Shown piece after piece: positions 1 to 62,020 of a stretch of DNA of 62,020 bases. Origin of the DNA: Pirellulales bacterium (GTDB taxonomy: Bacteria; Planctomycetota; Planctomycetia; Pirellulales; JAEUIK01); the NCBI GenBank assembly GCA_019745975.1, contig JAIESQ010000016.1:1-62020 (forward strand), given 5' to 3'. Position numbers and translations under genes: made by a program. Position 1 is the stretch's first letter, and each line of letters opens with the position of its first letter. Under the pieces are notes generated by a model. That model saw nothing but the letters and a program-made list of their open reading frames with translations, was not told where the DNA came from and ran no database searches.

Positions 1-306
1 CCGAAGGGCCAAGGAAGAGTCTGCGCGCCGCCAAGCCCTTGACAGGAGCATCTCTTTCAGGGAAGTGGCACCCGATGGAGAGCCTTCTCAGTTGAGAGAA
101 TTCTCCGATGGCGCCGACCCGTAGTCTACCGGCACAGCGAAATTCGCTGTACAGGTCACGCCTTCACCCCCGCATTGAAAAACCGCGAACTTGCTGGTCT
201 ACTTGCCTCTCTTGATTCGTGAGGGGCGCGCTGCGCCCCCCCATTGGATTCGCATCGCTGATCGGCCGTCGCCTGTCGGCCCGCCGCGTTTGCCCGACTG
301 TTGCCG
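1..306. other. Upstream region of ileS, no gene seen
   Basis: I see no convincing gene in this stretch; the open frames here lack recognisable protein features. A TTGACA-like hexamer lies at 39-44 but has no matching -10 box at normal spacing. A T-box leader, common before ileS in Firmicutes, is not visible because there is no AGGGTGG-type T-box core. The stretch may hold the ileS promoter. Confidence 0.4.
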
Positions 307-3792
<3,486 letters not shown>

Positions 3793-3807
3793 AGTGGGGC
3801 CTTCGCG

Positions 3808-4449
3808 ATGACCGACGCCCGTCATGCTGCTGAACCCCTTCGCCTGGCCGTGCTCATCTCCGGCGGCGGGACGACATTGCGCAACCTGCTCGAATGCATC
3901 GCTGCGGGCCGATTGAACGCGCGGGTGGTTTGCGTTGTGTCGAGTAGCGGCAAAGCCGGCGGCCTGGAGCACGCGCGCGCGGCCGGGATCGCGACGCACA
4001 TTGTCGAGCGATCGAAGGATGCCGATCTGGCCAGCTTCAGCGAGGGGATCTTCGCCCCTTGCCGCGATGCTGGCGCGCAGCTAGTAGTCATGGGGGGCTT
4101 CTTGAAGCTCGTCGAGATTCCACGCGACTTCGAGGGGCGCGTGCTCAACATCCATCCGTCGCTGATCCCGGCGTTCTGCGGTCGGGGATTCTATGGCCAC
4201 AAGGTGCACGAAGCCGTGCTGGCCTACGGCTGTAAAGTCTCTGGCTGCACCGTGCATTTTGTCGACAATGTCTACGATCACGGGCCAATCGTGCTGCAAC
4301 ACACAGTCGAAGTTCGCGATGACGACACTCCGCAATCGCTGGCCGCGCGGGTGTTCGCGACCGAATGCGAAGCGTACCCCGAGGCGATCGCGCTGTACGC
4401 GGCCGGGCGATTGAAGATCGTCGGCCGGCGGGTTCACGTCGCGCGCTAG
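3808..4449 (+). CDS. purN: Phosphoribosylglycinamide formyltransferase
   Basis: Transfers a formyl group from 10-formyl-THF to GAR in purine synthesis. The 213-aa product has the N-terminal SGGGTTLRNL phosphate-binding loop near residue 18, the catalytic segment LNIHPSLIPAFCG (Asn and His), and GCTVHFVDNVYDHGPIVLQ holding the catalytic Asp region. Between them, GRGFYGHKVHEAVL replaces the usual KGLHAHEQAL-type loop; this lengthened variant is also known in other purN homologues. It lies 15 bases after ileS on the same strand and is probably co-transcribed. An inverted repeat follows directly (4457-4529). Confidence 0.93.
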   Translation: MTDARHAAEPLRLAVLISGGGTTLRNLLECIAAGRLNARVVCVVSSSGKAGGLEHARAAGIATHIVERSKDADLASFSEGIFAPCRDAGAQLVVMGGFLKLVEIPRDFEGRVLNIHPSLIPAFCGRGFYGHKVHEAVLAYGCKVSGCTVHFVDNVYDHGPIVLQHTVEVRDDDTPQSLAARVFATECEAYPEAIALYAAGRLKIVGRRVHVAR

Positions 4450-4456
4450 TGCCAAG

Positions 4457-4529
4457 GGGGACAGGAGTCGTTTCTGAGTCTCGATCTTCCTGATCGCTCG
4501 CGCGGCTCTCAGAAACGACTCCCGTCCCC
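4457..4529. repeat. Inverted repeat (GGGAC-GGAGTCGTTTCTGAG family)
   Basis: Two 22-base arms (4457-4478 and 4508-4529) are complementary with one mismatch, around a 29-base loop. The arm reads GGGGACAGGAGTCGTTTCTG plus AG. It sits between convergent purN and the GNAT gene. The right arm contains the stop codon and the last five sense codons of the GNAT gene. It could act as a bidirectional terminator, but no T-tract follows. The form is that of a REP-like mobile repeat. Confidence 0.85.
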
Positions 4530-5042
4530 GGCCGAGATCACTTCTTCGTAGCCGGTCGCGCGGTACAGGGCCACGGCGGCGCGCCACTCGGCGTGCGTCT
4601 CCAAACAGACTTCGCGAAGGCCCAGTTCCCAACAGTGCCGCTCGAGCACCGCCAGCAGAAGACGGCCGATCCCCTGTCGCCGCGCGGCGGGATCGACCAT
4701 TAACCAGTGCACGGCCGGAGGGCCTGGTTCAGCGGCGGAACCGCGCTGCGCGCAGGCGATCGCACCCAGCGGTGAGTGACGTGCCGGATCAATCGAATCG
4801 GCGAACCAGAGTCTTTGCTGCGACCACCACCAGCGGCCACTCAGTTCTTGGCGGAACTCTTCGGCTGTCCACTCGCGCACGCCGACGCGCGCGCGGGCGA
4901 ACGCCCGGCGCCGCAGCTCCAACCAAGGCTCGATATCGACTTCACCGGAAAACGCGCGCACGCGCACGCCGGCGACTTTGGCCACGCTGGGAGGCACCAC
5001 GAGATTCTTGCGCATTTGCAATACCGACGGCATACCGCGCAT
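4509..5042 (-). CDS. GNAT-family N-acetyltransferase
   Basis: A 177-aa protein of the GCN5-related acetyltransferase fold. The acetyl-CoA binding motif A is visible as VDPAARRQGIGRLLL (Q/R-x-x-G-x-G), followed by ETHAEWRAAVALYRATGYEE, the usual motif B with Tyr/Gly. The substrate cannot be predicted. Alternative in-frame ATG starts exist at 5033 and 5015, and no clear Shine-Dalgarno sequence separates them. The C-terminal residues GSRF and the TGA stop are encoded by the right arm of a dispersed inverted repeat, so the 3' end was apparently replaced or trimmed by repeat insertion. Confidence 0.85.
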   Translation of the reverse strand: MRGMPSVLQMRKNLVVPPSVAKVAGVRVRAFSGEVDIEPWLELRRRAFARARVGVREWTAEEFRQELSGRWWWSQQRLWFADSIDPARHSPLGAIACAQRGSAAEPGPPAVHWLMVDPAARRQGIGRLLLAVLERHCWELGLREVCLETHAEWRAAVALYRATGYEEVISAGDGSRF

Positions 5043-5071
5043 TATGCGCGGCGTGCCTGGCCGCGATAAGA

Positions 5072-5509
5072 CTACCGCGGCAATGGAGTGGACGCCGCGC
5101 GCTGTTCCACATCCGCTTCGCGCACCGGCGGATAGCAGCCGAGCTCGATATGATGTCCGTCGGGATCGTGGAAGAACAACTGGGTCACGTCGCGATCGGC
5201 GACATAGTTGCTCTTATACGGGATGCCGTGCTCGATGAGCGAGCGTTCGGCGGCGGAGATATCCGCGACGTGCAGCGCCAAATGATCGGCGCGCGTCGAG
5301 ATCTCACCTTTCTCCAAGGGGGCCGCATCGTCGACGATCAGGTGGATTTGCAGGCCGTAGTTGTACAACCACGCGCCGGGAAACTTGAAATTGGGCCGCG
5401 CCAGCTCGCGAAAGCCCAGCACGTCGCGATAAAACGCCCGCGACTCTTCGAGATGCCGCGTGAGTCGGGCGACATGGTTGACCGATTCGATCGCGAGCGG
5501 CTGTGGCAT
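5072..5509 (-). CDS. VOC (glyoxalase/bleomycin resistance) family protein
   Basis: A 145-aa vicinal-oxygen-chelate protein with two beta-alpha-beta-beta-beta repeats. Repeat one begins SVNHVARLTRHLEESRAFY, where His is the first metal ligand. Repeat two starts at ADHLALHVADISAAE, and the C-terminal Glu is in HDPDGHHIELGCYPP. The motif order fits glyoxalase- or dioxygenase-like enzymes, but the substrate is unknown. ATG 5509 is preceded by GAGGGATCGATC, a well-spaced ribosome binding site, which decides this start although the frame is open far upstream. The nearest same-strand neighbour is the GNAT gene downstream. Confidence 0.9.
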   Translation of the reverse strand: MPQPLAIESVNHVARLTRHLEESRAFYRDVLGFRELARPNFKFPGAWLYNYGLQIHLIVDDAAPLEKGEISTRADHLALHVADISAAERSLIEHGIPYKSNYVADRDVTQLFFHDPDGHHIELGCYPPVREADVEQRAASTPLPR

Positions 5510-5896
5510 GATCGATCCCTCTCGATGGTCGGGCGTAACTCGGACGAGCTCCCCTGCGGCGGTGCAACGTAGCCATTGATCCCGCGCGGCGCTGCTAGCA
5601 CGACCGCGCACTATAGCCGAGGCGCCGCGCGGCGGGTATCCCCGGGGAGAGGTTCCGCCGCCCAGTGTCGCCGGCATCCCACAGGGCCGGTCGTAACGAA
5701 GTTGCCTGTGGCTCCGAAGTTGTCGAATCGTTGGATTGTTCCTGCTTTTCGGACGATACCTAAGAGTGAAGCCGCCGCGCGCCGGGGGACGTGTCGATTC
5801 GCGCCCCGCGACGCGACTTCGATCGCCTTCGGGGGGGCATCGCCAGCAAAGCTGCTGACGACTCGGCAAACCGCGCTGAATCAAGGGATTGCGAAC

Positions 5897-6496
5897 ATGA
5901 GACGGGCCGCCTTCGCGACGCTCCTCGTGGGGTTGTTGCCGACCCTCACCGGCTGTGGGCTGCTGCAGGAAATGTGCTGTCATTGCGGTGGCTGCAACCT
6001 GCTCAAGTGCCGGGCGTTCGCCCTCAGTCCGTGCTTGCGCGGCAAGTGCTGCGGAGGCGGCTGCGGCGAATGCTACTTCGGTGAGTTGAGCGATCCGCCG
6101 ACCTGCTGGGACCCGTGCGACTGCTGCGGCAACTGGACTGGCCCCGGCGGCTATTCGATGTACCGACCTGGCGAGGCCTATCCGTTCACTCCGATCTATC
6201 CGATCAACGGTCCGGCGCAGTCTTCGCAGCAGCCGACGCCGGCCGACGGCGCCCCGACGCCAATCGATCTGCCGATTCCCAACGAATCGGCACCGCTCGA
6301 AGGGGGCTACGAGAGCGAGCCCGCGCCCAGTGATGCCTCGATGCACCTGCCGCCGGGGGCCAAGATCATTTCGCGCAGCGATCGCGCGCTCGAGCCCGGC
6401 GAAACGCCGCCACGGCAAGTTCAACAGGCCGCCGGACATCGCCAGGTGCGCGGCGCGCAGTATCACGCGCCGGTGCGTCGCAACGTGCGTCGCTAA
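5897..6496 (+). CDS. Cysteine-rich lipoprotein
   Basis: A 199-aa exported protein. The N-terminus is MRRAAFATLLVGLLPTLTGC, a signal peptide ending in a lipobox (LTGC), so it is probably lipidated at Cys20 and held in a membrane. Residues 20-80 carry many Cys in clusters (CCHCGGC, CCGGGC, CDCCGNW), suggesting metal binding or disulfides. A Pro-rich middle and a basic, disordered C-terminus follow. I recognise no catalytic family. AAGGG at 5884-5888 supports ATG 5897; the frame is open upstream to 5576, but that part looks non-coding. Confidence 0.8.
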   Translation: MRRAAFATLLVGLLPTLTGCGLLQEMCCHCGGCNLLKCRAFALSPCLRGKCCGGGCGECYFGELSDPPTCWDPCDCCGNWTGPGGYSMYRPGEAYPFTPIYPINGPAQSSQQPTPADGAPTPIDLPIPNESAPLEGGYESEPAPSDASMHLPPGAKIISRSDRALEPGETPPRQVQQAAGHRQVRGAQYHAPVRRNVRR

Positions 6497-6693
6497 CGGC
6501 CGTCTTCACGTACGCGCCCTTTGATCTCGATTCGACCAACTTCACGCGGTCCGCGCCGCGCCAGGCGCAGCTCCCCCCTGCCGCGAGTCTCCAGGGCAGG
6601 CATCCTGATCGTCTCCCGGCTAAAATGAGCCGACACAGGAAGGCGGCCAACGCGGCGCGCCAGGTCGTCGGTCATTCAGTCGGGTCGGATCGC

Positions 6694-8784
6694 ATGTCGT
6701 TGGCCACTGGGCATCCGTCGGGCGCGATTGCCGCTGGGCGTCGCGCGGCTCAAACGCGGAGCTGGCCAACCTACCTGCCCGATCTGGCGGTTTCGTTGCT
6801 ATTGATCGCGGTGACCGCGACCATCTATGCCCCGGTTGCCGACCACGAGTTCACGTATTACGACGATCCGGCGTACGTGACGCACAACGATCACGTCAAC
6901 ACCGGACTGACCCGCGAGAACATCGCCTGGGCCTGGGTGGCGTCGCACGCCGCCAACTGGCATCCGCTCACTTGGATGTCGCACATGGTCGACATCGAAT
7001 TGTTCGGGCTCAACCCGCGCGGCCATCACCTGGTGAATGTTGCCTTGCACGCCGTTAATGCGGTGCTCTTGTTCTTGGCCTGGCGGATGCTGTTGGCGGC
7101 CAGCCTGGCACGCAGCGCCAGCGGAAATGCCGCGGCCGAGTCGCCGCAGCCGATCTGGCTCCCCGCGACCGGGCCGGCCACGACGTTCTGGCTGCCGGCC
7201 TTCATCGCCGGAGTCTTCGCCTGGCATCCCTTGCACGTGCAATCGGTGGCTTGGGTGGCCGAGCGCAAGGATATGCTCTCGGGGGTGTGCTTCATGCTGA
7301 CCTTGATCGGCTATGCGTGGTACGTGCGCGCACCGAGTTGGCGGCGTTACCTGCTCGTCGCCATGCCGCTGGCCGTGGGCTTGCTTTGCAAGCCGACGCT
7401 CGTGACGCTGCCGCTGGTGCTCTGGCTGCTCGACTACTGGCCGCTGGGGCGCTGGCAACTGCCGAGTGCCGGGCGAGCGAGTCTGTGGCGCGGCGCTGCA
7501 CGCTGTTTGGTCGAGAAACTCCCGTTGTTGGCGATCGTCGTCGCCGCGTCGATCGCAACAATCGTTGCCCAGCAAGGCGGCAACTCGATCCAGCGCCTCA
7601 CAGTTCTGCCCTGGGGACCGAGGTTCGCCAACGCGGCCATTGGTTATTGGGCCTACATCCGGCTGACGTTCTGGCCGAGCGGTCTGGCGGTGTTCTATCC
7701 CCATCCGCATTACATCGAGCAGTTGACATGGGAGGACGTGGCGATCGGCGCCTTCGTGCTGTCGACCGTTTCGCTCGTCGTAACCTGGCTTTGGCGACGG
7801 CAGCCGTGGCTGCCGGTCGGCTGGCTGTGGTTCGCCGGCATGCTGGTGCCGATGATTGGCATTCTGCAAGTCGGCGATCAAGCGTACGCCGACCGATACA
7901 TGTATCTGACACAAACAGGACTGGTGCTGATAGTGGCGGCCAGCGCCGTGCTGCTCGTTTCGCGGTTGCCTGGCGGCCGGTGGATCGCCGCGACGCTGGC
8001 GATCGCCGCCTCGGCTGCCTGCCTGTGGCGCACGAGTGTCGAGTTAACCTACTGGCGGAACCATGAGCTGTTGTTTCGCCATGCCCTGCAGGTCACCGAG
8101 CGAAATTATCTGGCCGGCGTGAGCCTGGGGCACGAGATGATACGGCAAAATCGCATCGAGGAAGCGATCGCCTGCTTCGACCAGGCGCGCCGCGATGGGC
8201 CTCGCTATTTCGACGCGCGGCGCAACCTGGCGATGGCCCTCGGCGCACGTGGCACCGAGCGTTTATCGGCTGGTGATCGTGTCGGCGGTTTGGCTGATCT
8301 GCGCCGCATGATCGAGTGCGCTCCCACCGGCAAACTGCGCATGCCCGCGCATGAAGCGTGGGTCAAATTTGGCAATAACCTGGCGTGGTATCTGGCGACC
8401 GACCCGGCGGCTGTGCCGCTTTCGCCCGACGAAGCACTGCAAATCGCCACGCGGGCGTGCGCAGCGTTCGAGCTGGCTCCGGCCGAGTACCTCGATACCT
8501 TAGCGGCAGCGTACGCGGCGTCTGGACAATACTCGAAGGCGGTCGAAACTGTGGTGCATGCCATCGCCGCGGCCGAGCACGAGGCCGCGTTGCCCCAAAC
8601 CGAACCCGATCGCCAGGCGAGCCTGCGTGCGCTGGTGGCCACGCTGCAATCGCGATTGCCGCTGTACTGGAGCCTCAAACCGTATCGTGAAGCGTGGCCG
8701 ACGGCACCGCCTGCCGCGGCAGCCGACGCGCCGAGTGAGCCAGTTTCCCAGCCCGCCGCGCCTGCTGCCAACTCCGCTCAGTAA
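6694..8784 (+). CDS. Multi-pass membrane TPR protein, TMTC/PMT-like (GT-C fold)
   Basis: A polytopic protein of about 696 aa. The N-terminal half has some ten membrane helices and resembles GT-C glycosyltransferases of the TMTC/O-mannosyltransferase type: an acidic first-loop motif TYYDDPAYVT, then NWHPLTWMSHMVD and AWHPLHVQSVAWVAERKDML. The C-terminal third (YLAGVSLGHEMIRQNRIEEA onward) is soluble and TPR-like. It may transfer a sugar from a lipid carrier to proteins outside the cytoplasm; this is inferred from the family. An earlier in-frame ATG at 6625 is possible, but a TAAAAT at 6621-6626 could be a -10 box, which favours 6694. The last 30 residues are Ala/Pro-rich. Confidence 0.85.
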   Translation: MSLATGHPSGAIAAGRRAAQTRSWPTYLPDLAVSLLLIAVTATIYAPVADHEFTYYDDPAYVTHNDHVNTGLTRENIAWAWVASHAANWHPLTWMSHMVDIELFGLNPRGHHLVNVALHAVNAVLLFLAWRMLLAASLARSASGNAAAESPQPIWLPATGPATTFWLPAFIAGVFAWHPLHVQSVAWVAERKDMLSGVCFMLTLIGYAWYVRAPSWRRYLLVAMPLAVGLLCKPTLVTLPLVLWLLDYWPLGRWQLPSAGRASLWRGAARCLVEKLPLLAIVVAASIATIVAQQGGNSIQRLTVLPWGPRFANAAIGYWAYIRLTFWPSGLAVFYPHPHYIEQLTWEDVAIGAFVLSTVSLVVTWLWRRQPWLPVGWLWFAGMLVPMIGILQVGDQAYADRYMYLTQTGLVLIVAASAVLLVSRLPGGRWIAATLAIAASAACLWRTSVELTYWRNHELLFRHALQVTERNYLAGVSLGHEMIRQNRIEEAIACFDQARRDGPRYFDARRNLAMALGARGTERLSAGDRVGGLADLRRMIECAPTGKLRMPAHEAWVKFGNNLAWYLATDPAAVPLSPDEALQIATRACAAFELAPAEYLDTLAAAYAASGQYSKAVETVVHAIAAAEHEAALPQTEPDRQASLRALVATLQSRLPLYWSLKPYREAWPTAPPAAAADAPSEPVSQPAAPAANSAQ

Positions 8785-8801
8785 TTCCCAAGGAACGCGT
8801 T

Positions 8802-9869
8802 ATGTCCGCGCTCGATGGCATTCATGTACTTGATCTGTCACTGCTGTTGCCTGGCCCGCTCTGCACGCAAATCCTCCGCGACCTGGGGGCACGCGTCACG
8901 AAGATCGAGCCGCCCGCCCCTGGCGACTACTCGGCGCTCTGGCCGCCGATGGTGGGGCCGGTCTCGGCCGCTTACTTCGCCATCAATCGCGGCAAGCAGA
9001 TTCGTTCGCTCAACTTGAAGGACACCGCCGATCGCGAGCAGTTTCTGGCGCTCGTGCGCGAGGCCGACGTCGTCGTCGAAGGCTTTCGCCCCGGCGTGAT
9101 CGACAAGCTGGGGATCGGCTACGCTCGGCTGGCTGCCATCAACCCGCGGATCGTCGTCTGCAGCATTTCGGGCTACGGCAACAGCGGACCGTATGTACTC
9201 CGCGGCGGGCACGATCTCAACTACCAGGCTTTGGCCGGTGTGTTGGCGATTTCCGGCCAGCGTGAAGGCGCGCCGCCGAACCCGCCGCTGCAAGTGGCCG
9301 ACACGGCCGCTGGGTCGTACGCCGCGGCGATGCTCATCCTGGCCGCACTCTTGGAATGCCGGCGCACGGGCCGCGGCCGGCATCTCGATGTCAGCATGTC
9401 GGAGCAGTTGCTGCCACTGATGACACCGCTTTACGCGTCGACGGCCGCCGAAGAGCGCGATCCGTTGTCCGACGGCGAGCTGTTAAGCGGCGGCGCGCCG
9501 TGCTATCGCGTCTATCGCACGGCCGACGACGGGTATCTCTCGGTCGGCGCGCTGGAGCCGAAGTTCTGGCAAGCGCTTGTTGCGGCGCTGGGCCTGCCCG
9601 AGCTGGCCGGCGAGAATCACCTGCTTGGTCCTCAAGCCGACGCGATCGCCGCCCGGCTGGCGACCGTGATCGCCACGCGCACGCGCGACGAATGGGGGCG
9701 CGTGTTCGCCGATGTCGACGCCTGCGTCGAGCCGGTTTTGCAATTCGGCGAAGTGCGCCGGCATCCGCAGTGGCAAGCGCGCGGCAGCTTTGAAACGGTG
9801 CCCACGCCCGACGGCGGCACGCTCAGCGTGCCGCGGATGCCGGGGTCACTGGCGGGAATGGGGGAGTAG
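8802..9869 (+). CDS. CaiB/BaiF family CoA-transferase
   Basis: Class III CoA-transferase or alpha-methylacyl-CoA racemase-like protein of 355 aa. It has the N-terminal Rossmann segment LDLSLLLPGPLCTQILRDLG, the RSLNLKD and EGFRPGVIDKLGIGY motifs, and GHDLNYQALAG, which places the conserved catalytic Asp at about residue 138. The length is at the short end of the family. The true acyl substrate cannot be read from sequence. It starts 17 bases after the TMTC-like gene; AAGGA at 8790-8794 is the likely ribosome binding site. A large palindromic repeat begins 19 bases after the stop. Confidence 0.9.
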   Translation: MSALDGIHVLDLSLLLPGPLCTQILRDLGARVTKIEPPAPGDYSALWPPMVGPVSAAYFAINRGKQIRSLNLKDTADREQFLALVREADVVVEGFRPGVIDKLGIGYARLAAINPRIVVCSISGYGNSGPYVLRGGHDLNYQALAGVLAISGQREGAPPNPPLQVADTAAGSYAAAMLILAALLECRRTGRGRHLDVSMSEQLLPLMTPLYASTAAEERDPLSDGELLSGGAPCYRVYRTADDGYLSVGALEPKFWQALVAALGLPELAGENHLLGPQADAIAARLATVIATRTRDEWGRVFADVDACVEPVLQFGEVRRHPQWQARGSFETVPTPDGGTLSVPRMPGSLAGMGE

Positions 9870-9887
9870 TTAGCGGTTAGTCGATCT

Positions 9888-10001
9888 GTTAGCCGCGGAG
9901 CTTGCTCCGCGCGCTAGCGTGTACGGCGTGACCTCGAGACAAACGCGAGTGCCGTTTGCACGTCGCACGAGCTAGCGCGCGGGATAAATCCCGCGGCTAA
10001 C
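9888..10001. repeat. Paired 31-bp palindromic repeat (TTAGCCGCGG family)
   Basis: Two 31-base arms (9888-9918 and 9971-10001) face each other around a 52-base centre. Each arm starts GTTAGCCGCGG on its own strand and ends CGCGCTAGC. Each arm also contains its own hairpin: GCGGAGC-TT-GCTCCGC on the left and GCGGGAT-AA-ATCCCGC on the right. The inner stems differ in sequence but both pair. It lies between convergent genes. Related arms occur at 11244-11274, 29547-29577, 38189 and 38323-38350. Confidence 0.9.
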
Positions 10002-10008
10002 GAATCAA

Positions 10009-11175
10009 CTAGCCACTACCCGGCTCCCAAATCGTCGCCGCGATGTAGCGATCACCTTTTGGCGTGTCGTGCCAGTAGTAGATCACGACCACCTTGCCGT
10101 CGGGCCGCTCGACACTGCGCGGATAGCCGATATCACGTCCGCCGGCGCCAGCGCGCAAGGTGATTTCGCTGCCCCAAGTGCGACCGCCGTCGCTGCTCAG
10201 TTTGGCGCGCATGCCATACGGCGCCGCGCGACAACCGTACGTCAGGCATAGGCGGCCATCGGCCAGGCGGATCAAGCTTGGCGGGTTCCCTTCGCCAGTG
10301 TCTTCGACCGGCCGGCCGATGAACGACCAGGTGGCGCCGTCGTCTGCAGACTGCCAGGTATCGATCCAGCGGCGCCGCCCTTCGTGCACGTGTAGCGTGG
10401 TCAAGAGCTCGCGCGGACCAAGCCGCACCGTCGACGGCATGATCGCGAAGCCGGCTGGCTCGGGGCCGATCCACGCTACGAATTTCCAGGTGCGTCCTCC
10501 ATCAGTGGTGCGGACCACCAGCGGGCGGCCTTCCTTGCCGTCGCGCTTGGCCGCCGTGAGGAACAGCAGGCAATCGTGCTTGCCGTTCACGACGTAATCC
10601 GTGCGGGCCGCGATGCCGGGCGTGTCGAACTGCGGCAGCTTGAACGGACCCAGCCATTGGTGTCCGCGATCGTACGAATAGTAAAACCGCGAGGGGCCGA
10701 CGTCGGCGTCGGTCATCCGCACCGTGAGCGCGAAATCGGGATGCGTGAAGTCGATGTCGCCGGGGCAATCGGTGGGTGTGGGCTGTTTGTATTGCGGCGG
10801 CGCGATGCCGTGCAGCGCCTTGCCGGTGGGGATCAGGGCTCCGTGCTCGGCCGGGTTCTCGATCGACCAGGACGCGCCGCCGTCGAGGCTGCGGGCCAGC
10901 AAGTGTTCTTCTGGCTGGTCGTGATCGATGGCATGGCGCTGGGGGCCATTGTCTTTCATCGTGCCGGCGCTGAAACCGACAAGGATTTCCCTGCCCCACT
11001 GCCAGATGCCATGGTTGGCGGGCCAACCGCCAAACCGCCCGGGCACGCGATAGACGTCGACGTGCTGCAGGGCCGGCGCTTTGTCGCCGGCATGTTGTTT
11101 GGCCGGCTCGGCGGCAAGCGTCGTCGAAGCAAGCGCGGCGAACGCAGCGAACGCCGCAATGATCTTTTGTGACAT
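10009..11175 (-). CDS. Secreted sialidase-like (BNR/Asp-box) protein
   Basis: A 388-aa exported protein with the signal peptide MSQKIIAAFAAFAALASTTL-AAE. It folds as a six-bladed propeller by family. At least four Asp-box motifs (S/T-x-D-x-G-x-T/S-W) are visible: SLDGGASW, TTDGGRTW, SADDGATW and SSDGGRTW. The N-terminal region and YPRSVERPDGKVVVIYYWHD resemble exo-alpha-sialidase-like proteins common in planctomycetes, where many act on sulfated or complex glycans. Substrate specificity is unknown. Start ATG 11175 gives a complete signal peptide. Repeats lie just beyond both ends (stop 8 bases from the 9971-10001 arm; upstream arm at 11244). Confidence 0.85.
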   Translation of the reverse strand: MSQKIIAAFAAFAALASTTLAAEPAKQHAGDKAPALQHVDVYRVPGRFGGWPANHGIWQWGREILVGFSAGTMKDNGPQRHAIDHDQPEEHLLARSLDGGASWSIENPAEHGALIPTGKALHGIAPPQYKQPTPTDCPGDIDFTHPDFALTVRMTDADVGPSRFYYSYDRGHQWLGPFKLPQFDTPGIAARTDYVVNGKHDCLLFLTAAKRDGKEGRPLVVRTTDGGRTWKFVAWIGPEPAGFAIMPSTVRLGPRELLTTLHVHEGRRRWIDTWQSADDGATWSFIGRPVEDTGEGNPPSLIRLADGRLCLTYGCRAAPYGMRAKLSSDGGRTWGSEITLRAGAGGRDIGYPRSVERPDGKVVVIYYWHDTPKGDRYIAATIWEPGSG

Positions 11176-11243
11176 CGAGATCTCGGGAATAAGTTCGAGG
11201 GATCGTTATGCAGGACACAGACTACTCTGTGGATACGCGAGAT

Positions 11244-11274
11244 GTTAGCCGCGGAGGTTGCTCCGCGCGCTAGC
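11244..11274 (+). repeat. Single 31-bp repeat arm (TTAGCCGCGG family)
   Basis: This segment matches the 9888-9918 arm at 30 of 31 bases (GCGGAGG in place of GCGGAGC). No partner arm is visible nearby. The following 120 bases contain text resembling another dispersed element (CGCAAGGGCGCAAAGAAGTC) but no gene. It lies upstream of the sialidase-like gene. Confidence 0.8.
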
Positions 11275-11397
11275 TCGACGGACGGAGACCCCTCGCGCAA
11301 GGGCGCAAAGAAGTCAAGGAACGATCCACGGACGAACGCGGAAGAAGTTGCTCACGCGGAGCTGCGGAGATCGCGGCACTGCCGAGCGAATGGGCTT

Positions 11398-11697
11398 TCA
11401 GACGATCTCGTTGCGTGCGACGTTCTCCACGTTAGCTCGCTTCGACCGGCTGTGATGGAAAGCCGACTGGACGCGGCCGGTGATGGCGATACTGAAGACA
11501 ATCAGGCCGGCAACCACCCCGCACAATGCGGTGACCAGCAATGAGACCACGGTCAGCAAGCCGATAGCAATTCGCCATTCGGGATACAACAGAATCGCCG
11601 ACAACACCAGCATGCACGGCGAGAGAATTACAAATGCCAACAGCGCCTTGCGGAGCGTGAATTGAAACGGGTGTCGCGACTCGGATGGCACGCGCAT
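11398..11697 (-). CDS. Small membrane protein with FQFTLR motif
   Basis: A 99-aa hypothetical protein with two or three hydrophobic helices (LLAFVILSPCMLVLSAILL and a second strongly hydrophobic stretch). The N-terminal segment PFQFTLRKALLA resembles the FQFSLRTLL motif that opens many small planctomycete membrane proteins of unknown role. The C-terminal tail is polar and basic. No ribosome binding site is clear. It stands alone between repeats and acs. Function unknown. Confidence 0.55.
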   Translation of the reverse strand: MRVPSESRHPFQFTLRKALLAFVILSPCMLVLSAILLYPEWRIAIGLLTVVSLLVTALCGVVAGLIVFSIAITGRVQSAFHHSRSKRANVENVARNEIV

Positions 11698-11788
11698 GGA
11701 CTGGTCCCAGGGCAGGCCGGAGAAGCAGTTAGGCTATTGCAGCGTCGAAAGCGGCCCTGCCGTGGGCTTTGGGCGAATGGCCGCCCCC

Positions 11789-13741
11789 CTACTCCTCCTG
11801 CTCCCGCAACTTCGCCAGGATCGAGTAATCCTCTAGCGTCGTCGTGTCGCCGACGGTTTCCTTGCCTTCGGCGATATCGCGCAGCAAGCGCCGCATGATC
11901 TTGCCGCTGCGTGTCTTGGGAAGCGAGCCGGTGAAGTGCACGTCGTCGGGCTGCGCTAGCGCCCCGATCTCCTTGCGGACGTGCTTGCGCAGCTCGTCGC
12001 GCAGGGCGTCGCTCGGCTCACCGTTCTTCAAGGTGACGAAGACACTGACCGCCTGGCCCTTGATTTCGTCGTGCCGCCCGACCGCCGCCGCTTCGGCCAC
12101 GCGCGGATGGCTCACCAGCGCGCTCTCGATTTCGATCGTGCTCAGCCGATGCCCGGAGACGTTCAGCACGTCGTCGATGCGGCCCATGATCCAGTAGTAG
12201 CCGTCGGCGTCGCGGCGCGCGTTGTCGCCGGCCAGATACTTGCCCGGCACTTTGGACCAGTACTGTTCCTTGTAGCGGGCGTCGTCCCCCCAAATGCCGC
12301 GCAGCATGCCGGGCCAGGGCTTCTCCATCACCAGCCAGCCGCCAGAGCCTTCGGGCACGGGCTTGCCGCTGGCATCGACAATCGCCGGCACGATGCCTGG
12401 GAGTGGCCGCGTGCAGCTCCCCGGCTTGGTGGCGATGGCGCCCGGCAGCGGGCTCATCATGATGCCGCCGGTTTCGGTTTGCCACCAGGTGTCGACGATC
12501 GGGCAGCGGCGCTGGCCGATCTTTTCGTGGTACCAGATCCAGGCTTCGGGATTGATCCCTTCGCCCACCGTGCCCAGCAAGCGCAAGCTCGACAGATCGT
12601 GCGCATCGGGCCAGTGATCGCCCCACTTGATGAAGGCGCGAATGGCGGTCGGCGCCGTGTACAAAATGTTCACGCGGTAGCGTTCGATGATCTCCCAGAA
12701 GCGCCCCTCGTCGGGCCAGTTGGGGGCCCCTTCGTACATCACCACCGTGGCGCCATTGGCCAGCATGCCGTAGACGACGTAGCTGTGCCCGGTGATCCAG
12801 CCGATATCGGCGGTACACCAGAAGGTGTCTTCCTCGCGGAGGTCGAACACCCATTCGGCGGTCTTCTTGGTGAACAGGTTGTAGCCGGCCGTGGTGTGCT
12901 TGATCCCCTTGGGTTTGCCGGTCGAGCCGCTGGTGTAAAGGATGAACAGCGGCGCTTCGCTGTCCATTGGAGTGGCCGGGCAATCGGCGCGGGCGTCTTC
13001 CATCACGTCGTGCCACCACAAGTCGCGCTCGGGCTGCATGTGGACGTGAGTGCCCATGCGGTTGAGCACGATGCACTTTTCGACCGTGGGGGATTTTTTC
13101 AGCGCTTCGTCGACCGTGGCCTTGAGCGGCAATTGCTGCCCGCGACGCCAGCCGCCATCGGCCGTGATCTGCAGCCGGGCCTTGGCGTCGTTGTTGCGAT
13201 CGGCGATCGCTTCCGCCGAAAAGCCGCCGAAGATCACCGAGTGAATCGCCCCCACCCGAGCGCAGGCCAGCATGGCGATCGCCAGCTCGGGCACGAGCGG
13301 CATGTAGATCGACACCACGTCGCCCGGCTTGATGCCCAGAGACTTCAGCACATTGGCGAATTTGCAGACTTCGTAGTGCAGCGTTTGATAGGTGTAAACG
13401 CGGCGGTCGCCGGGCTCGCCTTCCCAGATGAGCGCGGCCTTGTTCTTGCGCGGCGTGTCGAGGTGGATGTCGAGGCAGTTGTACGAGATATTCGTCTGGC
13501 CGCCGACGAACCATCTGGCAAAGGGCTCTTTCCATTCGAGCACTTTGTCGAAGGGCTTGAACCAGTGCAGCTCGGCGGCGTGTCGGCCCCAGAACTTCTC
13601 GATGTCGGCGGCCGCCTCGTTCCAGAGCTTTTCGTATTCGGCGAGCGACTTGATGCGGGCGCGCGCTGAGAACTCGGCCGGCGGCGGAAAGAGCCGCCTT
13701 TCTTGCATCACGTTGTCGACCTGACCGGCTCGATCTGCCAT
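11789..13741 (-). CDS. acs: Acetyl-CoA synthetase
   Basis: AMP-forming acetate:CoA ligase that activates acetate to acetyl-CoA. The 650-aa product has every core element: the adenylation P-loop [12 protein letters not shown], the TWWQTETGG motif, DVLNVSGHR at the domain hinge, and the C-terminal [11 protein letters not shown] with the regulatory Lys at about residue 614, the site acetylated in other bacteria. GAGAGGGAGAACTTCGCG before ATG 13741 is a good ribosome binding site; an in-frame ATG at 13783 is less likely. The length matches the family (about 650 aa). No acetyltransferase or deacetylase partner lies next to it. Confidence 0.96.
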
Positions 13742-13804
13742 CGCGAAGTTCTCCCTCTCCGGATTCCCCACAGGGCCATTCACTGTTTCAAGCTAGACGT
13801 CTTG

Positions 13805-13890
13805 GGGTGCCATGCTCCACGCTTGCGTGGGCATGCACGAAGTCGTCGCCGCATGCCCACTTCGGAGTACCTTCAGTGGGCATGGCACCC
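13805..13890. repeat. Inverted repeat (GGGTGCCATG family), copy 1
   Basis: The element is bounded by GGGTGCCATG and its complement CATGGCACCC. Its inner part holds two further hairpins: CCACGCTTGCGTGG and the CCCACT...AGTGGG pair. A second copy with the same layout, including CCACGCTTGCGTGGGCATGC and GGAGTACC, is at 38219-38307. It lies just upstream of acs. Confidence 0.85.
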
Positions 13891-14002
13891 GGCGCGCTCG
13901 GCGCACTTGCTGCGCCGCGCTTGACGGCGCAACGCCAGCCCAAGGTAAAGGGGTGCGCCGGCGAGTGTCAAATGGCGCGGAGCGCGGAAATCGCGATGTG
14001 TT

Positions 14003-14053
14003 GTAGCCGGGGTCTTTGACCCCGGACTTCCCGGCCTCAAAGAGGCCGGCTAC
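14003..14053. repeat. Inverted repeat (GTAGCCGGGGTC family), copy 1
   Basis: A 51-base element bounded by GTAGCCGG and CCGGCTAC. It contains GGGGTCTTTGACCCC and GGCCTCAAAGAGGCC, two small perfect hairpins. A related copy, GTAGCCGGGGTCAGCGACCC onward, is at 61060-61118. It lies directly downstream of the GYF_2 membrane protein gene and could serve as its transcript end. Confidence 0.85.
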
Positions 14054-14069
14054 AGATTCTGCGCATGAA

Positions 14070-15317
14070 CTACTGCCGCATGAGCACATAGATGAGCACG
14101 GGCACCAGACCCACGATTGACAGCGCCAAGAGCCCGACGATTAGCGCCATGATGCGCTGCGCGCGGCGGCGCTTGGCGGCCAAGACCGACGCGGGTGGCA
14201 GCGGCTGCGACACGGGCTCCATCGCCGAGGGTACATCGAGTGCGGTAGCTGGACTGCTGGCTAATGAACCGGTGGTGCCCAACCCCAGGGAGCTGGTCGG
14301 CGATGGAGGGCGCGCCGATGCGGGAGCCGGCACGGAGGGCGCCGCGCCGGGGATCGCCGGCGGCATGCGCTGCGCGACAACGGTAAAGGTCGCTTCGCTG
14401 CGGCGCCAATCGGGCCACCCTTCACGCCAGACCAGACAGCCCGGCGGTACGCGACCTTCGTCCAACCAGCGGCGCATGGCGTCGCCGGGGGCCGGGCCAA
14501 ACTGTTCGCCCGATGCCAAGCGCACATACCAGACCGCGTGCGGCAGCTCGCTGATCGGATCGACTCCTGGCAGCGTCGCCGGCGGGGAGAGTGGTGGGAT
14601 TGTCGGCACGGCCTGTTCCGCGCTCGGGCGCGCGGGTCGTTGTACGGGCGCGGCAGCGGGCGAGGCAGATTTCGCGATCGCCGACGCATCCGACGGAGCG
14701 GAGCCGGCTGACGCGCTAGCGTTCGCTGCAGGCGTGCTTGGCGCGGCCGTCGGCATCGCACGAGGACCTGCATCGCGGGCCGCGGCGGCGAGTTCTTCAA
14801 GGTCGGGCAGATCTTCGAAACGGCTCCCGGCAGTCAACAGATCGTCTTCCAGCGGAGCCGAAGGAGTGTTGGCTTGCGAGGCCGGCGGCACAATCGAATA
14901 GTCTTCACCGATTTCCAGCGCGATCCCAGCACCTTCGGGTTGATCGAACCGGCGCTGCGCAGGAGCAGCCGCTGGCGGGCTACTCGGCGGGGCATTCGGC
15001 GCCGAAGCGCCAGCCTCAGCGCCGGGGACCACGGCACTCGGGCTGGACGCGCCAGCCAGGGGTTCTTTGGGCCTGGGCACCGTCGGCACGAGGTGAGATT
15101 GCATCGCGAAATCGGCAAACTCGCTGTCTTCTTCGACGAGCGCGGCTCCCTCGCCGGGCGACGGGGGCCCGCCCAACGACTCGACCCGGATGTTCTTGAT
15201 CGACTCGGACGGGATGACGAACCGCTCGCCACAGTGCGGACAAATGCCACGCTGCCCGGCCAAAAAGGCCTTCACATTGAGCTTGTGGCCGTTGGGGCAG
15301 AGAAAGCGAATACCCAT
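14070..15317 (-). CDS. Zinc-ribbon/GYF_2 domain membrane protein
   Basis: A 415-aa protein with three parts. The N-terminus has a CPNGHKL...CPHCGERF pattern, like a degenerate zinc ribbon. A long Ala/Pro/Ser-rich region of low complexity follows. Then comes a GYF_2-type domain, AVWYVRLASGEQFGPAPGDA to VWREGWPDWRR, with the typical Trp-Tyr start and G-W-x-x-W end. A single helix (IMALIVGLLALSIVGLVPVL) near the C-terminus anchors it, leaving most of the protein in the cytoplasm. Such proteins are frequent in planctomycetes; GYF-type domains usually bind Pro-rich peptides. The role is unknown. Confidence 0.8.
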   Translation of the reverse strand: MGIRFLCPNGHKLNVKAFLAGQRGICPHCGERFVIPSESIKNIRVESLGGPPSPGEGAALVEEDSEFADFAMQSHLVPTVPRPKEPLAGASSPSAVVPGAEAGASAPNAPPSSPPAAAPAQRRFDQPEGAGIALEIGEDYSIVPPASQANTPSAPLEDDLLTAGSRFEDLPDLEELAAAARDAGPRAMPTAAPSTPAANASASAGSAPSDASAIAKSASPAAAPVQRPARPSAEQAVPTIPPLSPPATLPGVDPISELPHAVWYVRLASGEQFGPAPGDAMRRWLDEGRVPPGCLVWREGWPDWRRSEATFTVVAQRMPPAIPGAAPSVPAPASARPPSPTSSLGLGTTGSLASSPATALDVPSAMEPVSQPLPPASVLAAKRRRAQRIMALIVGLLALSIVGLVPVLIYVLMRQ

Positions 15318-15493
15318 CGTGGCGACCGACCTGCGGGTGGCTGGTTGTATTTGCCATTATAGGTTTCGTGCCGGGTGGCGTTGCTAGGGAGCCGGTTGAA
15401 TCGTTACCATCGCGCACGCCGGCGCAGGGGGGCAGGCCTCCGAATCGGCATTCGTGCAGACGCTGACAGTACCAAACTGAGGCGAGCAGGCGG

Positions 15494-17311
15494 ATGAGCT
15501 TAGACGGCTGGTTCACGATCGCCGTGGTCGGCCTGGTGCTCTTGGCGCTAATGCTCACCCAGTTGGCGCCCGACGTCATTCTGGTCGCCGGGCTGACGGC
15601 GCTGTTGCTCTGGGGCATTCTCTCGCCCGACGAAGCCCTGGCCGGTCTGTCGAACGAGGGGATGGTGACGGTCGGCGTGTTGTTCATTGTCGGGGCGGGG
15701 GTACGGGAAACGGGGAGCGTCGACTGGATCGCGCACCGGCTCTTCGGGCGCCCCCAGGGCAAGACCAACGTCGTCGCGAGGTTGATGCTGCCGGTGGCGG
15801 GACTGAGCGCCTTCATGAACAACACGCCGCTGGTGGCGATGTTGATCCCGGCCGTGGCCGATTGGGCCAAGCAACTGCGGATTCCGGTGTCGCGGGTGAT
15901 GATGCCGCTGTCGTTCGCGGCGATCTTGGGGGGTACCTGCACGCTGATCGGCACCAGCACCAACCTGGTGGTCAACGGCCTGCTGATTCGCGCGGCCGAC
16001 AAGCAGCCCGACTTGCCCCACGGACTGTCGATGTTCGAGATCACCTGGGTGGGGTTGCCGGCCGCGATCGCAGGGATCGCGTTCGTGGCGTTCGTCGGCA
16101 CACGATTGTTGCCCGACCGGCGGCCGGCGATCAGCCGGCAGGACGATCCGCGCGAATACACCGTCGAGATGCTGGTGGCGGCCGACTCACCACTGGTGGG
16201 CAAGACCATCGAGGATGCCGGGCTGCGACATCTCGAAGGGGTCTACCTGGCCGAAATCGATCGCGACGGAACGGTCTTGCCGGCCGTCTCGCCGCAGGAG
16301 CGCCTGCGCGATGGCGACCGGCTGATTTTCGTGGGGATTGTCGACTCGGTGGTCGAGTTGCGGAAGATTCGCGGCCTGGTGCCGGCAACCGACCAGGTGT
16401 TCAAGCTGTCGGCGCCGGGGGGCGAGCGGACGCTGGTCGAAGCCGTGGTGTCCGATACTTGCCCGATCGCCGGCCGCACGATTCGCGAGGGGCGGTTCCG
16501 CACGACGTACAACGCCGCCGTGATCGCCGTGGCGCGCAACGGCGAGCGCTTGCGCCAGAAGATTGGTGATATCGTCCTGCGGGCCGGCGACACGCTGCTG
16601 TTGGAGTCGCACCCGTCGTTCGCCGTGCAGCAGCGGAACAACCGCGACTTCTTTCTGGTCAGCGCGGTGGAAGACTCAACACCGCCGCGCCATGAACGGG
16701 CGCTCTTGTCGCTGGGCATTTTGCTCGGGATGGTGGCGCTGGTCACGGTGGCCCAATCGGGTGGACTGGCCGGCACGCCGCTAGCCAATACCACCATGCT
16801 CAAGGCATCGCTGGCGGCCGCCGGGCTGATGCTCGTGACGCGCTGCGTGAGCGTGTCGACGGCGCGCAAGAGCATCGACTGGTCGGTGCTGTTGGCGATT
16901 GCCGCGTCGTTCGGCATTGGCGCGGCGCTCGAGAAAACGGGCGCCGCGAATGGAATGGCCGAGGGAATGATCCGCCTGGCCGGGGGAAATCCTTGGGCCT
17001 CGTTGGCCGTGGTTTACGCCGTGACGTTGATCGTCACCGAGCTGATCACCAACAACGCGGCGGCGGCGCTGATGTTTCCACTGGCGTTGGCCACGAGCCG
17101 CGACCTGTCGGTCAATCCGCTGCCGTTTATCATCGCGGTGATGATGGCGGCCTCGGCCGGGTTCGCCACGCCGATCGGCTACCAGACGAATCTGATGGTA
17201 TACGGCCCGGGCGGCTACCGCTTCAGCGACTACGTGAAGGTGGGAGTGCCGCTCGACATTCTAATCGGCATCGTGACCGTGGGCCTGGCCCCGCTGGTAT
17301 GGCCGTTCTGA
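15494..17311 (+). CDS. SLC13-family permease with two TrkA-C domains
   Basis: A 605-aa inner-membrane transporter. The first half-domain carries the SLC13/DASS signature MNNTPLVAM (about 108-116) and GTSTNLVVNG; the second carries ITNNAAAALMFP and TPIGYQTNLMV. Between them, at about residues 215-390, lie two RCK/TrkA-C-type regulatory domains (YTVEMLVAADSPLVGKTIED and the ERTLVEAVVSDTCPIAGRTI stretch). This layout is that of bacterial transporters for sulfate, dicarboxylate or other anions. The substrate is not predictable. It is monocistronic, with a divergent neighbour upstream and a repeat element starting 6 bases after the stop. Confidence 0.92.
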   Translation: MSLDGWFTIAVVGLVLLALMLTQLAPDVILVAGLTALLLWGILSPDEALAGLSNEGMVTVGVLFIVGAGVRETGSVDWIAHRLFGRPQGKTNVVARLMLPVAGLSAFMNNTPLVAMLIPAVADWAKQLRIPVSRVMMPLSFAAILGGTCTLIGTSTNLVVNGLLIRAADKQPDLPHGLSMFEITWVGLPAAIAGIAFVAFVGTRLLPDRRPAISRQDDPREYTVEMLVAADSPLVGKTIEDAGLRHLEGVYLAEIDRDGTVLPAVSPQERLRDGDRLIFVGIVDSVVELRKIRGLVPATDQVFKLSAPGGERTLVEAVVSDTCPIAGRTIREGRFRTTYNAAVIAVARNGERLRQKIGDIVLRAGDTLLLESHPSFAVQQRNNRDFFLVSAVEDSTPPRHERALLSLGILLGMVALVTVAQSGGLAGTPLANTTMLKASLAAAGLMLVTRCVSVSTARKSIDWSVLLAIAASFGIGAALEKTGAANGMAEGMIRLAGGNPWASLAVVYAVTLIVTELITNNAAAALMFPLALATSRDLSVNPLPFIIAVMMAASAGFATPIGYQTNLMVYGPGGYRFSDYVKVGVPLDILIGIVTVGLAPLVWPF

Positions 17312-17316
17312 GGCAG

Positions 17317-17500
17317 CTAGTCCGCATTTCTCACCAACTTCGTCGCGAGCGGAGTTAAGTGCTTGGATGGCAAGAAGCAGGGTGTGGATCGACCGGAAGC
17401 GTATTGGCTCATACGTTGAGGATCGAGACGCACCCGGCGACGCCGCCATCCAAGGACTTGGGCTCCGCGTAGCAGATGGCTGGTAAGAAATGCGGGCTAG
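17317..17500. repeat. MITE-like element with 20-bp terminal inverted repeats
   Basis: The ends CTAGTCCGCATTTCTCACCA (17317-17336) and TGGTAAGAAATGCGGGCTAG (17481-17500) are complementary at 18 of 20 bases. The 144-base interior shows no convincing reading frame. The size and ends fit a miniature inverted-repeat transposable element or a deleted insertion sequence. I see no clear target duplication. Confidence 0.6.
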
Positions 17501-17575
17501 TCCGCGTGAAGCGCGCGGCGAGCGCGACGCGATGCCACAATGGCGACGTCGGTCCAGAGCGTTGTCGCGCTGCAG

Positions 17576-17776
17576 CTATTCGGGCGCGTACTGAACGTCG
17601 GGCGCGATCGTGGCTCCCAGATCGATCAACTGGCTGCGCTCTTCGTCGCTGAGATCCTCGACGGCGAGCAAGCGGCGATGATCGTTTTGCAGGGCGATAT
17701 CGATATCGTGGTCGCGCAGAAACGCCAGGATATTGGCGTAGCGATCGTCGTTGGACGACTTGACCTTGTAACGCAT
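17576..17776 (-). CDS. Small protein resembling S8 propeptide/I9 inhibitor
   Basis: A 66-aa cytosolic-looking protein without signal peptide or membrane helix. Its C-terminal half, VEDLSDEERSQLIDLGATIA then PDVQYAPE, resembles the end of subtilisin propeptides (I9 type), where a helix is followed by GA-x-V-x-x-D-x-x-Y. The neighbouring S8 peptidase has a matching EVEPDIQYSWE at the end of its own prodomain. The gene is downstream of the peptidase on the same strand, 152 bases away. I infer an inhibitor, chaperone or immunity partner of the peptidase; only the sequence resemblance and linkage are observed. Confidence 0.6.
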   Translation of the reverse strand: MRYKVKSSNDDRYANILAFLRDHDIDIALQNDHRRLLAVEDLSDEERSQLIDLGATIAPDVQYAPE

Positions 17777-17928
17777 GGAACCTGTTCCTGCACTTCGCCG
17801 AACGACTGCCGAGCTTAGTTGCGAAGGCTCATTAAGTCTAGGTCGACTGGGCTAGGCGACAAGTTACCCACCCCGACCAGAACCGCGCGGGACGATCGCC
17901 GACCAGCTACCCACGACGGCAATATCGG

Positions 17929-19134
17929 TTATCGAACGGCGGCTTCACAGTCGATGAGGCCAGCGCCCTGGCAAGTCGCAGGTAGCCCTAAATCGTGGGC
18001 AGTACTACGGATTTTGTGGAAAACTCCCGCCTGGTCGAGCCCTGGCCAGCGGGAGAGGACCAAGCCGGCCAGGCCGGATACTTGCGGCGCCGCCCCCGAT
18101 GTTCCCCAACCGTTAACCAGGACTTTGGCGTGATTGCCGTGCAGGACACGCCCGTACGCTGGCGTGGGGGCGATGACGTCGGGCTTGTCGTTGCAGCCTG
18201 CCTGACCCGACCATTCCCCAGGTCCGCGGCTGGAGTACTCCCACATCCGGCCATCCAGAGCGCAGGTTGCCACGCTCATCAGATTGGCGCGCGACTTGAA
18301 TCTCCAAATGGAGTTTGGACTGCAGGCGTGGCGGACGGCGATGAGCTCGTGATTGTTGCCTGCCGAAAACACCAACACGATGCCGGCATCAACGGCGTCG
18401 CCAAGTGCGTCTTCGATGTCGGGGTCGGCCACCGGAGGCGTGCCTGAGTACGGCCCCCAACTGTTGTTGGCCACGATCGGCAGATTCAGACGCTGTTTTT
18501 CGGCGCGCAAGAAGTCGTAGATCGTGACGATCTCCGACGACAGGTACGTGGTACGACAAGAGATGAGCTGAGCCTCGGGCGCGACCCCCTCGAACTCGCC
18601 GATGGCTCCATAGCGCGTCGCCGCGGCAATGCACGCGCACATCGTGCCGTGTCCGCGATCGTCTTGCCAAGGATCGAGGCCGTTGAAGGCGATCTGCGTT
18701 AAACGCCGATGCCGCGGAAATTCCCGGCGGCGACCATCGATGCCAGAGTCGACAATCGCGATGGCAACGCCGGCCCCACGCGACAACTGCCAGGCTTCGC
18801 GCGCGTGGATGCTGGTGAGCACGTCGTCGAGCGAAGCTTGTGCCTCGTAATCCGCGGCGACTTGGAAGCCGGAATCGTCCCAGGAATCTTCCCAGGAGTA
18901 TTGAATGTCGGGCTCGACCTCGACATGGTAGTCGCGCTCGAGTTGTTTGAGAAACGAGAGCTTCTCGCTGGGCTTGCGGCTGGCGCTTGCCGTGGGCAAT
19001 TCCAGGCCAACGAAGCGACGCTGGCGGTTGACGACCGGTATCGACGACGGCGCTTGGGCGGCCAGCGCAGCCTCCATCGTTTCGGCGTCGCGAAAGCGAA
19101 TCTTCCAATGTTCGGTCGTTTTGGCTGGTGGCAT
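17929..19134 (-). CDS. S8 (subtilisin) family serine peptidase, no signal peptide
   Basis: A 401-aa peptidase of the subtilase family. Residues 8-80 look like a prodomain (HWKIRFRDAETMEAALAAQA ... VEVEPDIQYSWE). The catalytic Asp is at about 129 (AIVDSGID), His at 162 (DDRGHGTMCA), the oxyanion Asn in NNSWG near 222 and Ser at 346 (GTSGAAPQVSG). The usual GTSMAAP is altered to GTSGAAP. There is no N-terminal signal peptide, so it probably acts inside the cell or leaves by an unusual route. ATG 19134 is preceded by GAGGGGCAATC, a good ribosome binding site, although the frame stays open up to 19596. A 66-aa propeptide-like gene follows. Confidence 0.87.
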   Translation of the reverse strand: MPPAKTTEHWKIRFRDAETMEAALAAQAPSSIPVVNRQRRFVGLELPTASASRKPSEKLSFLKQLERDYHVEVEPDIQYSWEDSWDDSGFQVAADYEAQASLDDVLTSIHAREAWQLSRGAGVAIAIVDSGIDGRRREFPRHRRLTQIAFNGLDPWQDDRGHGTMCACIAAATRYGAIGEFEGVAPEAQLISCRTTYLSSEIVTIYDFLRAEKQRLNLPIVANNSWGPYSGTPPVADPDIEDALGDAVDAGIVLVFSAGNNHELIAVRHACSPNSIWRFKSRANLMSVATCALDGRMWEYSSRGPGEWSGQAGCNDKPDVIAPTPAYGRVLHGNHAKVLVNGWGTSGAAPQVSGLAGLVLSRWPGLDQAGVFHKIRSTAHDLGLPATCQGAGLIDCEAAVR

Positions 19135-19772
19135 GATTGCCCCTCGCGACTTCGATTCGCGCGGAACTCTGAGTGCTGAGACTTGTGTCTCGACAAGGAC
19201 CGTGTCGGTCGGTTGGACGATGACAACCGCGCCGGTGACTGCCAGGCAACTCGCGATGCTGCGCAGTTCCCGTCGGCTGGCCGTCGTCAGCGGCAGTGTG
19301 AACTCAGTGCCGATCCTGGGAATCAAGCGCCGTCGGCAGCGGCGCCGGTAGGGGCCAGAGTAGTACCGGGAGACGATCATCACTCCGCCCAACTTTCGAT
19401 CGCCGCGGCGCGCCAGTCGCCGGTACTTGGGATCGCGCAGGATCAAGCGCCGCAGCGTGATCGCGCCACGCTGCCGGCGGGGGCGGCTCACTACTTTGAG
19501 CGTGACAAACGCGCCAAGCGCTGACTCTGGTAGAAAGCCCTGAGTCTTCGATCGTGCTGGTGCAAGCACTACATCAAGGTCTACGGCCTCCGGCATTGAT
19601 GCGCTCCAGCGGCAGGCACGTACGTAGGCAATTCAGCGATGAGACGCGCGTGGATTCTGCGCGCGCGTTGGTGCCCGGGCAAGTTGGATTAGGCACAACT
19701 TTGCGAAGGTATGACAGACAGTTGTCATACCCAATACGCTCCAAAGGAGCGCGACACGCCAGCGCGGTCGGC
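19135..19772. other. Region upstream of S8 gene; open in-frame extension, no firm gene
   Basis: No recognised gene lies here. The S8 frame continues open on the minus strand to 19596 and would add up to 154 residues, rich in Arg, with beta-like stretches such as TGAVVIVQPTDTVLVETQVS. It could be a separate upstream domain or non-coding DNA. A perfect 9-bp inverted repeat (19709-19732) stands between this stretch and the ExbB/D operon. Confidence 0.4.
19709..19732. promoter_or_regulatory. Operator-like perfect palindrome
   Basis: GGTATGACA and TGTCATACC form 9-bp perfect arms around GACAGT. The site lies 41 bases beyond the stop of the ExbD-like gene and upstream of the S8 peptidase region on the same strand. 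It lacks a T-tract, so an operator for a dimeric regulator is more likely than a terminator. No regulator gene is next to it. Confidence 0.4.
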
Positions 19773-20741
19773 TCATTCCGCTGCCGACTTGGATCCCGAC
19801 GGACTACCGCCGATCGATTTGCCGTCGGGCATGGGGCGCCCCGCCACGCTGAAGCCGGCCTGGTAGAGCTCTTCTTTCAAGCGACGGTAGATCGAGAAAC
19901 TGTCGCCGTAAGTCCACAGTGTGATGGTCGTGGCGGCGGGCCGATGCTGGGCGAGTCGCCCCCGCAGCTCGGAGTTCGACCCGATCGCTTGCTCCAGCGT
20001 TTCGCCCAGTGCGGGCGAAATCGGAATAAACTCGCACTGCCGCAGCCGCGCGTAATTACCCAACCGCTCGAAGGTGTACCGCATGCGAAAGCCGTCGATC
20101 GGTCCACAACTATCCGTGGCCTCGGGCGAATCGACGAGACGATGTTGAATGCGGCGAATCTCGCCGGGGAGCCGGCCTTCGAATTCGTTGATCGGCACGT
20201 AGGCGATGCGCCCGCCTTTGAGTTGCAAGTGCAGCTCCTTGCCCGTGACGGTCTTGGAGATCGGCGTGGGGTAGCTAGTGACCTTGATACTCTCGGGCTT
20301 GCCCTGTTCGGTCGCGCTGAGTTGTCCGAGCATCTCGCGCAAGGCTTGCTCGGCGGCAGCGGCCGAGCGGCGCAAGTCGAAGTCCCCTTGCTGCCCGGCG
20401 TCGAGCGTTTGCCGACGCTCGTCGATCGCGCGGCGGCGGGCCGCCACGACAAAGGCGAGCTGCGAGCGCTCGTGAGCACGGGCCGCCGCGGCGAGCTTCA
20501 CGCGCTCGATATCCTGGGCCAGGAGCAGCACATCCCCTTCCAGCGCGGCATTCTCGGCCTCGAGTGTGGCGAGGGCCTGATCCTTGGCCGGGGCAGCGGT
20601 GGCCGTCGGTACGGCGGCATTGCGGGCGCGCATGCCGGCGATCAGCACCAGGATGACCATGATGCCGACCATGTTGCAGATGACGTCCAGAAAGGAGTCA
20701 CTGCCGAAGCCTTCGCCGTCCTCGCGAATTCGTCGACTCAC
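19773..20741 (-). CDS. ExbD/MotB-like single-pass membrane protein (short subunit)
   Basis: A 322-aa protein with an N-terminal membrane helix at about residues 19-37 (LDVICNMVGIMVILVLIAGM). A coiled-coil stretch rich in Ala/Glu/Arg follows to about 150, then a globular C-terminal domain. This topology is that of ExbD/TolR/MotB partners of proton channels. The end TLWTYGDSFSIYRRLKEELY resembles the corresponding domains of the larger subunit next door. GTG 20741 is chosen because it overlaps the upstream TGA as GTGA, implying translational coupling; the frame is open further but that part shadows the neighbour. It is the last gene of a three-gene operon with the ExbB-like channel. Function unknown. 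Confidence 0.75.
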   Translation of the reverse strand: MSRRIREDGEGFGSDSFLDVICNMVGIMVILVLIAGMRARNAAVPTATAAPAKDQALATLEAENAALEGDVLLLAQDIERVKLAAAARAHERSQLAFVVAARRRAIDERRQTLDAGQQGDFDLRRSAAAAEQALREMLGQLSATEQGKPESIKVTSYPTPISKTVTGKELHLQLKGGRIAYVPINEFEGRLPGEIRRIQHRLVDSPEATDSCGPIDGFRMRYTFERLGNYARLRQCEFIPISPALGETLEQAIGSNSELRGRLAQHRPAATTITLWTYGDSFSIYRRLKEELYQAGFSVAGRPMPDGKSIGGSPSGSKSAAE

Positions 20742-23095
20742 CACAGCCACCAGCGTTTCTTTTTCGTGCGCGCTACCGGCGGGTTGACCTTCTTGTCGCG
20801 GACTTCGATACCGGAGCCGGCCAGCAGTCGTTTCAGGTCGGCCGCGCGGGCCGCGCCGTCGGCGGTCGTATCGAGCACCAGCACGGGATGCCAGTACATC
20901 CCGTGACCGGCCAGACCCCATGACGTAATGTGGTCCCATACGCCCGTGAGCAAGTCGTCGACCGAGTCTTCGGTGCGCTCGGCCAATGGCACTGCGCGGA
21001 CCTGCCGACCCGAGCCATCGTCGTCGAGGATCACCAGACTCGACTGGCTGCAGCGAATCATCACCGGTCGCGTGACCGGGGCAGCGCGGCGCACCTCGTC
21101 GGGTACCGCCCAGTTCTTGCCGCGATGCTCCGCCATGCTCCCCGTCGGCGGCGCCGAGTGATTGATTGAGGGAGTTCCCGGCGAGGGGCTACCAGAACCG
21201 CTGCCACCGCCCAGGCTGCCGCTTGAGCTCGGAGACGTGACCGACGATCCCGGTGGCGCTCCGCTGCGCGCTGCCGCCGTGCCAAACGAATCGAGCGGTG
21301 AAGTGAATGCGGCGCTGGGTGAGCTCGTGGCGGGCTGACCTCCCTGTGTGGGTCCACCCGTGCCGGAATTCGCGGCGCTGGTTCGCTGCGTCCCTTGCGG
21401 GTCGCCACCGCTGGAAATGCCACCCGATGCGGCTGCATTGCCGCCGCTGGCGACGAGCGCTGGACCATCGTTCGTGGCGTTGGCTCCGCCAGGCGAATTG
21501 GCGTCGGCGTGTTGATTTTCTGCGCCGCCAGTGCCGCTACCGGAAGTCGACGATCCGCGCGCGGCGGTGTTGGCCGCGCCGGAGCCCGAGGCTTCCATCG
21601 ATTCGGAACCGTGAGTTGGCGTCGCCGACCCGCCCGGGTGCGCTGAACCTCCAGCGTCATTGGCCGCGCCGCTCGCAGCCGCCATTGCCTCGCCTGTGCC
21701 AGCGAAGCTGCCGGCATTCGAGCCAGTGCCGCCGAGCGATCCACCCGAAGCGCTTGAGTCCGCGGCGTGCGGTGACCCGCTGCGAATGGGTCCACCTAAC
21801 GACGATGGACCGAGCGGGGCTTCACCGGGGTAGAGGCCGCCGTCGTTGCCGCCCAACAAACTGGCGCCGCCGCCGGGACGTCCATAACTTGATGTGGCGG
21901 CCGGGTAGCTGGGGCCGGAACCCAATCCGTTTCCGTTACCTTGGAACGAGAGGCCGTTGCCACCAGGTTCGCCCGGCGTCGCGGACTGTCCACCGGTGGC
22001 AGCGACGTTGCCATCCGGATTCGACTGCGGATACGGGTCGAAGTAGCCGCGACGCCCGTTGCGCTTGGCGCCATGGGTGCGATGCCCGGGCAAGTCGTCG
22101 TCGGGCAGCTCCTCGTCGGCGACGATCCCACCCCCCGACGACGAGGCGCGATACTGCCGACCGGTGCCGTGTCCCTGCAAACGTGGCATCATGGCAGCCA
22201 ATTCGCGCTGGTGGACGCGTGCTTCGGCAACGGCCGTCTGTTCGCTGCGGGCCAACTCGGCGTCGGGCGCGCGAAAGTCGAGATTCCAGTCGGCGTCGAT
22301 CAGCTCGTAGCCGAAATCGCCACCCCAACTTTCCAGCGCGGCGCGAGCCATCCAGTAGGCCATGATGCCATCGGGACGGACCAACAGCAGCGGATAGGGC
22401 TCGCCCATCTCACCGACGTTCGTGCGTCGATAGCGGGCCAGGTGCTCGCGCGCGGCGCGCAGCGCCGAGGCCAACGGGTTGCCAGGCCCAAGCGGGCCCT
22501 CGAAGTCTTCGGCCTGGAGCACGACCCCTTCGGGTTGCAGCACGATCGAATCGCTGCGGCACTCGATGAACAACGGCGGCCGATTGGTGCCATTTGGCCC
22601 CAGATAGGGCACGATCGAGAACGACGACGGCTGCGAGGCCAACTTTTGCCGCGCGGCCAAAAGCTTGGCCTGCGTTTCGGTGAGCTGTTGATTCAAAGCG
22701 GCGACGCGGTCCTGTAACTCGCGCTTTTGCTCGGCGTCGGTCGAAGCAAGTTGGTCGAGCTGCGCCTGGGCGCTCTCGAGTTCCGCTAGTTCGGCGCGGA
22801 GCGCGCGGGCGTGCTCTTCGTAATGCCCTAGCTCGAGGCGCTTCTCGCCGAGTTCGGATTGCGTGCGATCGCGCTGGGCGACGAGCTGGCCGCGGCGCCA
22901 ATCGAGCTCTTCGCGGCGCGCCGGGCTGTCAGCCGCCGGCGGGGCCAGGACTCCCTCGGCTTGCGCCTGGGCGCGGGCATGCCGGGCGATGACGACCAGC
23001 AACAGAATCAGCGCCCCCATCATGCACAAGAGCACGGCCAGGAAGGGGAAGAGTTGCACCGAGTTGGAATCGCTTCGCGCGCGAGCCCGCGTCAT
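20738..23095 (-). CDS. ExbD-like membrane protein with Gly/Ser-rich linker and duplicated domain
   Basis: A 785-aa protein with one N-terminal membrane helix (about 15-37) and a coiled coil at about 60-155. Domain one lies at about 172-272. A 330-residue Gly/Ser/Ala-rich linker of low complexity spans about 310-640. Domain two, at about 676-768, looks like a second copy of domain one: both start RP-x-x-I/F-x-C with I-V-L shortly after, and both contain a P-x-L-V strand followed by a helix and G-F/I-E-L/V-x-D. The C-terminus is basic. Such a helix-plus-large-domain layout fits an ExbD/MotB-type partner that spans the periplasm. It overlaps both neighbours by 4 bases (ATGA and GTGA). Confidence 0.75.
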   Translation of the reverse strand: MTRARARSDSNSVQLFPFLAVLLCMMGALILLLVVIARHARAQAQAEGVLAPPAADSPARREELDWRRGQLVAQRDRTQSELGEKRLELGHYEEHARALRAELAELESAQAQLDQLASTDAEQKRELQDRVAALNQQLTETQAKLLAARQKLASQPSSFSIVPYLGPNGTNRPPLFIECRSDSIVLQPEGVVLQAEDFEGPLGPGNPLASALRAAREHLARYRRTNVGEMGEPYPLLLVRPDGIMAYWMARAALESWGGDFGYELIDADWNLDFRAPDAELARSEQTAVAEARVHQRELAAMMPRLQGHGTGRQYRASSSGGGIVADEELPDDDLPGHRTHGAKRNGRRGYFDPYPQSNPDGNVAATGGQSATPGEPGGNGLSFQGNGNGLGSGPSYPAATSSYGRPGGGASLLGGNDGGLYPGEAPLGPSSLGGPIRSGSPHAADSSASGGSLGGTGSNAGSFAGTGEAMAAASGAANDAGGSAHPGGSATPTHGSESMEASGSGAANTAARGSSTSGSGTGGAENQHADANSPGGANATNDGPALVASGGNAAASGGISSGGDPQGTQRTSAANSGTGGPTQGGQPATSSPSAAFTSPLDSFGTAAARSGAPPGSSVTSPSSSGSLGGGSGSGSPSPGTPSINHSAPPTGSMAEHRGKNWAVPDEVRRAAPVTRPVMIRCSQSSLVILDDDGSGRQVRAVPLAERTEDSVDDLLTGVWDHITSWGLAGHGMYWHPVLVLDTTADGAARAADLKRLLAGSGIEVRDKKVNPPVARTKKKRWWLW

Positions 23096-24402
23096 GCCGC
23101 ATGCGTCTCCACCCGATTGCCGACAAGCGAAACGGTGCTGGCGGGTCGCTGAGCATGATTAAGGCGAGCGCCGAGCAACTGAATCGCGGCCGAGAGGTTA
23201 AGCAGCGTTTCCTCGAACGTTTGCGCGCCGGTGAGTGCCGACAGGTTGCGATTGAGCGTCTCTTCGAGCTTGGCGACCTGGCCGGTTGCCTCGACGACGC
23301 GGAGCAGCACCTCGGACTGCCGCGCGAGTTCAGCTTGCTGATCGCGGCTGGCGTGGGCCGTTTCGACCAGGGCGCCTTGCACGCGCAGCCAATGTTCCTG
23401 GCTCTGGGCGGCCGCCGACTGGCTGGCTTCGGACAAGTCGACGGCGAACGTTTTCAGGCTACGGCCGAGCGCCGCCGCGAGCGCCACTTCGATCTGCTGC
23501 TGCGAACCGCTGGCCAGTTGGCTCCAGTGCTGATGGGCCGCGTCGATCGTGGCTTGCCACAACTCGCTTTGCCGCTGCACGAGCCGTTCGGTGGCGTTGA
23601 CCACGGCGTCGGCCATGCGGCGCACCGCCACGAGCTGCGGATCGGTCGCGGTGCCGAGCTGCTCGAAGCGGCCGGCCAGTTCGGCGATGACGCAGTTGTC
23701 GACGGCGGCCAGCAATCGTTGTTCGGCGCGGTCAGTCAGGAACTGCCCGAACATCAGCACCATTGACAGCGCCAAGGCCAGCGCGGTGGTGTCAAAGGCG
23801 ATGCCCAGGCCGTAGGTGACCTCGGGAAGCGACTCTTCGAGCGCCTCGGGCGAGAGATTGGCGATGGCCAGCGTGATGCCCATCACGGTGCCCAGAAAGC
23901 CGAGAATTGGAATCGCCCAGACGATGATTCGCATCATCGCGTAGGTGCCGTGCAAGCGCACGGCGTCACTCTCGGCCAGGTATTTCAACTCGTCGTCGAG
24001 TGTGTCGGCCGAGCCCTTGCGGCGCACGGCTTCAAGGGCGTCGTGCAACCGCATGGCCAGCCACGACCGTTGCACGCCCGGGGCGAGGCTATCGAGGGCC
24101 GCCAAGAGCGGCACGCAGATGTCGACCGATTCGCCTTGCGAACGCGGGGCCGGCAACAAGCGCTTGCGCGCCAGCGGCCATTGCTCGACGACGTCGAGAC
24201 ATTTGAACACGAGCGTCGCCAGCCCAATGAAGAACAGCACCATCGAGACGTATTCGACCGGATGTCCGGTGAAGTAGCGATCGACGTACTCAGCTTGCCA
24301 GACGTCGGTCTCGATCGGCAGGTAAAAGGCGATCGAAGCCGCGGTTCCCCAGACAATCGGAGAACGGACCACGCGCGAGAGAAAGGGCAACGGAGCAGCC
24401 AC
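23092..24402 (-). CDS. MotA/TolQ/ExbB proton-channel family protein
   Basis: A 436-aa inner-membrane protein and first gene of a coupled operon. Four hydrophobic segments lie at about 14-30, 50-68, 158-182 and 200-222. The family signature is in the last two: IPILGFLGTVMGITLAI followed by VTYGLGIAFDTTALALALSM. Residues 240-436 form a long Gln/Ala/Glu-rich helical tail, unlike plain ExbB or TolQ, which end soon after the last helix. Ion flow through this channel probably drives the two single-pass partners encoded downstream. ATG 24402 opens the frame. The divergent DUF3500-like gene begins 436 bases away. Confidence 0.85.
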   Translation of the reverse strand: MAAPLPFLSRVVRSPIVWGTAASIAFYLPIETDVWQAEYVDRYFTGHPVEYVSMVLFFIGLATLVFKCLDVVEQWPLARKRLLPAPRSQGESVDICVPLLAALDSLAPGVQRSWLAMRLHDALEAVRRKGSADTLDDELKYLAESDAVRLHGTYAMMRIIVWAIPILGFLGTVMGITLAIANLSPEALEESLPEVTYGLGIAFDTTALALALSMVLMFGQFLTDRAEQRLLAAVDNCVIAELAGRFEQLGTATDPQLVAVRRMADAVVNATERLVQRQSELWQATIDAAHQHWSQLASGSQQQIEVALAAALGRSLKTFAVDLSEASQSAAAQSQEHWLRVQGALVETAHASRDQQAELARQSEVLLRVVEATGQVAKLEETLNRNLSALTGAQTFEETLLNLSAAIQLLGARLNHAQRPASTVSLVGNRVETHAA

Positions 24403-24838
24403 GGTAGCAGGTTCCTTCCAGAAGACTTGCGAGTGCTAGCATCCACACGGCGCGAGCCGGGCGGGGCCCTTCTCTACCGAAGCTCCGACCTGGGGGCAAC
24501 GCCGAAAGCTTTGAACTTGTTAACAGGGGCGCGCCGGGTTGATCCAGGCGGTCGACGGGCCTCGACATAATCGGCGCGACCGGCAAAGTCGATTGAACAA
24601 ATGCTGGCGGCCGCGCGTTTCGGCCGAGAGTCGCCGTGGTTTGGGAAGCCTGGGCAGCGTGAGTCGAGTCGAATTGCCAGCGGCTGACACTGGCCGCGCC
24701 GGTGCCCACGCCGCAGGTCGTGGCCAGCAGTTTTTGCATCGGCCGCTAGCATGGGGTCTAATGCCCGTCGGGTGGCCGGCCACCGTGCTGGCTGATAGTT
24801 GGGAGCCAAGCCTGGTCGAACTTGTGGAGGGACTAGTC
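24403..24838. other. Divergent intergenic region
   Basis: This 436-base stretch lies between the ExbB-like gene (minus) and the Tat-exported gene (plus) and should hold promoters for both. I see no convincing small gene, repeat or hairpin. A CATAAT at 24566-24571 has no good -35 partner. Confidence 0.35.
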
Positions 24839-25891
24839 ATGTCGAGCAACGAACGAACATGCCCCGATTGCTCCAGCCCGGCCCCAGGCCTGGTTCGTCG
24901 CGACTTTCTGAAGGTGGCCAGCGTGGCGGTGGGGGCGGCCTCGGCCTGGCCGTTGGTGTCGCGCGCCGCGGATGACGCCGCCGCAGTTTCGGCCCCCAGC
25001 GCTCCCGAAAGCCTGGTCAAGGTGCTGTACGATAAGCTCACGCCCGGCCAGCGCGAGAAGGTCTGCTACTCGTGGGATCATGTCGATCCGAAGCGCGGCC
25101 TCTTGCGCACGCGCGTCGAAAATAACTGGCACATCAACGACCTGGTGATCAACAGCGAGTTCTTCACCGACGAGCAGCGCGATCTTATCCGCAAGATTTT
25201 CGAGGGGATCGTGCAACCCGATTGGATTGCCAAGTTCGATCAGCAGCTCGAAGACGACGCCGGCGGCTTCGGCAACGATCAGAACATCGCCATCTTCGGC
25301 ACGCCGGGCGAAGGTAAGTTCCAGTTCGTGATGACCGGCCGGCACATGACCGTGCGCTGCGACGGCAACTCGGCCGAGCACGTGGCCTTCGGCGGGCCGA
25401 TTTTCTACGGTCACGCCGCCCGTGGCTTCAACGAGGCCGCCGACCATCCGGGCAACGTGTTCTGGCCGCAGGCGCTGGCCGCGAACCATCTCTATGGGAT
25501 GCTCGATGGCCGTCAACAGAAGTTGGCGCTAGTCGAGAAGACGCCGCGCGAGCAGGCCAACGCTTTCCGCAAGGGAGGCGAGGCCGCGCCGGGGATTTCC
25601 GTCAGCGAGCTGTCGACCGATCAGAAGGACGAGCTGCAGAAGGTGCTCGCCAAGCTGGTCGAGCCGTATCGCCAGGGAGATCGCGACGAAGTGGTCTCGT
25701 GCCTCAAGGCGCAAGGGGGCTTGGATCGCTGCGCGCTGGCGTTTTACAAGGAAGGCGACGTCGGCAACGACGGCCGCTGGGATTGCTGGCGCCTGGAAGG
25801 GCCGGCTTTCGTCTGGTACTACCGCGGCGCGCCGCACGTGCACGTGTGGGTGAACGTGGCCGACGACCCGAGCGTGGCGTACAACGCGTAA
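24839..25891 (+). CDS. Tat-exported DUF3500-like protein
   Basis: A 350-aa protein. The N-terminus carries a twin-arginine signal (RRDFLKVASVAVGAASA), so it is exported folded. The mature part resembles DUF3500 proteins: a hypothetical substrate-like segment FQFVMTGRHMTVRCDGNS, the conserved glycine-rich AFGGPIFYGH, and near the C-terminus GPAFVWYYRGAPHVHVWVNV with a His-x-His pair. The Cys pair CPDCSS precedes the Tat motif. GGAGGGACTAGTC before ATG 24839 is a strong ribosome binding site. No enzymatic role is established for this family. The gene is monocistronic. Confidence 0.75.
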   Translation: MSSNERTCPDCSSPAPGLVRRDFLKVASVAVGAASAWPLVSRAADDAAAVSAPSAPESLVKVLYDKLTPGQREKVCYSWDHVDPKRGLLRTRVENNWHINDLVINSEFFTDEQRDLIRKIFEGIVQPDWIAKFDQQLEDDAGGFGNDQNIAIFGTPGEGKFQFVMTGRHMTVRCDGNSAEHVAFGGPIFYGHAARGFNEAADHPGNVFWPQALAANHLYGMLDGRQQKLALVEKTPREQANAFRKGGEAAPGISVSELSTDQKDELQKVLAKLVEPYRQGDRDEVVSCLKAQGGLDRCALAFYKEGDVGNDGRWDCWRLEGPAFVWYYRGAPHVHVWVNVADDPSVAYNA

Positions 25892-25955
25892 TGGCGCGTG
25901 CATTGTGTTGCGCGGGTTGCGGCACGACGGCGGATAACGCTTGCGCTGCTGACTG

Positions 25956-27212
25956 CTAGCCTCGGAAGTAGTTGCTTGCCGAGCGGCTGCGACCAAAGCG
26001 CCAGGTGAGACCGGCGCCAATCCAGTAGCTGTTCAGGCTCGTGCGGGTAAAGTCGCCGAGTTGCGCCGACGCGGGGAACATGCCGCCAGCCAGAAGATCG
26101 AAGTCGAAGCCCGGCAGCACATCGCGGACGCCAACGCCAATGCTCAGGCGGTGCTGGTTGACAACGGCAAACTGTGCTTGCAGGTACTTGACGCCAGGCA
26201 CGCCCCCCGGCACCGGAACGCCGGCCACCGAGGTGCCGACCGACGGATCGATCGGGCTTTGGGCCAGTGCGTAACCGGCGCGCAATCGTAGCCGCCGTGT
26301 GGCACTTAGTTGTGCGCCGAGCTGCATGACCCACTGGTCGCGATAGATGTCGCGAAACAAGTCGGCCGACGACCAGCGCAGGAACAACGCGTCGGCGGCC
26401 AGCAGCAATCGTCCATCGAACAGACTGGAGTTGGCAATGCCCAGCCCAAGCTCTTCGGGCAATCCCATCGGGACGTCGCGCACGACAGTCTGATTGAACA
26501 GCACCGCGGCGTCGGCAAAGTTGAATTGTTGTTTCGTCTTCCAATAGCAGCCGAGCGTCGTGTTCTCGGTCAGCGCGTAGCTGGCGCCGAGCCCCGCGCG
26601 CAGGGCAAACGCGTTGGTCATGGCCGAAGTTCCGACAAACGGGCCGTCGAGGTAGCCGTCGCCGACGAACATCGTCGCCCCGACGGACAAACGCTCGGTC
26701 AACCGGGCGGCGACGCTGGGTGCGAACTCGAGAATCAACAAGTAGTTCGACGTCCGGTTGCTCGCAGGCTCTCGGACGAAGCTCGTGCCGGCGCCGGCCG
26801 TGCCGATCAGGCCCAATCCCAAGGTGACAGGCAAACCCCAGACGTCGAGCTCCTGCGAAACTCCGATATTCGGCACGACGGTTCCGCCGGTGCTCGACTT
26901 GGCCGAAAAGGGAGTAACGCCGATCGCCGGTGCGGGTCCGGTTTGCGTGAGATCGAAGGTTGAGCCGGCGAAGGTACCCGCCATCGTGAAGGTCGTGCCG
27001 CGATACTGCGTGAGCGTGGCGGGGTTGGCATTGATGCCTGAGAGCATGTCCTGCGGGCGGGCGACGCTGGTTCCGCCCATGCCGCCCGAGGCGGGCATCA
27101 ACGTGTTGCCGAGCTCGACGCCGTACGACTGCGCGGCGACGCCGCGGCATACGAGCGCGCACGCCAAAGCGACGAAAAGCCCCGAGAATATCGGTTTCGG
27201 GCCGAGGTGCAT
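25956..27212 (-). CDS. OmpP1/FadL-type outer-membrane protein
   Basis: A 418-aa outer-membrane beta-barrel protein. The signal peptide is followed by QSYGVELGNTLMPASGGMGG, where FadL-type proteins have a similar glycine-rich N-terminal hatch segment and where NPA is conserved (here INANPATLTQY). Alternating strands run to the end, finishing in an aromatic-rich C-terminus. Family members carry hydrophobic compounds such as long-chain fatty acids across the outer membrane. ATG 27212 is preceded by AGGGAGAGCC, better than the earlier ATG at 27281. Confidence 0.8.
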   Translation of the reverse strand: MHLGPKPIFSGLFVALACALVCRGVAAQSYGVELGNTLMPASGGMGGTSVARPQDMLSGINANPATLTQYRGTTFTMAGTFAGSTFDLTQTGPAPAIGVTPFSAKSSTGGTVVPNIGVSQELDVWGLPVTLGLGLIGTAGAGTSFVREPASNRTSNYLLILEFAPSVAARLTERLSVGATMFVGDGYLDGPFVGTSAMTNAFALRAGLGASYALTENTTLGCYWKTKQQFNFADAAVLFNQTVVRDVPMGLPEELGLGIANSSLFDGRLLLAADALFLRWSSADLFRDIYRDQWVMQLGAQLSATRRLRLRAGYALAQSPIDPSVGTSVAGVPVPGGVPGVKYLQAQFAVVNQHRLSIGVGVRDVLPGFDFDLLAGGMFPASAQLGDFTRTSLNSYWIGAGLTWRFGRSRSASNYFRG

Positions 27213-27428
27213 CGACGGCTCTCCCTGATCGCGGGAGAGGCTTGCCGCTACACGTACGTGTGCGTGGGCGCACCCTGCCATCGCGACTCAGTTGCGAGCA
27301 TCGACCATCTGGCGCTAGCGCCCACTAGCAAAATCGGCGATCGCGGCACGACCGGCACAGGCGGGCGAGGTGTAAAAGCGACAGGGCCGGAATAATCGGT
27401 ACAACCGATAAGTTGACGCGCCCGCGCT

Positions 27429-27683
27429 TCAACACGCCTCACTGGCGCGCAGCGCCGCCAAGTGCTGCTGCATGCGCTCAATGGCAGTGTCGGCATCGAC
27501 GGCCTTGATATCGCCACGCTCGAAGGCCTCGATCCTGCGCTCCACTTCGGAGGCCCAGGCCGCGGCTATTTCAAGGGTGAAAAATCCCTCGTACGGTAGA
27601 ATCTGCTCTAGCGCATCGGCGATAAAGGCGCGATCAGCCGGCGAAGCGGGCGACCCTCTAGCTCGAAGCTGTTGTCCGTTCAA
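27429..27683 (-). CDS. Orphan addiction-module antitoxin-like protein
   Basis: An 84-aa protein resembling the TIGR02574 family, putative addiction module components usually paired with RelE/ParE-type toxins. The family pattern is a short helical N-terminus followed by W-x-x-E-I/V-x-x-R, here AAAWASEVERRIEAFERGDI. No RelE/ParE toxin gene is visible on either side, so it looks orphaned. The only in-frame start for this length is TTG 27683; a later start is possible. An inverted repeat 33 bases upstream (27716-27754) could be its operator. Confidence 0.6.
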   Translation of the reverse strand: MNGQQLRARGSPASPADRAFIADALEQILPYEGFFTLEIAAAWASEVERRIEAFERGDIKAVDADTAIERMQQHLAALRASEAC

Positions 27684-27715
27684 TTCTTACACGGTGCTGG
27701 AGAACCGTCGAGTAC

Positions 27716-27754
27716 GATCCGACGTGGGAAATGCCACGGCTGGCACGTCGGATC
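27716..27754. promoter_or_regulatory. Operator-like inverted repeat between antitoxin-like gene and gcvT
   Basis: GATCCGACGTG (27716-27726) and CACGTCGGATC (27744-27754) are perfect 11-bp arms. The site lies upstream of both the antitoxin-like gene (minus strand) and gcvT (plus strand), and overlaps the possible -35 element of the plus-strand promoter. It may bind an autoregulating antitoxin or a gcv regulator. Confidence 0.5.
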
Positions 27755-27768
27755 TTCGCCGCTACAAT
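27740..27768 (+). promoter_or_regulatory. Candidate promoter for the gcv operon
   Basis: CTGGCA (27740-27745) and TACAAT (27763-27768) are spaced by 17 bases, a sigma70-type arrangement with a good -10 box. The leader to GTG 27952 would be about 180 bases. I could not recognise a glycine riboswitch in it. Confidence 0.4.
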
Positions 27769-27951
27769 ACGGGCGGCTTGCCGGTTCGCGCCGCACGGAA
27801 TCAATTCCATCGGCGCGACGCGGCCAGCCATTTGGCAACTTGACGGATCTCCCCACCGGCCTGGCCCGCTTGTCGGCCCCAGCCGCGGCAACTTCACGCC
27901 CGCGCTTGCCCCTTACGGGCGAGCACCGCGGCGACGGATCGACGCCCCACC

Positions 27952-29118
27952 GTGACTGGCTCGCTCGCTCGAACGCCGCTCTACGACTGGCACCAGGCCC
28001 ACGGCGGTCGGCTGGTCGATTTCGCCGGCTGGGAGATGCCCGTCAGCTATTCTTCGATCGTGGCCGAGCACACGGCCACGCGCACCGCGGTCGGCCTGTT
28101 CGATATCTCGCACATGGGCCGGCTGCAGCTCACCGGCGCCGACGCCGAGACGGCGCTCGAACGCATCGTCACCCGGCGCATCGCTGGCCTGGCCACTGGG
28201 CAGGTCGTCTATTCACTGGTGACCAATGATGCCGGCGGCATTCTCGACGATATCCTCGTCTATAAGCTGGCGGACGCGTCGGGCTCGCCCTACTTCCTCG
28301 TCGTCGTCAACGCCAGCAACCGCGACAAGATCGTCGCCTGGTTCGAAAAACAGCTCACGGCCGAGAAGCAGTCCAATCCGCGGCTCGATGTCGCGATGGT
28401 CGATCGCACGCCTGAGTGGGGCATGATCGCCGTGCAGGGGCCCAAGGCGCTCGAGCTCGTACGGCCGTTTTTGTCGGTCGACCCCAGCGCGCTGCGCTAC
28501 TATCACGCCGCTGAGGCCCGCATTGGCGGCCCGCCGGGAATTGTCAGCCGCACCGGCTACACGGGCGAGGATGGCGTCGAATTGATCGTCGGGGCATCAG
28601 GATTGTACGCGCTGTGGGAAACACTGCTGATGCAGGGTCGCGCGCTGGGGGCGCTGCCGGCCGGTCTCGGTTGCCGAGACACCTTGCGACTCGAGGCGGC
28701 GATGCCCCTGTACGGCCACGAACTGAACGAACAGATCAATCCGTTTCAGGCAGGGCTTAGTTTCGCCGTCGATCTCGAAAAGCAGTTCCCCGGCCGCGAT
28801 GCGTTGGTTGCCGCCAAAGCCAACACGGACCGCCCAGTACGCATCGGCCTTGTTCTCGATGGCAAGCGAGTCCCCCGCGAAGGCTTTGATATTTTGGAGA
28901 GTGCCGCGGCGCGGGAGGTAGCTTCCGCAGCAGCCGTCGGCCAGGTCACCAGCGGCACGTTCTCGCCCACTCTCGAACGGCCGATCGCGATGGGCTACGT
29001 CGATCGCGCCGTGGCCGCGCCGGGGACCACACTGGCCATTGATATTCGCGGTCGGGCCGAGCCGGCCACGGTCGTCAAGTTGCCCTTCTATCGCCGCACG
29101 GAAAGGAAACAAGCGTGA
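27952..29118 (+). CDS. gcvT: Glycine cleavage system T protein (aminomethyltransferase)
   Basis: Transfers the methylene group from lipoyl-bound aminomethyl to THF, releasing ammonia. The 388-aa product has the N-terminal folate-binding segment starting TPLYDWHQAHGGRLVDFAGW, then GLFDISHMGRLQLTGADA, and SRTGYTGEDGVELIV with the conserved Tyr/Gly loop. GCRDTLRLEAAMPLYGHEL follows near the C-terminal domain. Start GTG 27952 gives the usual N-terminus. The stop overlaps gcvH as GTGA, so the two are translationally coupled. It is the first gene of gcvT-gcvH-gcvPA-gcvPB-maf. Confidence 0.96.
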   Translation: MTGSLARTPLYDWHQAHGGRLVDFAGWEMPVSYSSIVAEHTATRTAVGLFDISHMGRLQLTGADAETALERIVTRRIAGLATGQVVYSLVTNDAGGILDDILVYKLADASGSPYFLVVVNASNRDKIVAWFEKQLTAEKQSNPRLDVAMVDRTPEWGMIAVQGPKALELVRPFLSVDPSALRYYHAAEARIGGPPGIVSRTGYTGEDGVELIVGASGLYALWETLLMQGRALGALPAGLGCRDTLRLEAAMPLYGHELNEQINPFQAGLSFAVDLEKQFPGRDALVAAKANTDRPVRIGLVLDGKRVPREGFDILESAAAREVASAAAVGQVTSGTFSPTLERPIAMGYVDRAVAAPGTTLAIDIRGRAEPATVVKLPFYRRTERKQA

Positions 29119-29528
29119 CACCCGCCTCGTTTGCGCCGCAAGATCTGCGCTTCGCTCCCACGCACGAGTGGGTTCATGTTTCGGCGGAAGCCGGCGCCAA
29201 AGTGGCCACGGTCGGCGTCTCGGCGTTCGCCGTGGCCGCCCTGACCGACCTGGTTTACATCGAGTTGCCGGCGGTCGGTCGCACCGTGAAGGCGGGCGAA
29301 TCGTTCGGCGAGATCGAGTCGGTCAAAGCCGTCAGCGACCTCTACAGCCCCGTGTCGGGCGAGATCGTCGCGGTGAACGACGACGTGGCCAATCACCTGG
29401 AACGCCTGAGCGAAGACGCCTACGGTCGCGGCTGGCTGATCAAGATTCGCCTGAGCGACGAGAAGGAGCTCGCAGCGCTATTGGACCATGCCGCCTACGA
29501 GAAACAATGCGCTGAAGAAGCGCATTAG
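29115..29528 (+). CDS. gcvH: Glycine cleavage system H protein
   Basis: Lipoyl carrier that shuttles the aminomethyl group among P, T and L proteins. The 137-aa product has the family signature around the lipoylated Lys71 (FGEIESVKAVSDLYSPVSGE). Both flanking hammerhead strands are present. It starts by GTG overlapping the gcvT stop. A single REP arm (29547-29577) separates it from gcvPA. No lipoate ligase gene is seen in this window. Confidence 0.96.
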   Translation: MTPASFAPQDLRFAPTHEWVHVSAEAGAKVATVGVSAFAVAALTDLVYIELPAVGRTVKAGESFGEIESVKAVSDLYSPVSGEIVAVNDDVANHLERLSEDAYGRGWLIKIRLSDEKELAALLDHAAYEKQCAEEAH

Positions 29529-29546
29529 CTGTGCGCAGTCGCACCA

Positions 29547-29577
29547 GCTAGCGCGCGGAGCAAGCTCCGCGGCTAAC
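29547..29577 (-). repeat. Single 31-bp repeat arm (TTAGCCGCGG family) within gcv operon
   Basis: On the minus strand this arm reads GTTAGCCGCGGAGCTTGCTC then CGCGCGCTAGC, matching 9888-9918 exactly. It lies in the gcvH-gcvPA gap, 18 bases after the gcvH stop. Its own hairpin (GCGGAGC/GCTCCGC) may affect mRNA stability within the operon. Confidence 0.85.
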
Positions 29578-29618
29578 AGTGACCTGAACCCTCGCCCCTG
29601 AACCCTAGTCCCTACCCC

Positions 29619-30980
29619 ATGCCCTACCTGGCCAACACCGCCGAAGATCAACAAGCGATGCTCATGGCGATCGGCGCCGGCTCGCTCGATGAGCTGTTCG
29701 CGCAAGTCCCCGCCGAGCTGCGCTTGCAAAGAAGTTTGAACCTGCCCCCCGCGCTCACCGAGCTCGAACTGACGCAGCACCTCGGCGAGCTTTCGGCGCG
29801 CACCGCATCGACCGCCGACAAAGTCTGCTTCCTGGGGGCGGGGAGCTACGACCATTTCATTCCGGCCGTGGTTGACGCGATCGCCTCGCGCGGCGAGTTC
29901 TACACCTCGTACACCCCCTATCAGCCCGAGGCCAGCCAGGGCAACCTGCAGGCGTTCTTCGAATATCAAACGCTGATCACGCAGTTGACCGGCATGGATG
30001 TGTCGAACGCCAGCTTGTACGACGGCGCCAGCGCCGCGGCGGAAGCCATGCTGATGACACTCACGGCCACAAAACGATATGGCCGCCTGATCGTCGCGCG
30101 CAGCGTCCACCCTGAGTATCGCCAGGTACTCGACACGTATCTCGAACATTTAGGAATCGAGCTGGTGACGGTCGGCACTCCTGGCGGCACGCTCGCGCCG
30201 GCCGATCTTGCCGCGGCCCTCAACAACGAAACCGCCGGCGTTCTCGTGCAGCAGCCCAACTTTTTTGGCTGCCTCGAAGAAATGGCCGAGCTGGCCGAAG
30301 TGACGCACCGCGCCGGCGCGCTGTTCGTCGTGGCCGTCGATCCGATCAGCCTGGGCCTGTTGAGGCGGCCGGGCGATTACGGCGCCGACATTGTCGTGGC
30401 CGAAGGGCAGTCGCTTGGCAGCCCGATGTCGTTCGGCGGACCGTATCTGGGGATCATGGCCTGCCGCGAAGAATTCGTGCGCCGCATGCCGGGGCGGATC
30501 ACCGGTCAGACGGTCGATCGTCACGGGCGCCGCTGCTGGGTGCTCACCTTGCAAACGCGCGAGCAGCACATTCGCCGCGAAAAAGCCACCAGCAACATCT
30601 GCACCAATCAGGGGCTGTTCGCGCTGCGGGCCTGCATCTATCTGGCGACGCTTGGTCCGCAAGGCTTGCGCGAAGTCGCCGAGCTGTCGCTGCGCAAGGC
30701 ACACTACGCGGCCGACCGCCTGGCGGCCGTCGATGGCCTGTCGTTGGAATTCGATCGCCCTTACTTCAAAGAGTTTGTCGTCCGGGCGCCGCGGGGGCTC
30801 GTCGAGCCGCTACTCGAACGCGCGTACCGCGACGACGGGCTGTTGGCCGGTGTGCCGTTGGGGCGCTGGTATCCGGAGCTGGCCGATTGCTTCCTGGTCA
30901 CAGTGACCGAGAAGCGCACGCGCGGCGAAATCGATCGGCTGGCCGAGTCTCTGAGTCACATAGCCGCACTGGTGCGTTGA
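29619..30980 (+). CDS. gcvPA: Glycine dehydrogenase (decarboxylating) subunit 1
   Basis: The alpha subunit of the two-subunit P protein, which with GcvPB decarboxylates glycine. The 453-aa product begins MPYLANTAEDQQAMLMAIG, typical of the split form, and has GAGSYDHFIPAVVDAIASRG and GEFYTSYTPYQPEASQGNLQ. PLP is bound by the GcvPB partner. The TGA stop lies inside the left arm of a dispersed inverted repeat (30976-31059) that fills the gap to gcvPB. Confidence 0.96.
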   Translation: MPYLANTAEDQQAMLMAIGAGSLDELFAQVPAELRLQRSLNLPPALTELELTQHLGELSARTASTADKVCFLGAGSYDHFIPAVVDAIASRGEFYTSYTPYQPEASQGNLQAFFEYQTLITQLTGMDVSNASLYDGASAAAEAMLMTLTATKRYGRLIVARSVHPEYRQVLDTYLEHLGIELVTVGTPGGTLAPADLAAALNNETAGVLVQQPNFFGCLEEMAELAEVTHRAGALFVVAVDPISLGLLRRPGDYGADIVVAEGQSLGSPMSFGGPYLGIMACREEFVRRMPGRITGQTVDRHGRRCWVLTLQTREQHIRREKATSNICTNQGLFALRACIYLATLGPQGLREVAELSLRKAHYAADRLAAVDGLSLEFDRPYFKEFVVRAPRGLVEPLLERAYRDDGLLAGVPLGRWYPELADCFLVTVTEKRTRGEIDRLAESLSHIAALVR

Positions 30981-31059
30981 AAAATGGGACTGGCTCCGAG
31001 TGCGGCGATATCAACCTGGCAATAAGGCTTGCCGCTCGCTGCCTGTCCCACTTTTCAAC
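30976..31059. repeat. Inverted repeat between gcvPA and gcvPB (GTTGAAAAATGGGAC family)
   Basis: Arms 30976-30994 (GTTGAAAAATGGGACTGGC) and 31041-31059 (GCCTGTCCCACTTTTCAAC) are complementary at 17 of 19 bases. The left arm holds the gcvPA stop codon. The 46-base interior has no gene. The right end is followed by the gcvPB leader. Confidence 0.85.
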
Positions 31060-31081
31060 AACCAGGTGATAGCGATTCCTC

Positions 31082-32545
31082 ATGCGTAACACTCGCAGCA
31101 CGCAACTGTTGTTCGAACTCTCGAAGCCCGGCCGGCGCGGCGTGTGCTTTCCCGCGGCCGACGTGCCGACGCAGCCGCTTGAACGATTGCTGCCCAAATC
31201 AGCGCTGGCCGACGCGCCGCCGCCGCTGCCCGAGTTGGCCGAGCCCGAAGTCGTGCGGCACTTCACCAATCTTTCGACGTTGAACATGTCGGTCGATACG
31301 CACTTCTATCCGTTGGGCAGTTGTACGATGAAGTACAACCCCAAGCGGAATGAACGGCTGGCGGCGCTACCCGGCATGGCGCATGTGCATCCGTATCAGC
31401 CCGACGAATCACTGCAAGGGCTGCTCGCGCTGTTGTTCGGTTTGCAGCAGTATCTGGCCGAGATAGCAGGACTCGATGCGGTATCGCTGCAGCCGGCGGC
31501 CGGCGCGCAGGGCGAATTGACGGCGCTGCTGGTCGCCGTGGCCTACTTCAAAGATCGTGGCGAGCGGCGGCCGCACGTGCTCGTGCCCGATAGCGCGCAC
31601 GGCACCAATCCGGCCAGCGCCGCGATGGCCGGCTTCGAGTCGATCACTGTCCGCAGCACGCCGGCCGGCCTGGTCGATCTCGACGATCTGCGCGCCAAGC
31701 TCGACGACCAAACCGCCGTGTTCATGATCACCAACCCCAACACGCTGGGGATGTTCGACGCCCAGATTCGCGAGATTGCCGACCTGGTCCACAAGGCCGG
31801 CGGCCTGATCTATCTCGACGGCGCCAATATGAACGCCATCCTGGGGATCGCGCGGCCGGGCGATTTCGGCGCCGACATGATGCACTTCAATCCGCACAAA
31901 ACCTTCAGCGGCCCACACGGCGGTGGCGGGCCGGGCGCGGGGCCGATCGCCGTGCGCGCGAAGCTCGCGCCGTACTTGCCCGTGCCCGTGGTCGTCGAAC
32001 GCGACGGGCATTATGCGCTTGATTACGAGCGCCCGAAGTCGATCGGTCGCGTGCGCAGCTTCTTCGGCAACACGGGTGTGCTGGTGAGGGCATACGCCTA
32101 CATTCGCACGCACGGGCCTGACGGACTAAGGCGCATCGCCGAGAATGCGGTGCTCAACGCCAACTACCTGCTGAGCCAGGTCAAAGGGCTGCTGCCGGTG
32201 CCGCAAGGCGATCGCTGCATGCACGAGTTCGTCGCCACGGCCGCGCGACTGAAGCAGGAGAAGGGGGCCACGGCGATGGACCTGGCCAAGCGCTTGTTGG
32301 ACTATGGCTTTCACGCGCCCACGGTCTACTTTCCACTGACGGTGCGCGAGTCGCTGATGATTGAGCCAACCGAGACCGAGAGCAAAGAGACGCTCGACGC
32401 CTTCGCGGCGGCGCTTGCACAAATCTTGAGCGAGCCGGCCGCGGCGCTGCACGACGCGCCTTTGACGACGCCGATCAGCCGGCCCGACGAAGTCCGCGCG
32501 GCCCGGCAGCCGGTGCTGCGCTGGCAGCCTGAGCCGGTCGAATGA
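31082..32545 (+). CDS. gcvPB: Glycine dehydrogenase (decarboxylating) subunit 2
   Basis: PLP-bearing beta subunit of the split glycine decarboxylase. The 487-aa product holds the PLP Lys at about residue 273 in HFNPHKTFSGPHGGGGPGAG. The N-terminal segment LFELSKPGRRGVCFPAADVP and SVDTHFYPLGSCTMKYNPK are also conserved in the family. Its ATG follows the repeat by 22 bases. The stop overlaps the maf start by 4 bases (ATGA). Confidence 0.96.
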   Translation: MRNTRSTQLLFELSKPGRRGVCFPAADVPTQPLERLLPKSALADAPPPLPELAEPEVVRHFTNLSTLNMSVDTHFYPLGSCTMKYNPKRNERLAALPGMAHVHPYQPDESLQGLLALLFGLQQYLAEIAGLDAVSLQPAAGAQGELTALLVAVAYFKDRGERRPHVLVPDSAHGTNPASAAMAGFESITVRSTPAGLVDLDDLRAKLDDQTAVFMITNPNTLGMFDAQIREIADLVHKAGGLIYLDGANMNAILGIARPGDFGADMMHFNPHKTFSGPHGGGGPGAGPIAVRAKLAPYLPVPVVVERDGHYALDYERPKSIGRVRSFFGNTGVLVRAYAYIRTHGPDGLRRIAENAVLNANYLLSQVKGLLPVPQGDRCMHEFVATAARLKQEKGATAMDLAKRLLDYGFHAPTVYFPLTVRESLMIEPTETESKETLDAFAAALAQILSEPAAALHDAPLTTPISRPDEVRAARQPVLRWQPEPVE

Positions 32546-33150
32546 ACCGCGGCGCGCCCAAGCTGATTCTGGCCAGTCGCTCTCCCCGGCGGCGCGAGCT
32601 TCTGACCGCCGCGAGTTACGACTTCGAAGTGCTGCCGGCGCGCGACGAAGCCGAAGACGAACTACGGCCTGGCGAAGCACCTCGCGCTTACGTCGCCCGG
32701 CTCGCGCGGCAGAAGGCGGCCGACGTCGCAGCGCAGATTGAAGCAAAACGCGCTGGGCCAAACATTACAGCCTTCGACGAGCGCGTGATCGTCGCCTGCG
32801 ACACGATCGTCGTGCTCGGCGACGAGCTGCTCGGCAAGCCGGCCGATGCCGCACACGCCCGGCGGATGCTCAGCGATCTCAGCGGTCGCGAGCACCTGGT
32901 GCTCAGCGGCTTGTGCCTGTGGCCGCCGGCCGGCGGCGCACCGCGCACCGAGATCGCCGAATCGCGACTACGGATGGACGAGCTCAGCGATGCCCAGATC
33001 GACGAGTATGTCGCCAGTGGCCTGTGGGCTGGCAAGGCCGGCGGCTTCGGCTACCAGGATCGCCTCGGCTGGCTGCACGTCACCGCGGGGAGCGAATCGA
33101 ACATCGTCGGCCTGCCGCTGGAGCTCTTGGCCGAGATGCTCGATGGATGA
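32542..33150 (+). CDS. maf: Maf-family nucleotide pyrophosphatase
   Basis: A 202-aa septum-inhibition/Maf-type protein, which in characterised members hydrolyses dTTP, UTP or modified nucleotides. The family motif LASRSPRRRELL is at residues 10-21, VACDTIVVLGDELLGKP at about 83, and GKAGGFGYQD toward the C-terminus, where GxxYxIQ-type text is usual. It is coupled to gcvPB by an ATGA overlap, though its role has no clear tie to glycine cleavage. Confidence 0.92.
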   Translation: MNRGAPKLILASRSPRRRELLTAASYDFEVLPARDEAEDELRPGEAPRAYVARLARQKAADVAAQIEAKRAGPNITAFDERVIVACDTIVVLGDELLGKPADAAHARRMLSDLSGREHLVLSGLCLWPPAGGAPRTEIAESRLRMDELSDAQIDEYVASGLWAGKAGGFGYQDRLGWLHVTAGSESNIVGLPLELLAEMLDG

Positions 33151-33240
33151 GTTCTGTCGCATCATCGACGATGGACAACGTACGTGTGCCACTGCTTGGC
33201 CGTCGGCCAAAATCGCGTTGCTATTGTGTAGCGGGCAATT

Positions 33241-33427
33241 GCCGACGAACAAGCAGTGCCCGGGGACTGGTGCTTTTTTCGGTGTGAGACATTGCCTGAG
33301 CCGGCTCGCGCCGGCCGAAAACACGTACCTGACCCCTCCGCCCCTCTTGTAACCTCAGCACTGCTTGCTCGTCGGCGCTCGAGTCGACTGGCCAACTCGA
33401 CTGCCGTTCGCCGCCGAGCAAACAGTG
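33241..33427. repeat. Nested composite of inverted repeats
   Basis: The 321-base gap between maf and the MFS gene holds no gene but three repeat pairs. GCCGACGAACAAGCAGTG (33241-33258) pairs with CACTGCTTGCTCGTCGGC (33359-33376), one mismatch. Between them, 33262-33284 and 33314-33336 form an imperfect pair (GGGG...GGT.C...TTTTCGG). 33359-33377 can also pair with 33409-33427 (two mismatches). This looks like one element inserted into another. Confidence 0.65.
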
Positions 33428-33471
33428 GCACACCACCGACCGCAGAGCCAGCGTTTCACGCACCCTACGAA

Positions 33472-34875
33472 TTACGTCGTCACTTGCACTTCGCCTCCCA
33501 CGACCGGCTGCGTCGAATCGATCCGCAGCCAGCATAGCCCGGCTGCGAAATAGGCAAGAGCGAACAGCGTGAACATCAGGCCCGTGTGACGATCTTGCAT
33601 CAGGCCGCCCGCAACCCAGGCCCCCGATGCCGCCCCCAGGTTGCCCAGCGTGTTCATCATGCCTGAGACGGTGCCGGCGTAGCGTTCGCCAATGTCGGCC
33701 GTCGCGGCCCAGCTCACCGGCATCGTCAGATCGTAAAAGAGTGCCAGCGAGCAGACTAGCGCCCCCAAAATGACGATGTCGACCATCGTTGCCGGCTCTG
33801 TCCAATCGCGCATGCCGAACCGCGCGGCCACGATTAGCCACAGCAACCCGCCGACACCAAAGCCCGCCGCGCCGAACAGCCGCCGCCCCCATTTGCGTGC
33901 TCCCAGGCGGCGCACGATCCGGTCACTCCACCAGCCGCTGCTGAAGCACGCCACGGCGCCGACGGAATAGGCCGTCGCGCCGATCCAAGAGGCCGCTTCG
34001 CGGTCGACGTGCAGGTCACTCTCGAGATAGGTCGGCAGCAAACTGATGTTGAAGAACGACCCGAATCCGCCAAACCCGTAGGCCAGACAGAGCGCCCAGA
34101 GATTTCCGGAACTTAACAGTTTGGCCCAGGGAACGTTGGCGTGTGTGCCCGCGTGCGGTTCGCGGCCCAGGCGGATCAACTCGACTTCGGCCGCGTTGAC
34201 TCTCGTCGACTGGATCGGATGATCGCGATACCACCAGTAGAACACGATCGCCCAGATCACCCCTGGTAGTGCCAATACCAAAAGCGTTGCGCGCCAATCC
34301 CCGACGAGTGTCAGTAGCCCGACCACCAGCACGGGCGAGATTGCTCCGCCGATCCGCGTACACATCCAGATCCAACCTTGTGCCGTGCCGCGCTGTGTCA
34401 CCGGCATCCAGGCGGCGAACATTCGGGCGATGTTCGGAAAGATGCCCGCCTGGAACGACCCGAAGGCGAACCTTGCCGCCAGCAAGCCGACGAACGAGCG
34501 TGCGGCCGCCGTCACGGCCGTCATGCCCGAAAAGCCGAGTATCACCACCAGCAGCGTCAGCCGGGCTCCGAAACGATCTCCTGAGTAGCCTGCTGGAATC
34601 TCAAACGCCCCATAGGCCAGCGCGAACACGGACATCAACTGGCCGAATTGCTGCTTGTCGAGACCCAGGTCTTGTTGCAGCGCGGGCCCGACCCAGGCAA
34701 ACGACACGCGCATCACGTAGCCGATGGCGGCCAGCGCGCAACCCAGCGCCACGACGTAGTAGCGCTGCCGGCTGGCCACGTCGCCAAGTGCCGCGGGACT
34801 GCGCTGCCCGGAGAGGTCCGCGGCCGCGATTTGCGGCGCGGCGAGTGGGTTCGGCGTGGCGGTCTTGTCGGGCAT
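33472..34875 (-). CDS. MFS transporter, anion:cation symporter type
   Basis: A 467-aa permease with about 12 membrane helices. The pattern resembles the ACS family (hexuronate, glucarate or phthalate transporters): YVMRVSFAWVGPALQQDLGL in helix one, GDRFGARLTLLV after helix two, and RMFAAWMPVTQRGTAQG near helix four. The substrate is unknown. ATG 34875 (MPDKTATPN) is chosen because the frame upstream is Arg/Pro-rich shadow. The nearest same-strand neighbour is the 44-aa basic protein gene upstream, separated by a terminator-like hairpin. Confidence 0.88.
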   Translation of the reverse strand: MPDKTATPNPLAAPQIAAADLSGQRSPAALGDVASRQRYYVVALGCALAAIGYVMRVSFAWVGPALQQDLGLDKQQFGQLMSVFALAYGAFEIPAGYSGDRFGARLTLLVVILGFSGMTAVTAAARSFVGLLAARFAFGSFQAGIFPNIARMFAAWMPVTQRGTAQGWIWMCTRIGGAISPVLVVGLLTLVGDWRATLLVLALPGVIWAIVFYWWYRDHPIQSTRVNAAEVELIRLGREPHAGTHANVPWAKLLSSGNLWALCLAYGFGGFGSFFNISLLPTYLESDLHVDREAASWIGATAYSVGAVACFSSGWWSDRIVRRLGARKWGRRLFGAAGFGVGGLLWLIVAARFGMRDWTEPATMVDIVILGALVCSLALFYDLTMPVSWAATADIGERYAGTVSGMMNTLGNLGAASGAWVAGGLMQDRHTGLMFTLFALAYFAAGLCWLRIDSTQPVVGGEVQVTT

Positions 34876-34956
34876 GTCAGAACAGTAGCAGGTTCGCGGG
34901 CCGATGCCACCGTTTGTCGCGAGACTGTTCCTCAGCGAGCCCACCGCGCAAAACAA

Positions 34957-34997
34957 TAGGCCGTGCGGCGCCGTTTGTTCCTCGGCGCCGCGCGGCC
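34957..34997 (-). terminator. Hairpin with T-tract after the histone-like gene
   Basis: On the minus strand a 16-bp stem (34997-34982 with 34972-34957, one G.T pair) encloses a 9-base loop and is followed by TATTGTTTTG. It lies 93 bases after the stop of the 44-aa basic protein gene and upstream of the MFS start. This is the best intrinsic terminator candidate in the window. Confidence 0.65.
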
Positions 34998-35089
34998 TGT
35001 CTCGTCGCTGTCGTGGACGCAAACGCCGCCGGCGGATCGCAAGGATCGCCTGCGGGCAACGTCCTGTCGTGAGCCAAGGGCCCGCGAAG

Positions 35090-35224
35090 CTACTTCTTGG
35101 CCACGCCGCGCTTCTTGGGCGAGCGCTTGGCGGCCGGCTTCTTGGCGGCGGCGGCCGGCTTGGCGGTCGTCTTCTTCTTGGGCGAACGAGCGGTCGTCTT
35201 CTTGATCGTCTTCTTAGCGGCCAT
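35090..35224 (-). CDS. Histone H1-like lysine-rich mini-protein
   Basis: A 44-aa protein made almost wholly of Lys, Ala, Thr, Pro, Arg and Ser. It includes two SPKK motifs (ARSPKKKTTAKPAAAAKKPA and KRSPKKRG). SPKK units bind the DNA minor groove in histone H1, and similar Ala/Lys/Pro-rich tails occur in bacterial Hc1/AlgP-type proteins. It probably binds nucleic acid and affects nucleoid structure. AAAGGAG is 8 bases before ATG 35224; the earlier ATG at 35230 is too close to it. A hairpin terminator follows. Confidence 0.75.
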   Translation of the reverse strand: MAAKKTIKKTTARSPKKKTTAKPAAAAKKPAAKRSPKKRGVAKK

Positions 35225-35582
35225 GTCCATGGCTCCTTTGGTTCGGGCACCGTCCTTGAGTTCGAGGGACTTCTCCTGGGTACCCGACAGGAGAAGATGC
35301 CCGACTACGAATAACCCTTGGCCTGCGTCGCGGTCGGTTTTAATGTTGCTCGCGGCGCCGATTGGTTGATTGATTTCCTTCTTGAAACGCGAAGTTCGGA
35401 CGACTGCCAGCGTGCTGCCTGCTGCCCTTGATGTCGTAGCTTCGGCGCGCCGTAAGTCGCGTAACGAGGTCGGCGCCGAGTCGCCAGCGGTCGGCCGACA
35501 GCTTCCCCCGCCTGCCAACTCCGCCGCATTGAACCGGGAAGGGGCAAATTGCGTCAAGCCGAGTTTCGAGCGCCGTGATAGC

Positions 35583-37070
35583 ATGAGCCTCATGGAGACT
35601 GCTCTCGAACAGCTCGTGGTCGACCTAGCGAAATATGCCGAACTGACGGCGGCCGAGCGCGCCGCGCTCGCGAAACGGATCGCCGCGCTGGGGGCTGCGA
35701 CGAGCGGCACGACACGCGGCCATGGCACGGGCGACCTGCTGGATGCCGCGTCCCTGCGCACCCTCGAACAGACCTATCAAACCCCAGAAACACCGAGCGC
35801 CAAGCGCGGCCTGGTGCTCGCCCTGCTGGCCACCGTGCGCTCGGCCGAGGCCTTGCGGCTGTTCGCCGATTTGTTCGTCGAGTTGCCGCCGGCCGACATT
35901 CAAGATGTGCTCGTTGGCTGCGCGCCGTTGATGAAAGTAGCGCCGTTCCCCGTGCGGGCTCTCTACCCTCGATTGCTCGATGCGCTAGGAAATCCACAGA
36001 CGGCGGCCGTGGCGCTCGATTTGGCGAATTTTGCCACCCGCGAAGGGATTGTCCCCCGACATCCGGCCGCCGATCGCGCCGTGGAACTGGCCGATCTGCT
36101 GGGGCGGATCGCGCAGCAGTTGCTGAGGATCGAGGAACAACCCGCCAGCTCGGCGGCCGACGTCGAGGATCGCCGCGCGCAGGTTTCGGTGGCGATGCCA
36201 CTGTTCGTCTCGCTCTGTGACGCGCTGGCCTTGATCGGCGACAAAACTGTGATCGGCAAACTGCATCAGGCGCTCGGCATCGGACATCGCCGGCTGCGCA
36301 CCGAGGCCGCGGCGGCTCTGGCCCGGCTGGAGGAAGAACGGGGCTTCGAGACGCTTGTCGAACTGGCGGCCGATCCGGCGTCGCGTACACGCGCTCTGGC
36401 GTACCTCACCGAGCTGGGCCAGCTCGAGCGCGTCGCCGAAGCGCTGCGCAGTCCCGAGGCCCGCGCCGCGGCGGCATTGGCCGACTGGCTGGGCCACGCC
36501 GCGCAATTCGGCGCGCCACCGCACGAGGTTGAACTGGTCGATCAGTGCCGACAGTATTGGCCCGGCTACAACGAGCCGGTCGACTGCTGGCTATTTCTGT
36601 ACACGTACCACTTCGCCCAGGGAGAGTTCTCTGGCGTGGGGATCGTCGGCCCCGTGACGTACGCCCTGCAGTCCGATCTTGAGGACCTGCCACCGTCGGA
36701 TATCTACGCCGCGTACGCCGGCTGGCACGCCGAGCACGACGACCTGCGCGAAACATCGGCCGCCGATCTGCCGCCGCACGAACGTTCGCGGGCAATCGCG
36801 CAAATCCGCGCGGCGATAGGCGACGACAGCCCCTACGAAGCGATCGAACTGGACAAGGTCGGCCAGTTCTTCAACGAGCGTATTTTGGTGGCCCAGGCGC
36901 GCCGCGGCGGTCAGCGGGGCACGCTCGTCATTGACGACGACGGCGCGGTCAGTTGGTATCCGGCCGGCAGCGTCTCGCGTCCGATCGGCCCCGACGTGGC
37001 CTACTGGATTCACACGGGGCGCAAGCTGCTGGCGACGTTCAACGCCGCCGGGCGCGACGACGCCGACTAA
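35583..37070 (+). CDS. HEAT-repeat-like protein of unknown function
   Basis: A 495-aa soluble protein without signal peptide or membrane helix. The N-terminal two thirds consist of Ala/Leu/Glu-rich helical pairs with a HEAT-like look (for example RTEAAAALARLEEERGFETL followed by RALAYLTELGQLERVAEALR). The C-terminal third differs and contains YWPGYNEPVDCWLFLYTYHF and VSRPIGPDVAYWIHTGRKLL. I know no enzymatic motif in it. ATG 35583 or 35592 can start it; the open frame above 35583 looks non-coding. No operon partner. Confidence 0.7.
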   Translation: MSLMETALEQLVVDLAKYAELTAAERAALAKRIAALGAATSGTTRGHGTGDLLDAASLRTLEQTYQTPETPSAKRGLVLALLATVRSAEALRLFADLFVELPPADIQDVLVGCAPLMKVAPFPVRALYPRLLDALGNPQTAAVALDLANFATREGIVPRHPAADRAVELADLLGRIAQQLLRIEEQPASSAADVEDRRAQVSVAMPLFVSLCDALALIGDKTVIGKLHQALGIGHRRLRTEAAAALARLEEERGFETLVELAADPASRTRALAYLTELGQLERVAEALRSPEARAAAALADWLGHAAQFGAPPHEVELVDQCRQYWPGYNEPVDCWLFLYTYHFAQGEFSGVGIVGPVTYALQSDLEDLPPSDIYAAYAGWHAEHDDLRETSAADLPPHERSRAIAQIRAAIGDDSPYEAIELDKVGQFFNERILVAQARRGGQRGTLVIDDDGAVSWYPAGSVSRPIGPDVAYWIHTGRKLLATFNAAGRDDAD

Positions 37071-37197
37071 ATGGCGGTAATGTCATTTGACGTTTTTTGA
37101 GTGCCACTGGCTCTGCCGTACCGCCCCGCGCGTTAGAATCGAGCACGCTACTTCGCCGAAATCAACCGATTCATTTTCATCACAGCGAGAACCCGCC

Positions 37198-38121
37198 ATG
37201 ATTCGCCTGCGCGTCCTTGGATTTATTGCGCTACTCCTTGTATCGGTGTCGATGGCCGCCCAGGCCGACGACGCCAAGCCCCAGCGACCCACCGACCAAT
37301 TCTTCGATTCCGACGGCGTGAAGATTCACTACATCGAGCAGGGAGCGGGCGAGCCGGTCCTCTTGATCCACGGCTTCACTGCCAACATTCAATTGCAATG
37401 GGTCGCGCCGGGCGTGTTTCCCCGCTTGGCCAAAGAATTTCGCGTGATCGCACTGGATAACCGTGGCCACGGCCGTAGCGGCAAGCCGCACGACGCGGCC
37501 GAGTACGGCGTCAAGATGGTCGAAGACTCGATCCGTCTGTTGGATCATCTGAAGATCGAGCGGGCCCACGTCGTCGGCTATTCGATGGGCGGATTCATCA
37601 CCAACAAGCTACTGTCGCTGCATCCCGAGCGCGTGATCACCGCCACGCTCGGCGGCGCCGGCTGGAGCCGCGAAGGAGATAAGCGCTTCGAGATCATGGA
37701 TCAACTCGCGGACTCGCTCGACGCCGGCACCGGCATCGCCCCCTTGCTCAAGTTCCTGACGCCTGAGGGCGCGCCGCCCTTGAGCGAAGAACAGATCAAG
37801 ACCTACAACCAGATGGTGCTCTTGCTCAACGATCCGAAGGCATTGGCGGCGGCGGTGCGCGGCATGAAAGGGCTGATGATCCCCGAAGAGAAGCTGCTGG
37901 CCAACACGCGGCCGGTGCTGGCGTTGATCGGTTCGAAAGACCCGCTGAAAGCGGGCGTCGACGAGCTCGAGAAGGTGAAGATGCCGCAACTGACCGTCGA
38001 GGTGATTGACGGAGCCGATCACATGGATGCCTTCGGCCGGCCTGAGTTCATCGAAGGGCTCGAGAAGTTTCTGGACGCGAATCGCGTGGCGCAGCCGGCG
38101 GCCGCCGCGGCGGGGAACTAG
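37198..38121 (+). CDS. Exported alpha/beta hydrolase
   Basis: A 307-aa hydrolase with signal peptide MIRLRVLGFIALLLVSVSMA. The fold motifs are HGFTAN (oxyanion), the nucleophile elbow VGYSMGGF with Ser at about 129, Asp in LIGSKDPL and His at about 275 (GADHMDAF). The substrate could be an ester, lactone or peptide; nothing decides it. ATG 37198 gives the signal peptide. A TAGAAT at 37134-37139 might be the -10 box. The downstream gap holds nested repeats. Confidence 0.88.
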   Translation: MIRLRVLGFIALLLVSVSMAAQADDAKPQRPTDQFFDSDGVKIHYIEQGAGEPVLLIHGFTANIQLQWVAPGVFPRLAKEFRVIALDNRGHGRSGKPHDAAEYGVKMVEDSIRLLDHLKIERAHVVGYSMGGFITNKLLSLHPERVITATLGGAGWSREGDKRFEIMDQLADSLDAGTGIAPLLKFLTPEGAPPLSEEQIKTYNQMVLLLNDPKALAAAVRGMKGLMIPEEKLLANTRPVLALIGSKDPLKAGVDELEKVKMPQLTVEVIDGADHMDAFGRPEFIEGLEKFLDANRVAQPAAAAAGN

Positions 38122-38188
38122 TGGCGTGAATCGCGCGGCGAGACTTCTGCAAGTCTTGTCGAGCTCGAGGCGTCGTCAAACGCAATTG

Positions 38189-38350
38189 GTTAGCCGCGGA
38201 GTTTCACGTCGGTGACAAGGGTGCCATGTCCCACGCTTGCGTGGGCATGCATCGCGTGGAGTCAAGCATGGCCACTTGCGGAGTACCGCTCAGTGGCCAT
38301 GGCACCCAATCAAGGCGCGCGAGCTAGCGCGCGAGCCAAATCCGGCTAAC
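38189..38350. repeat. Nested repeats: TTAGCCGCGG family interrupted by GGGTGCCATG family
   Basis: A partial left arm GTTAGCCGCGGAG (38189-38201) and a degenerate right arm GCTAGCGCGCGAGCCAAATC then CGGCTAAC (38323-38350) belong to the family at 9888-10001. Between them sits a full element of another family, 38219-38307, bounded by GGGTGCCATG and CATGGCACCC as at 13805-13890. The inner element seems to have inserted into the outer one. Confidence 0.75.
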
Positions 38351-38400
38351 AAATGTAGGGCGATTGATTGCCGCACGTCGCTCCCCGTTCGGATCGCTCG

Positions 38401-40191
38401 CTACTCGCGGGACTGCGCCGGCGACCGCACGGCGGCGTCGATGAGATCTTCCATCGTCTTGCCATTCTGATGATCTCGCTCCGGGTGCCCACGCCAGAGA
38501 ATTCGACCTTGGCGATCAATCACCAGCGACTTCGGAATCCCGAGGACTACGAATGCCCGTTCCGCGGCCGAAAGCTGTCTCGCATCGTCGCCGCGTGGCG
38601 CCCAATAGAAATCCAAGTGGCGCAAACTGTGACCGGAGGCATACGGCGGCACCTGATCGGCGCGATCGTCAACACTTAAAGCCACGAACGCCACCTGGTC
38701 CTGCCCATCCGCCGCATGCTTCGCGGCCAGATCGTCGAGACTTGCGATGGCACTCTTGCACGGACCGCACCAGGTCGCCCAAAATTCGAGGCAGACGATT
38801 TTGCCGCGCAGATCGCTGAGTTTGATTGTCTTGTTCGTTGCCATCTGAAACAGTTTGATATCCGGCGCTTGGTGCCCCACCCCAGGCGTGACGTGCATCA
38901 CAATTTCTTCGGTCGGTGCGTCGCTGGCGAATCGAAAGAACCCCAGGTGCTCGCCGTTGATGCGCACCGTATAGGGCCCCTCATTAAATGTGGTCGGCAC
39001 GCGATCGGTGATCTTCGCTAGCGGCAGCTCTCCCGATTCGGGAAGCTCTCCCACAAATACTTCGAGCTCACCGTAATGCCCGTCCCAATAGCCCACGGCG
39101 ACACGGCGGTTGGCAGTCGCCGCGCCCGCCGGAGAAACGATGCGCAGCTTCGCCGTCCGCGAACCGCGAAACGCGTTTGGATCGAACGGTTGATACGCGA
39201 GTTCAGCGAATCGGGTTTCGCCGGCAGGCAGATCGACGTCTTGTCGGTTGACGAACATCCCGGGGTTCAGTTCTCCAAAGTGTTCGTCGGATCGGGCAAT
39301 GTTTGCCACGCCGGGCTTGGGTTGCGTGCGAACCTCCGCCCTGTATACGCCTGGCGCTAGACCGGCGACTAAAATCGTTTCGCCCAAAGACAGCTTGGTG
39401 CGACTTTCAACGATAAACGCTGTCCCTAATCCGGTCATTCTCATCACATCGTAAAAGGCCTCGGCAAAGGGCAACTCAGCGACCGGGGGCTCCGGGGCGA
39501 ATCGCAGTTGCAACGTGGCGGGCCGCGGCACTTCGATCTGCAATACGCCGTCGGCAACGTCTGCCCGCGTAAAGGGACCGAATTCATAGAGCCGCAACCT
39601 ACCGGGGATGTTAACGCCCACGGAGAATTGCCGCACGTCGCTGCCCAGCCGAAACGTAAACGCGCCCGAACCTTTCGGCTGGACATTCAGGATGTTGAAA
39701 TCGTCGACTCCGTTGCCCGGCACCCAGTTCGACTTGACGCGCGACGCGTATTCAGCGGTAAAGACGTCGGGCAACGCGCCCGCGGGCCAGTCCAGGCCAT
39801 CGGGCAGGCGGATTTGCAGTTCGACCAGCGCGCCTTGTTCCAGCTTTACCTGACCCTCGCCCCGAAATACTGCCTCTCGCTCGTCGCCGACGAAACTGGC
39901 GACTTTGCTGGCGAAGCCCTCCGCGCGCACGACAATATCGAAGGCTCGAACTCGGTTGCGCAGCGCAATGTCGTTGGAAGTTGCCACGCCATCGCGGCCC
40001 GTCTCCCAGGCGGCAAAGGCGTAGTCGTTGGTTTGGATCATCAGCTCGAACGACACCACGGGCTGGCCCGTATCATCGACGACCCGGATGGGCGTGGCCG
40101 CGGCTGGTGCGGCTGCCGAACGACAAAAAAGCAACACGAGCGCCAGACACAAGCTTTGGCGGACTGTCGTGGGGGCGGATCGGTACATCAT
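38401..40191 (-). CDS. TlpA-like thioredoxin with large N-terminal region
   Basis: A 596-aa exported protein. The signal peptide ends near AAPAAATPI. Residues 30-440 form a beta-rich region without a family I recognise; a carboxypeptidase-regulatory-like (CarboxypepD_reg) start is possible at TPIRVVDDTGQPVVSFELMI. The C-terminal redoxin domain has FWATWCGPCKSAIASLDDLA with active-site Cys at about 475 and 478, then PKSLVIDRQGRILWRG. Such TlpA-type domains act in thiol exchange outside the cytoplasm. Tandem ATG codons at 40191 and 40188 are both possible starts. Confidence 0.85.
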   Translation of the reverse strand: MMYRSAPTTVRQSLCLALVLLFCRSAAAPAAATPIRVVDDTGQPVVSFELMIQTNDYAFAAWETGRDGVATSNDIALRNRVRAFDIVVRAEGFASKVASFVGDEREAVFRGEGQVKLEQGALVELQIRLPDGLDWPAGALPDVFTAEYASRVKSNWVPGNGVDDFNILNVQPKGSGAFTFRLGSDVRQFSVGVNIPGRLRLYEFGPFTRADVADGVLQIEVPRPATLQLRFAPEPPVAELPFAEAFYDVMRMTGLGTAFIVESRTKLSLGETILVAGLAPGVYRAEVRTQPKPGVANIARSDEHFGELNPGMFVNRQDVDLPAGETRFAELAYQPFDPNAFRGSRTAKLRIVSPAGAATANRRVAVGYWDGHYGELEVFVGELPESGELPLAKITDRVPTTFNEGPYTVRINGEHLGFFRFASDAPTEEIVMHVTPGVGHQAPDIKLFQMATNKTIKLSDLRGKIVCLEFWATWCGPCKSAIASLDDLAAKHAADGQDQVAFVALSVDDRADQVPPYASGHSLRHLDFYWAPRGDDARQLSAAERAFVVLGIPKSLVIDRQGRILWRGHPERDHQNGKTMEDLIDAAVRSPAQSRE

Positions 40192-40317
40192 TCCCTCGTC
40201 CGTAGCTCGCTGACAACGTATCGGGGATCTGTTAGCGCGTGGCGGCACCTAAAAGGATACCCATTCGATGGTTCGAATCACAAATCGATCGTGGCCACAG
40301 GTCTCACTCGGGTGATG

Positions 40318-40971
40318 TCAGCGATCGTTTCGCATCTGACCCTTGCACGTCGTCGCTTCCACGCGCAAGCGCAGTGCGCGAAACATCCGCTCCAAGTCGG
40401 GCAGTTGATGGTGCGCGTTGAGCCCGCTGGGGTTCGGCAACACCCACACGCGCGTGCCGGCGATCGGCTCGGGTTGCTCGCCGAGCACCGCTTTGGGCTG
40501 CTCGAAAGCCACGCGAAATGATGTCACACCCAGCACGGCCAGCCAGCCCGGCTGCCAGCGCCACAGCTTGCGGGCGAGCTTCTTGGCTCCGGCCCGCAGT
40601 TCGTCGGGCGTAAGCTCGTCGGCGGCCACGGTCGGCCGGTCGACCAGGTTGACAATGCCGTAACCCAGATCGAGCAGTAGCCGGCTTTCGTTGGGCTGCA
40701 ATTGCCGCGGAGTAAAACCGCCGCGCCACAGCGACGGCCAAAAGCGGTTCCCCGGCCGGCCGAAGTGATGGCCGATCGCGGCCGTATACAGCCCCGGATT
40801 GATTCCACAGAACAACACCTTTAGGCCGGGCGTAGCAAGATCAGGCACCCGGCGATGGATGGCGGCGGCCAATTGTTCCTTGGTTGGGCGCGGCGAGGGG
40901 GGAATCGGCGGCGGCAGCGCGCTGCGATGCAGTGCTCGTGCACGCGTCTGCGATGTCTGATGACGGGGCAA
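40318..40971 (-). CDS. mug: Mug/TDG-type mismatch DNA glycosylase
   Basis: G/U(T) mismatch-specific uracil-DNA glycosylase of UDG family 2, a base-excision repair enzyme. The 217-aa product has the catalytic motif CGINPGLYTA near residues 55-64, GHHFGRPGNRFWPSLW after it, and the wedge-loop motif LPNPSGLNAHH. The N-terminal 30 residues are Arg/Pro-rich and exceed the usual length (about 170 aa), so a later start is possible; no other ATG lies before the core. Confidence 0.9.
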   Translation of the reverse strand: MPRHQTSQTRARALHRSALPPPIPPSPRPTKEQLAAAIHRRVPDLATPGLKVLFCGINPGLYTAAIGHHFGRPGNRFWPSLWRGGFTPRQLQPNESRLLLDLGYGIVNLVDRPTVAADELTPDELRAGAKKLARKLWRWQPGWLAVLGVTSFRVAFEQPKAVLGEQPEPIAGTRVWVLPNPSGLNAHHQLPDLERMFRALRLRVEATTCKGQMRNDR

Positions 40972-41001
40972 AGGGCTTTCGCGGTCAGGACCGCGGCCTC
41001 A

Positions 41002-41280
41002 TCACGGAAGAGAAATGTTCCACATCGTGTGGACGCCGCCAAACAGGACGCCGATCGCTAGAAAAACCGACCAGGCGACCATCAGCTTCTGCATGTTCCA
41101 TTCACGCGCTTTGGACCAACCAAAGACGAAGGCGACGATCTGTCCGATGCCGACACAGAACACGAGAACAATCGACGCGATCGCCCAAGTCGTTTCTCCG
41201 TGTTGGAACATCTTAATGAGCACCAGAATCCAACAGACGGTCGCCGCCAGACTCATCAGATAGCAAATGCCCAATAGCAT
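41002..41280 (-). CDS. Small membrane protein, three helices
   Basis: A 92-aa protein with three hydrophobic segments: MLLGICYLMSLAATVCWILV, the middle SIVLVFCVGIGQIVAFVFGW, and LMVAWSVFLAIGVLFGGVHT. No charged motif suggests a function. GGAG lies 9 bases before ATG 41280; the longer frame to 41343 is less likely. It ends 31 bases before the mug start, on the same strand. Function unknown. Confidence 0.6.
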   Translation of the reverse strand: MLLGICYLMSLAATVCWILVLIKMFQHGETTWAIASIVLVFCVGIGQIVAFVFGWSKAREWNMQKLMVAWSVFLAIGVLFGGVHTMWNISLP

Positions 41281-41445
41281 CGGTTCAATCTCCGAACTAC
41301 CCAATCTTGGCGGTCGCAACCGGCCGGTGCACGCCCCGCCCATTCCGTCGCCGGATTGTAAAAGCTACCCTAGAAACAGACAACTTTTCGATTCCTACCT
41401 CGCGAGCAGGCGGTCGCGAGCTCGACCCACGCGGAGCATCGTGCG

Positions 41446-42207
41446 TTGCGAATTCTGAGTTACAACATCCACAAAGGGATCGGAGGGCAGGATCGCCGCT
41501 ACAACCTGGAGCGGGTGATTCGCGTCATCGAGGCGTCTGCCCCCGACATCATCTGCCTGCAGGAAGTCGACCGCCACGTCGCCCGCTCGCGCCACGACGA
41601 CCAGCCCAAGCTCCTGGCAGAGTACTTCGGTGCGGCGGGGCATTTATTTCAGCTCAACGTGCATTTGAAGGAAGGGGGCTACGGCAACCTCGTGTTGTCG
41701 CGCTGGCCGATCCGGCACAAGCACCAGGTTTCGCTGCGACTAGCCAGCAAGAAGCCGCGCGGGGCCCAGATCGCCGTGATCGACACGCCTGACGGAGCCC
41801 TCCACCTGGCCCACTGGCATCTGGGGCTGGCCGAGCAGGAGCGGCAGTGGCAGGCCCGGCACTTGATGACCCACTCGCTGTTCAACGAGTCAGCCCATTT
41901 GCCGACTGTCGTGATCGGCGACTTCAACGATTGGCGCAACATGCTGGTGAGCGGGGCGCTGGGGCGGGCCGGCTTTCAGCAGGTCACCTCGCCGATCTCG
42001 CGGTTTCGTTCCTTCCCGGCCTTTTGGGCGATGGGCTCGCTGGATAAGGCCTACATCCGCGGCGAGATCATGGTGCAAGAAGCGCACATCATCCGCACGC
42101 GGCTGGCGAAGCAGGCGTCGGACCATTTGCCGCTGGTGGTCGACTTCGAGTTGCTTCGCGAGAACGGCTTCGACCTGAACGGCGCCGCCAATGGCGAGGG
42201 TGCGTGA
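41446..42207 (+). CDS. Endonuclease/exonuclease/phosphatase-family protein
   Basis: A 253-aa metal-dependent hydrolase of the EEP fold. The N-terminal MRILSYNIHKGIGGQDRRY contains the Asn of the active site, CLQEVDRH the metal-binding Glu, VVIGDFNDWRN the Asp-x-Asn pair and QASDHLPLVVDFEL the C-terminal Ser-Asp-His. Family members cleave DNA, phospholipid or inositol phosphate, and the substrate is not predictable. Start TTG 41446 has GGAG 11 bases before it and gives a canonical N-terminus. Confidence 0.88.
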   Translation: MRILSYNIHKGIGGQDRRYNLERVIRVIEASAPDIICLQEVDRHVARSRHDDQPKLLAEYFGAAGHLFQLNVHLKEGGYGNLVLSRWPIRHKHQVSLRLASKKPRGAQIAVIDTPDGALHLAHWHLGLAEQERQWQARHLMTHSLFNESAHLPTVVIGDFNDWRNMLVSGALGRAGFQQVTSPISRFRSFPAFWAMGSLDKAYIRGEIMVQEAHIIRTRLAKQASDHLPLVVDFELLRENGFDLNGAANGEGA

Positions 42208-42240
42208 CCCCGGCCACTGAAGGCCACGGAGATGAGGTTT

Positions 42241-42576
42241 GGCCACAGAGGGGACGGAGATGAATGGCATCAAGTTAGTACTAAGTCGATTCGCCACACG
42301 GCTGAAGCAGTGCTGTAGCAGCACGCTTGCATCAGACCGCTGTCGCGATGATTCTCGGGTTTCGCGCGCGGACATGGTTCGACGAATCTGCTATCGCAGC
42401 AATGCTTAACGAAACTGTGCACAGTATTTGCGCTTAACTTGATGCCATTCGGGACGGAGATCACAGAGCAGGAGGATTGAGAGTGAGTGAATGCTGGCTC
42501 GCTCGTGGTACCTCGCCGACGCTTTAGTGAACTTTACTCCGTTTGCCTTTCTGAATTCCTCGGTGCCCTCTGTGGC
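42241..42576. repeat. CCACAGAG-type inverted repeat, copy 1, interrupted by a MITE
   Basis: The element starts GGCCACAGAGGGGACGGAGA and ends CCTCGGTGCCCTCTGTGGC, complementary at its ends. The inner text ATCACAGAGCAGGAGGATTG and CTGAATTCCTC also occurs in the copy at 42658-42800. A separate 189-bp element with its own terminal repeats interrupts it at 42262-42450. Confidence 0.8.
42262..42450. mobile_element. MITE with perfect 16-bp TIRs and 11-bp target duplication
   Basis: The ends GAATGGCATCAAGTTA (42262-42277) and TAACTTGATGCCATTC (42435-42450) are perfect complements. The direct repeat GGGACGGAGAT stands immediately outside both ends (42251-42261 and 42451-42461), as expected for a target-site duplication. 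The 189-bp element is more AT-rich than its surroundings and encodes no transposase. It interrupts the CCACAGAG-type repeat, giving an insertion order. Confidence 0.85.
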
Positions 42577-42657
42577 TCAAACGCCCCTCGCGCAAACTCC
42601 GCGGCCGACTGGTGAGGTCGCGCTCCATCCACCGCACCCGCCACGGAGAAGTTGCTT

Positions 42658-42800
42658 GGCCACAGAGGGCACAGAGATCACAAAGCAGGAGGATTGAGTG
42701 CGAAGGCCGGCCCTCTCGGCGCCAAATGCCATTGCGTTAAATGGCAAGCTCGGTACGTAAGTTTTCTGAATTCCTCTGTGTCCTCGGTGAACTCTGTGGC
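42658..42800. repeat. CCACAGAG-type inverted repeat, copy 2
   Basis: It starts GGCCACAGAGGGCACAGAGA and ends TCGGTGAACTCTGTGGC. It shares GCAGGAGGATTGAG and CTGAATTCCTC with copy 1, 81 bases upstream. Together the two copies and the short flanks fill the gap from 42208 to 42889, which has no gene. Confidence 0.8.
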
Positions 42801-42889
42801 AAAAATGCCCTCTCTGCGAACTCGGTGGCGTCTCGCATTTTTCGGTGGCCGATTGGCAGGCCGCGCACGGCAGCGTAGGCTTGACGCTC

Positions 42890-44059
42890 ATGAAGCCGAA
42901 GCCCGACGACATCTGTCCGCACCCACCCGAGCCACCTGTTTCGGCGACGCAGCCGATCGCGCCGCCAATTGCGCTTTCGAGCGTTTATCGTTGCGCCGAT
43001 CCGCGCGAAGCCGACGCGCTCTTGGCGGGTAGCGCCGCGGGCTACGTTTATCGCCGCGACGGGCATCCGAATGCCGACACCCTGGCCGAACAATGCCGAC
43101 GTCTGCACGGCGCCGAGCGTGCGGCGGTTTGCGGCTCGGGCATGGCGGCGCTGGCCGCCGTGCTCTTGGCCGAGTTGCGTCCCGGTGATCACATCGTCGC
43201 GGCGATCCAGCTCTACGGCCGCTCGCGCGTGCTCTTGGAACAGGAGTGCACGCGGCTGGGCATCGCGGTCACGTCGGTCGACATCACCAACGACCAAGCG
43301 GTGACCGCCGCGCTGCGGCCGGAGACGGAGCTCGTCATCGCCGAGACGATCACGAACCCACTTTTGCGCGTGCCCAACCTGGCGCGACTCGCCGAAATCG
43401 CGCACGCGCACGGTGCGCGATTATTGGTCGACAACACCTTCGCTAGTCCGGCGATCTGCCGGCCGTTGGAACTGGGGGCCGATTGGGTTGTGGAAAGCCT
43501 GACCAAGATCATGAACGGGCATAGCGACGTCGTGCTCGGCGCGATCATCGGTAGCGCGGCAAACTGGGAGCGCGTGCCGGGCGTGATCACCACCTGGGGG
43601 CTCGTCGCCGCGCCGTTCGATTGCTGGCTGGCGGCGCGCGGCTTGGCGACTTTAGCCCTCAGGATCCAGCGCGCGGCGGCCAATGCCCAATCAGTAGCCG
43701 ACTTCCTCGTATGCCGGCGGGCCGTACGCGAGGTTGTTTATCCGGGGCTGGCGACACATCCCGATCATGCGGTGGCCCGGCAGCAATTCGGCGACCAGTT
43801 TGGCGCGATGGTCGGTTTCAGTCTGGTGGGCGGCTTGCCGGCGGTGGAGCAGTTTATGAAGGCCGCGGCCGAGATCCCGTTTGCTCCGTCGCTAGGCGAG
43901 TTGGCGACGACCGTCAGTCATCCGGCGTCGACGAGCCACCGAGGACTTTCGCCTGCAGCACGGGCCCAACTCGGCATCGATGACGGATTACTGCGGCTTT
44001 CGGTAGGGATTGAATCTTCCGAGTGGATCCAGCGTGCGCTGGCTGCGGTAGTGTCTTAA
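42890..44059 (+). CDS. Cys/Met-metabolism PLP-dependent enzyme
   Basis: A 389-aa PLP enzyme of the cystathionine gamma-synthase/lyase family. The PLP Lys lies at about 206 (VESLTKIMNGHSDVVLG), DNTFASPAICRPLELGAD at about 181 holds the cofactor Asp, and YVYRRDGHPNADTLAEQ corresponds to the substrate region. Members transfer or eliminate sulfur groups (MetB, MetC, MetZ, MGL), and the exact activity is open. ATG 42890 is preferred; the frame is open to a GTG at 42845, but that part derives from the preceding repeat. The TAA stop lies in the left arm of a hairpin repeat. Confidence 0.87.
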   Translation: MKPKPDDICPHPPEPPVSATQPIAPPIALSSVYRCADPREADALLAGSAAGYVYRRDGHPNADTLAEQCRRLHGAERAAVCGSGMAALAAVLLAELRPGDHIVAAIQLYGRSRVLLEQECTRLGIAVTSVDITNDQAVTAALRPETELVIAETITNPLLRVPNLARLAEIAHAHGARLLVDNTFASPAICRPLELGADWVVESLTKIMNGHSDVVLGAIIGSAANWERVPGVITTWGLVAAPFDCWLAARGLATLALRIQRAAANAQSVADFLVCRRAVREVVYPGLATHPDHAVARQQFGDQFGAMVGFSLVGGLPAVEQFMKAAAEIPFAPSLGELATTVSHPASTSHRGLSPAARAQLGIDDGLLRLSVGIESSEWIQRALAAVVS

Positions 44060-44079
44060 CACAGTCTTAAGACACTACC
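44047..44079. repeat. Perfect 13-bp hairpin overlapping stop codon (GGTAGTGTCTTAA)
   Basis: GGTAGTGTCTTAA (44047-44059) and TTAAGACACTACC (44067-44079) form a perfect stem with loop CACAGTC. The stem contains the TAA stop of the PLP enzyme. The same GGTAGTGTCTT recurs at 61941-61951 over the rpsU stop. It may terminate transcription, though no T-tract follows. Confidence 0.8.
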
Positions 44080-44161
44080 CTGGCTGCAGGTCTGGCTGGC
44101 GTCAACTTAGCGCCGGGAGTAGGATAGACCAACTCAGCAGGCAACGTTACAGGAGTCGCCT

Positions 44162-44389
44162 ATGGCGGAAAAAGAGAAAGAAGCAGGTTTAGAAGTAGAA
44201 GGCGTGGTGACGCAGGCGCTGGCGAACACGCGGTTTCGCGTGAAGATCGAAGGGGGGCACGAGGTCATGGCCCACGTCGCCGGACGCATGCGCAAGAACT
44301 TCATCCGCATCGTGCCTGGGGATCGGGTCCGCGTGGAGCTATCCCCCTACGACCTCACCAAGGGTCGGATCACCTTCCGCGAACGCTAG
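44162..44389 (+). CDS. infA: Translation initiation factor IF-1
   Basis: A 75-aa S1-like OB-fold protein that binds the 30S A site during initiation. The family core is plain: [20 protein letters not shown], then [20 protein letters not shown] and [16 protein letters not shown]. The N-terminal [10 protein letters not shown] replaces the shorter usual start. AGGAG is 8 bases before ATG 44162. It is monocistronic here, without the usual ribosomal-protein context. Confidence 0.96.
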
Positions 44390-45092
44390 CGGCACAGTTC
44401 TCCGAGTGCGCGGCTTCGCGACAGTGTGCGCTTTGCAGCACATTCTGTTGGCTTGGCGAAGGAATCGGCGGCTGCGTTCGCCCGTGCGCGCTAAGCCCTA
44501 CGACCTCGCGCATTGGCAACGGCGCCAACAACTTGCGGACTCGCAACGATCCACGCGCGGCCGGCATTCCCGAATCCTGTCGGGTAATAAGCCAATCGGC
44601 GCTGGCGCAATCTCTTCGTGCCGCGAGCGTCCCCATTTGTGGGTCGTCGAGCAAACAGTTCCGTTCGGCTGGGGCGCTTGCCAAGCGGTGCCTCGGCGAC
44701 TGGAGTTATGCCCCATTTTGCTTAAAACATCCGGTCGCTCGCCAGGGTATAATCCCAGCCAACCAATACGCACCGTCGCGGGCCAGAGGGATCGGCCGCG
44801 ACGGCCCGCCTGGAGTTCGTCTTTCGTAGAGCCTTTGCTCGCCGAAGGCGAAAAGTCATAGTCATTCATCCGAGCGCGACGCTTGTTCGCCGCCGGCGGT
44901 CCGTGGCCGCCCGGGGGCGAGGCGTCAAAGCCGCTCGCGGTTTTCGCCAGCGGACTCGCAGCCGTGCGCGTCGCGGTCGAGTCCGCTCGAATTGGCACGG
45001 CAATCGAGCTGCAGTCGGTACTACCGCCCACTGCCACGAATACAGCCTTCAATCGTCCGGAACATCAGACAACCCTTCGAGGAGACCTTGCT
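44390..45092. other. Long leader region, no gene seen
   Basis: These 703 bases between infA and the large exported protein hold no recognisable gene. A perfect TATAAT is at 44748-44753, followed by a possible 330-base leader, but no good -35 element stands at 16-18 bases before it. The open frame running into the downstream gene looks Arg/Ala-rich and non-coding. Confidence 0.4.
44748..44753 (+). promoter_or_regulatory. Candidate -10 box for the large exported protein
   Basis: TATAAT in the context GGGTATAATCCC. It is the only perfect sigma70 -10 hexamer I noticed in the upstream region of the gene at 45093. The -35 region is weak. Confidence 0.3.
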
Positions 45093-46841
45093 GTGAAGAA
45101 AACCTGGCTATCCGCCCTGGCCTTGGCCTGCTTGTTGGCGTTGCCGCTCGTCGGCCGCGCTCAAGAAGCGGAGGAACCCGCAAGCGAAATGAAGCCGCTG
45201 ATCGTGGCCTCGCTTCGCAGCTTCGACGAGTTGATCGACGACCTCGACTTCATCGGCAAGGTCTCCGATAACCCCGACCTCGGACAGGGGATCGAAGGGC
45301 TGCTCGAACTGGCCACGCAGGGCCAAGGTCTCGACATGCTCGACAAGACCAAGCCCTGGGGCTTCGCAGTCAGTTCCGACGGGCTTGAGCTGCAGGTGCT
45401 CGGCTTCTTGCCGATCAACGACCTGGAGAAGTTCGCCACCACGCTGGGCGGGTTGGCCGGCGATCCCCAAAAGTCGGAAGACGGTGTCTGGAAATTCGAA
45501 ATCCTCAATTTCTCGCTGTTCATGAAGCAGTCGGGCGATTGGACGTTCGTCAGCATCAGCGGCGACTTTCTGCAGAACCTGCCGGCCGATCCCACGAAAT
45601 ATCTCGGCGGCTTGAATAAAGATTACGACGGTGCCGTCCGCGTCCACATGCAGAACATCCCCGACGTCTTCCGCCAACTGATTATCGACCAGTTGAAGAT
45701 GGGGGCCGAGCAAGTGCTGGCAGGCGAAGAACTGCAGTTGCCGATTCCCGGACTAGAAAACCTGCCCGGCGGCGGGTTGCCCGGCGCCGATGCCCTGCCC
45801 AAGCTCACCGAGGAGCAGCGCAAGCTCGTCGAAGCGCTCGCCAAAGGCCAGATTCAGACGATGACCGAGGCCCTCAATGAAACCGACACGATCACCTTCG
45901 GCTTCAACGTCGATCGCGACGCCGCCAAGCTGCTGGCCGACGCGATCGTCACCGCGGTGCCCGGCAGCAAGACGGCCGAAGGCTTCGCGAAGATGACCGA
46001 AGGCAAGACAAAGTTCGCCGGCTTCAAGCTGCCCGACGCCGCCGTGTACGCCGTAATCAACGAAGTGCTGTCGGCCGATCAGATCTCACAGGCCAAGGAA
46101 GCGGTGGCCACGATCAAGGAGGAAATCAATACTCGCGTCGCTGGCCTCGGCTTCGGCGACGATCATCTCAAGGAGTTGCTGAAGGGCTTTGTCGCCGAGC
46201 TGCTTGGGATCGGTGAAAAGACGGTCGAAAGCGGCAAGATTGACTTCGGTGTCGCCATGCTCGGCAAAGGCCCGTACACGCTCCTGGGCGGTGGCTACAT
46301 CAGCGACAACGACGCGGCCACGAAGCTGCTCGACAAGCTGATCGAAACGGTCGAAACCGAGGTTGGCTTTTATGGCTTCCAGAAGAACGTGGCCGAGCAC
46401 AAGGGAGTGAAGTTCTCCAGCGTGCTGCTGCCGATTCCGCCCGGCGAAGAAGGAGACTTGATCTCGAAGATCATCGGCAGCGAAGTCGAGCTGGTGATCG
46501 GCATCGGCGATAAGTCGGCCTATATCGCCATCGGCGCCAACGGCCTCGACGAGCTCAAGAAGGCGATCGACAAGTCGGAAGAAGAAGCCGGCAAGTCGGT
46601 ACCTGCCATCGAGTTTTCCGCGTCGCTCGTGCCGCTGGTCAAGCTGGCGGCCGGACAGCCAGATGCCGACCCGAACCTGGCGACTTTGGCGACGGCGCTC
46701 GAAGGCACGGCCGATCGTGTGGTCGTAACCGTCAAGCCGATCGAGAACGGCGTGCACATGCACCTCGACGGTCAGGATGGCATCTTGAAGGCGCTGGGCA
46801 CGATGATTACCACGATGGGCCCCGGCCTGCCGCAGTTCTAA
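45093..46841 (+). CDS. Large exported protein of unknown function
   Basis: A 582-aa protein with signal peptide MKKTWLSALALACLLALPLV-GRAQ. The mature part is soluble, acidic and built from alternating beta strands and helices without Cys. It has segments such as SLRSFDELIDDLDFIGKVSD and VRVHMQNIPDVFRQLIIDQL. The Pro/Gly-rich stretch ELQLPIPGLENLPGGGLPGA at about 215 separates two halves. I do not recognise a catalytic motif; similar exported proteins are common in planctomycetes. GTG 45093 is preceded by GAGGAG at good spacing, and the open frame upstream is discarded. Confidence 0.75.
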   Translation: MKKTWLSALALACLLALPLVGRAQEAEEPASEMKPLIVASLRSFDELIDDLDFIGKVSDNPDLGQGIEGLLELATQGQGLDMLDKTKPWGFAVSSDGLELQVLGFLPINDLEKFATTLGGLAGDPQKSEDGVWKFEILNFSLFMKQSGDWTFVSISGDFLQNLPADPTKYLGGLNKDYDGAVRVHMQNIPDVFRQLIIDQLKMGAEQVLAGEELQLPIPGLENLPGGGLPGADALPKLTEEQRKLVEALAKGQIQTMTEALNETDTITFGFNVDRDAAKLLADAIVTAVPGSKTAEGFAKMTEGKTKFAGFKLPDAAVYAVINEVLSADQISQAKEAVATIKEEINTRVAGLGFGDDHLKELLKGFVAELLGIGEKTVESGKIDFGVAMLGKGPYTLLGGGYISDNDAATKLLDKLIETVETEVGFYGFQKNVAEHKGVKFSSVLLPIPPGEEGDLISKIIGSEVELVIGIGDKSAYIAIGANGLDELKKAIDKSEEEAGKSVPAIEFSASLVPLVKLAAGQPDADPNLATLATALEGTADRVVVTVKPIENGVHMHLDGQDGILKALGTMITTMGPGLPQF

Positions 46842-46877
46842 CCCAACTGCCGCGAGAGTTTTTCAAGACGTGTCGGG

Positions 46878-46909
46878 CAGCGGGACCGGCCGAAGGGTCG
46901 GTCCCGCTG
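46878..46909 (+). terminator. Hairpin after the large exported protein
   Basis: CAGCGGGACCG and CGGTCCCGCTG form a perfect 11-bp stem around a 10-base loop, 36 bases after the stop and between convergent genes. No T-tract follows, so it may act as a structural 3' end rather than as an intrinsic terminator. Confidence 0.45.
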
Positions 46910-46966
46910 GCGCGCGCGGACCAAGCGCGAAGAGGAATCGGCCCGCACTCGCCTCAACGGCGGCGT

Positions 46967-48010
46967 TTAGTCGGCGGGCATCGTGACCGCTTCGCCACGA
47001 GCCCGCGTCGCCAACGCGCGCCACAGCCCCAACTCGACATTGTCGGTGAAGGAGCGCACCGAGCCATCCATGAGCGCCGAAATCACCAGGCCTGGGTGAT
47101 AACTCCGCGACGTGACCGCCGCGTAGGTGCGGACCGTCGGAGACTTACCTTCCTGCTGATTGTTGAAGTCGATGTCGTAGAGCTGTCCACCCGATTCGTA
47201 CGGCACGCGCGTGTTGGGAGTGAAGGTGGCGGTAAACCCCGACTGGTGCGCTCGGCCGTCGACCCACTCAGTATGGCCTGTGTTCTGTTGCAAATCGGGT
47301 CCGAGCTTCATCTCGCCACCGCTAACCAGCGCGGCAATCTCACCTGGCAGGTTGGGAATGGCGCTGGTCGCCTGGCGCGAATTGCGGACGTAAGGCGTGT
47401 AGCCCTTCACTTCGGAAGCCATCAGCGTGTTGCTCAGACCGTCGCGAAAGTCGGCAGGCTTCGTCCGGCTGTTGGGCGAGATGGCGCCATCGAGGTTGGC
47501 ACCGCCGCGCGGATCGAAAACGAACCAGACGCCGACATTGAACGCGTAGTTCAACGGGTAGTGGATCGCGGCGCCAGTGCCATCGACCCGCTGCAGGTCG
47601 TTGGTTTCGTCCGGGCAAAGGTAGGGCGCCGGCCGAATCGTCTTGACGGGGGCACCGGCCGTCGTGGCTGAATCGTAATCGGTGTTGAAGTTGATCTGGG
47701 CGAAAATCGCTCCCTGTTCGAGGTACGGCAACAGCCGCGCTTGTGCCGACCACATTCCCCCTTTGTCGGCGGTGTTGGCCGGGTTAACACAGAAGCTCGG
47801 GGGATACGAGCCGACCGCCGTTTGGTAACTGTGCATGGCCAGCGCAAGCTGGTGCAGGTTGTTGCGGCACTGCATCTGGCGGCCACTTTCACGAGCCATC
47901 TGCACGGCCGGCAACAACAGGGCGATCAGCACGCCAATGATCGCCACGACGACAAGAAGTTCGACGAGGGTGAACCCACGACGACGACTGGCAAGCGGGG
48001 GAATTGGCAC
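46967..48010 (-). CDS. DUF1559 protein with prepilin-type N-terminus
   Basis: A 347-aa pseudopilin-like protein of the large planctomycete DUF1559 family. The N-terminus RRRGFTLVELLVVVAIIGVL is a type IV prepilin cleavage/methylation signal, cleaved after Gly and N-methylated on Phe by PilD in known systems. Then follow CRNNLHQLALAMHSYQ and YPPSF, and in the C-terminal half SYHPGLVISALMDGSVRSFT, all typical of the family. These proteins are exported via a T2S- or T4P-like route; their function is unknown. The start lies 38 bases from a TATAAT on the minus strand. Confidence 0.93.
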   Translation of the reverse strand: MPIPPLASRRRGFTLVELLVVVAIIGVLIALLLPAVQMARESGRQMQCRNNLHQLALAMHSYQTAVGSYPPSFCVNPANTADKGGMWSAQARLLPYLEQGAIFAQINFNTDYDSATTAGAPVKTIRPAPYLCPDETNDLQRVDGTGAAIHYPLNYAFNVGVWFVFDPRGGANLDGAISPNSRTKPADFRDGLSNTLMASEVKGYTPYVRNSRQATSAIPNLPGEIAALVSGGEMKLGPDLQQNTGHTEWVDGRAHQSGFTATFTPNTRVPYESGGQLYDIDFNNQQEGKSPTVRTYAAVTSRSYHPGLVISALMDGSVRSFTDNVELGLWRALATRARGEAVTMPAD

Positions 48011-48047
48011 AGTAACAAGGCCTTCTTGAAATTGAGACTCGATATCA

Positions 48048-48053
48048 ATTATA
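48048..48053 (-). promoter_or_regulatory. Candidate -10 box for the DUF1559 gene
   Basis: TATAAT on the minus strand within CTCTATAATTGATATCG, 38 bases before ATG 48010. No strong -35 element is visible at normal spacing. Confidence 0.35.
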
Positions 48054-48216
48054 GAGAAGGCCCTACCATATCGAATTCAGGATCAATGTCAACCTGGCAT
48101 GGCGCGCCGCGCACGCCAGCCAGACGCGGCCCCCAGGATGGCTTTCCAGGTAAGACTCCCGGCCGGGCAATCGACACCAACAGCGGATCGTGCGTGATCG
48201 GCGACTCGATCCGCAG

Positions 48217-48621
48217 TTAAGGCTCGCGGAGATCGCCAGGCACATACTCCGGCTCGGCGTCGGGGTCCGCCGGCAGACCCGGAAGCTCGAAGGTTCCGAC
48301 AAAGGTCATCACGCCGACGAGAAAGAAAACCACCGCGGCGAACAAGACCACCGGCGCGCCGATCGCTTCGCGTCCATTGTGATCATCGAGCCAAACGCCG
48401 ACATACAGGGCTGCGACACCCAGTGCGATCACGGCGCCTCCGACCAGGCAATCCAGCGGATCGAAATACAATGCGCCTACCAGGATCGCGACTACCAGCA
48501 GCATGAGCCCGACCACAAGCGGCCAACTCAACAAATTGCCGCCGTCGGGATCGCTGGCTGACGAAGCCCCACCGGGCGAGGCTGGCAAAGTCGACTCGGA
48601 TGAGGTTGCAGGTTCGTTCAT
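48217..48621 (-). CDS. Small membrane protein, three helices
   Basis: A 134-aa protein. The first 30 residues are Ser/Ala/Gly-rich and cytosolic-looking. Then three helices follow: WPLVVGLMLLVVAILVGALY, LVGGAVIALGVAALYVGVWL and PVVLFAAVVFFLVGVMTFVG. The C-terminus is Pro/Asp/Glu-rich. ATG 48621 is chosen over the TTG two codons upstream. It lies downstream of moaA on the same strand, 60 bases away, and may be co-transcribed. Function unknown. Confidence 0.6.
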   Translation of the reverse strand: MNEPATSSESTLPASPGGASSASDPDGGNLLSWPLVVGLMLLVVAILVGALYFDPLDCLVGGAVIALGVAALYVGVWLDDHNGREAIGAPVVLFAAVVFFLVGVMTFVGTFELPGLPADPDAEPEYVPGDLREP

Positions 48622-48681
48622 TGACAAAGGGCATCCGTGGTTTCGTGCGACGGAACGATGCGGGCACGATCGTCAGCGCTG

Positions 48682-49689
48682 TTAGCCGCCAATCTGATAC
48701 ATGGCCCGCTCGGGGCGAATGAATTCGTCGGTATTAATCCCATGAGCGCGGCGTTTTTCGCGCACGCAGTCGCGCACCAGGGTCGTCAGCAAGGTATCGA
48801 CGTCGGCGCGGCCACCACGCAAGATCGCGCGGGCGTCCCACTCGGTCGTCGAGAACAAGCAGTTGCGTAGCTTGCCCTCGGCGGTCAACCGCAGTCGATC
48901 GCAGTCGCCGCAGAACGGTTCGGTAACGGAATTGATGAAGCCCACCCGACCCGAGCCGTCGACGAACTGGTAGTCAACCGCCGGTTGTGCAGGGTCGCGT
49001 CCGACAATCGGCTCGAGCGGCCCGAGCGCACGCTCGATGATCTCGCGCACCTCGCTGCCGGCCAACACCTGGCCGTTCTCCCAATGGCCGTCGGCGTCGA
49101 GCGGCATGTACTCGATGAACCGCACTTCGAAACCGTGCCGCCGCGCGAACTCGGCCAGCGGGACGATGTCGGGTTCGGTCAAGCCGCGAATCGCCACGGC
49201 GTTCACCTTGATGCGCGAAAAGCCGGCACGCTGGGCTGCGAACAACCCCTCGAGCACGCGCTCGAAGCCGTCGCGGCGGGTGATCTCGCGGAAACGCGCC
49301 GGGTCGAGCGTATCGAGACTGACGTTCAACCGCGAGAGCCCCGCGGCCCGCAGCGCGCCGGCCTGTTCGGCCAACAGCAGGCCGTTGGTCGTCAGAGACA
49401 CCTCGTCGATGCCAGGCAGGGCCACGAGCATTTCGACCAGTCTTGGCAGGCCGTGGCGCACCAGTGGCTCGCCCCCGGTGAGGCGCACGGTGCGAATTCC
49501 CAGCCGCGACACGACGCGCACGAACCTCGCGATCTCCTCGAACGACAAAATCTCCGCGCGCGGCCGAAAACGCACGTTCTCAGCCGGCATGCAGTAGAAG
49601 CAGCGGATGTTGCAGCGATCGGTGACGCTCACGCGCAGGTCGGTATGTATTCGACCGAATCGATCGCCCAGCAGGGAGTCGTCGTGCAT
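48682..49689 (-). CDS. moaA: GTP 3',8-cyclase
   Basis: Radical SAM enzyme of molybdenum cofactor synthesis that rearranges GTP to 3',8-cH2GTP. The 335-aa product has the CxxxCxxC cluster motif at Cys26, 30 and 33 (TDRCNIRCFYCMP), TVRLTGGEPLVR, and the second cluster motif CGDCDRLRLTAEGKLRNC near the C-terminus. The end YQIGG carries the conserved double glycine. MoaC and the other moa genes are not in this window, so the pathway is split elsewhere. Confidence 0.97.
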   Translation of the reverse strand: MHDDSLLGDRFGRIHTDLRVSVTDRCNIRCFYCMPAENVRFRPRAEILSFEEIARFVRVVSRLGIRTVRLTGGEPLVRHGLPRLVEMLVALPGIDEVSLTTNGLLLAEQAGALRAAGLSRLNVSLDTLDPARFREITRRDGFERVLEGLFAAQRAGFSRIKVNAVAIRGLTEPDIVPLAEFARRHGFEVRFIEYMPLDADGHWENGQVLAGSEVREIIERALGPLEPIVGRDPAQPAVDYQFVDGSGRVGFINSVTEPFCGDCDRLRLTAEGKLRNCLFSTTEWDARAILRGGRADVDTLLTTLVRDCVREKRRAHGINTDEFIRPERAMYQIGG

Positions 49690-49802
49690 ACCGCCATTCT
49701 GTGTCAGACCCCGCGGTAAGACAATTCGTTGGCGGGCGAAAATGGCTACCCGCTGGAAATGTGCGCTGACCTTTGTAGCCCAACGCGATCACCACGGCCC
49801 AG

Positions 49803-51326
49803 CTACTGCTGGGAAAAGTCGAAACAGGCCAATCCGTCGCCGCTACGCACGTAGAGTCGGCCGCCGACGACAGCAGGCATCGTCCAGGTGGCGACTTCGG
49901 TCAGCCGCAGTCGCGCTCGCAACACAAAATCCCGTGGCGAGGCCTCGAAGGCCGACAGCTCCCCCTTCTCGTTCAGGCCTATGAACTGCGCGCCGCAGAG
50001 CACGGGCGAACAATAAAAACCGTTCCGGCCTGCGCTCCACTGCGTCACGCCATCGCTGAGACGCACGCAGGCGAAACGGCCGCCATCGTCCATGCCGTAG
50101 ACGTGCCCCTCGTGAACGACCATCGAGGACAAGTAACTTTCGAGATCGGGGTTCTCCCAGGCCAGCGTGGCCGACTGTCCGTCGCCGTCGGCAGTGATGT
50201 GCAACGCCGTCAGCGGGCGATACGTGCCGGTCACCAGCACCAAATCGTCGCCGATGGCGGGCGTGCCGATGCTCTCATCGTATTGAATCTGAAACGGGTA
50301 ACTCCACAGCAGCACACCGTCGCTCAGCCGCAGCCCCACCACGCGCGGACCGGTCATCACAACCACTTGCCTCACACCGCCTAATTCCGCGACGACGGGC
50401 GACGAGTAAGAGACGTTTTCGTGAAGCGCCTGCCAAATCGCGGCTCCCGTCGTGGCGTCGAAGGCCATGATCGTGCCACCGAGCTCTCCGCCGACCGAAA
50501 GTATCACTTTGTCGTCGACCACCAGCGGGCTGCCGGTGTAGCCGAACAAGGGGACGGGCGCACCTTCCCCAGGGGCCACCGGCACCAGCACATGTTGTTC
50601 GCCGACAACAGTGGCGCGGCCCGAAGGCAATGGTTCGCGGCGACCAAACTCGGCTGGCAAATTGTGCGACCAGATCGGCGTGCCGTCGGCCGCCTTTGAG
50701 CATTGCAACCAGCCGGCGATCCCCAGGCTGTAGACGCGGCCTGCCGCCCAGGCGGGCGTGGCCTTGGGACCGTTGCCGTGTGCCCTGCCGACAGCATGCG
50801 GGTCGAAATCGACGGGGCTCGTCCGTTCCCAAATGGGCTCGCCGGATTGCGCGTCAAAGGCCAGCACGCGTTCGACGGTCGCCGAGCGATCGGTCACGAA
50901 CACGCGCCCTTCGACCACGATCGGGCTCGACCAACCCGTCCCCAGCGTCACCTGCCAGGTGGGCCGCGGTGGCTCGAGCGGCCAGGTTTTCGGCAGGTTG
51001 CAGTCTGCGGCAACGGCGCGCCCGCCAGGCCCGCGCCAATTGGCCCACGCCGGGGTTGCCGACGTCGACGCCACATCCGTGGCCGCAGCATCAGTATCTG
51101 GCGTGGTCGTGCGATGACTGGGCGACGTGTGAGCCGTCGCGTGGGCGACTTCCGAACGCGCTTGTTTTCGGGCCCCCTTCGAGGGCGGCTGCTGGCCATG
51201 CCCACCACACCCGACGTTTAACAGCCCCATCAGCAGCAGCGGCCAAATCACAGCACTTCCGTCGACGCCGGGGCGCGGCGGGCGGATGGCGGTCCGAATG
51301 CGGCCACGAACTGATTTGCCGAACAT
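49803..51326 (-). CDS. PQQ-propeller-like lipoprotein
   Basis: A 507-aa protein. The N-terminal signal IWPLLLMGLLNVGCGG ends in a lipobox-like VGC, suggesting lipidation. A Ser/Thr/Ala-rich linker follows to about residue 90. The rest is an eight-bladed PQQ-like (pyrrolo-quinoline quinone enzyme repeat) propeller with blades such as VFVTDRSATVERVLAFDAQS and GTIMAFDATTGAAIWQALHE. Such proteins are abundant in planctomycetes and often have no cofactor. The role is unknown. The gene is monocistronic and divergent from the DUF3592 operon. Confidence 0.85.
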   Translation of the reverse strand: MFGKSVRGRIRTAIRPPRPGVDGSAVIWPLLLMGLLNVGCGGHGQQPPSKGARKQARSEVAHATAHTSPSHRTTTPDTDAAATDVASTSATPAWANWRGPGGRAVAADCNLPKTWPLEPPRPTWQVTLGTGWSSPIVVEGRVFVTDRSATVERVLAFDAQSGEPIWERTSPVDFDPHAVGRAHGNGPKATPAWAAGRVYSLGIAGWLQCSKAADGTPIWSHNLPAEFGRREPLPSGRATVVGEQHVLVPVAPGEGAPVPLFGYTGSPLVVDDKVILSVGGELGGTIMAFDATTGAAIWQALHENVSYSSPVVAELGGVRQVVVMTGPRVVGLRLSDGVLLWSYPFQIQYDESIGTPAIGDDLVLVTGTYRPLTALHITADGDGQSATLAWENPDLESYLSSMVVHEGHVYGMDDGGRFACVRLSDGVTQWSAGRNGFYCSPVLCGAQFIGLNEKGELSAFEASPRDFVLRARLRLTEVATWTMPAVVGGRLYVRSGDGLACFDFSQQ

Positions 51327-51527
51327 GCGGGAGACGCTCGCTTAACGGCGGGAGGAAACTAAACTGTGGTAGGTTCGTTCGAGGGCGGGCTCCGCGATTA
51401 TAGCGGGCTGCGACCGACCGCCACACCACGGCAATCTTCGTGGCGGGGCGTCGCCCTGGGCCGGCTACGGTTTCTCTTGCTTTTGTCCAGCGTGCCTCCT
51501 GGCGCGCTTGTGGTAACGGGTGATCAG

Positions 51528-52832
51528 GTGCCTGGCGGATTTCGCTTTTACGTCAAGAAACGCGGCGATCGCAGCACCGGGTCGAACAAATGGGGCGACC
51601 TGGCCATGGCGGCATTCTTTGCCGCGCTGTTCTTTAGTGGCGTCGGCTTTTCGACCTTTCTGCTTGCGACGCTGATTGTGCCCGAGTGGCGCGCGAATCA
51701 CTCGTTCGTCGAGGGACATGCCTTGGTCCTCGAAACGCGGCTGCGCGAGACGGAGGATGTGGAGCCAAAGAGCTACCGGCCCGAGGTCTTGATTCGTTAC
51801 GACGTCGACGGGATCGTCTACCACGCCCGCACCTATAACATTACGCGGTCCAGCAGCCCGAATCGCGAGAAAGAGGAATCGCTGCTCGCCCCGTTTGTCG
51901 CGGGGCAGCGTGTGCCATTCTGGTACGATCCGCGCAACCCGGATACGGCTGTCGTCGTGTGCGGTTACACCTGGACGAGCTGGTTGCTGTTGTTTGTTCC
52001 GCTGTCGTTCGTCGTGGCCGGCGGCGGCGGCTTCGCTTTGACGCTCTTGAACTGGAACAAGTCGACTGAGCGCCGCGCGGTCTTGGCGCAGCGCGCGCGG
52101 GCGTTGGAACTGCTCGAAGGCGTCGTCGAGCCCGCCCCCGAGTACCCCGCCGTTCCCCGCTTGGGCGAAGCCTATCACGTGCGCGGTCGGGCGCTGGCGC
52201 ACCGCCTGCCGCTCGATTTGCGCCCGGCAACGGTGCTCGTCACGCTGCTCGTCTTGTCGGTCGTCGTGCTCTCGATCGCGGCCGCCTACGTCGGCGTCGC
52301 CCTGTGGAACTACCGCGCCGGTGAGCCCGATTGGTGGTTCATGGCGATCTTCGCGGCGACCTGGGTCGTGCTGGGCGCGGCGGGCCTGATCTACTTCTCG
52401 CGATCGCTCGTGCGGCGTTTGAGCCTGGCGCCGCCGGTTGTCGAAATTTCGAACCACCCGTTGCGGCCGGGGCAATCGTGCGAGGTGCTCGTCGTCCAGG
52501 CCGGCAGAACCAGGCTCACCGCGTACACGGTGCGATTGGTTTGCGAAGAACAGGCGACGTTTCAACAAGGGACCAACACCCGCACCGAAACCGCCCGCAC
52601 CTATGACGTGCCACTCATCAGCCGCGACGGTTGCGAATTGCGCCGCGGTGCCGCGCTCGAGCTGCGCGCGGCGTTGTCGATTCCCTCCGACGCCATGCAC
52701 TCGTTTCAATCGCTGCACAATGAGATTCGCTGGAAGCTCGTGGTCGTCGCTCGGCGCGACGGCCTGCCCGACCTCGAGCGCAACTTCCCCTTGATCGTGC
52801 TACCGGCCTTCGAGGGAGCGCAGGCCGCATGA
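51528..52832 (+). CDS. DUF3592 membrane protein with arrestin-like C-terminus
   Basis: A protein of about 434 aa. Helix one (AAFFAALFFSGVGFSTFLLA) is followed by an extracytoplasmic DUF3592-like domain: EVLIRYDVDGIVYHARTY and the signature PFWYDPRNPDTAVV. Three further helices follow to about residue 300. The C-terminal 130 residues are beta-rich and resemble an arrestin N domain (LRPGQSCEVLVVQAGRTRLT ... ALSIPSDAMHSFQSLHNEI). Start GTG 51528 is uncertain; the frame is open to 51366. The stop overlaps the next gene by ATGA. Operon with 52829 and 53410. Confidence 0.72.
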   Translation: MPGGFRFYVKKRGDRSTGSNKWGDLAMAAFFAALFFSGVGFSTFLLATLIVPEWRANHSFVEGHALVLETRLRETEDVEPKSYRPEVLIRYDVDGIVYHARTYNITRSSSPNREKEESLLAPFVAGQRVPFWYDPRNPDTAVVVCGYTWTSWLLLFVPLSFVVAGGGGFALTLLNWNKSTERRAVLAQRARALELLEGVVEPAPEYPAVPRLGEAYHVRGRALAHRLPLDLRPATVLVTLLVLSVVVLSIAAAYVGVALWNYRAGEPDWWFMAIFAATWVVLGAAGLIYFSRSLVRRLSLAPPVVEISNHPLRPGQSCEVLVVQAGRTRLTAYTVRLVCEEQATFQQGTNTRTETARTYDVPLISRDGCELRRGAALELRAALSIPSDAMHSFQSLHNEIRWKLVVVARRDGLPDLERNFPLIVLPAFEGAQAA

Positions 52833-53413
52833 GCGAACCAACTGTCTTTGTCGGCTTCGCTAACGATCAACGACACTATCGCCCTGGCGATATCCTGTCG
52901 GGCCATTACCGCGTCGAAGGAATCGATCCGGCACAGCTTGAAGCGCTCGAGCTGTCGGTGCTTTGGCACACCGAAGGCAAAGGGGGCGAAGACCTCGCCG
53001 TGCATCTCTTTCAGCGGTTTCTGGCGGATGACAATGGGCGACTCGACGGACGCCAGGCCGGCTGGTTCAGCACCGAATTGCCCCCCAGTCCGCTCAGCTA
53101 CGAAGGACGCATCGTCAAAATCCACTGGTGTGTGCGCGTGCGGCTGTTCATCAGCGGCGGACGCGAGATCGTGCGCGAAGAGCCGTTTCAGCTCGGCCAG
53201 GTGCGTCCGGCACCAGTGGCTGCCGCGCCCTCCACGCCTTCGCGCGCGCCAGGCACTGCAGCGGCGGGCGACACTTCCAAGCGGCTCCGCAAGTCTGCCC
53301 CGTCGGACGACGGCGCCGCGAAATCGGCGCCACCTGCCGGCGCGCTCGACGACTCGCGCGAGGCCGATTTCAGCGCCTCGCGCACGGTCGAGCCACCGCC
53401 GAAACAAACATGA
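52829..53413 (+). CDS. Arrestin-like protein, second gene of the operon
   Basis: A 194-aa soluble protein. Residues 1-125 form a beta-sandwich-like region with VFVGFANDQRHYRPGDILSG and ALELSVLWHTEGKGGEDLAV, resembling arrestin-type or Spo0M-like domains and the C-terminus of the preceding membrane protein. Residues 126-194 are Ala/Pro/Ser-rich and probably disordered. It overlaps both neighbours by 4 bases (ATGA), so all three are translationally coupled. Function unknown; a scaffold between membrane protein and ATPase is possible. Confidence 0.7.
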   Translation: MSEPTVFVGFANDQRHYRPGDILSGHYRVEGIDPAQLEALELSVLWHTEGKGGEDLAVHLFQRFLADDNGRLDGRQAGWFSTELPPSPLSYEGRIVKIHWCVRVRLFISGGREIVREEPFQLGQVRPAPVAAAPSTPSRAPGTAAAGDTSKRLRKSAPSDDGAAKSAPPAGALDDSREADFSASRTVEPPPKQT

Positions 53414-54096
53414 ATGCACAACAAGCAGCCGCGCTGCCTGCTCGAAATCCCTTTGCCGCATCCCGGCTGGCGCCAGGCCAGATCGCGTATCTCTTTCCAC
53501 CGGGTGACGATTTGCCGGCACTCGTGAGCCGGCTCGAGCAATTTGGCGGCCAAGGCCAAATCGTCGGTCCTCACGGTTCTGGCAAGTCGACGCTGTTGGC
53601 CATGCTAGCCGCTGACCTGCGCGCGGCCGGACATCGTGTTGCCCTCATTGAATTGCACGATGGCCAGCGGCGTCTCCCTGCTGGATGGGTGGCAGAAACT
53701 TCTGGCAACAAGCGTCGCGTCATCGAATCGAATACCACAGACGTACACGATGGCGCGGTGTGTCGATCGCGGTTGCCGGACACGCTCGTCTTCGTCGACG
53801 GTTACGAACAGCTAGGTTGGCTGGCGCGTTGGCAACTCAAACGACGTCGCCGGCGCTGCGGCTGGGGCTTGGTAGTCACGAGCCACGAGCCGGCGGGGTG
53901 GCCGACTTTGGCCCTGACGCGCGTCGATCGGGACGTTGCCCAAGCGGTGGTCGCCGCGCTCGCGAGTGGATTTCCGCTACGACCGTCAGCCGACGACGTC
54001 GCCGCCGCCTTTGGGCGCTGCGGTGGTGATCTCCGCGAGATGCTCTTCGACTTGTACGACCGCTACGAAGCGCGCCAGCGGAATTCGGCGAGCTAG
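53410..54096 (+). CDS. P-loop ATPase, third gene of the operon
   Basis: A 228-aa NTPase. The Walker A motif GPHGSGKST is at about residues 53-61, a Walker B-like TLVFVDGYEQLG at about 135, and a sensor-like WGLVVTSHEP follows. The C-terminus has a helical part (DDVAAAFGRCGGDLREMLFD) similar to the lid of AAA+/STAND ATPases. It has no signal peptide. It probably works with the two proteins encoded upstream. No known family assignment is certain. A possible promoter for the next gene starts 240 bases after the stop. Confidence 0.75.
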   Translation: MNAQQAAALPARNPFAASRLAPGQIAYLFPPGDDLPALVSRLEQFGGQGQIVGPHGSGKSTLLAMLAADLRAAGHRVALIELHDGQRRLPAGWVAETSGNKRRVIESNTTDVHDGAVCRSRLPDTLVFVDGYEQLGWLARWQLKRRRRRCGWGLVVTSHEPAGWPTLALTRVDRDVAQAVVAALASGFPLRPSADDVAAAFGRCGGDLREMLFDLYDRYEARQRNSAS

Positions 54097-54335
54097 ACGT
54101 GCGATTTCCGCCACGCTACCTGTGAAAAAAAGGCTACGTTTCTCTGGCGCCACGGCGCACCACGGTGGGGCAACCTCCCTAGAACTTCCCGCGCTTGGTA
54201 AGGCTTGACGCTGGCGGTGACTTTGCTGGCGCGTCGCGGCGCGCTAGCTCTTACCCCGCTTGCGCAGCCTGACGCGCGGCGCGCCGAGTTTGTTGTCAAC
54301 AAAATGTTGGAAGCAAAAAGACAATTCTGGGTTGC

Positions 54336-54364
54336 TTGACAGTTCGCGTGACCGTCGGTCTAAC
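54336..54364 (+). promoter_or_regulatory. Sigma70-type promoter for the low-complexity secreted protein
   Basis: TTGACA (54336-54341) and TCTAAC (54359-54364) are separated by 17 bases, with a perfect -35 box. Transcription would start near 54371, leaving a leader of about 33 bases to ATG 54404. The preceding gap (54097-54335) shows no gene; GTTGTCAACAAAATGTTGG near 54291 is AT-rich. Confidence 0.55.
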
Positions 54365-54403
54365 GAAATCAATGCTCCCTTTTTCTAGCGGCGAGGACAT
54401 AAC

Positions 54404-55702
54404 ATGCTGTCACGTCGGATGAAGCCTCACCTGATGATCGCAACGCTGTGTGCCGCGCTCTTCAGCGCGCCGAGCGAAAGCAAAGCGATCTTTCATTGGT
54501 TCAAGAGCTGCTGCAAGCCGGCGCCTGTCGTGGCGGCCACGCCTTCGTGCGCGCCGGTGCCGCAGATGGTCACCTACGTGCCGCAAACCGCCTACCGGGC
54601 GCAATGCGTCAACGTTCCTGTCACGGCTTATCAGCCCGTCACCACCTGCAGCCCGTGTGGCGGCCAGACGACGTACATGCAGCCGGTGACGACGTACCGC
54701 CCGCAAGTGCAGATGGTACCCTACACGACGTATCGCCTCGTGTATTCGTCGCTCGTCGCGCCAGCGGCTGTTGCCGCGCCGGTTGCGGCCACGACGATGT
54801 ACGCGCCCGTCGCGCCTGCGGTCGCTGTGTCGGCGCCGGCGGCAGTGCCGACAACGGTCGCATACCCCGCCGCTCCGATGCCAGCCAAGCCCTGCAACTG
54901 TGGTGCTGGTACTGCTGCTCCCGTCGCAGCCACAACGTATGCCGCGCCTGCGGCGATGACTGCGCCGGCCGCCGCCACGACGTACTACGCGCCGTCGGGG
55001 ACAACAGTCACGCGACAGATGGTCGTGCCTGGCGCGACGAGCACCACGGTGCCCGCGCAACCTGGCGCTGTCATGCCTGGCGCCGTCATGCCTGGTGCCA
55101 CGAACGTGGCCGTGCCTGGTGGCGCCTATCCACAGACCTATTCGCCCGCGACGCCGTCCAACGGTGGCGCGCCGAACACCTACGCGCCCAACGGCGCGAC
55201 CAGCGGCACGACGAATTATCCGCCGCCGACCGGCAATCAACCGGCAACTTCCGGAACACCCAATTCCGGCGCAACCAGCCCGGGCAGCTCGGCGGCGCCT
55301 GCCGACGCATCGACTCCTCCGCTGCAAAATTTGCCCAATTCGTCGGAAGCCACGCCCGGCGCTACAAGCCCGTCGAGCGGATCGTCATCGTCGTCGACGG
55401 TCGATCCGTCGGGGAGCAACCTGCCGGCCTATCTGCGAATCACACCCATTCCAGATAGCGATCGCCAGCCCAACTCGACTCCCAATTCGTCGTCGGGCCC
55501 GTACTTGCCCAACAGCGGCTCGACGATGCCGGCCGACAGCTCGACGGGCCGGGTGACATCGCTCGTACGACCGCTGGGCACGGCATCGACGCGCGTAGCT
55601 AACACGGTTGGCGCCACGAGCGAGCGGTCGCCAGCGGGCAACCTGCGCCAGACGTCGACCGGGCGCTGGGTTGACGACAGCGGTTGGACCGCCGCCCGCT
55701 AG
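54404..55702 (+). CDS. Low-complexity secreted protein
   Basis: A 432-aa exported protein with signal peptide MKPHLMIATLCAALFSAPSE (after MLSRR). The first 120 residues have Cys-containing Tyr/Pro/Gln-rich repeats (VTYVPQTAYRAQCVNVPVTA, TTYMQPVTTYRPQVQMVPYT), a pattern seen in planctomycete envelope proteins. The rest is Ala/Thr/Pro/Ser/Gly-rich with repeats such as PGAVMPGAVMPGAT. It is probably a cell-surface or wall-associated structural protein. No enzymatic motif. Confidence 0.75.
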   Translation: MLSRRMKPHLMIATLCAALFSAPSESKAIFHWFKSCCKPAPVVAATPSCAPVPQMVTYVPQTAYRAQCVNVPVTAYQPVTTCSPCGGQTTYMQPVTTYRPQVQMVPYTTYRLVYSSLVAPAAVAAPVAATTMYAPVAPAVAVSAPAAVPTTVAYPAAPMPAKPCNCGAGTAAPVAATTYAAPAAMTAPAAATTYYAPSGTTVTRQMVVPGATSTTVPAQPGAVMPGAVMPGATNVAVPGGAYPQTYSPATPSNGGAPNTYAPNGATSGTTNYPPPTGNQPATSGTPNSGATSPGSSAAPADASTPPLQNLPNSSEATPGATSPSSGSSSSSTVDPSGSNLPAYLRITPIPDSDRQPNSTPNSSSGPYLPNSGSTMPADSSTGRVTSLVRPLGTASTRVANTVGATSERSPAGNLRQTSTGRWVDDSGWTAAR

Positions 55703-56019
55703 CAACGCAAGCCGGGGGTGCGAACTCCGGTCCTCGCCGCGTTGCCGAGTGATTTAGGCGGTTGACTGGCAAGCCTCTTCGCTCGCTCGTCGCCGGCCAA
55801 CTGCGCTGGCGTTTCAGGGCAAATCCGCTGGCAAATCGATCAATCGCTTCTGGCCTTTACCCAGAGGGGGGTTGTCGGCACAATACCGCCCGCCTCGCGT
55901 TGGGCGTGAGCCTTCTCGGTTCACGGCAACTACCGCGAGGCCCAGCCAGTCGCCCCGGCGAATCCGCCTCCCCGGAACCACGGACGGTCCGGCACCATCG
56001 CAGCAAGGAGCGCGAAACC
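55703..56019. other. Leader region of the skp-like gene, no gene seen
   Basis: These 317 bases hold no recognisable gene. The open frame from 55762 into the skp-like gene is Arg/Pro-rich and lacks features. CACAAT at 55880-55885 may be a weak -10 box. Confidence 0.35.
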
Positions 56020-56697
56020 GTGAAGTACCTGTCGAAGCTGGCCGCGCTGGCGGCCCTGGGAATCTCCGTCGTTGGCTCGACCGCTTCGGGCCAGCCCCCC
56101 CGACCCGCCGCTGGTGCGGGGCCGCAGATCGCGGTGGTCGACATCATCACCGTCTTCGAGAAATACGCAGCCTTCAACGAGCGCAAAGCGCAATGGGATA
56201 GCGAGCGCGAGCGCATCGAGACCGAGATGCAGAGCTTGCAGTCGCAACTTCAGGCAATGGCCGCCCGCGCCAAGGAATTCAAGCCCGGCACGCCGGAGTT
56301 CAGCAAGCTCGAACAAGAGGTCGCAGTCGCCGAGGCCGAGGCCAAATCGAAAATGACAGTCAAGCAGCGCGAGCACTTCTTGCGGCAGGGCAAGATGTTC
56401 TATCAGTCGTATACCGAGGTCGTCGAGGAGATCAAGTTCTTTGCCGAGCGCAACAACATCCTGATGGTGCTCCGCTACAACGGCGCCGCGATCGATCAGG
56501 AAAACGCGCAGGAACTGATGGCCGAAATGGCCGAGGAAGTCGTCTACTACAACAAGCAGATCGACATCACCGACCACATCATCGCGCAGCTCAACAGCCG
56601 CCGACCCGCTCGCGGGCCGCAAGCACCGCAGGCGGGCGGACCGCCGGCGTCGGTTCCGCGCGTCGCTTCGCCACCGGGAGCACGGCCACCCCGCTAA
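56020..56697 (+). CDS. skp: Skp/OmpH-family periplasmic chaperone
   Basis: A 225-aa exported protein with signal peptide MKYLSKLAALAALGISVVGS. It resembles OmpH/Skp: the mature start IAVVDIITVFEKYAAFNERK, a long coiled coil (about 60-160) for the tentacles, and a C-terminal segment ILMVLRYNGAAIDQENAQEL. Skp binds unfolded outer-membrane proteins in the periplasm. A Pro/Arg-rich tail of about 30 residues is extra. AAGGAG is 9 bases before GTG 56020. It lies directly upstream of lpxC-lpxA, as in many Gram-negative clusters (skp-lpxD-fabZ-lpxA). Confidence 0.88.
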   Translation: MKYLSKLAALAALGISVVGSTASGQPPRPAAGAGPQIAVVDIITVFEKYAAFNERKAQWDSERERIETEMQSLQSQLQAMAARAKEFKPGTPEFSKLEQEVAVAEAEAKSKMTVKQREHFLRQGKMFYQSYTEVVEEIKFFAERNNILMVLRYNGAAIDQENAQELMAEMAEEVVYYNKQIDITDHIIAQLNSRRPARGPQAPQAGGPPASVPRVASPPGARPPR

Positions 56698-56802
56698 CGC
56701 GCTGTTTGCGCGGTGCGTACTTCTCGCCGGCGGCCGACAGGCAAACAGGCAGAAACGTCACCGCGGCGGGACGCTCGTACTTATAAGCACGTCTTCTCCT
56801 GC

Positions 56803-57699
56803 ATGCGGATCGACGACTTGGACAGCTCCACGCGTAGTCAGAGAACGATTGCTCGCACCGCCTCGGTGACCGGGTGCGGCTACTGGAGCGGTCGCGATGT
56901 GCGCGTGGTGTTCCGTTCGGCGCCGGTCGACGCGGGCGTGACCTTCGTGCGTGCCGACCTGGTGTCGTGCCCGCGGATACCCGCCGTCGTCGAGCGGCGG
57001 ATCGATGCTCCGCGGCGCACCGTGCTGGCCGGCGACGGCGCGACCGTCGAGATGGTCGAGCACATTCTGGCTGCCCTGGCGGGATTGCGAATCGACAATT
57101 GCGAAGTCTGGGTCGATGCCGCGGAAATGCCCGGCTGCGATGGCTCGAGCTTGCAGTTTGTCGAAGCCCTGCTCGAGGCCGGCGTCGTCGCGCAAAGCGC
57201 GCCCTGTCGCGTGCTGCACGTTCGCGAGACGGTTCGGCTGGGCGACGACGAGTGTTGGATCGAAGCCCGCCCCGCGCTGCGCCCAGGCCTGACGCTGCAG
57301 TACCGGCTCGACTACGGTCCGGCCAGCGTCATCGGACGACAAACGTTGAGCGTGGCCGTCACGCCCGAGTCGTTTCAGAAAGAACTTTGCTCGAGCCGCA
57401 CTTTCTTGCTGCGCTCGGAAGCCGAGTGGCTGCGTTCGCAAGGGTTAGCGGGCCATGCCCGCTACAGCGACCTGCTGGTCTTCGGCGACGACGGGCCGAT
57501 CGGCAATACGCTGCGCTACCCCGACGAATGCGTGCGGCACAAGCTCTTGGACCTAGTGGGCGACCTGGCCCTGGCGGGTGGCCCGATCAACGGGCATGTT
57601 GTCGCCTATCGCAGTGGACATCATCTGAATGCTGAGCTCGTACGAACTTTGATCGCCGAGCAGGCCAGTCGCGGCCAAGGACGGCTGCAGATCGCCTGA
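56803..57699 (+). CDS. lpxC: UDP-3-O-acyl-N-acetylglucosamine deacetylase
   Basis: Zn-dependent deacetylase, the committed step of lipid A synthesis. The 298-aa product has EHILAALAGL with the Zn-ligand His at about 87, EMPGCDGSSLQFVEAL after it, RHKLLDLVGDLAL with the second His (246) and Asp (250), and the catalytic His in SGHHLNAELV (about 273). The length matches the family. ATG 56803 is preferred over the earlier in-frame start at 56713 since homologues begin with a short segment before RTIARTASVTG. Confidence 0.94.
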   Translation: MRIDDLDSSTRSQRTIARTASVTGCGYWSGRDVRVVFRSAPVDAGVTFVRADLVSCPRIPAVVERRIDAPRRTVLAGDGATVEMVEHILAALAGLRIDNCEVWVDAAEMPGCDGSSLQFVEALLEAGVVAQSAPCRVLHVRETVRLGDDECWIEARPALRPGLTLQYRLDYGPASVIGRQTLSVAVTPESFQKELCSSRTFLLRSEAEWLRSQGLAGHARYSDLLVFGDDGPIGNTLRYPDECVRHKLLDLVGDLALAGGPINGHVVAYRSGHHLNAELVRTLIAEQASRGQGRLQIA

Positions 57700-57730
57700 A
57701 CCGCGTGGGGAGATTCTCGGAGTGCTAAGG

Positions 57731-58537
57731 ATGGCAACCTACACGGCCGAATCGGCACAGATCGATCCGCGCGCCCAGATCGATCACGACGTCGAAATCG
57801 GACCGTACTGCGTCGTCGGGCCGCACGTGCGGATCGGCGCAGGCACGCGCTTGCTGAACAATGTGACCGTCATGGGACACGTCTCGATCGGCGAGCACAA
57901 CACGATCTATCCCGGCGTGGTCATCGGCGGCGAGCCGCAAGACCTCTCCTACGGCGGCGCCTCGACGCGCGTGGAGATTGGTGATCACAACATGATTCGC
58001 GAAGGGGTCACGATCAATCGCGCCACCGAGAAGGAAGACGGCGTCACCACCGTCGGCAGCCACAACTACCTGATGGCCTTCTGCCACGTCGCACACGACT
58101 GCAAACTCGGCGATCACATCGTCATCGCCAACGGCACCTTGCTGGGCGGTCACGTCCACATTCATAGCCACGCTTCGATATCGGGCGCGGTGGGCGTGCA
58201 CCATTTCACCACGATCGGCGGCTACAGCTTCGTCGGCGGGCTCAGCCGCGTGCTGCACGACGTCCCCCCCTTCATGCTCGTCGAAGGGCACCCCGCACGG
58301 CCCCGTTGCATCAACGTTGTCTCGCTGAAACGAAACAACTTCAGCGCCGATGCCGTGCAAAGCCTGGCCGAAGCGCACCGCTTGATCTATCGCGCGAAGG
58401 TGGGCCTCGATCACGCCCGCGAGATCCTCCGCACGAACGAACAACTGCTGCCGCAGGTCAACGAGCTGTTGAGCTTCATCCAGTGCCAGCAGGAAGGCAA
58501 GCACGGCCGCTCCCGCGAACGGCGGAGGGCCGCGTGA
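57731..58537 (+). CDS. lpxA: UDP-N-acetylglucosamine acyltransferase
   Basis: First enzyme of lipid A synthesis; transfers an acyl chain from ACP to UDP-GlcNAc (or a 3-amino analogue). The 268-aa product is a left-handed beta-helix of hexapeptide repeats (IDPRAQIDHDVEIGPYCVVG onward) with catalytic His at about 122 (CHVAHDCKLGDH) and a helical C-terminal domain (SADAVQSLAEAHRLIYRAKV). GGAG is 8 bases before ATG 57731; GTG 57722 is possible. The stop overlaps the Gfo/Idh/MocA gene by GTGA. Confidence 0.95.
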   Translation: MATYTAESAQIDPRAQIDHDVEIGPYCVVGPHVRIGAGTRLLNNVTVMGHVSIGEHNTIYPGVVIGGEPQDLSYGGASTRVEIGDHNMIREGVTINRATEKEDGVTTVGSHNYLMAFCHVAHDCKLGDHIVIANGTLLGGHVHIHSHASISGAVGVHHFTTIGGYSFVGGLSRVLHDVPPFMLVEGHPARPRCINVVSLKRNNFSADAVQSLAEAHRLIYRAKVGLDHAREILRTNEQLLPQVNELLSFIQCQQEGKHGRSRERRRAA

Positions 58538-59655
58538 AGCCGCTGCGTCTGGCCGTCATCGGAGCCGGCCACCTGGGCCGGTTCCACACGCGGATTCTCG
58601 CGGCCCGTCCCGACGTCGACATCGTCGGCATCGCCGACACGAATCCGGCCGCCTGCGAGCAGTTGGCCGCCACTTGCGGCGCCGCGGCTTGGAATAATCA
58701 TCAGCCCGCCATCGGCCGCGTCGACGCCGCCGTGATCGCCACCCCCACGCGCTGGCACCACGCCGTGGCCTGCGATCTGCTGCGGGCCGGCGTGCATCTC
58801 TTGATCGAAAAGCCGCTCGCGGCCAGCGTCGCCGAGGCCGAAGAGTTGGTCGCGCTCGCCCGCCAGCACGGCGCGGTGCTGCAAGTCGGACATATCGAGC
58901 GGTTCAATCCGGTCGTCGAGCAGGCCAGCCAAGAGAACATTGGCGCGCCCAAATACATCGAGGCTTGCCGCTCCGCCGCGCACAAGTTTCGCTCGACGGA
59001 TATCGGCGTCGTGCTCGACCTGATGATCCACGATATCGATCTGGCGCTAGCGCTGACCGCGGCGGAAGTCGCCCGCGTCGATGCGCTGGGACTGGCGCTT
59101 TTCGGCCGGCACGAGGACGTCGCTCAAGCCCGCCTGACGTTCGACAATGGTTGCGTGGCGAACCTGAGCTCGTCGCGCGCCAGTTTCGTCGTGCGGCGCA
59201 GCATGCAAATCTGGGGCGATCGCGGTTTTGCCGGGCTCGACCTGGGTGCGCGAACCGCCAATCTCGTACGCCCCGACGACATTTTGCTCGGCGAAGGCTT
59301 TGACGTCGAACGGCTGCCGGCCGAACGAATCGCCCACTACCGCGACAACTTGTTCGGCGAACTGTTGCACCTCGAGCCGGTCGCCGCCGGTGATGTCGAT
59401 CAGCTCACCGCCGAACTGAGTGATTTCGTTGAGAGCATTCAAACGGGCCGCGCGCCGCGCGTGCCGGGCGAACAGGGCCTCGCCGCCCTGGCCGTGGCTG
59501 AGCGCGTACTGGAGGCAATCGCCGCGCACCAGTGGGATGGCCGCGCCGACGGCCGCATCGGCCCCTTCGCGGAGCCCCCGGTGCACGTGCTCCCTGGTCC
59601 GCACTGGCACCGTCAGCCCGCCGCCGAGCCGCTGCCGCGCAAAGAAGCGGGGTAG
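58534..59655 (+). CDS. Gfo/Idh/MocA-family oxidoreductase, GnnA-like by context
   Basis: A 373-aa NAD(P)-dependent oxidoreductase. The Rossmann start is RLAVIGAGHLGRFHTRIL, with EKPLAASVAEAEELV for the conserved EKP motif and VLDLMIHDIDLALALTA for the catalytic His/Asp region. It is coupled to lpxA by a GTGA overlap. In bacteria that make 3-amino lipid A, GnnA of this family oxidises UDP-GlcNAc at C3 next to lpxA; the partner aminotransferase GnnB is not adjacent here. The role in lipid A is inferred from context. Confidence 0.85.
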   Translation: MKPLRLAVIGAGHLGRFHTRILAARPDVDIVGIADTNPAACEQLAATCGAAAWNNHQPAIGRVDAAVIATPTRWHHAVACDLLRAGVHLLIEKPLAASVAEAEELVALARQHGAVLQVGHIERFNPVVEQASQENIGAPKYIEACRSAAHKFRSTDIGVVLDLMIHDIDLALALTAAEVARVDALGLALFGRHEDVAQARLTFDNGCVANLSSSRASFVVRRSMQIWGDRGFAGLDLGARTANLVRPDDILLGEGFDVERLPAERIAHYRDNLFGELLHLEPVAAGDVDQLTAELSDFVESIQTGRAPRVPGEQGLAALAVAERVLEAIAAHQWDGRADGRIGPFAEPPVHVLPGPHWHRQPAAEPLPRKEAG

Positions 59656-59678
59656 AAGCAGTTTCTAGCCTTGCTTGG

Positions 59679-59749
59679 GTGCCACTGCTGGCTTGCCCAG
59701 CAGTGCAGAGTTCGACACGGCGCTGCTAGGCGCTTCTTGCAGTGGCACT
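59679..59749. repeat. Dispersed repeat, full copy (GTGCCACTGCTGG family)
   Basis: The element is bounded by GTGCCACTGC and GCAGTGGCAC and contains the hairpin CTGCTGG-CTTGC-CCAGCAG. The first 28 bases recur inside ileS (2246-2273). It lies between convergent genes; the flanking gap has nothing else. Confidence 0.85.
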
Positions 59750-59803
59750 CGAAGTCGGTTCAAGGCTGGTTTTAAGACTGCTTCTTGGCGCGATTCGCGC
59801 GCC

Positions 59804-60754
59804 CTACGCCAAATCGCGGTCTTCGAACAACAACAGCGCCACCACGAGCGCTGCCGTGGTGTAGAGCAGGCAGTACAACGCTGCCCAGCCGAGGTAATCG
59901 AGCGGGACCGAGCTCCCTGCCGCAATCCCGGCCTGGATGTTGAAGTCGTCGAGGTTCGGCAGCAGTGTCGCCAGGAACTTGCCCATAAACCGCACGAGCG
60001 GATATTGGGCGGCGTTGGAATTTACCACCGCCGGCATCAAGTGCCCCAGCAGATAGATCGTCGCGCAGATCAGCAGATTCGCCAGCATCGGCAGCCGGGT
60101 CGAGATCGCCACGCTAATTGCCGCCAGCACCACCGTCTCGAGAAACGCGAGCACGATGCCGGGCAACACCTGCTTCATTTCTGCCTGGCACTGCGCGGCC
60201 GTGGGCGGCGTGGCGGCCGACTCTTGAGCGTCGTCTGCGGCTTTATAGGAAACCGTCGCCAGGAAGATCCCGCCCAGCAGGATGAACATCACCGCCACGG
60301 GCGCGACGATGCCGAGGAATTTCCCCAGGATGAACTGCCAGCGGCGAACCGGCTTGGACAATAGCGTCACCGCCGTCCGCCCTTCGATCTCATCGGCCAC
60401 CGTGGCGCTGGCCGACAACACCGCGAACAGCACCGCCAGCACGAGCATCAACGTCAGCCCCGAATCCTTGAGCATCTTGATGTCTTCGCCCAAGGTGAAG
60501 TAGGGGATGAACGGAAAGAACAAGATCAACACCACGGCCCCGAAGCCCAGCTCGACCCAGAACAGCGGGTGGGCCAGTCCGGCTTTGGCCGTCGTCAACG
60601 CGATGGGCGCGACCTTGGGCAAGAAGGCGCTCGCCAGCGCGTACAGGGCGACCAGCACCGCCAGCGCGCCCGCAATCCCCAGCGCGATCGGCCAGGTGGC
60701 CACCAGCCACGAGGGAAGTTCGGCCAACACGGGTTGCACGGTCGGAATGCTCAC
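59804..60754 (-). CDS. ABC-2-type permease subunit
   Basis: A 316-aa membrane protein with about seven helices. The core pattern SASATVADEIEGRTAVTLLS followed by KPVRRWQFILGKFLG is typical of ABC-2-type permeases (the EIEGRT-TLLSKPVSR box). No ATP-binding partner gene is visible in this window, so it may pair with a distant one. It starts at GTG 60754 overlapping the acyP stop (GTGA). Confidence 0.85.
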   Translation of the reverse strand: MSIPTVQPVLAELPSWLVATWPIALGIAGALAVLVALYALASAFLPKVAPIALTTAKAGLAHPLFWVELGFGAVVLILFFPFIPYFTLGEDIKMLKDSGLTLMLVLAVLFAVLSASATVADEIEGRTAVTLLSKPVRRWQFILGKFLGIVAPVAVMFILLGGIFLATVSYKAADDAQESAATPPTAAQCQAEMKQVLPGIVLAFLETVVLAAISVAISTRLPMLANLLICATIYLLGHLMPAVVNSNAAQYPLVRFMGKFLATLLPNLDDFNIQAGIAAGSSVPLDYLGWAALYCLLYTTAALVVALLLFEDRDLA

Positions 60755-61032
60755 GGTCTGATCTCGAACTCGTTGAATTCGCCGGTCGCCTCGCTGGGCC
60801 GCACGTTAGTGTCGTCGATATGTGCCGCGAAGTGACCGGCAATCGCGGTTAGAAACGCCTCGATCTCGGCAACTTGCCCTTCGGCCACCAGCTTCACCCG
60901 CCCGTCGTGCAGGTTTTGCACGTAGCCGCTCACGGCGAAACGACTGGCAAGCCGTACGGTCGTGTAGCGAAAGCCGACCCCCTGCACGCGGCCATGATAC
61001 ACAACCTCGCGTCTGGCCGGCGTAGTTTCCAA
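60751..61032 (-). CDS. acyP: Acylphosphatase
   Basis: Small enzyme that hydrolyses acyl phosphates. The 93-aa product has the signature GRVQGVGFRYTTVR with the catalytic Arg, and SGYVQNLHDGRVKLVAEG with the catalytic Asn. TTG 61032 with GGGGG 7 bases upstream is preferred; the longer in-frame ATG at 61089 would add a segment (MNSGVADPGYR) encoded by a dispersed repeat and not matching the family. The stop overlaps the permease start. Confidence 0.9.
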   Translation of the reverse strand: METTPARREVVYHGRVQGVGFRYTTVRLASRFAVSGYVQNLHDGRVKLVAEGQVAEIEAFLTAIAGHFAAHIDDTNVRPSEATGEFNEFEIRP

Positions 61033-61059
61033 CGCAAGCCCCCGGTGGAAGGTTCGCCT

Positions 61060-61118
61060 GTAGCCGGGGTCAGCGACCCCGGAATTCACTTATCTCCGGT
61101 CTCACAGAGGCCGGCTAC
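61060..61118. repeat. Inverted repeat (GTAGCCGGGGTC family), copy 2
   Basis: Bounded by GTAGCCGG and CCGGCTAC, with GGGGTCAGCGACCCC inside, as in the copy at 14003-14053. It lies just upstream of acyP and creates a false in-frame ATG (61089) for that gene. Confidence 0.85.
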
Positions 61119-61215
61119 CGTTTTTCAACGGACGGATAGGGTTCTCGCGACTCCGCTTGCGAGCTTCGAGGATACCAAGCCTTCCGTCCCGCCGTCAGGG
61201 GACTGGTGCGCCCAG

Positions 61216-61500
61216 CTACTCGGCGATGACGTCGTCCAAGCGCGAGACGGCGACGATTTCCGACGTGCGAACCCACACCCGCTGCCGATTCGGCCGCACC
61301 CCGTGCCGGCGGATTTCGAGGACATACTTCTCGCGGGTGGTGGAAGTGTCGCGGAGGTCGTGTACGTCGGCCTCGACGAGTTCGAGGTAGCTGGTCCCCT
61401 CGGCGTGGAGGCGGCCGACAATCACGAACGGGGCGTCGCAGTCGATGACCACGATCTGGCCTTCGAGAGCCTGCCAGGGGGAGTTGGCCGCGCTGATCAT
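61216..61500 (-). CDS. Small conserved protein of unknown function
   Basis: A 94-aa cytosolic protein with a beta-rich, Sm/SH3-like pattern: ALEGQIVVIDCDAPFVIVGR, ELVEADVHDLRDTSTTREKY, and VWVRTSEIVAVSRLDDVIAE. I recall near-identical patterns (ADVHDLRDT-TTRE-Y) in other planctomycete genomes, where the function is also unknown. ATG 61500 gives the conserved length; the frame is open further upstream. It could be an RNA-binding protein, but only the fold pattern hints at this. Confidence 0.75.
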   Translation of the reverse strand: MISAANSPWQALEGQIVVIDCDAPFVIVGRLHAEGTSYLELVEADVHDLRDTSTTREKYVLEIRRHGVRPNRQRVWVRTSEIVAVSRLDDVIAE

Positions 61501-61747
61501 AGGACCGGGGGGGCGAATTGCCGGGAGTTGGGAACGCAAGTAACCTTCACCATAGGCAGGTTTTGCGCTCGCGGCAAATCGACGGCTCGGCAGCCGCAAA
61601 GGGGCGTGGACACACTGCCCGGCCGAGCGTTAAATTACTGGGCTAGCTCTCGCGGCTGCCGGGCGGGTCGCGGGCTTGGCGCGTTGGCCCGTCGCGGCCT
61701 GGTTTCGGCTTCAACAACTCTTGCACAAAGGAGACAAGGAGTGATTT

Positions 61748-61945
61748 GTGGTTAAGCTGAAGGTTCGCGAAAGTGAGTCGATTCATGAAGCAGTGCGTCG
61801 CTTCCGCAAGCTAGTCGAACGCAGCGGCATCAAGAAAGAAATGCGGCGCAAGGAATACTACGAGAAGCCCAGCGACACGCGCCGGCGCGCGCGGTTGCGT
61901 GCCGAGCGAAGAGCACGCCGCGGTCGGATGCCGGTGACGCGGTAG
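61748..61945 (+). CDS. rpsU: 30S ribosomal protein S21
   Basis: A 65-aa basic protein that binds the 30S platform near the anti-Shine-Dalgarno region. The family pattern [20 protein letters not shown] and [20 protein letters not shown] is clear. AAGGAG (61736-61741) is 6 bases before GTG 61748. The stop TAG lies within GGTAGTGTCTT, the same 11-mer that overlaps the PLP enzyme stop at 44047. Confidence 0.95.
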
Positions 61946-62016
61946 TGTCTTGCTTCAGATGGAACTGGAATTTCCGGGTGACGGGGTTAGCATAACCTTG
62001 AAGCCTGGAGGATTCC

Positions 62017-62020
62017 ATGA
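62017..62020 (+). CDS. Start of a further gene, cut by the window end
   Basis: GGAGGATTCC followed by ATG at 62017 looks like a strong ribosome binding site and start codon. Only the first codon lies in the window, so nothing can be said about the product. Confidence 0.4.

Follow-up and report, generated by a model that had tools for sequence, protein, structure and literature searches.

Between two genes of the window, the whole 62,020-nucleotide stretch of Pirellulales DNA analysed here, a short element with inverted terminal repeats splits a palindromic repeat of another type. The locus raises three questions: what kind of element this is, which transposase could have moved it, and how its target was chosen.

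The 189-bp element and its ten copies

The sequence-only reading had described an element of 189 bp, bounded by perfect 16-bp terminal inverted repeats (TIRs), with an 11-bp target duplication on both sides, lodged in a repeat that has an uninterrupted relative nearby; each of these features was borne out (Table 1). The two TIRs are complementary at 16/16 positions, and at up to three mismatches the 16-mer has two matches in the window versus 0.11 expected (1/100 shuffles gave two). The element proper measures 189 bp, whereas the 211 bp of 42251-42461 count both duplications too. The alignments of its two flanks to the neighbouring CCACAGAG-type repeat overlap there by exactly one 11-mer (42668-42678), which identifies this neighbour as a paralogous empty site. 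The end motif of the CCACAGAG-type repeat has 21 genome matches at up to two mismatches, those in the window included.

Table 1. Coordinates of the split repeat, the 189-bp MITE and the copies of a second MITE; positions without a contig or locus name are those of the window.
Feature	Position	Strand	Remarks
Left part of CCACAGAG-type inverted repeat, split by MITE	42223-42250	+	42223-42261 85% identical to 42640-42678
Left copy of 11-bp target duplication GGGACGGAGAT	42251-42261	.	sequence read
189-bp MITE	42262-42450	+	10 full-length genome copies, 99-100% identical
Left TIR GAATGGCATCAAGTTA	42262-42277	+	identical to both ends of C116 IS
Right TIR	42435-42450	-	perfect complement of left TIR
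Right copy of 11-bp target duplication GGGACGGAGAT	42451-42461	.	sequence read
Right part of split CCACAGAG-type repeat	42462-42605	+	42451-42486 (86%) resembles 42668-42703; 42557-42605 (73%) resembles 42781-42829
Uninterrupted CCACAGAG-type neighbour repeat	42640-42829	+	paralogous empty site
195-bp MITE copies	L033:3163-3357 (= C116:7662-7856), C52:4183-4377, C201:114024-114218		

The element has a G+C content of 51% (65% for the window) and coding room for 63 codons at most. Five ORFs of at least 20 aa overlap it, just one of them (36 aa) lying wholly within, and a 161-aa ORF that extends into it has no Pfam match. Being short (189 bp, with an upper bound of about 600 bp for MITEs), without a transposase gene, and present in several copies with TIRs and a target duplication at 10/10 of them, it qualifies as a MITE: a new and real mobile element, ordinary in kind, whose choice of target is unusually clear. 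The window copy is intergenic, between a gene of the endonuclease/exonuclease/phosphatase family on its 5' side (41446-42207, + strand) and a gene for a PLP enzyme of Cys/Met metabolism on its 3' side (42845-44059, + strand); stop-codon distances measured at the ten sites do not settle whether the other nine copies are genic or intergenic. As a single strand the MITE folds better than its shuffles (z -3.2, 1/200 as good), largely owing to the TIRs. At gathering scores, Rfam has no match in the window.

In the genome (6.98 Mb, 204 contigs) scoring covered all 22 candidates, ten of which matched, all at full length. Nine copies are identical, and the one in the window differs by a single base at position 38; this near-identity points to a recent burst. 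The sequence-only reading had held that the lack of any other copy would count against it and had looked to further copies bounded by the TIR; nine such full-length copies exist, with flanks and perfect 11-bp duplications of their own, and five lie in one repeat family. The duplication is perfect at 10/10 copies and comprises eight distinct 11-mers, two of which occur twice (GGGACTGTCCC and GGGACAGGTAC) and the others once each (GGGACGGAGAT, GGGACAGGGAC, GGGACAGGTCC, GGGACACGTAC, GGGACAGTCCC and CCCCCTCTGGT).

Among 146 relatives including the source genome (at most five candidates per genome scored), and among 392 genomes of the phylum including it (at most two per genome), the MITE was found in the source genome only. 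The sole phylum-wide match outside it, 28 interior bases, was taken as chance. Apart from the source genome, none of the 21 relatives listed belongs to its genus. Eighteen viral contigs contain one 16-bp TIR match each, with no paired matches in these 18, and a plasmid search with the MITE at E <= 1 returned no match.

A partner insertion sequence of subgroup IS4

At up to two mismatches, the TIR has 24 genome matches, of which 20 belong to the ten MITEs, two bound a 1717-bp IS on contig C116, and two are single ones with two mismatches each. The ends of the C116 IS are identical to those of the MITE at 16/16 positions, and its transposase gene is interrupted, so that the IS may no longer be autonomous. 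The transposase matches Pfam DDE_Tnp_1 (8.9e-23) and NCBIfam transpos_IS4_1 (NF033592; 1.3e-51, 175.7 bits, cut-off 115). In the accessible part of De Palmenaer et al. (2008; PMC2266710), subgroup IS4 is defined by ends of the form -AATR--------WTW----, duplications of 10-13 bp and a size of 1400-1650 bp, with a transposase of the pattern D(60-110)D(100-150)E and Y(2)R(3)E(6)K. Ends, duplication length and DDE/YREK spacing all agree with that description: GAATGGCATCAAGTTA conforms at every fixed position, the 11 bp seen at 10/10 MITEs fall within the range, and the C116 transposase has D-75-D-134-E spacing with the motif YRLRWTIETCFGHLK for Y(2)R(3)E(6)K. The differences are that the MITE has no transposase gene and that its C116 partner is interrupted. 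The IS is 1717 bp long versus 1400-1650 bp for the subgroup; by arithmetic, leaving out a 195-bp MITE nested in it together with the 9-bp duplication of that MITE gives 1513 bp. Its ends begin GAATGG and not CAT, the beginning that marks subgroup IS231.

The sequence-only reading had suggested that duplication length and TIR could point to a transposase family, and both fit the IS4 family, subgroup IS4. It had also looked to a full-length IS with the same ends and an 11-bp duplication, which held for the ends and failed for the duplication: the 11-mers that flank the C116 IS are unlike (GGGACGGGGCA and GGGACAGGTAC), each starting with GGGAC (C116:6346 and 8062). Unlike flanks fit recombination between two insertions, or misassembly. 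The transposase gene is cut by the 195-bp MITE; read from the ATG at L033:3413, a start of our own choosing, the insertion keeps the frame and adds one stop at codon 59, inside the inserted MITE. Neither an intact transposase of this group nor another full-length copy of the C116 IS was found in the assembly; long repeats can drop out of an assembly of 204 contigs, so an intact IS copy may exist. Outside the ends, where 21/22 and 18/18 bases are identical, the interior of the MITE is not clearly homologous to the IS; one stretch matches at 14/15 bases (E 0.038). The first 77 bp of contig C62 (C62:1-77) are identical to internal IS DNA, with the junction to unrelated DNA at IS base 40; this contig start is probably an assembly chimera.

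A class-wide search at E <= 1e-30 returned relatives of the transposase from 84 of 397 genomes, source genome included; several of these are uninterrupted for at least 450 codons. Six loci encoding relatives belong to named genomes, five of them MAGs of Planctomycetota type and one a gammaproteobacterial MAG, and all plasmid relatives (451/451 records) are less than 60% identical. Perfect 11-bp duplications bound 4 of the 31 relative loci examined for ends, one in a Planctomycetales MAG (L078) and three in genomes of the window's class (L097, L102 and L107); at L088 the 11-bp duplication has one mismatch. Ends of the type GAATGGCAY- or GAATGCCAY- are common to many of these loci. Several ends adjoin GGGAC or GTCCC (L079, L080, L087, L090, L092, L097 and L101); at other loci, L102, L105, L107 and L109 among them, neither motif adjoins the end, and the duplications of L102 and L107 have no GGGAC edge. 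One group-type end, that at L087, adjoins GGGGACGGAGAT, which is also the target of the window copy. Against a profile of 32 relative ends picked by eye, the inner bases 17-40 at both ends of the MITE score above 99% of shuffled sequences (17/2000 and 15/2000 as good); the inner bases at the right end of the C116 IS fit it poorly (83/2000 as good). In the same-class genome of L090, a 231-bp stretch with group-type ends (L090:1225-1455) lies 11 bp from an IS end of the group (1467 onward) and is possibly a further MITE.

The 189-bp element is thus very probably a MITE mobilised in trans by a transposase of subgroup IS4, because its ends are common to an IS4-family IS and because DDE/YREK signature and duplication length fit the subgroup. 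By analogy with the IS4 family, the transposase would bind the 16-bp ends together with weakly conserved bases further in, and would excise the element by cut-and-paste. The excised element would then be joined to staggered cuts 11 bp apart, and repair of the gaps would give rise to the 11-bp duplication. An intact transposase would have done this before the C116 copy was interrupted, or from another location.

Target sites in palindromic repeats

Read in the + orientation of the MITE, 9/10 duplications start with GGGAC. One imperfect palindrome (GGGACAGGTACATGTTTTCGGCC ... CCGAAAAATGTACCAGTCCCC) houses five of the copies, all in the same arm and in one orientation; its left-arm motif has 68 genome matches at up to three mismatches. 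This repeat, the main landing site, measures ~110-130 bp by eye, an example being found at 33313-33335 of the window (- strand). Three copies sit at GGGACWGTCCC, two of these in clear hairpins, and GGGGACTGTCCC has 38 exact matches in the genome. One copy, that of the window, lies inside the CCACAGAG repeat, and one (L003) adjoins a short GGGGGTATCCCCC palindrome. Repeats of several families therefore serve as landing sites for another mobile element, and ten clean, recent insertions make the target rule of an IS4-subgroup element readable. Preferred targets would have GGGAC at one edge, with GGGGAC-W-GTCCC or GGGGACAGGTAC as the best form. As the arms of palindromic repeats hold most of the extended target sites in this genome, the MITE would accumulate in such repeats.

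We compared the sites with controls drawn from the window and 20 stretches of 20 kb (462,020 bases in all), hand-picked from long contigs and holding few copies of the target repeats; window positions 42200-42500 were dropped for an ungapped and 42200-42700 for a gapped hairpin test. The extended motif GGGGAC[AT]G[GT][TC][AC]C occurs once in these 462,020 bases. By arithmetic, some 4% of GGGGAC sites lie in target repeats (68 + 38 repeat matches among ~2,600 extrapolated sites). In the gapped test, 8/10 empty sites reached a hairpin score of at least 14, compared with 3/172 GGGGAC controls and 2/1000 random positions (Fisher 2.8e-10), where the threshold was chosen after the scores had been seen and five of the sites, belonging to one repeat family, cannot count as independent. 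At 4457-4528 of the window, a strong hairpin whose arms are GGGGACAGGAGTCGTTTCTGAG holds an apparently unoccupied GGGGAC-type site.

This contrast, and the origin of the palindromes from more than one repeat family, would be expected if the transposase homed to extruded palindromes, recognising hairpin or cruciform structure and not the GGGAC sequence. We consider such recognition unlikely. Structure is confounded with sequence at these sites, nine of ten having GGGAC in common and five being copies of one repeat, and two copies (L003 and L007) fail the gapped test, scoring like random positions. The contrast is 8/10 versus 5/172 at threshold 12 and shrinks to 3/10 versus 2/172 at threshold 16. 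An earlier and stricter test with ungapped arms was weak and separated the groups little: the ten sites scored 5-10, the controls had a median of 5 with 7 at the 90th percentile, and two of them outscored every one of the ten. Moreover, some of the IS relatives also adjoin GGGAC or GTCCC, and selection would purge insertions into genes. The target bias itself may thus reflect a preference for sequence, a preference for structure or selection against genic insertions, which are not separated here. It is likewise doubtful that transposase and MITE choose a hairpin or cruciform plus GGGAC, in one arm and one orientation, with palindromes as safe landing pads across this bacterial group.

Another reading would make the element a REP/RAYT-type palindrome, with a Y1 (HUH) enzyme as its transposase. 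Matches to the Y1_Tnp family number 15 in the genome, 14 of them above the cut-off, and the MITE is both short and, at its window position, intergenic. Y1 transposition and REP/RAYT systems are not known to make a target duplication, however, and one is present at 10/10 copies; the MITE ends match those of an IS4-family IS, and the extended target motif is absent from the vicinity of 14/15 Y1 loci. An origin of this kind is accordingly very improbable. With the motif at 1/15 Y1 loci, a RAYT link to the target repeats was rejected as well.

Segmental duplication or homologous recombination without transposition, to which the identity of nine copies and the common repeat family around five might point, is refuted by boundaries and duplications as the source of the ten copies, since their wider flanks differ, the repeat copies surrounding the five have diverged whereas the MITE itself shows no such divergence, and the two 11-mers that enclose any one copy are equal, with eight different 11-mers among the ten copies.

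Known counterparts and a second MITE family

IS231A, a Bacillus element, has the target GGG-N5-CCC, edged by G/C as is that of the MITE. With IS231A and MIC231, as treated in the accessible part of PMC2266710, the MITE shares membership of the IS4 family, duplications in the range of 10-12 bp and the existence of non-autonomous derivatives; their ends begin with CAT, and those of the MITE and the C116 IS do not. The main text of that paper contains no match for 'planctomycet' or 'mite'.

A closer parallel in target choice is ISRm22 of Sinorhizobium meliloti, an IS4-family element all nine copies of which, according to the accessible part of Tobes and Pareja (2006; PMC1525189), lie in palindromic REP elements. 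Perfect repeats are missing from three of these copies, a lack that those authors ascribe to recombination; the same is possible for the C116 IS. ISRm22 differs in its 6-bp duplications, in inserting at the palindrome axis where the MITE uses one arm, and in being a full IS; the accessible part of PMC2266710 assigns it to subgroup IS4Sa. The MITE thereby joins ISRm22, the one IS4-family example of palindrome targeting that we met in the literature (PMC1525189, accessible part). Two features set the present case apart from otherwise ordinary mobile-element biology: an IS4-subgroup element that targets palindromic repeats sharply, and a chain of elements within elements.

The 195-bp MITE belongs to that chain. 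It has ends GTGTGAGCGTCTCGATTGTGGG, 9-bp duplications and three identical full copies, and its L033/C116 copy is the one that interrupts the IS4 transposase gene. At up to three mismatches its 22-base end has no further match in the genome, and no IS with these ends was seen there. On contig C85, a 65-bp stretch is 83% identical to this MITE.
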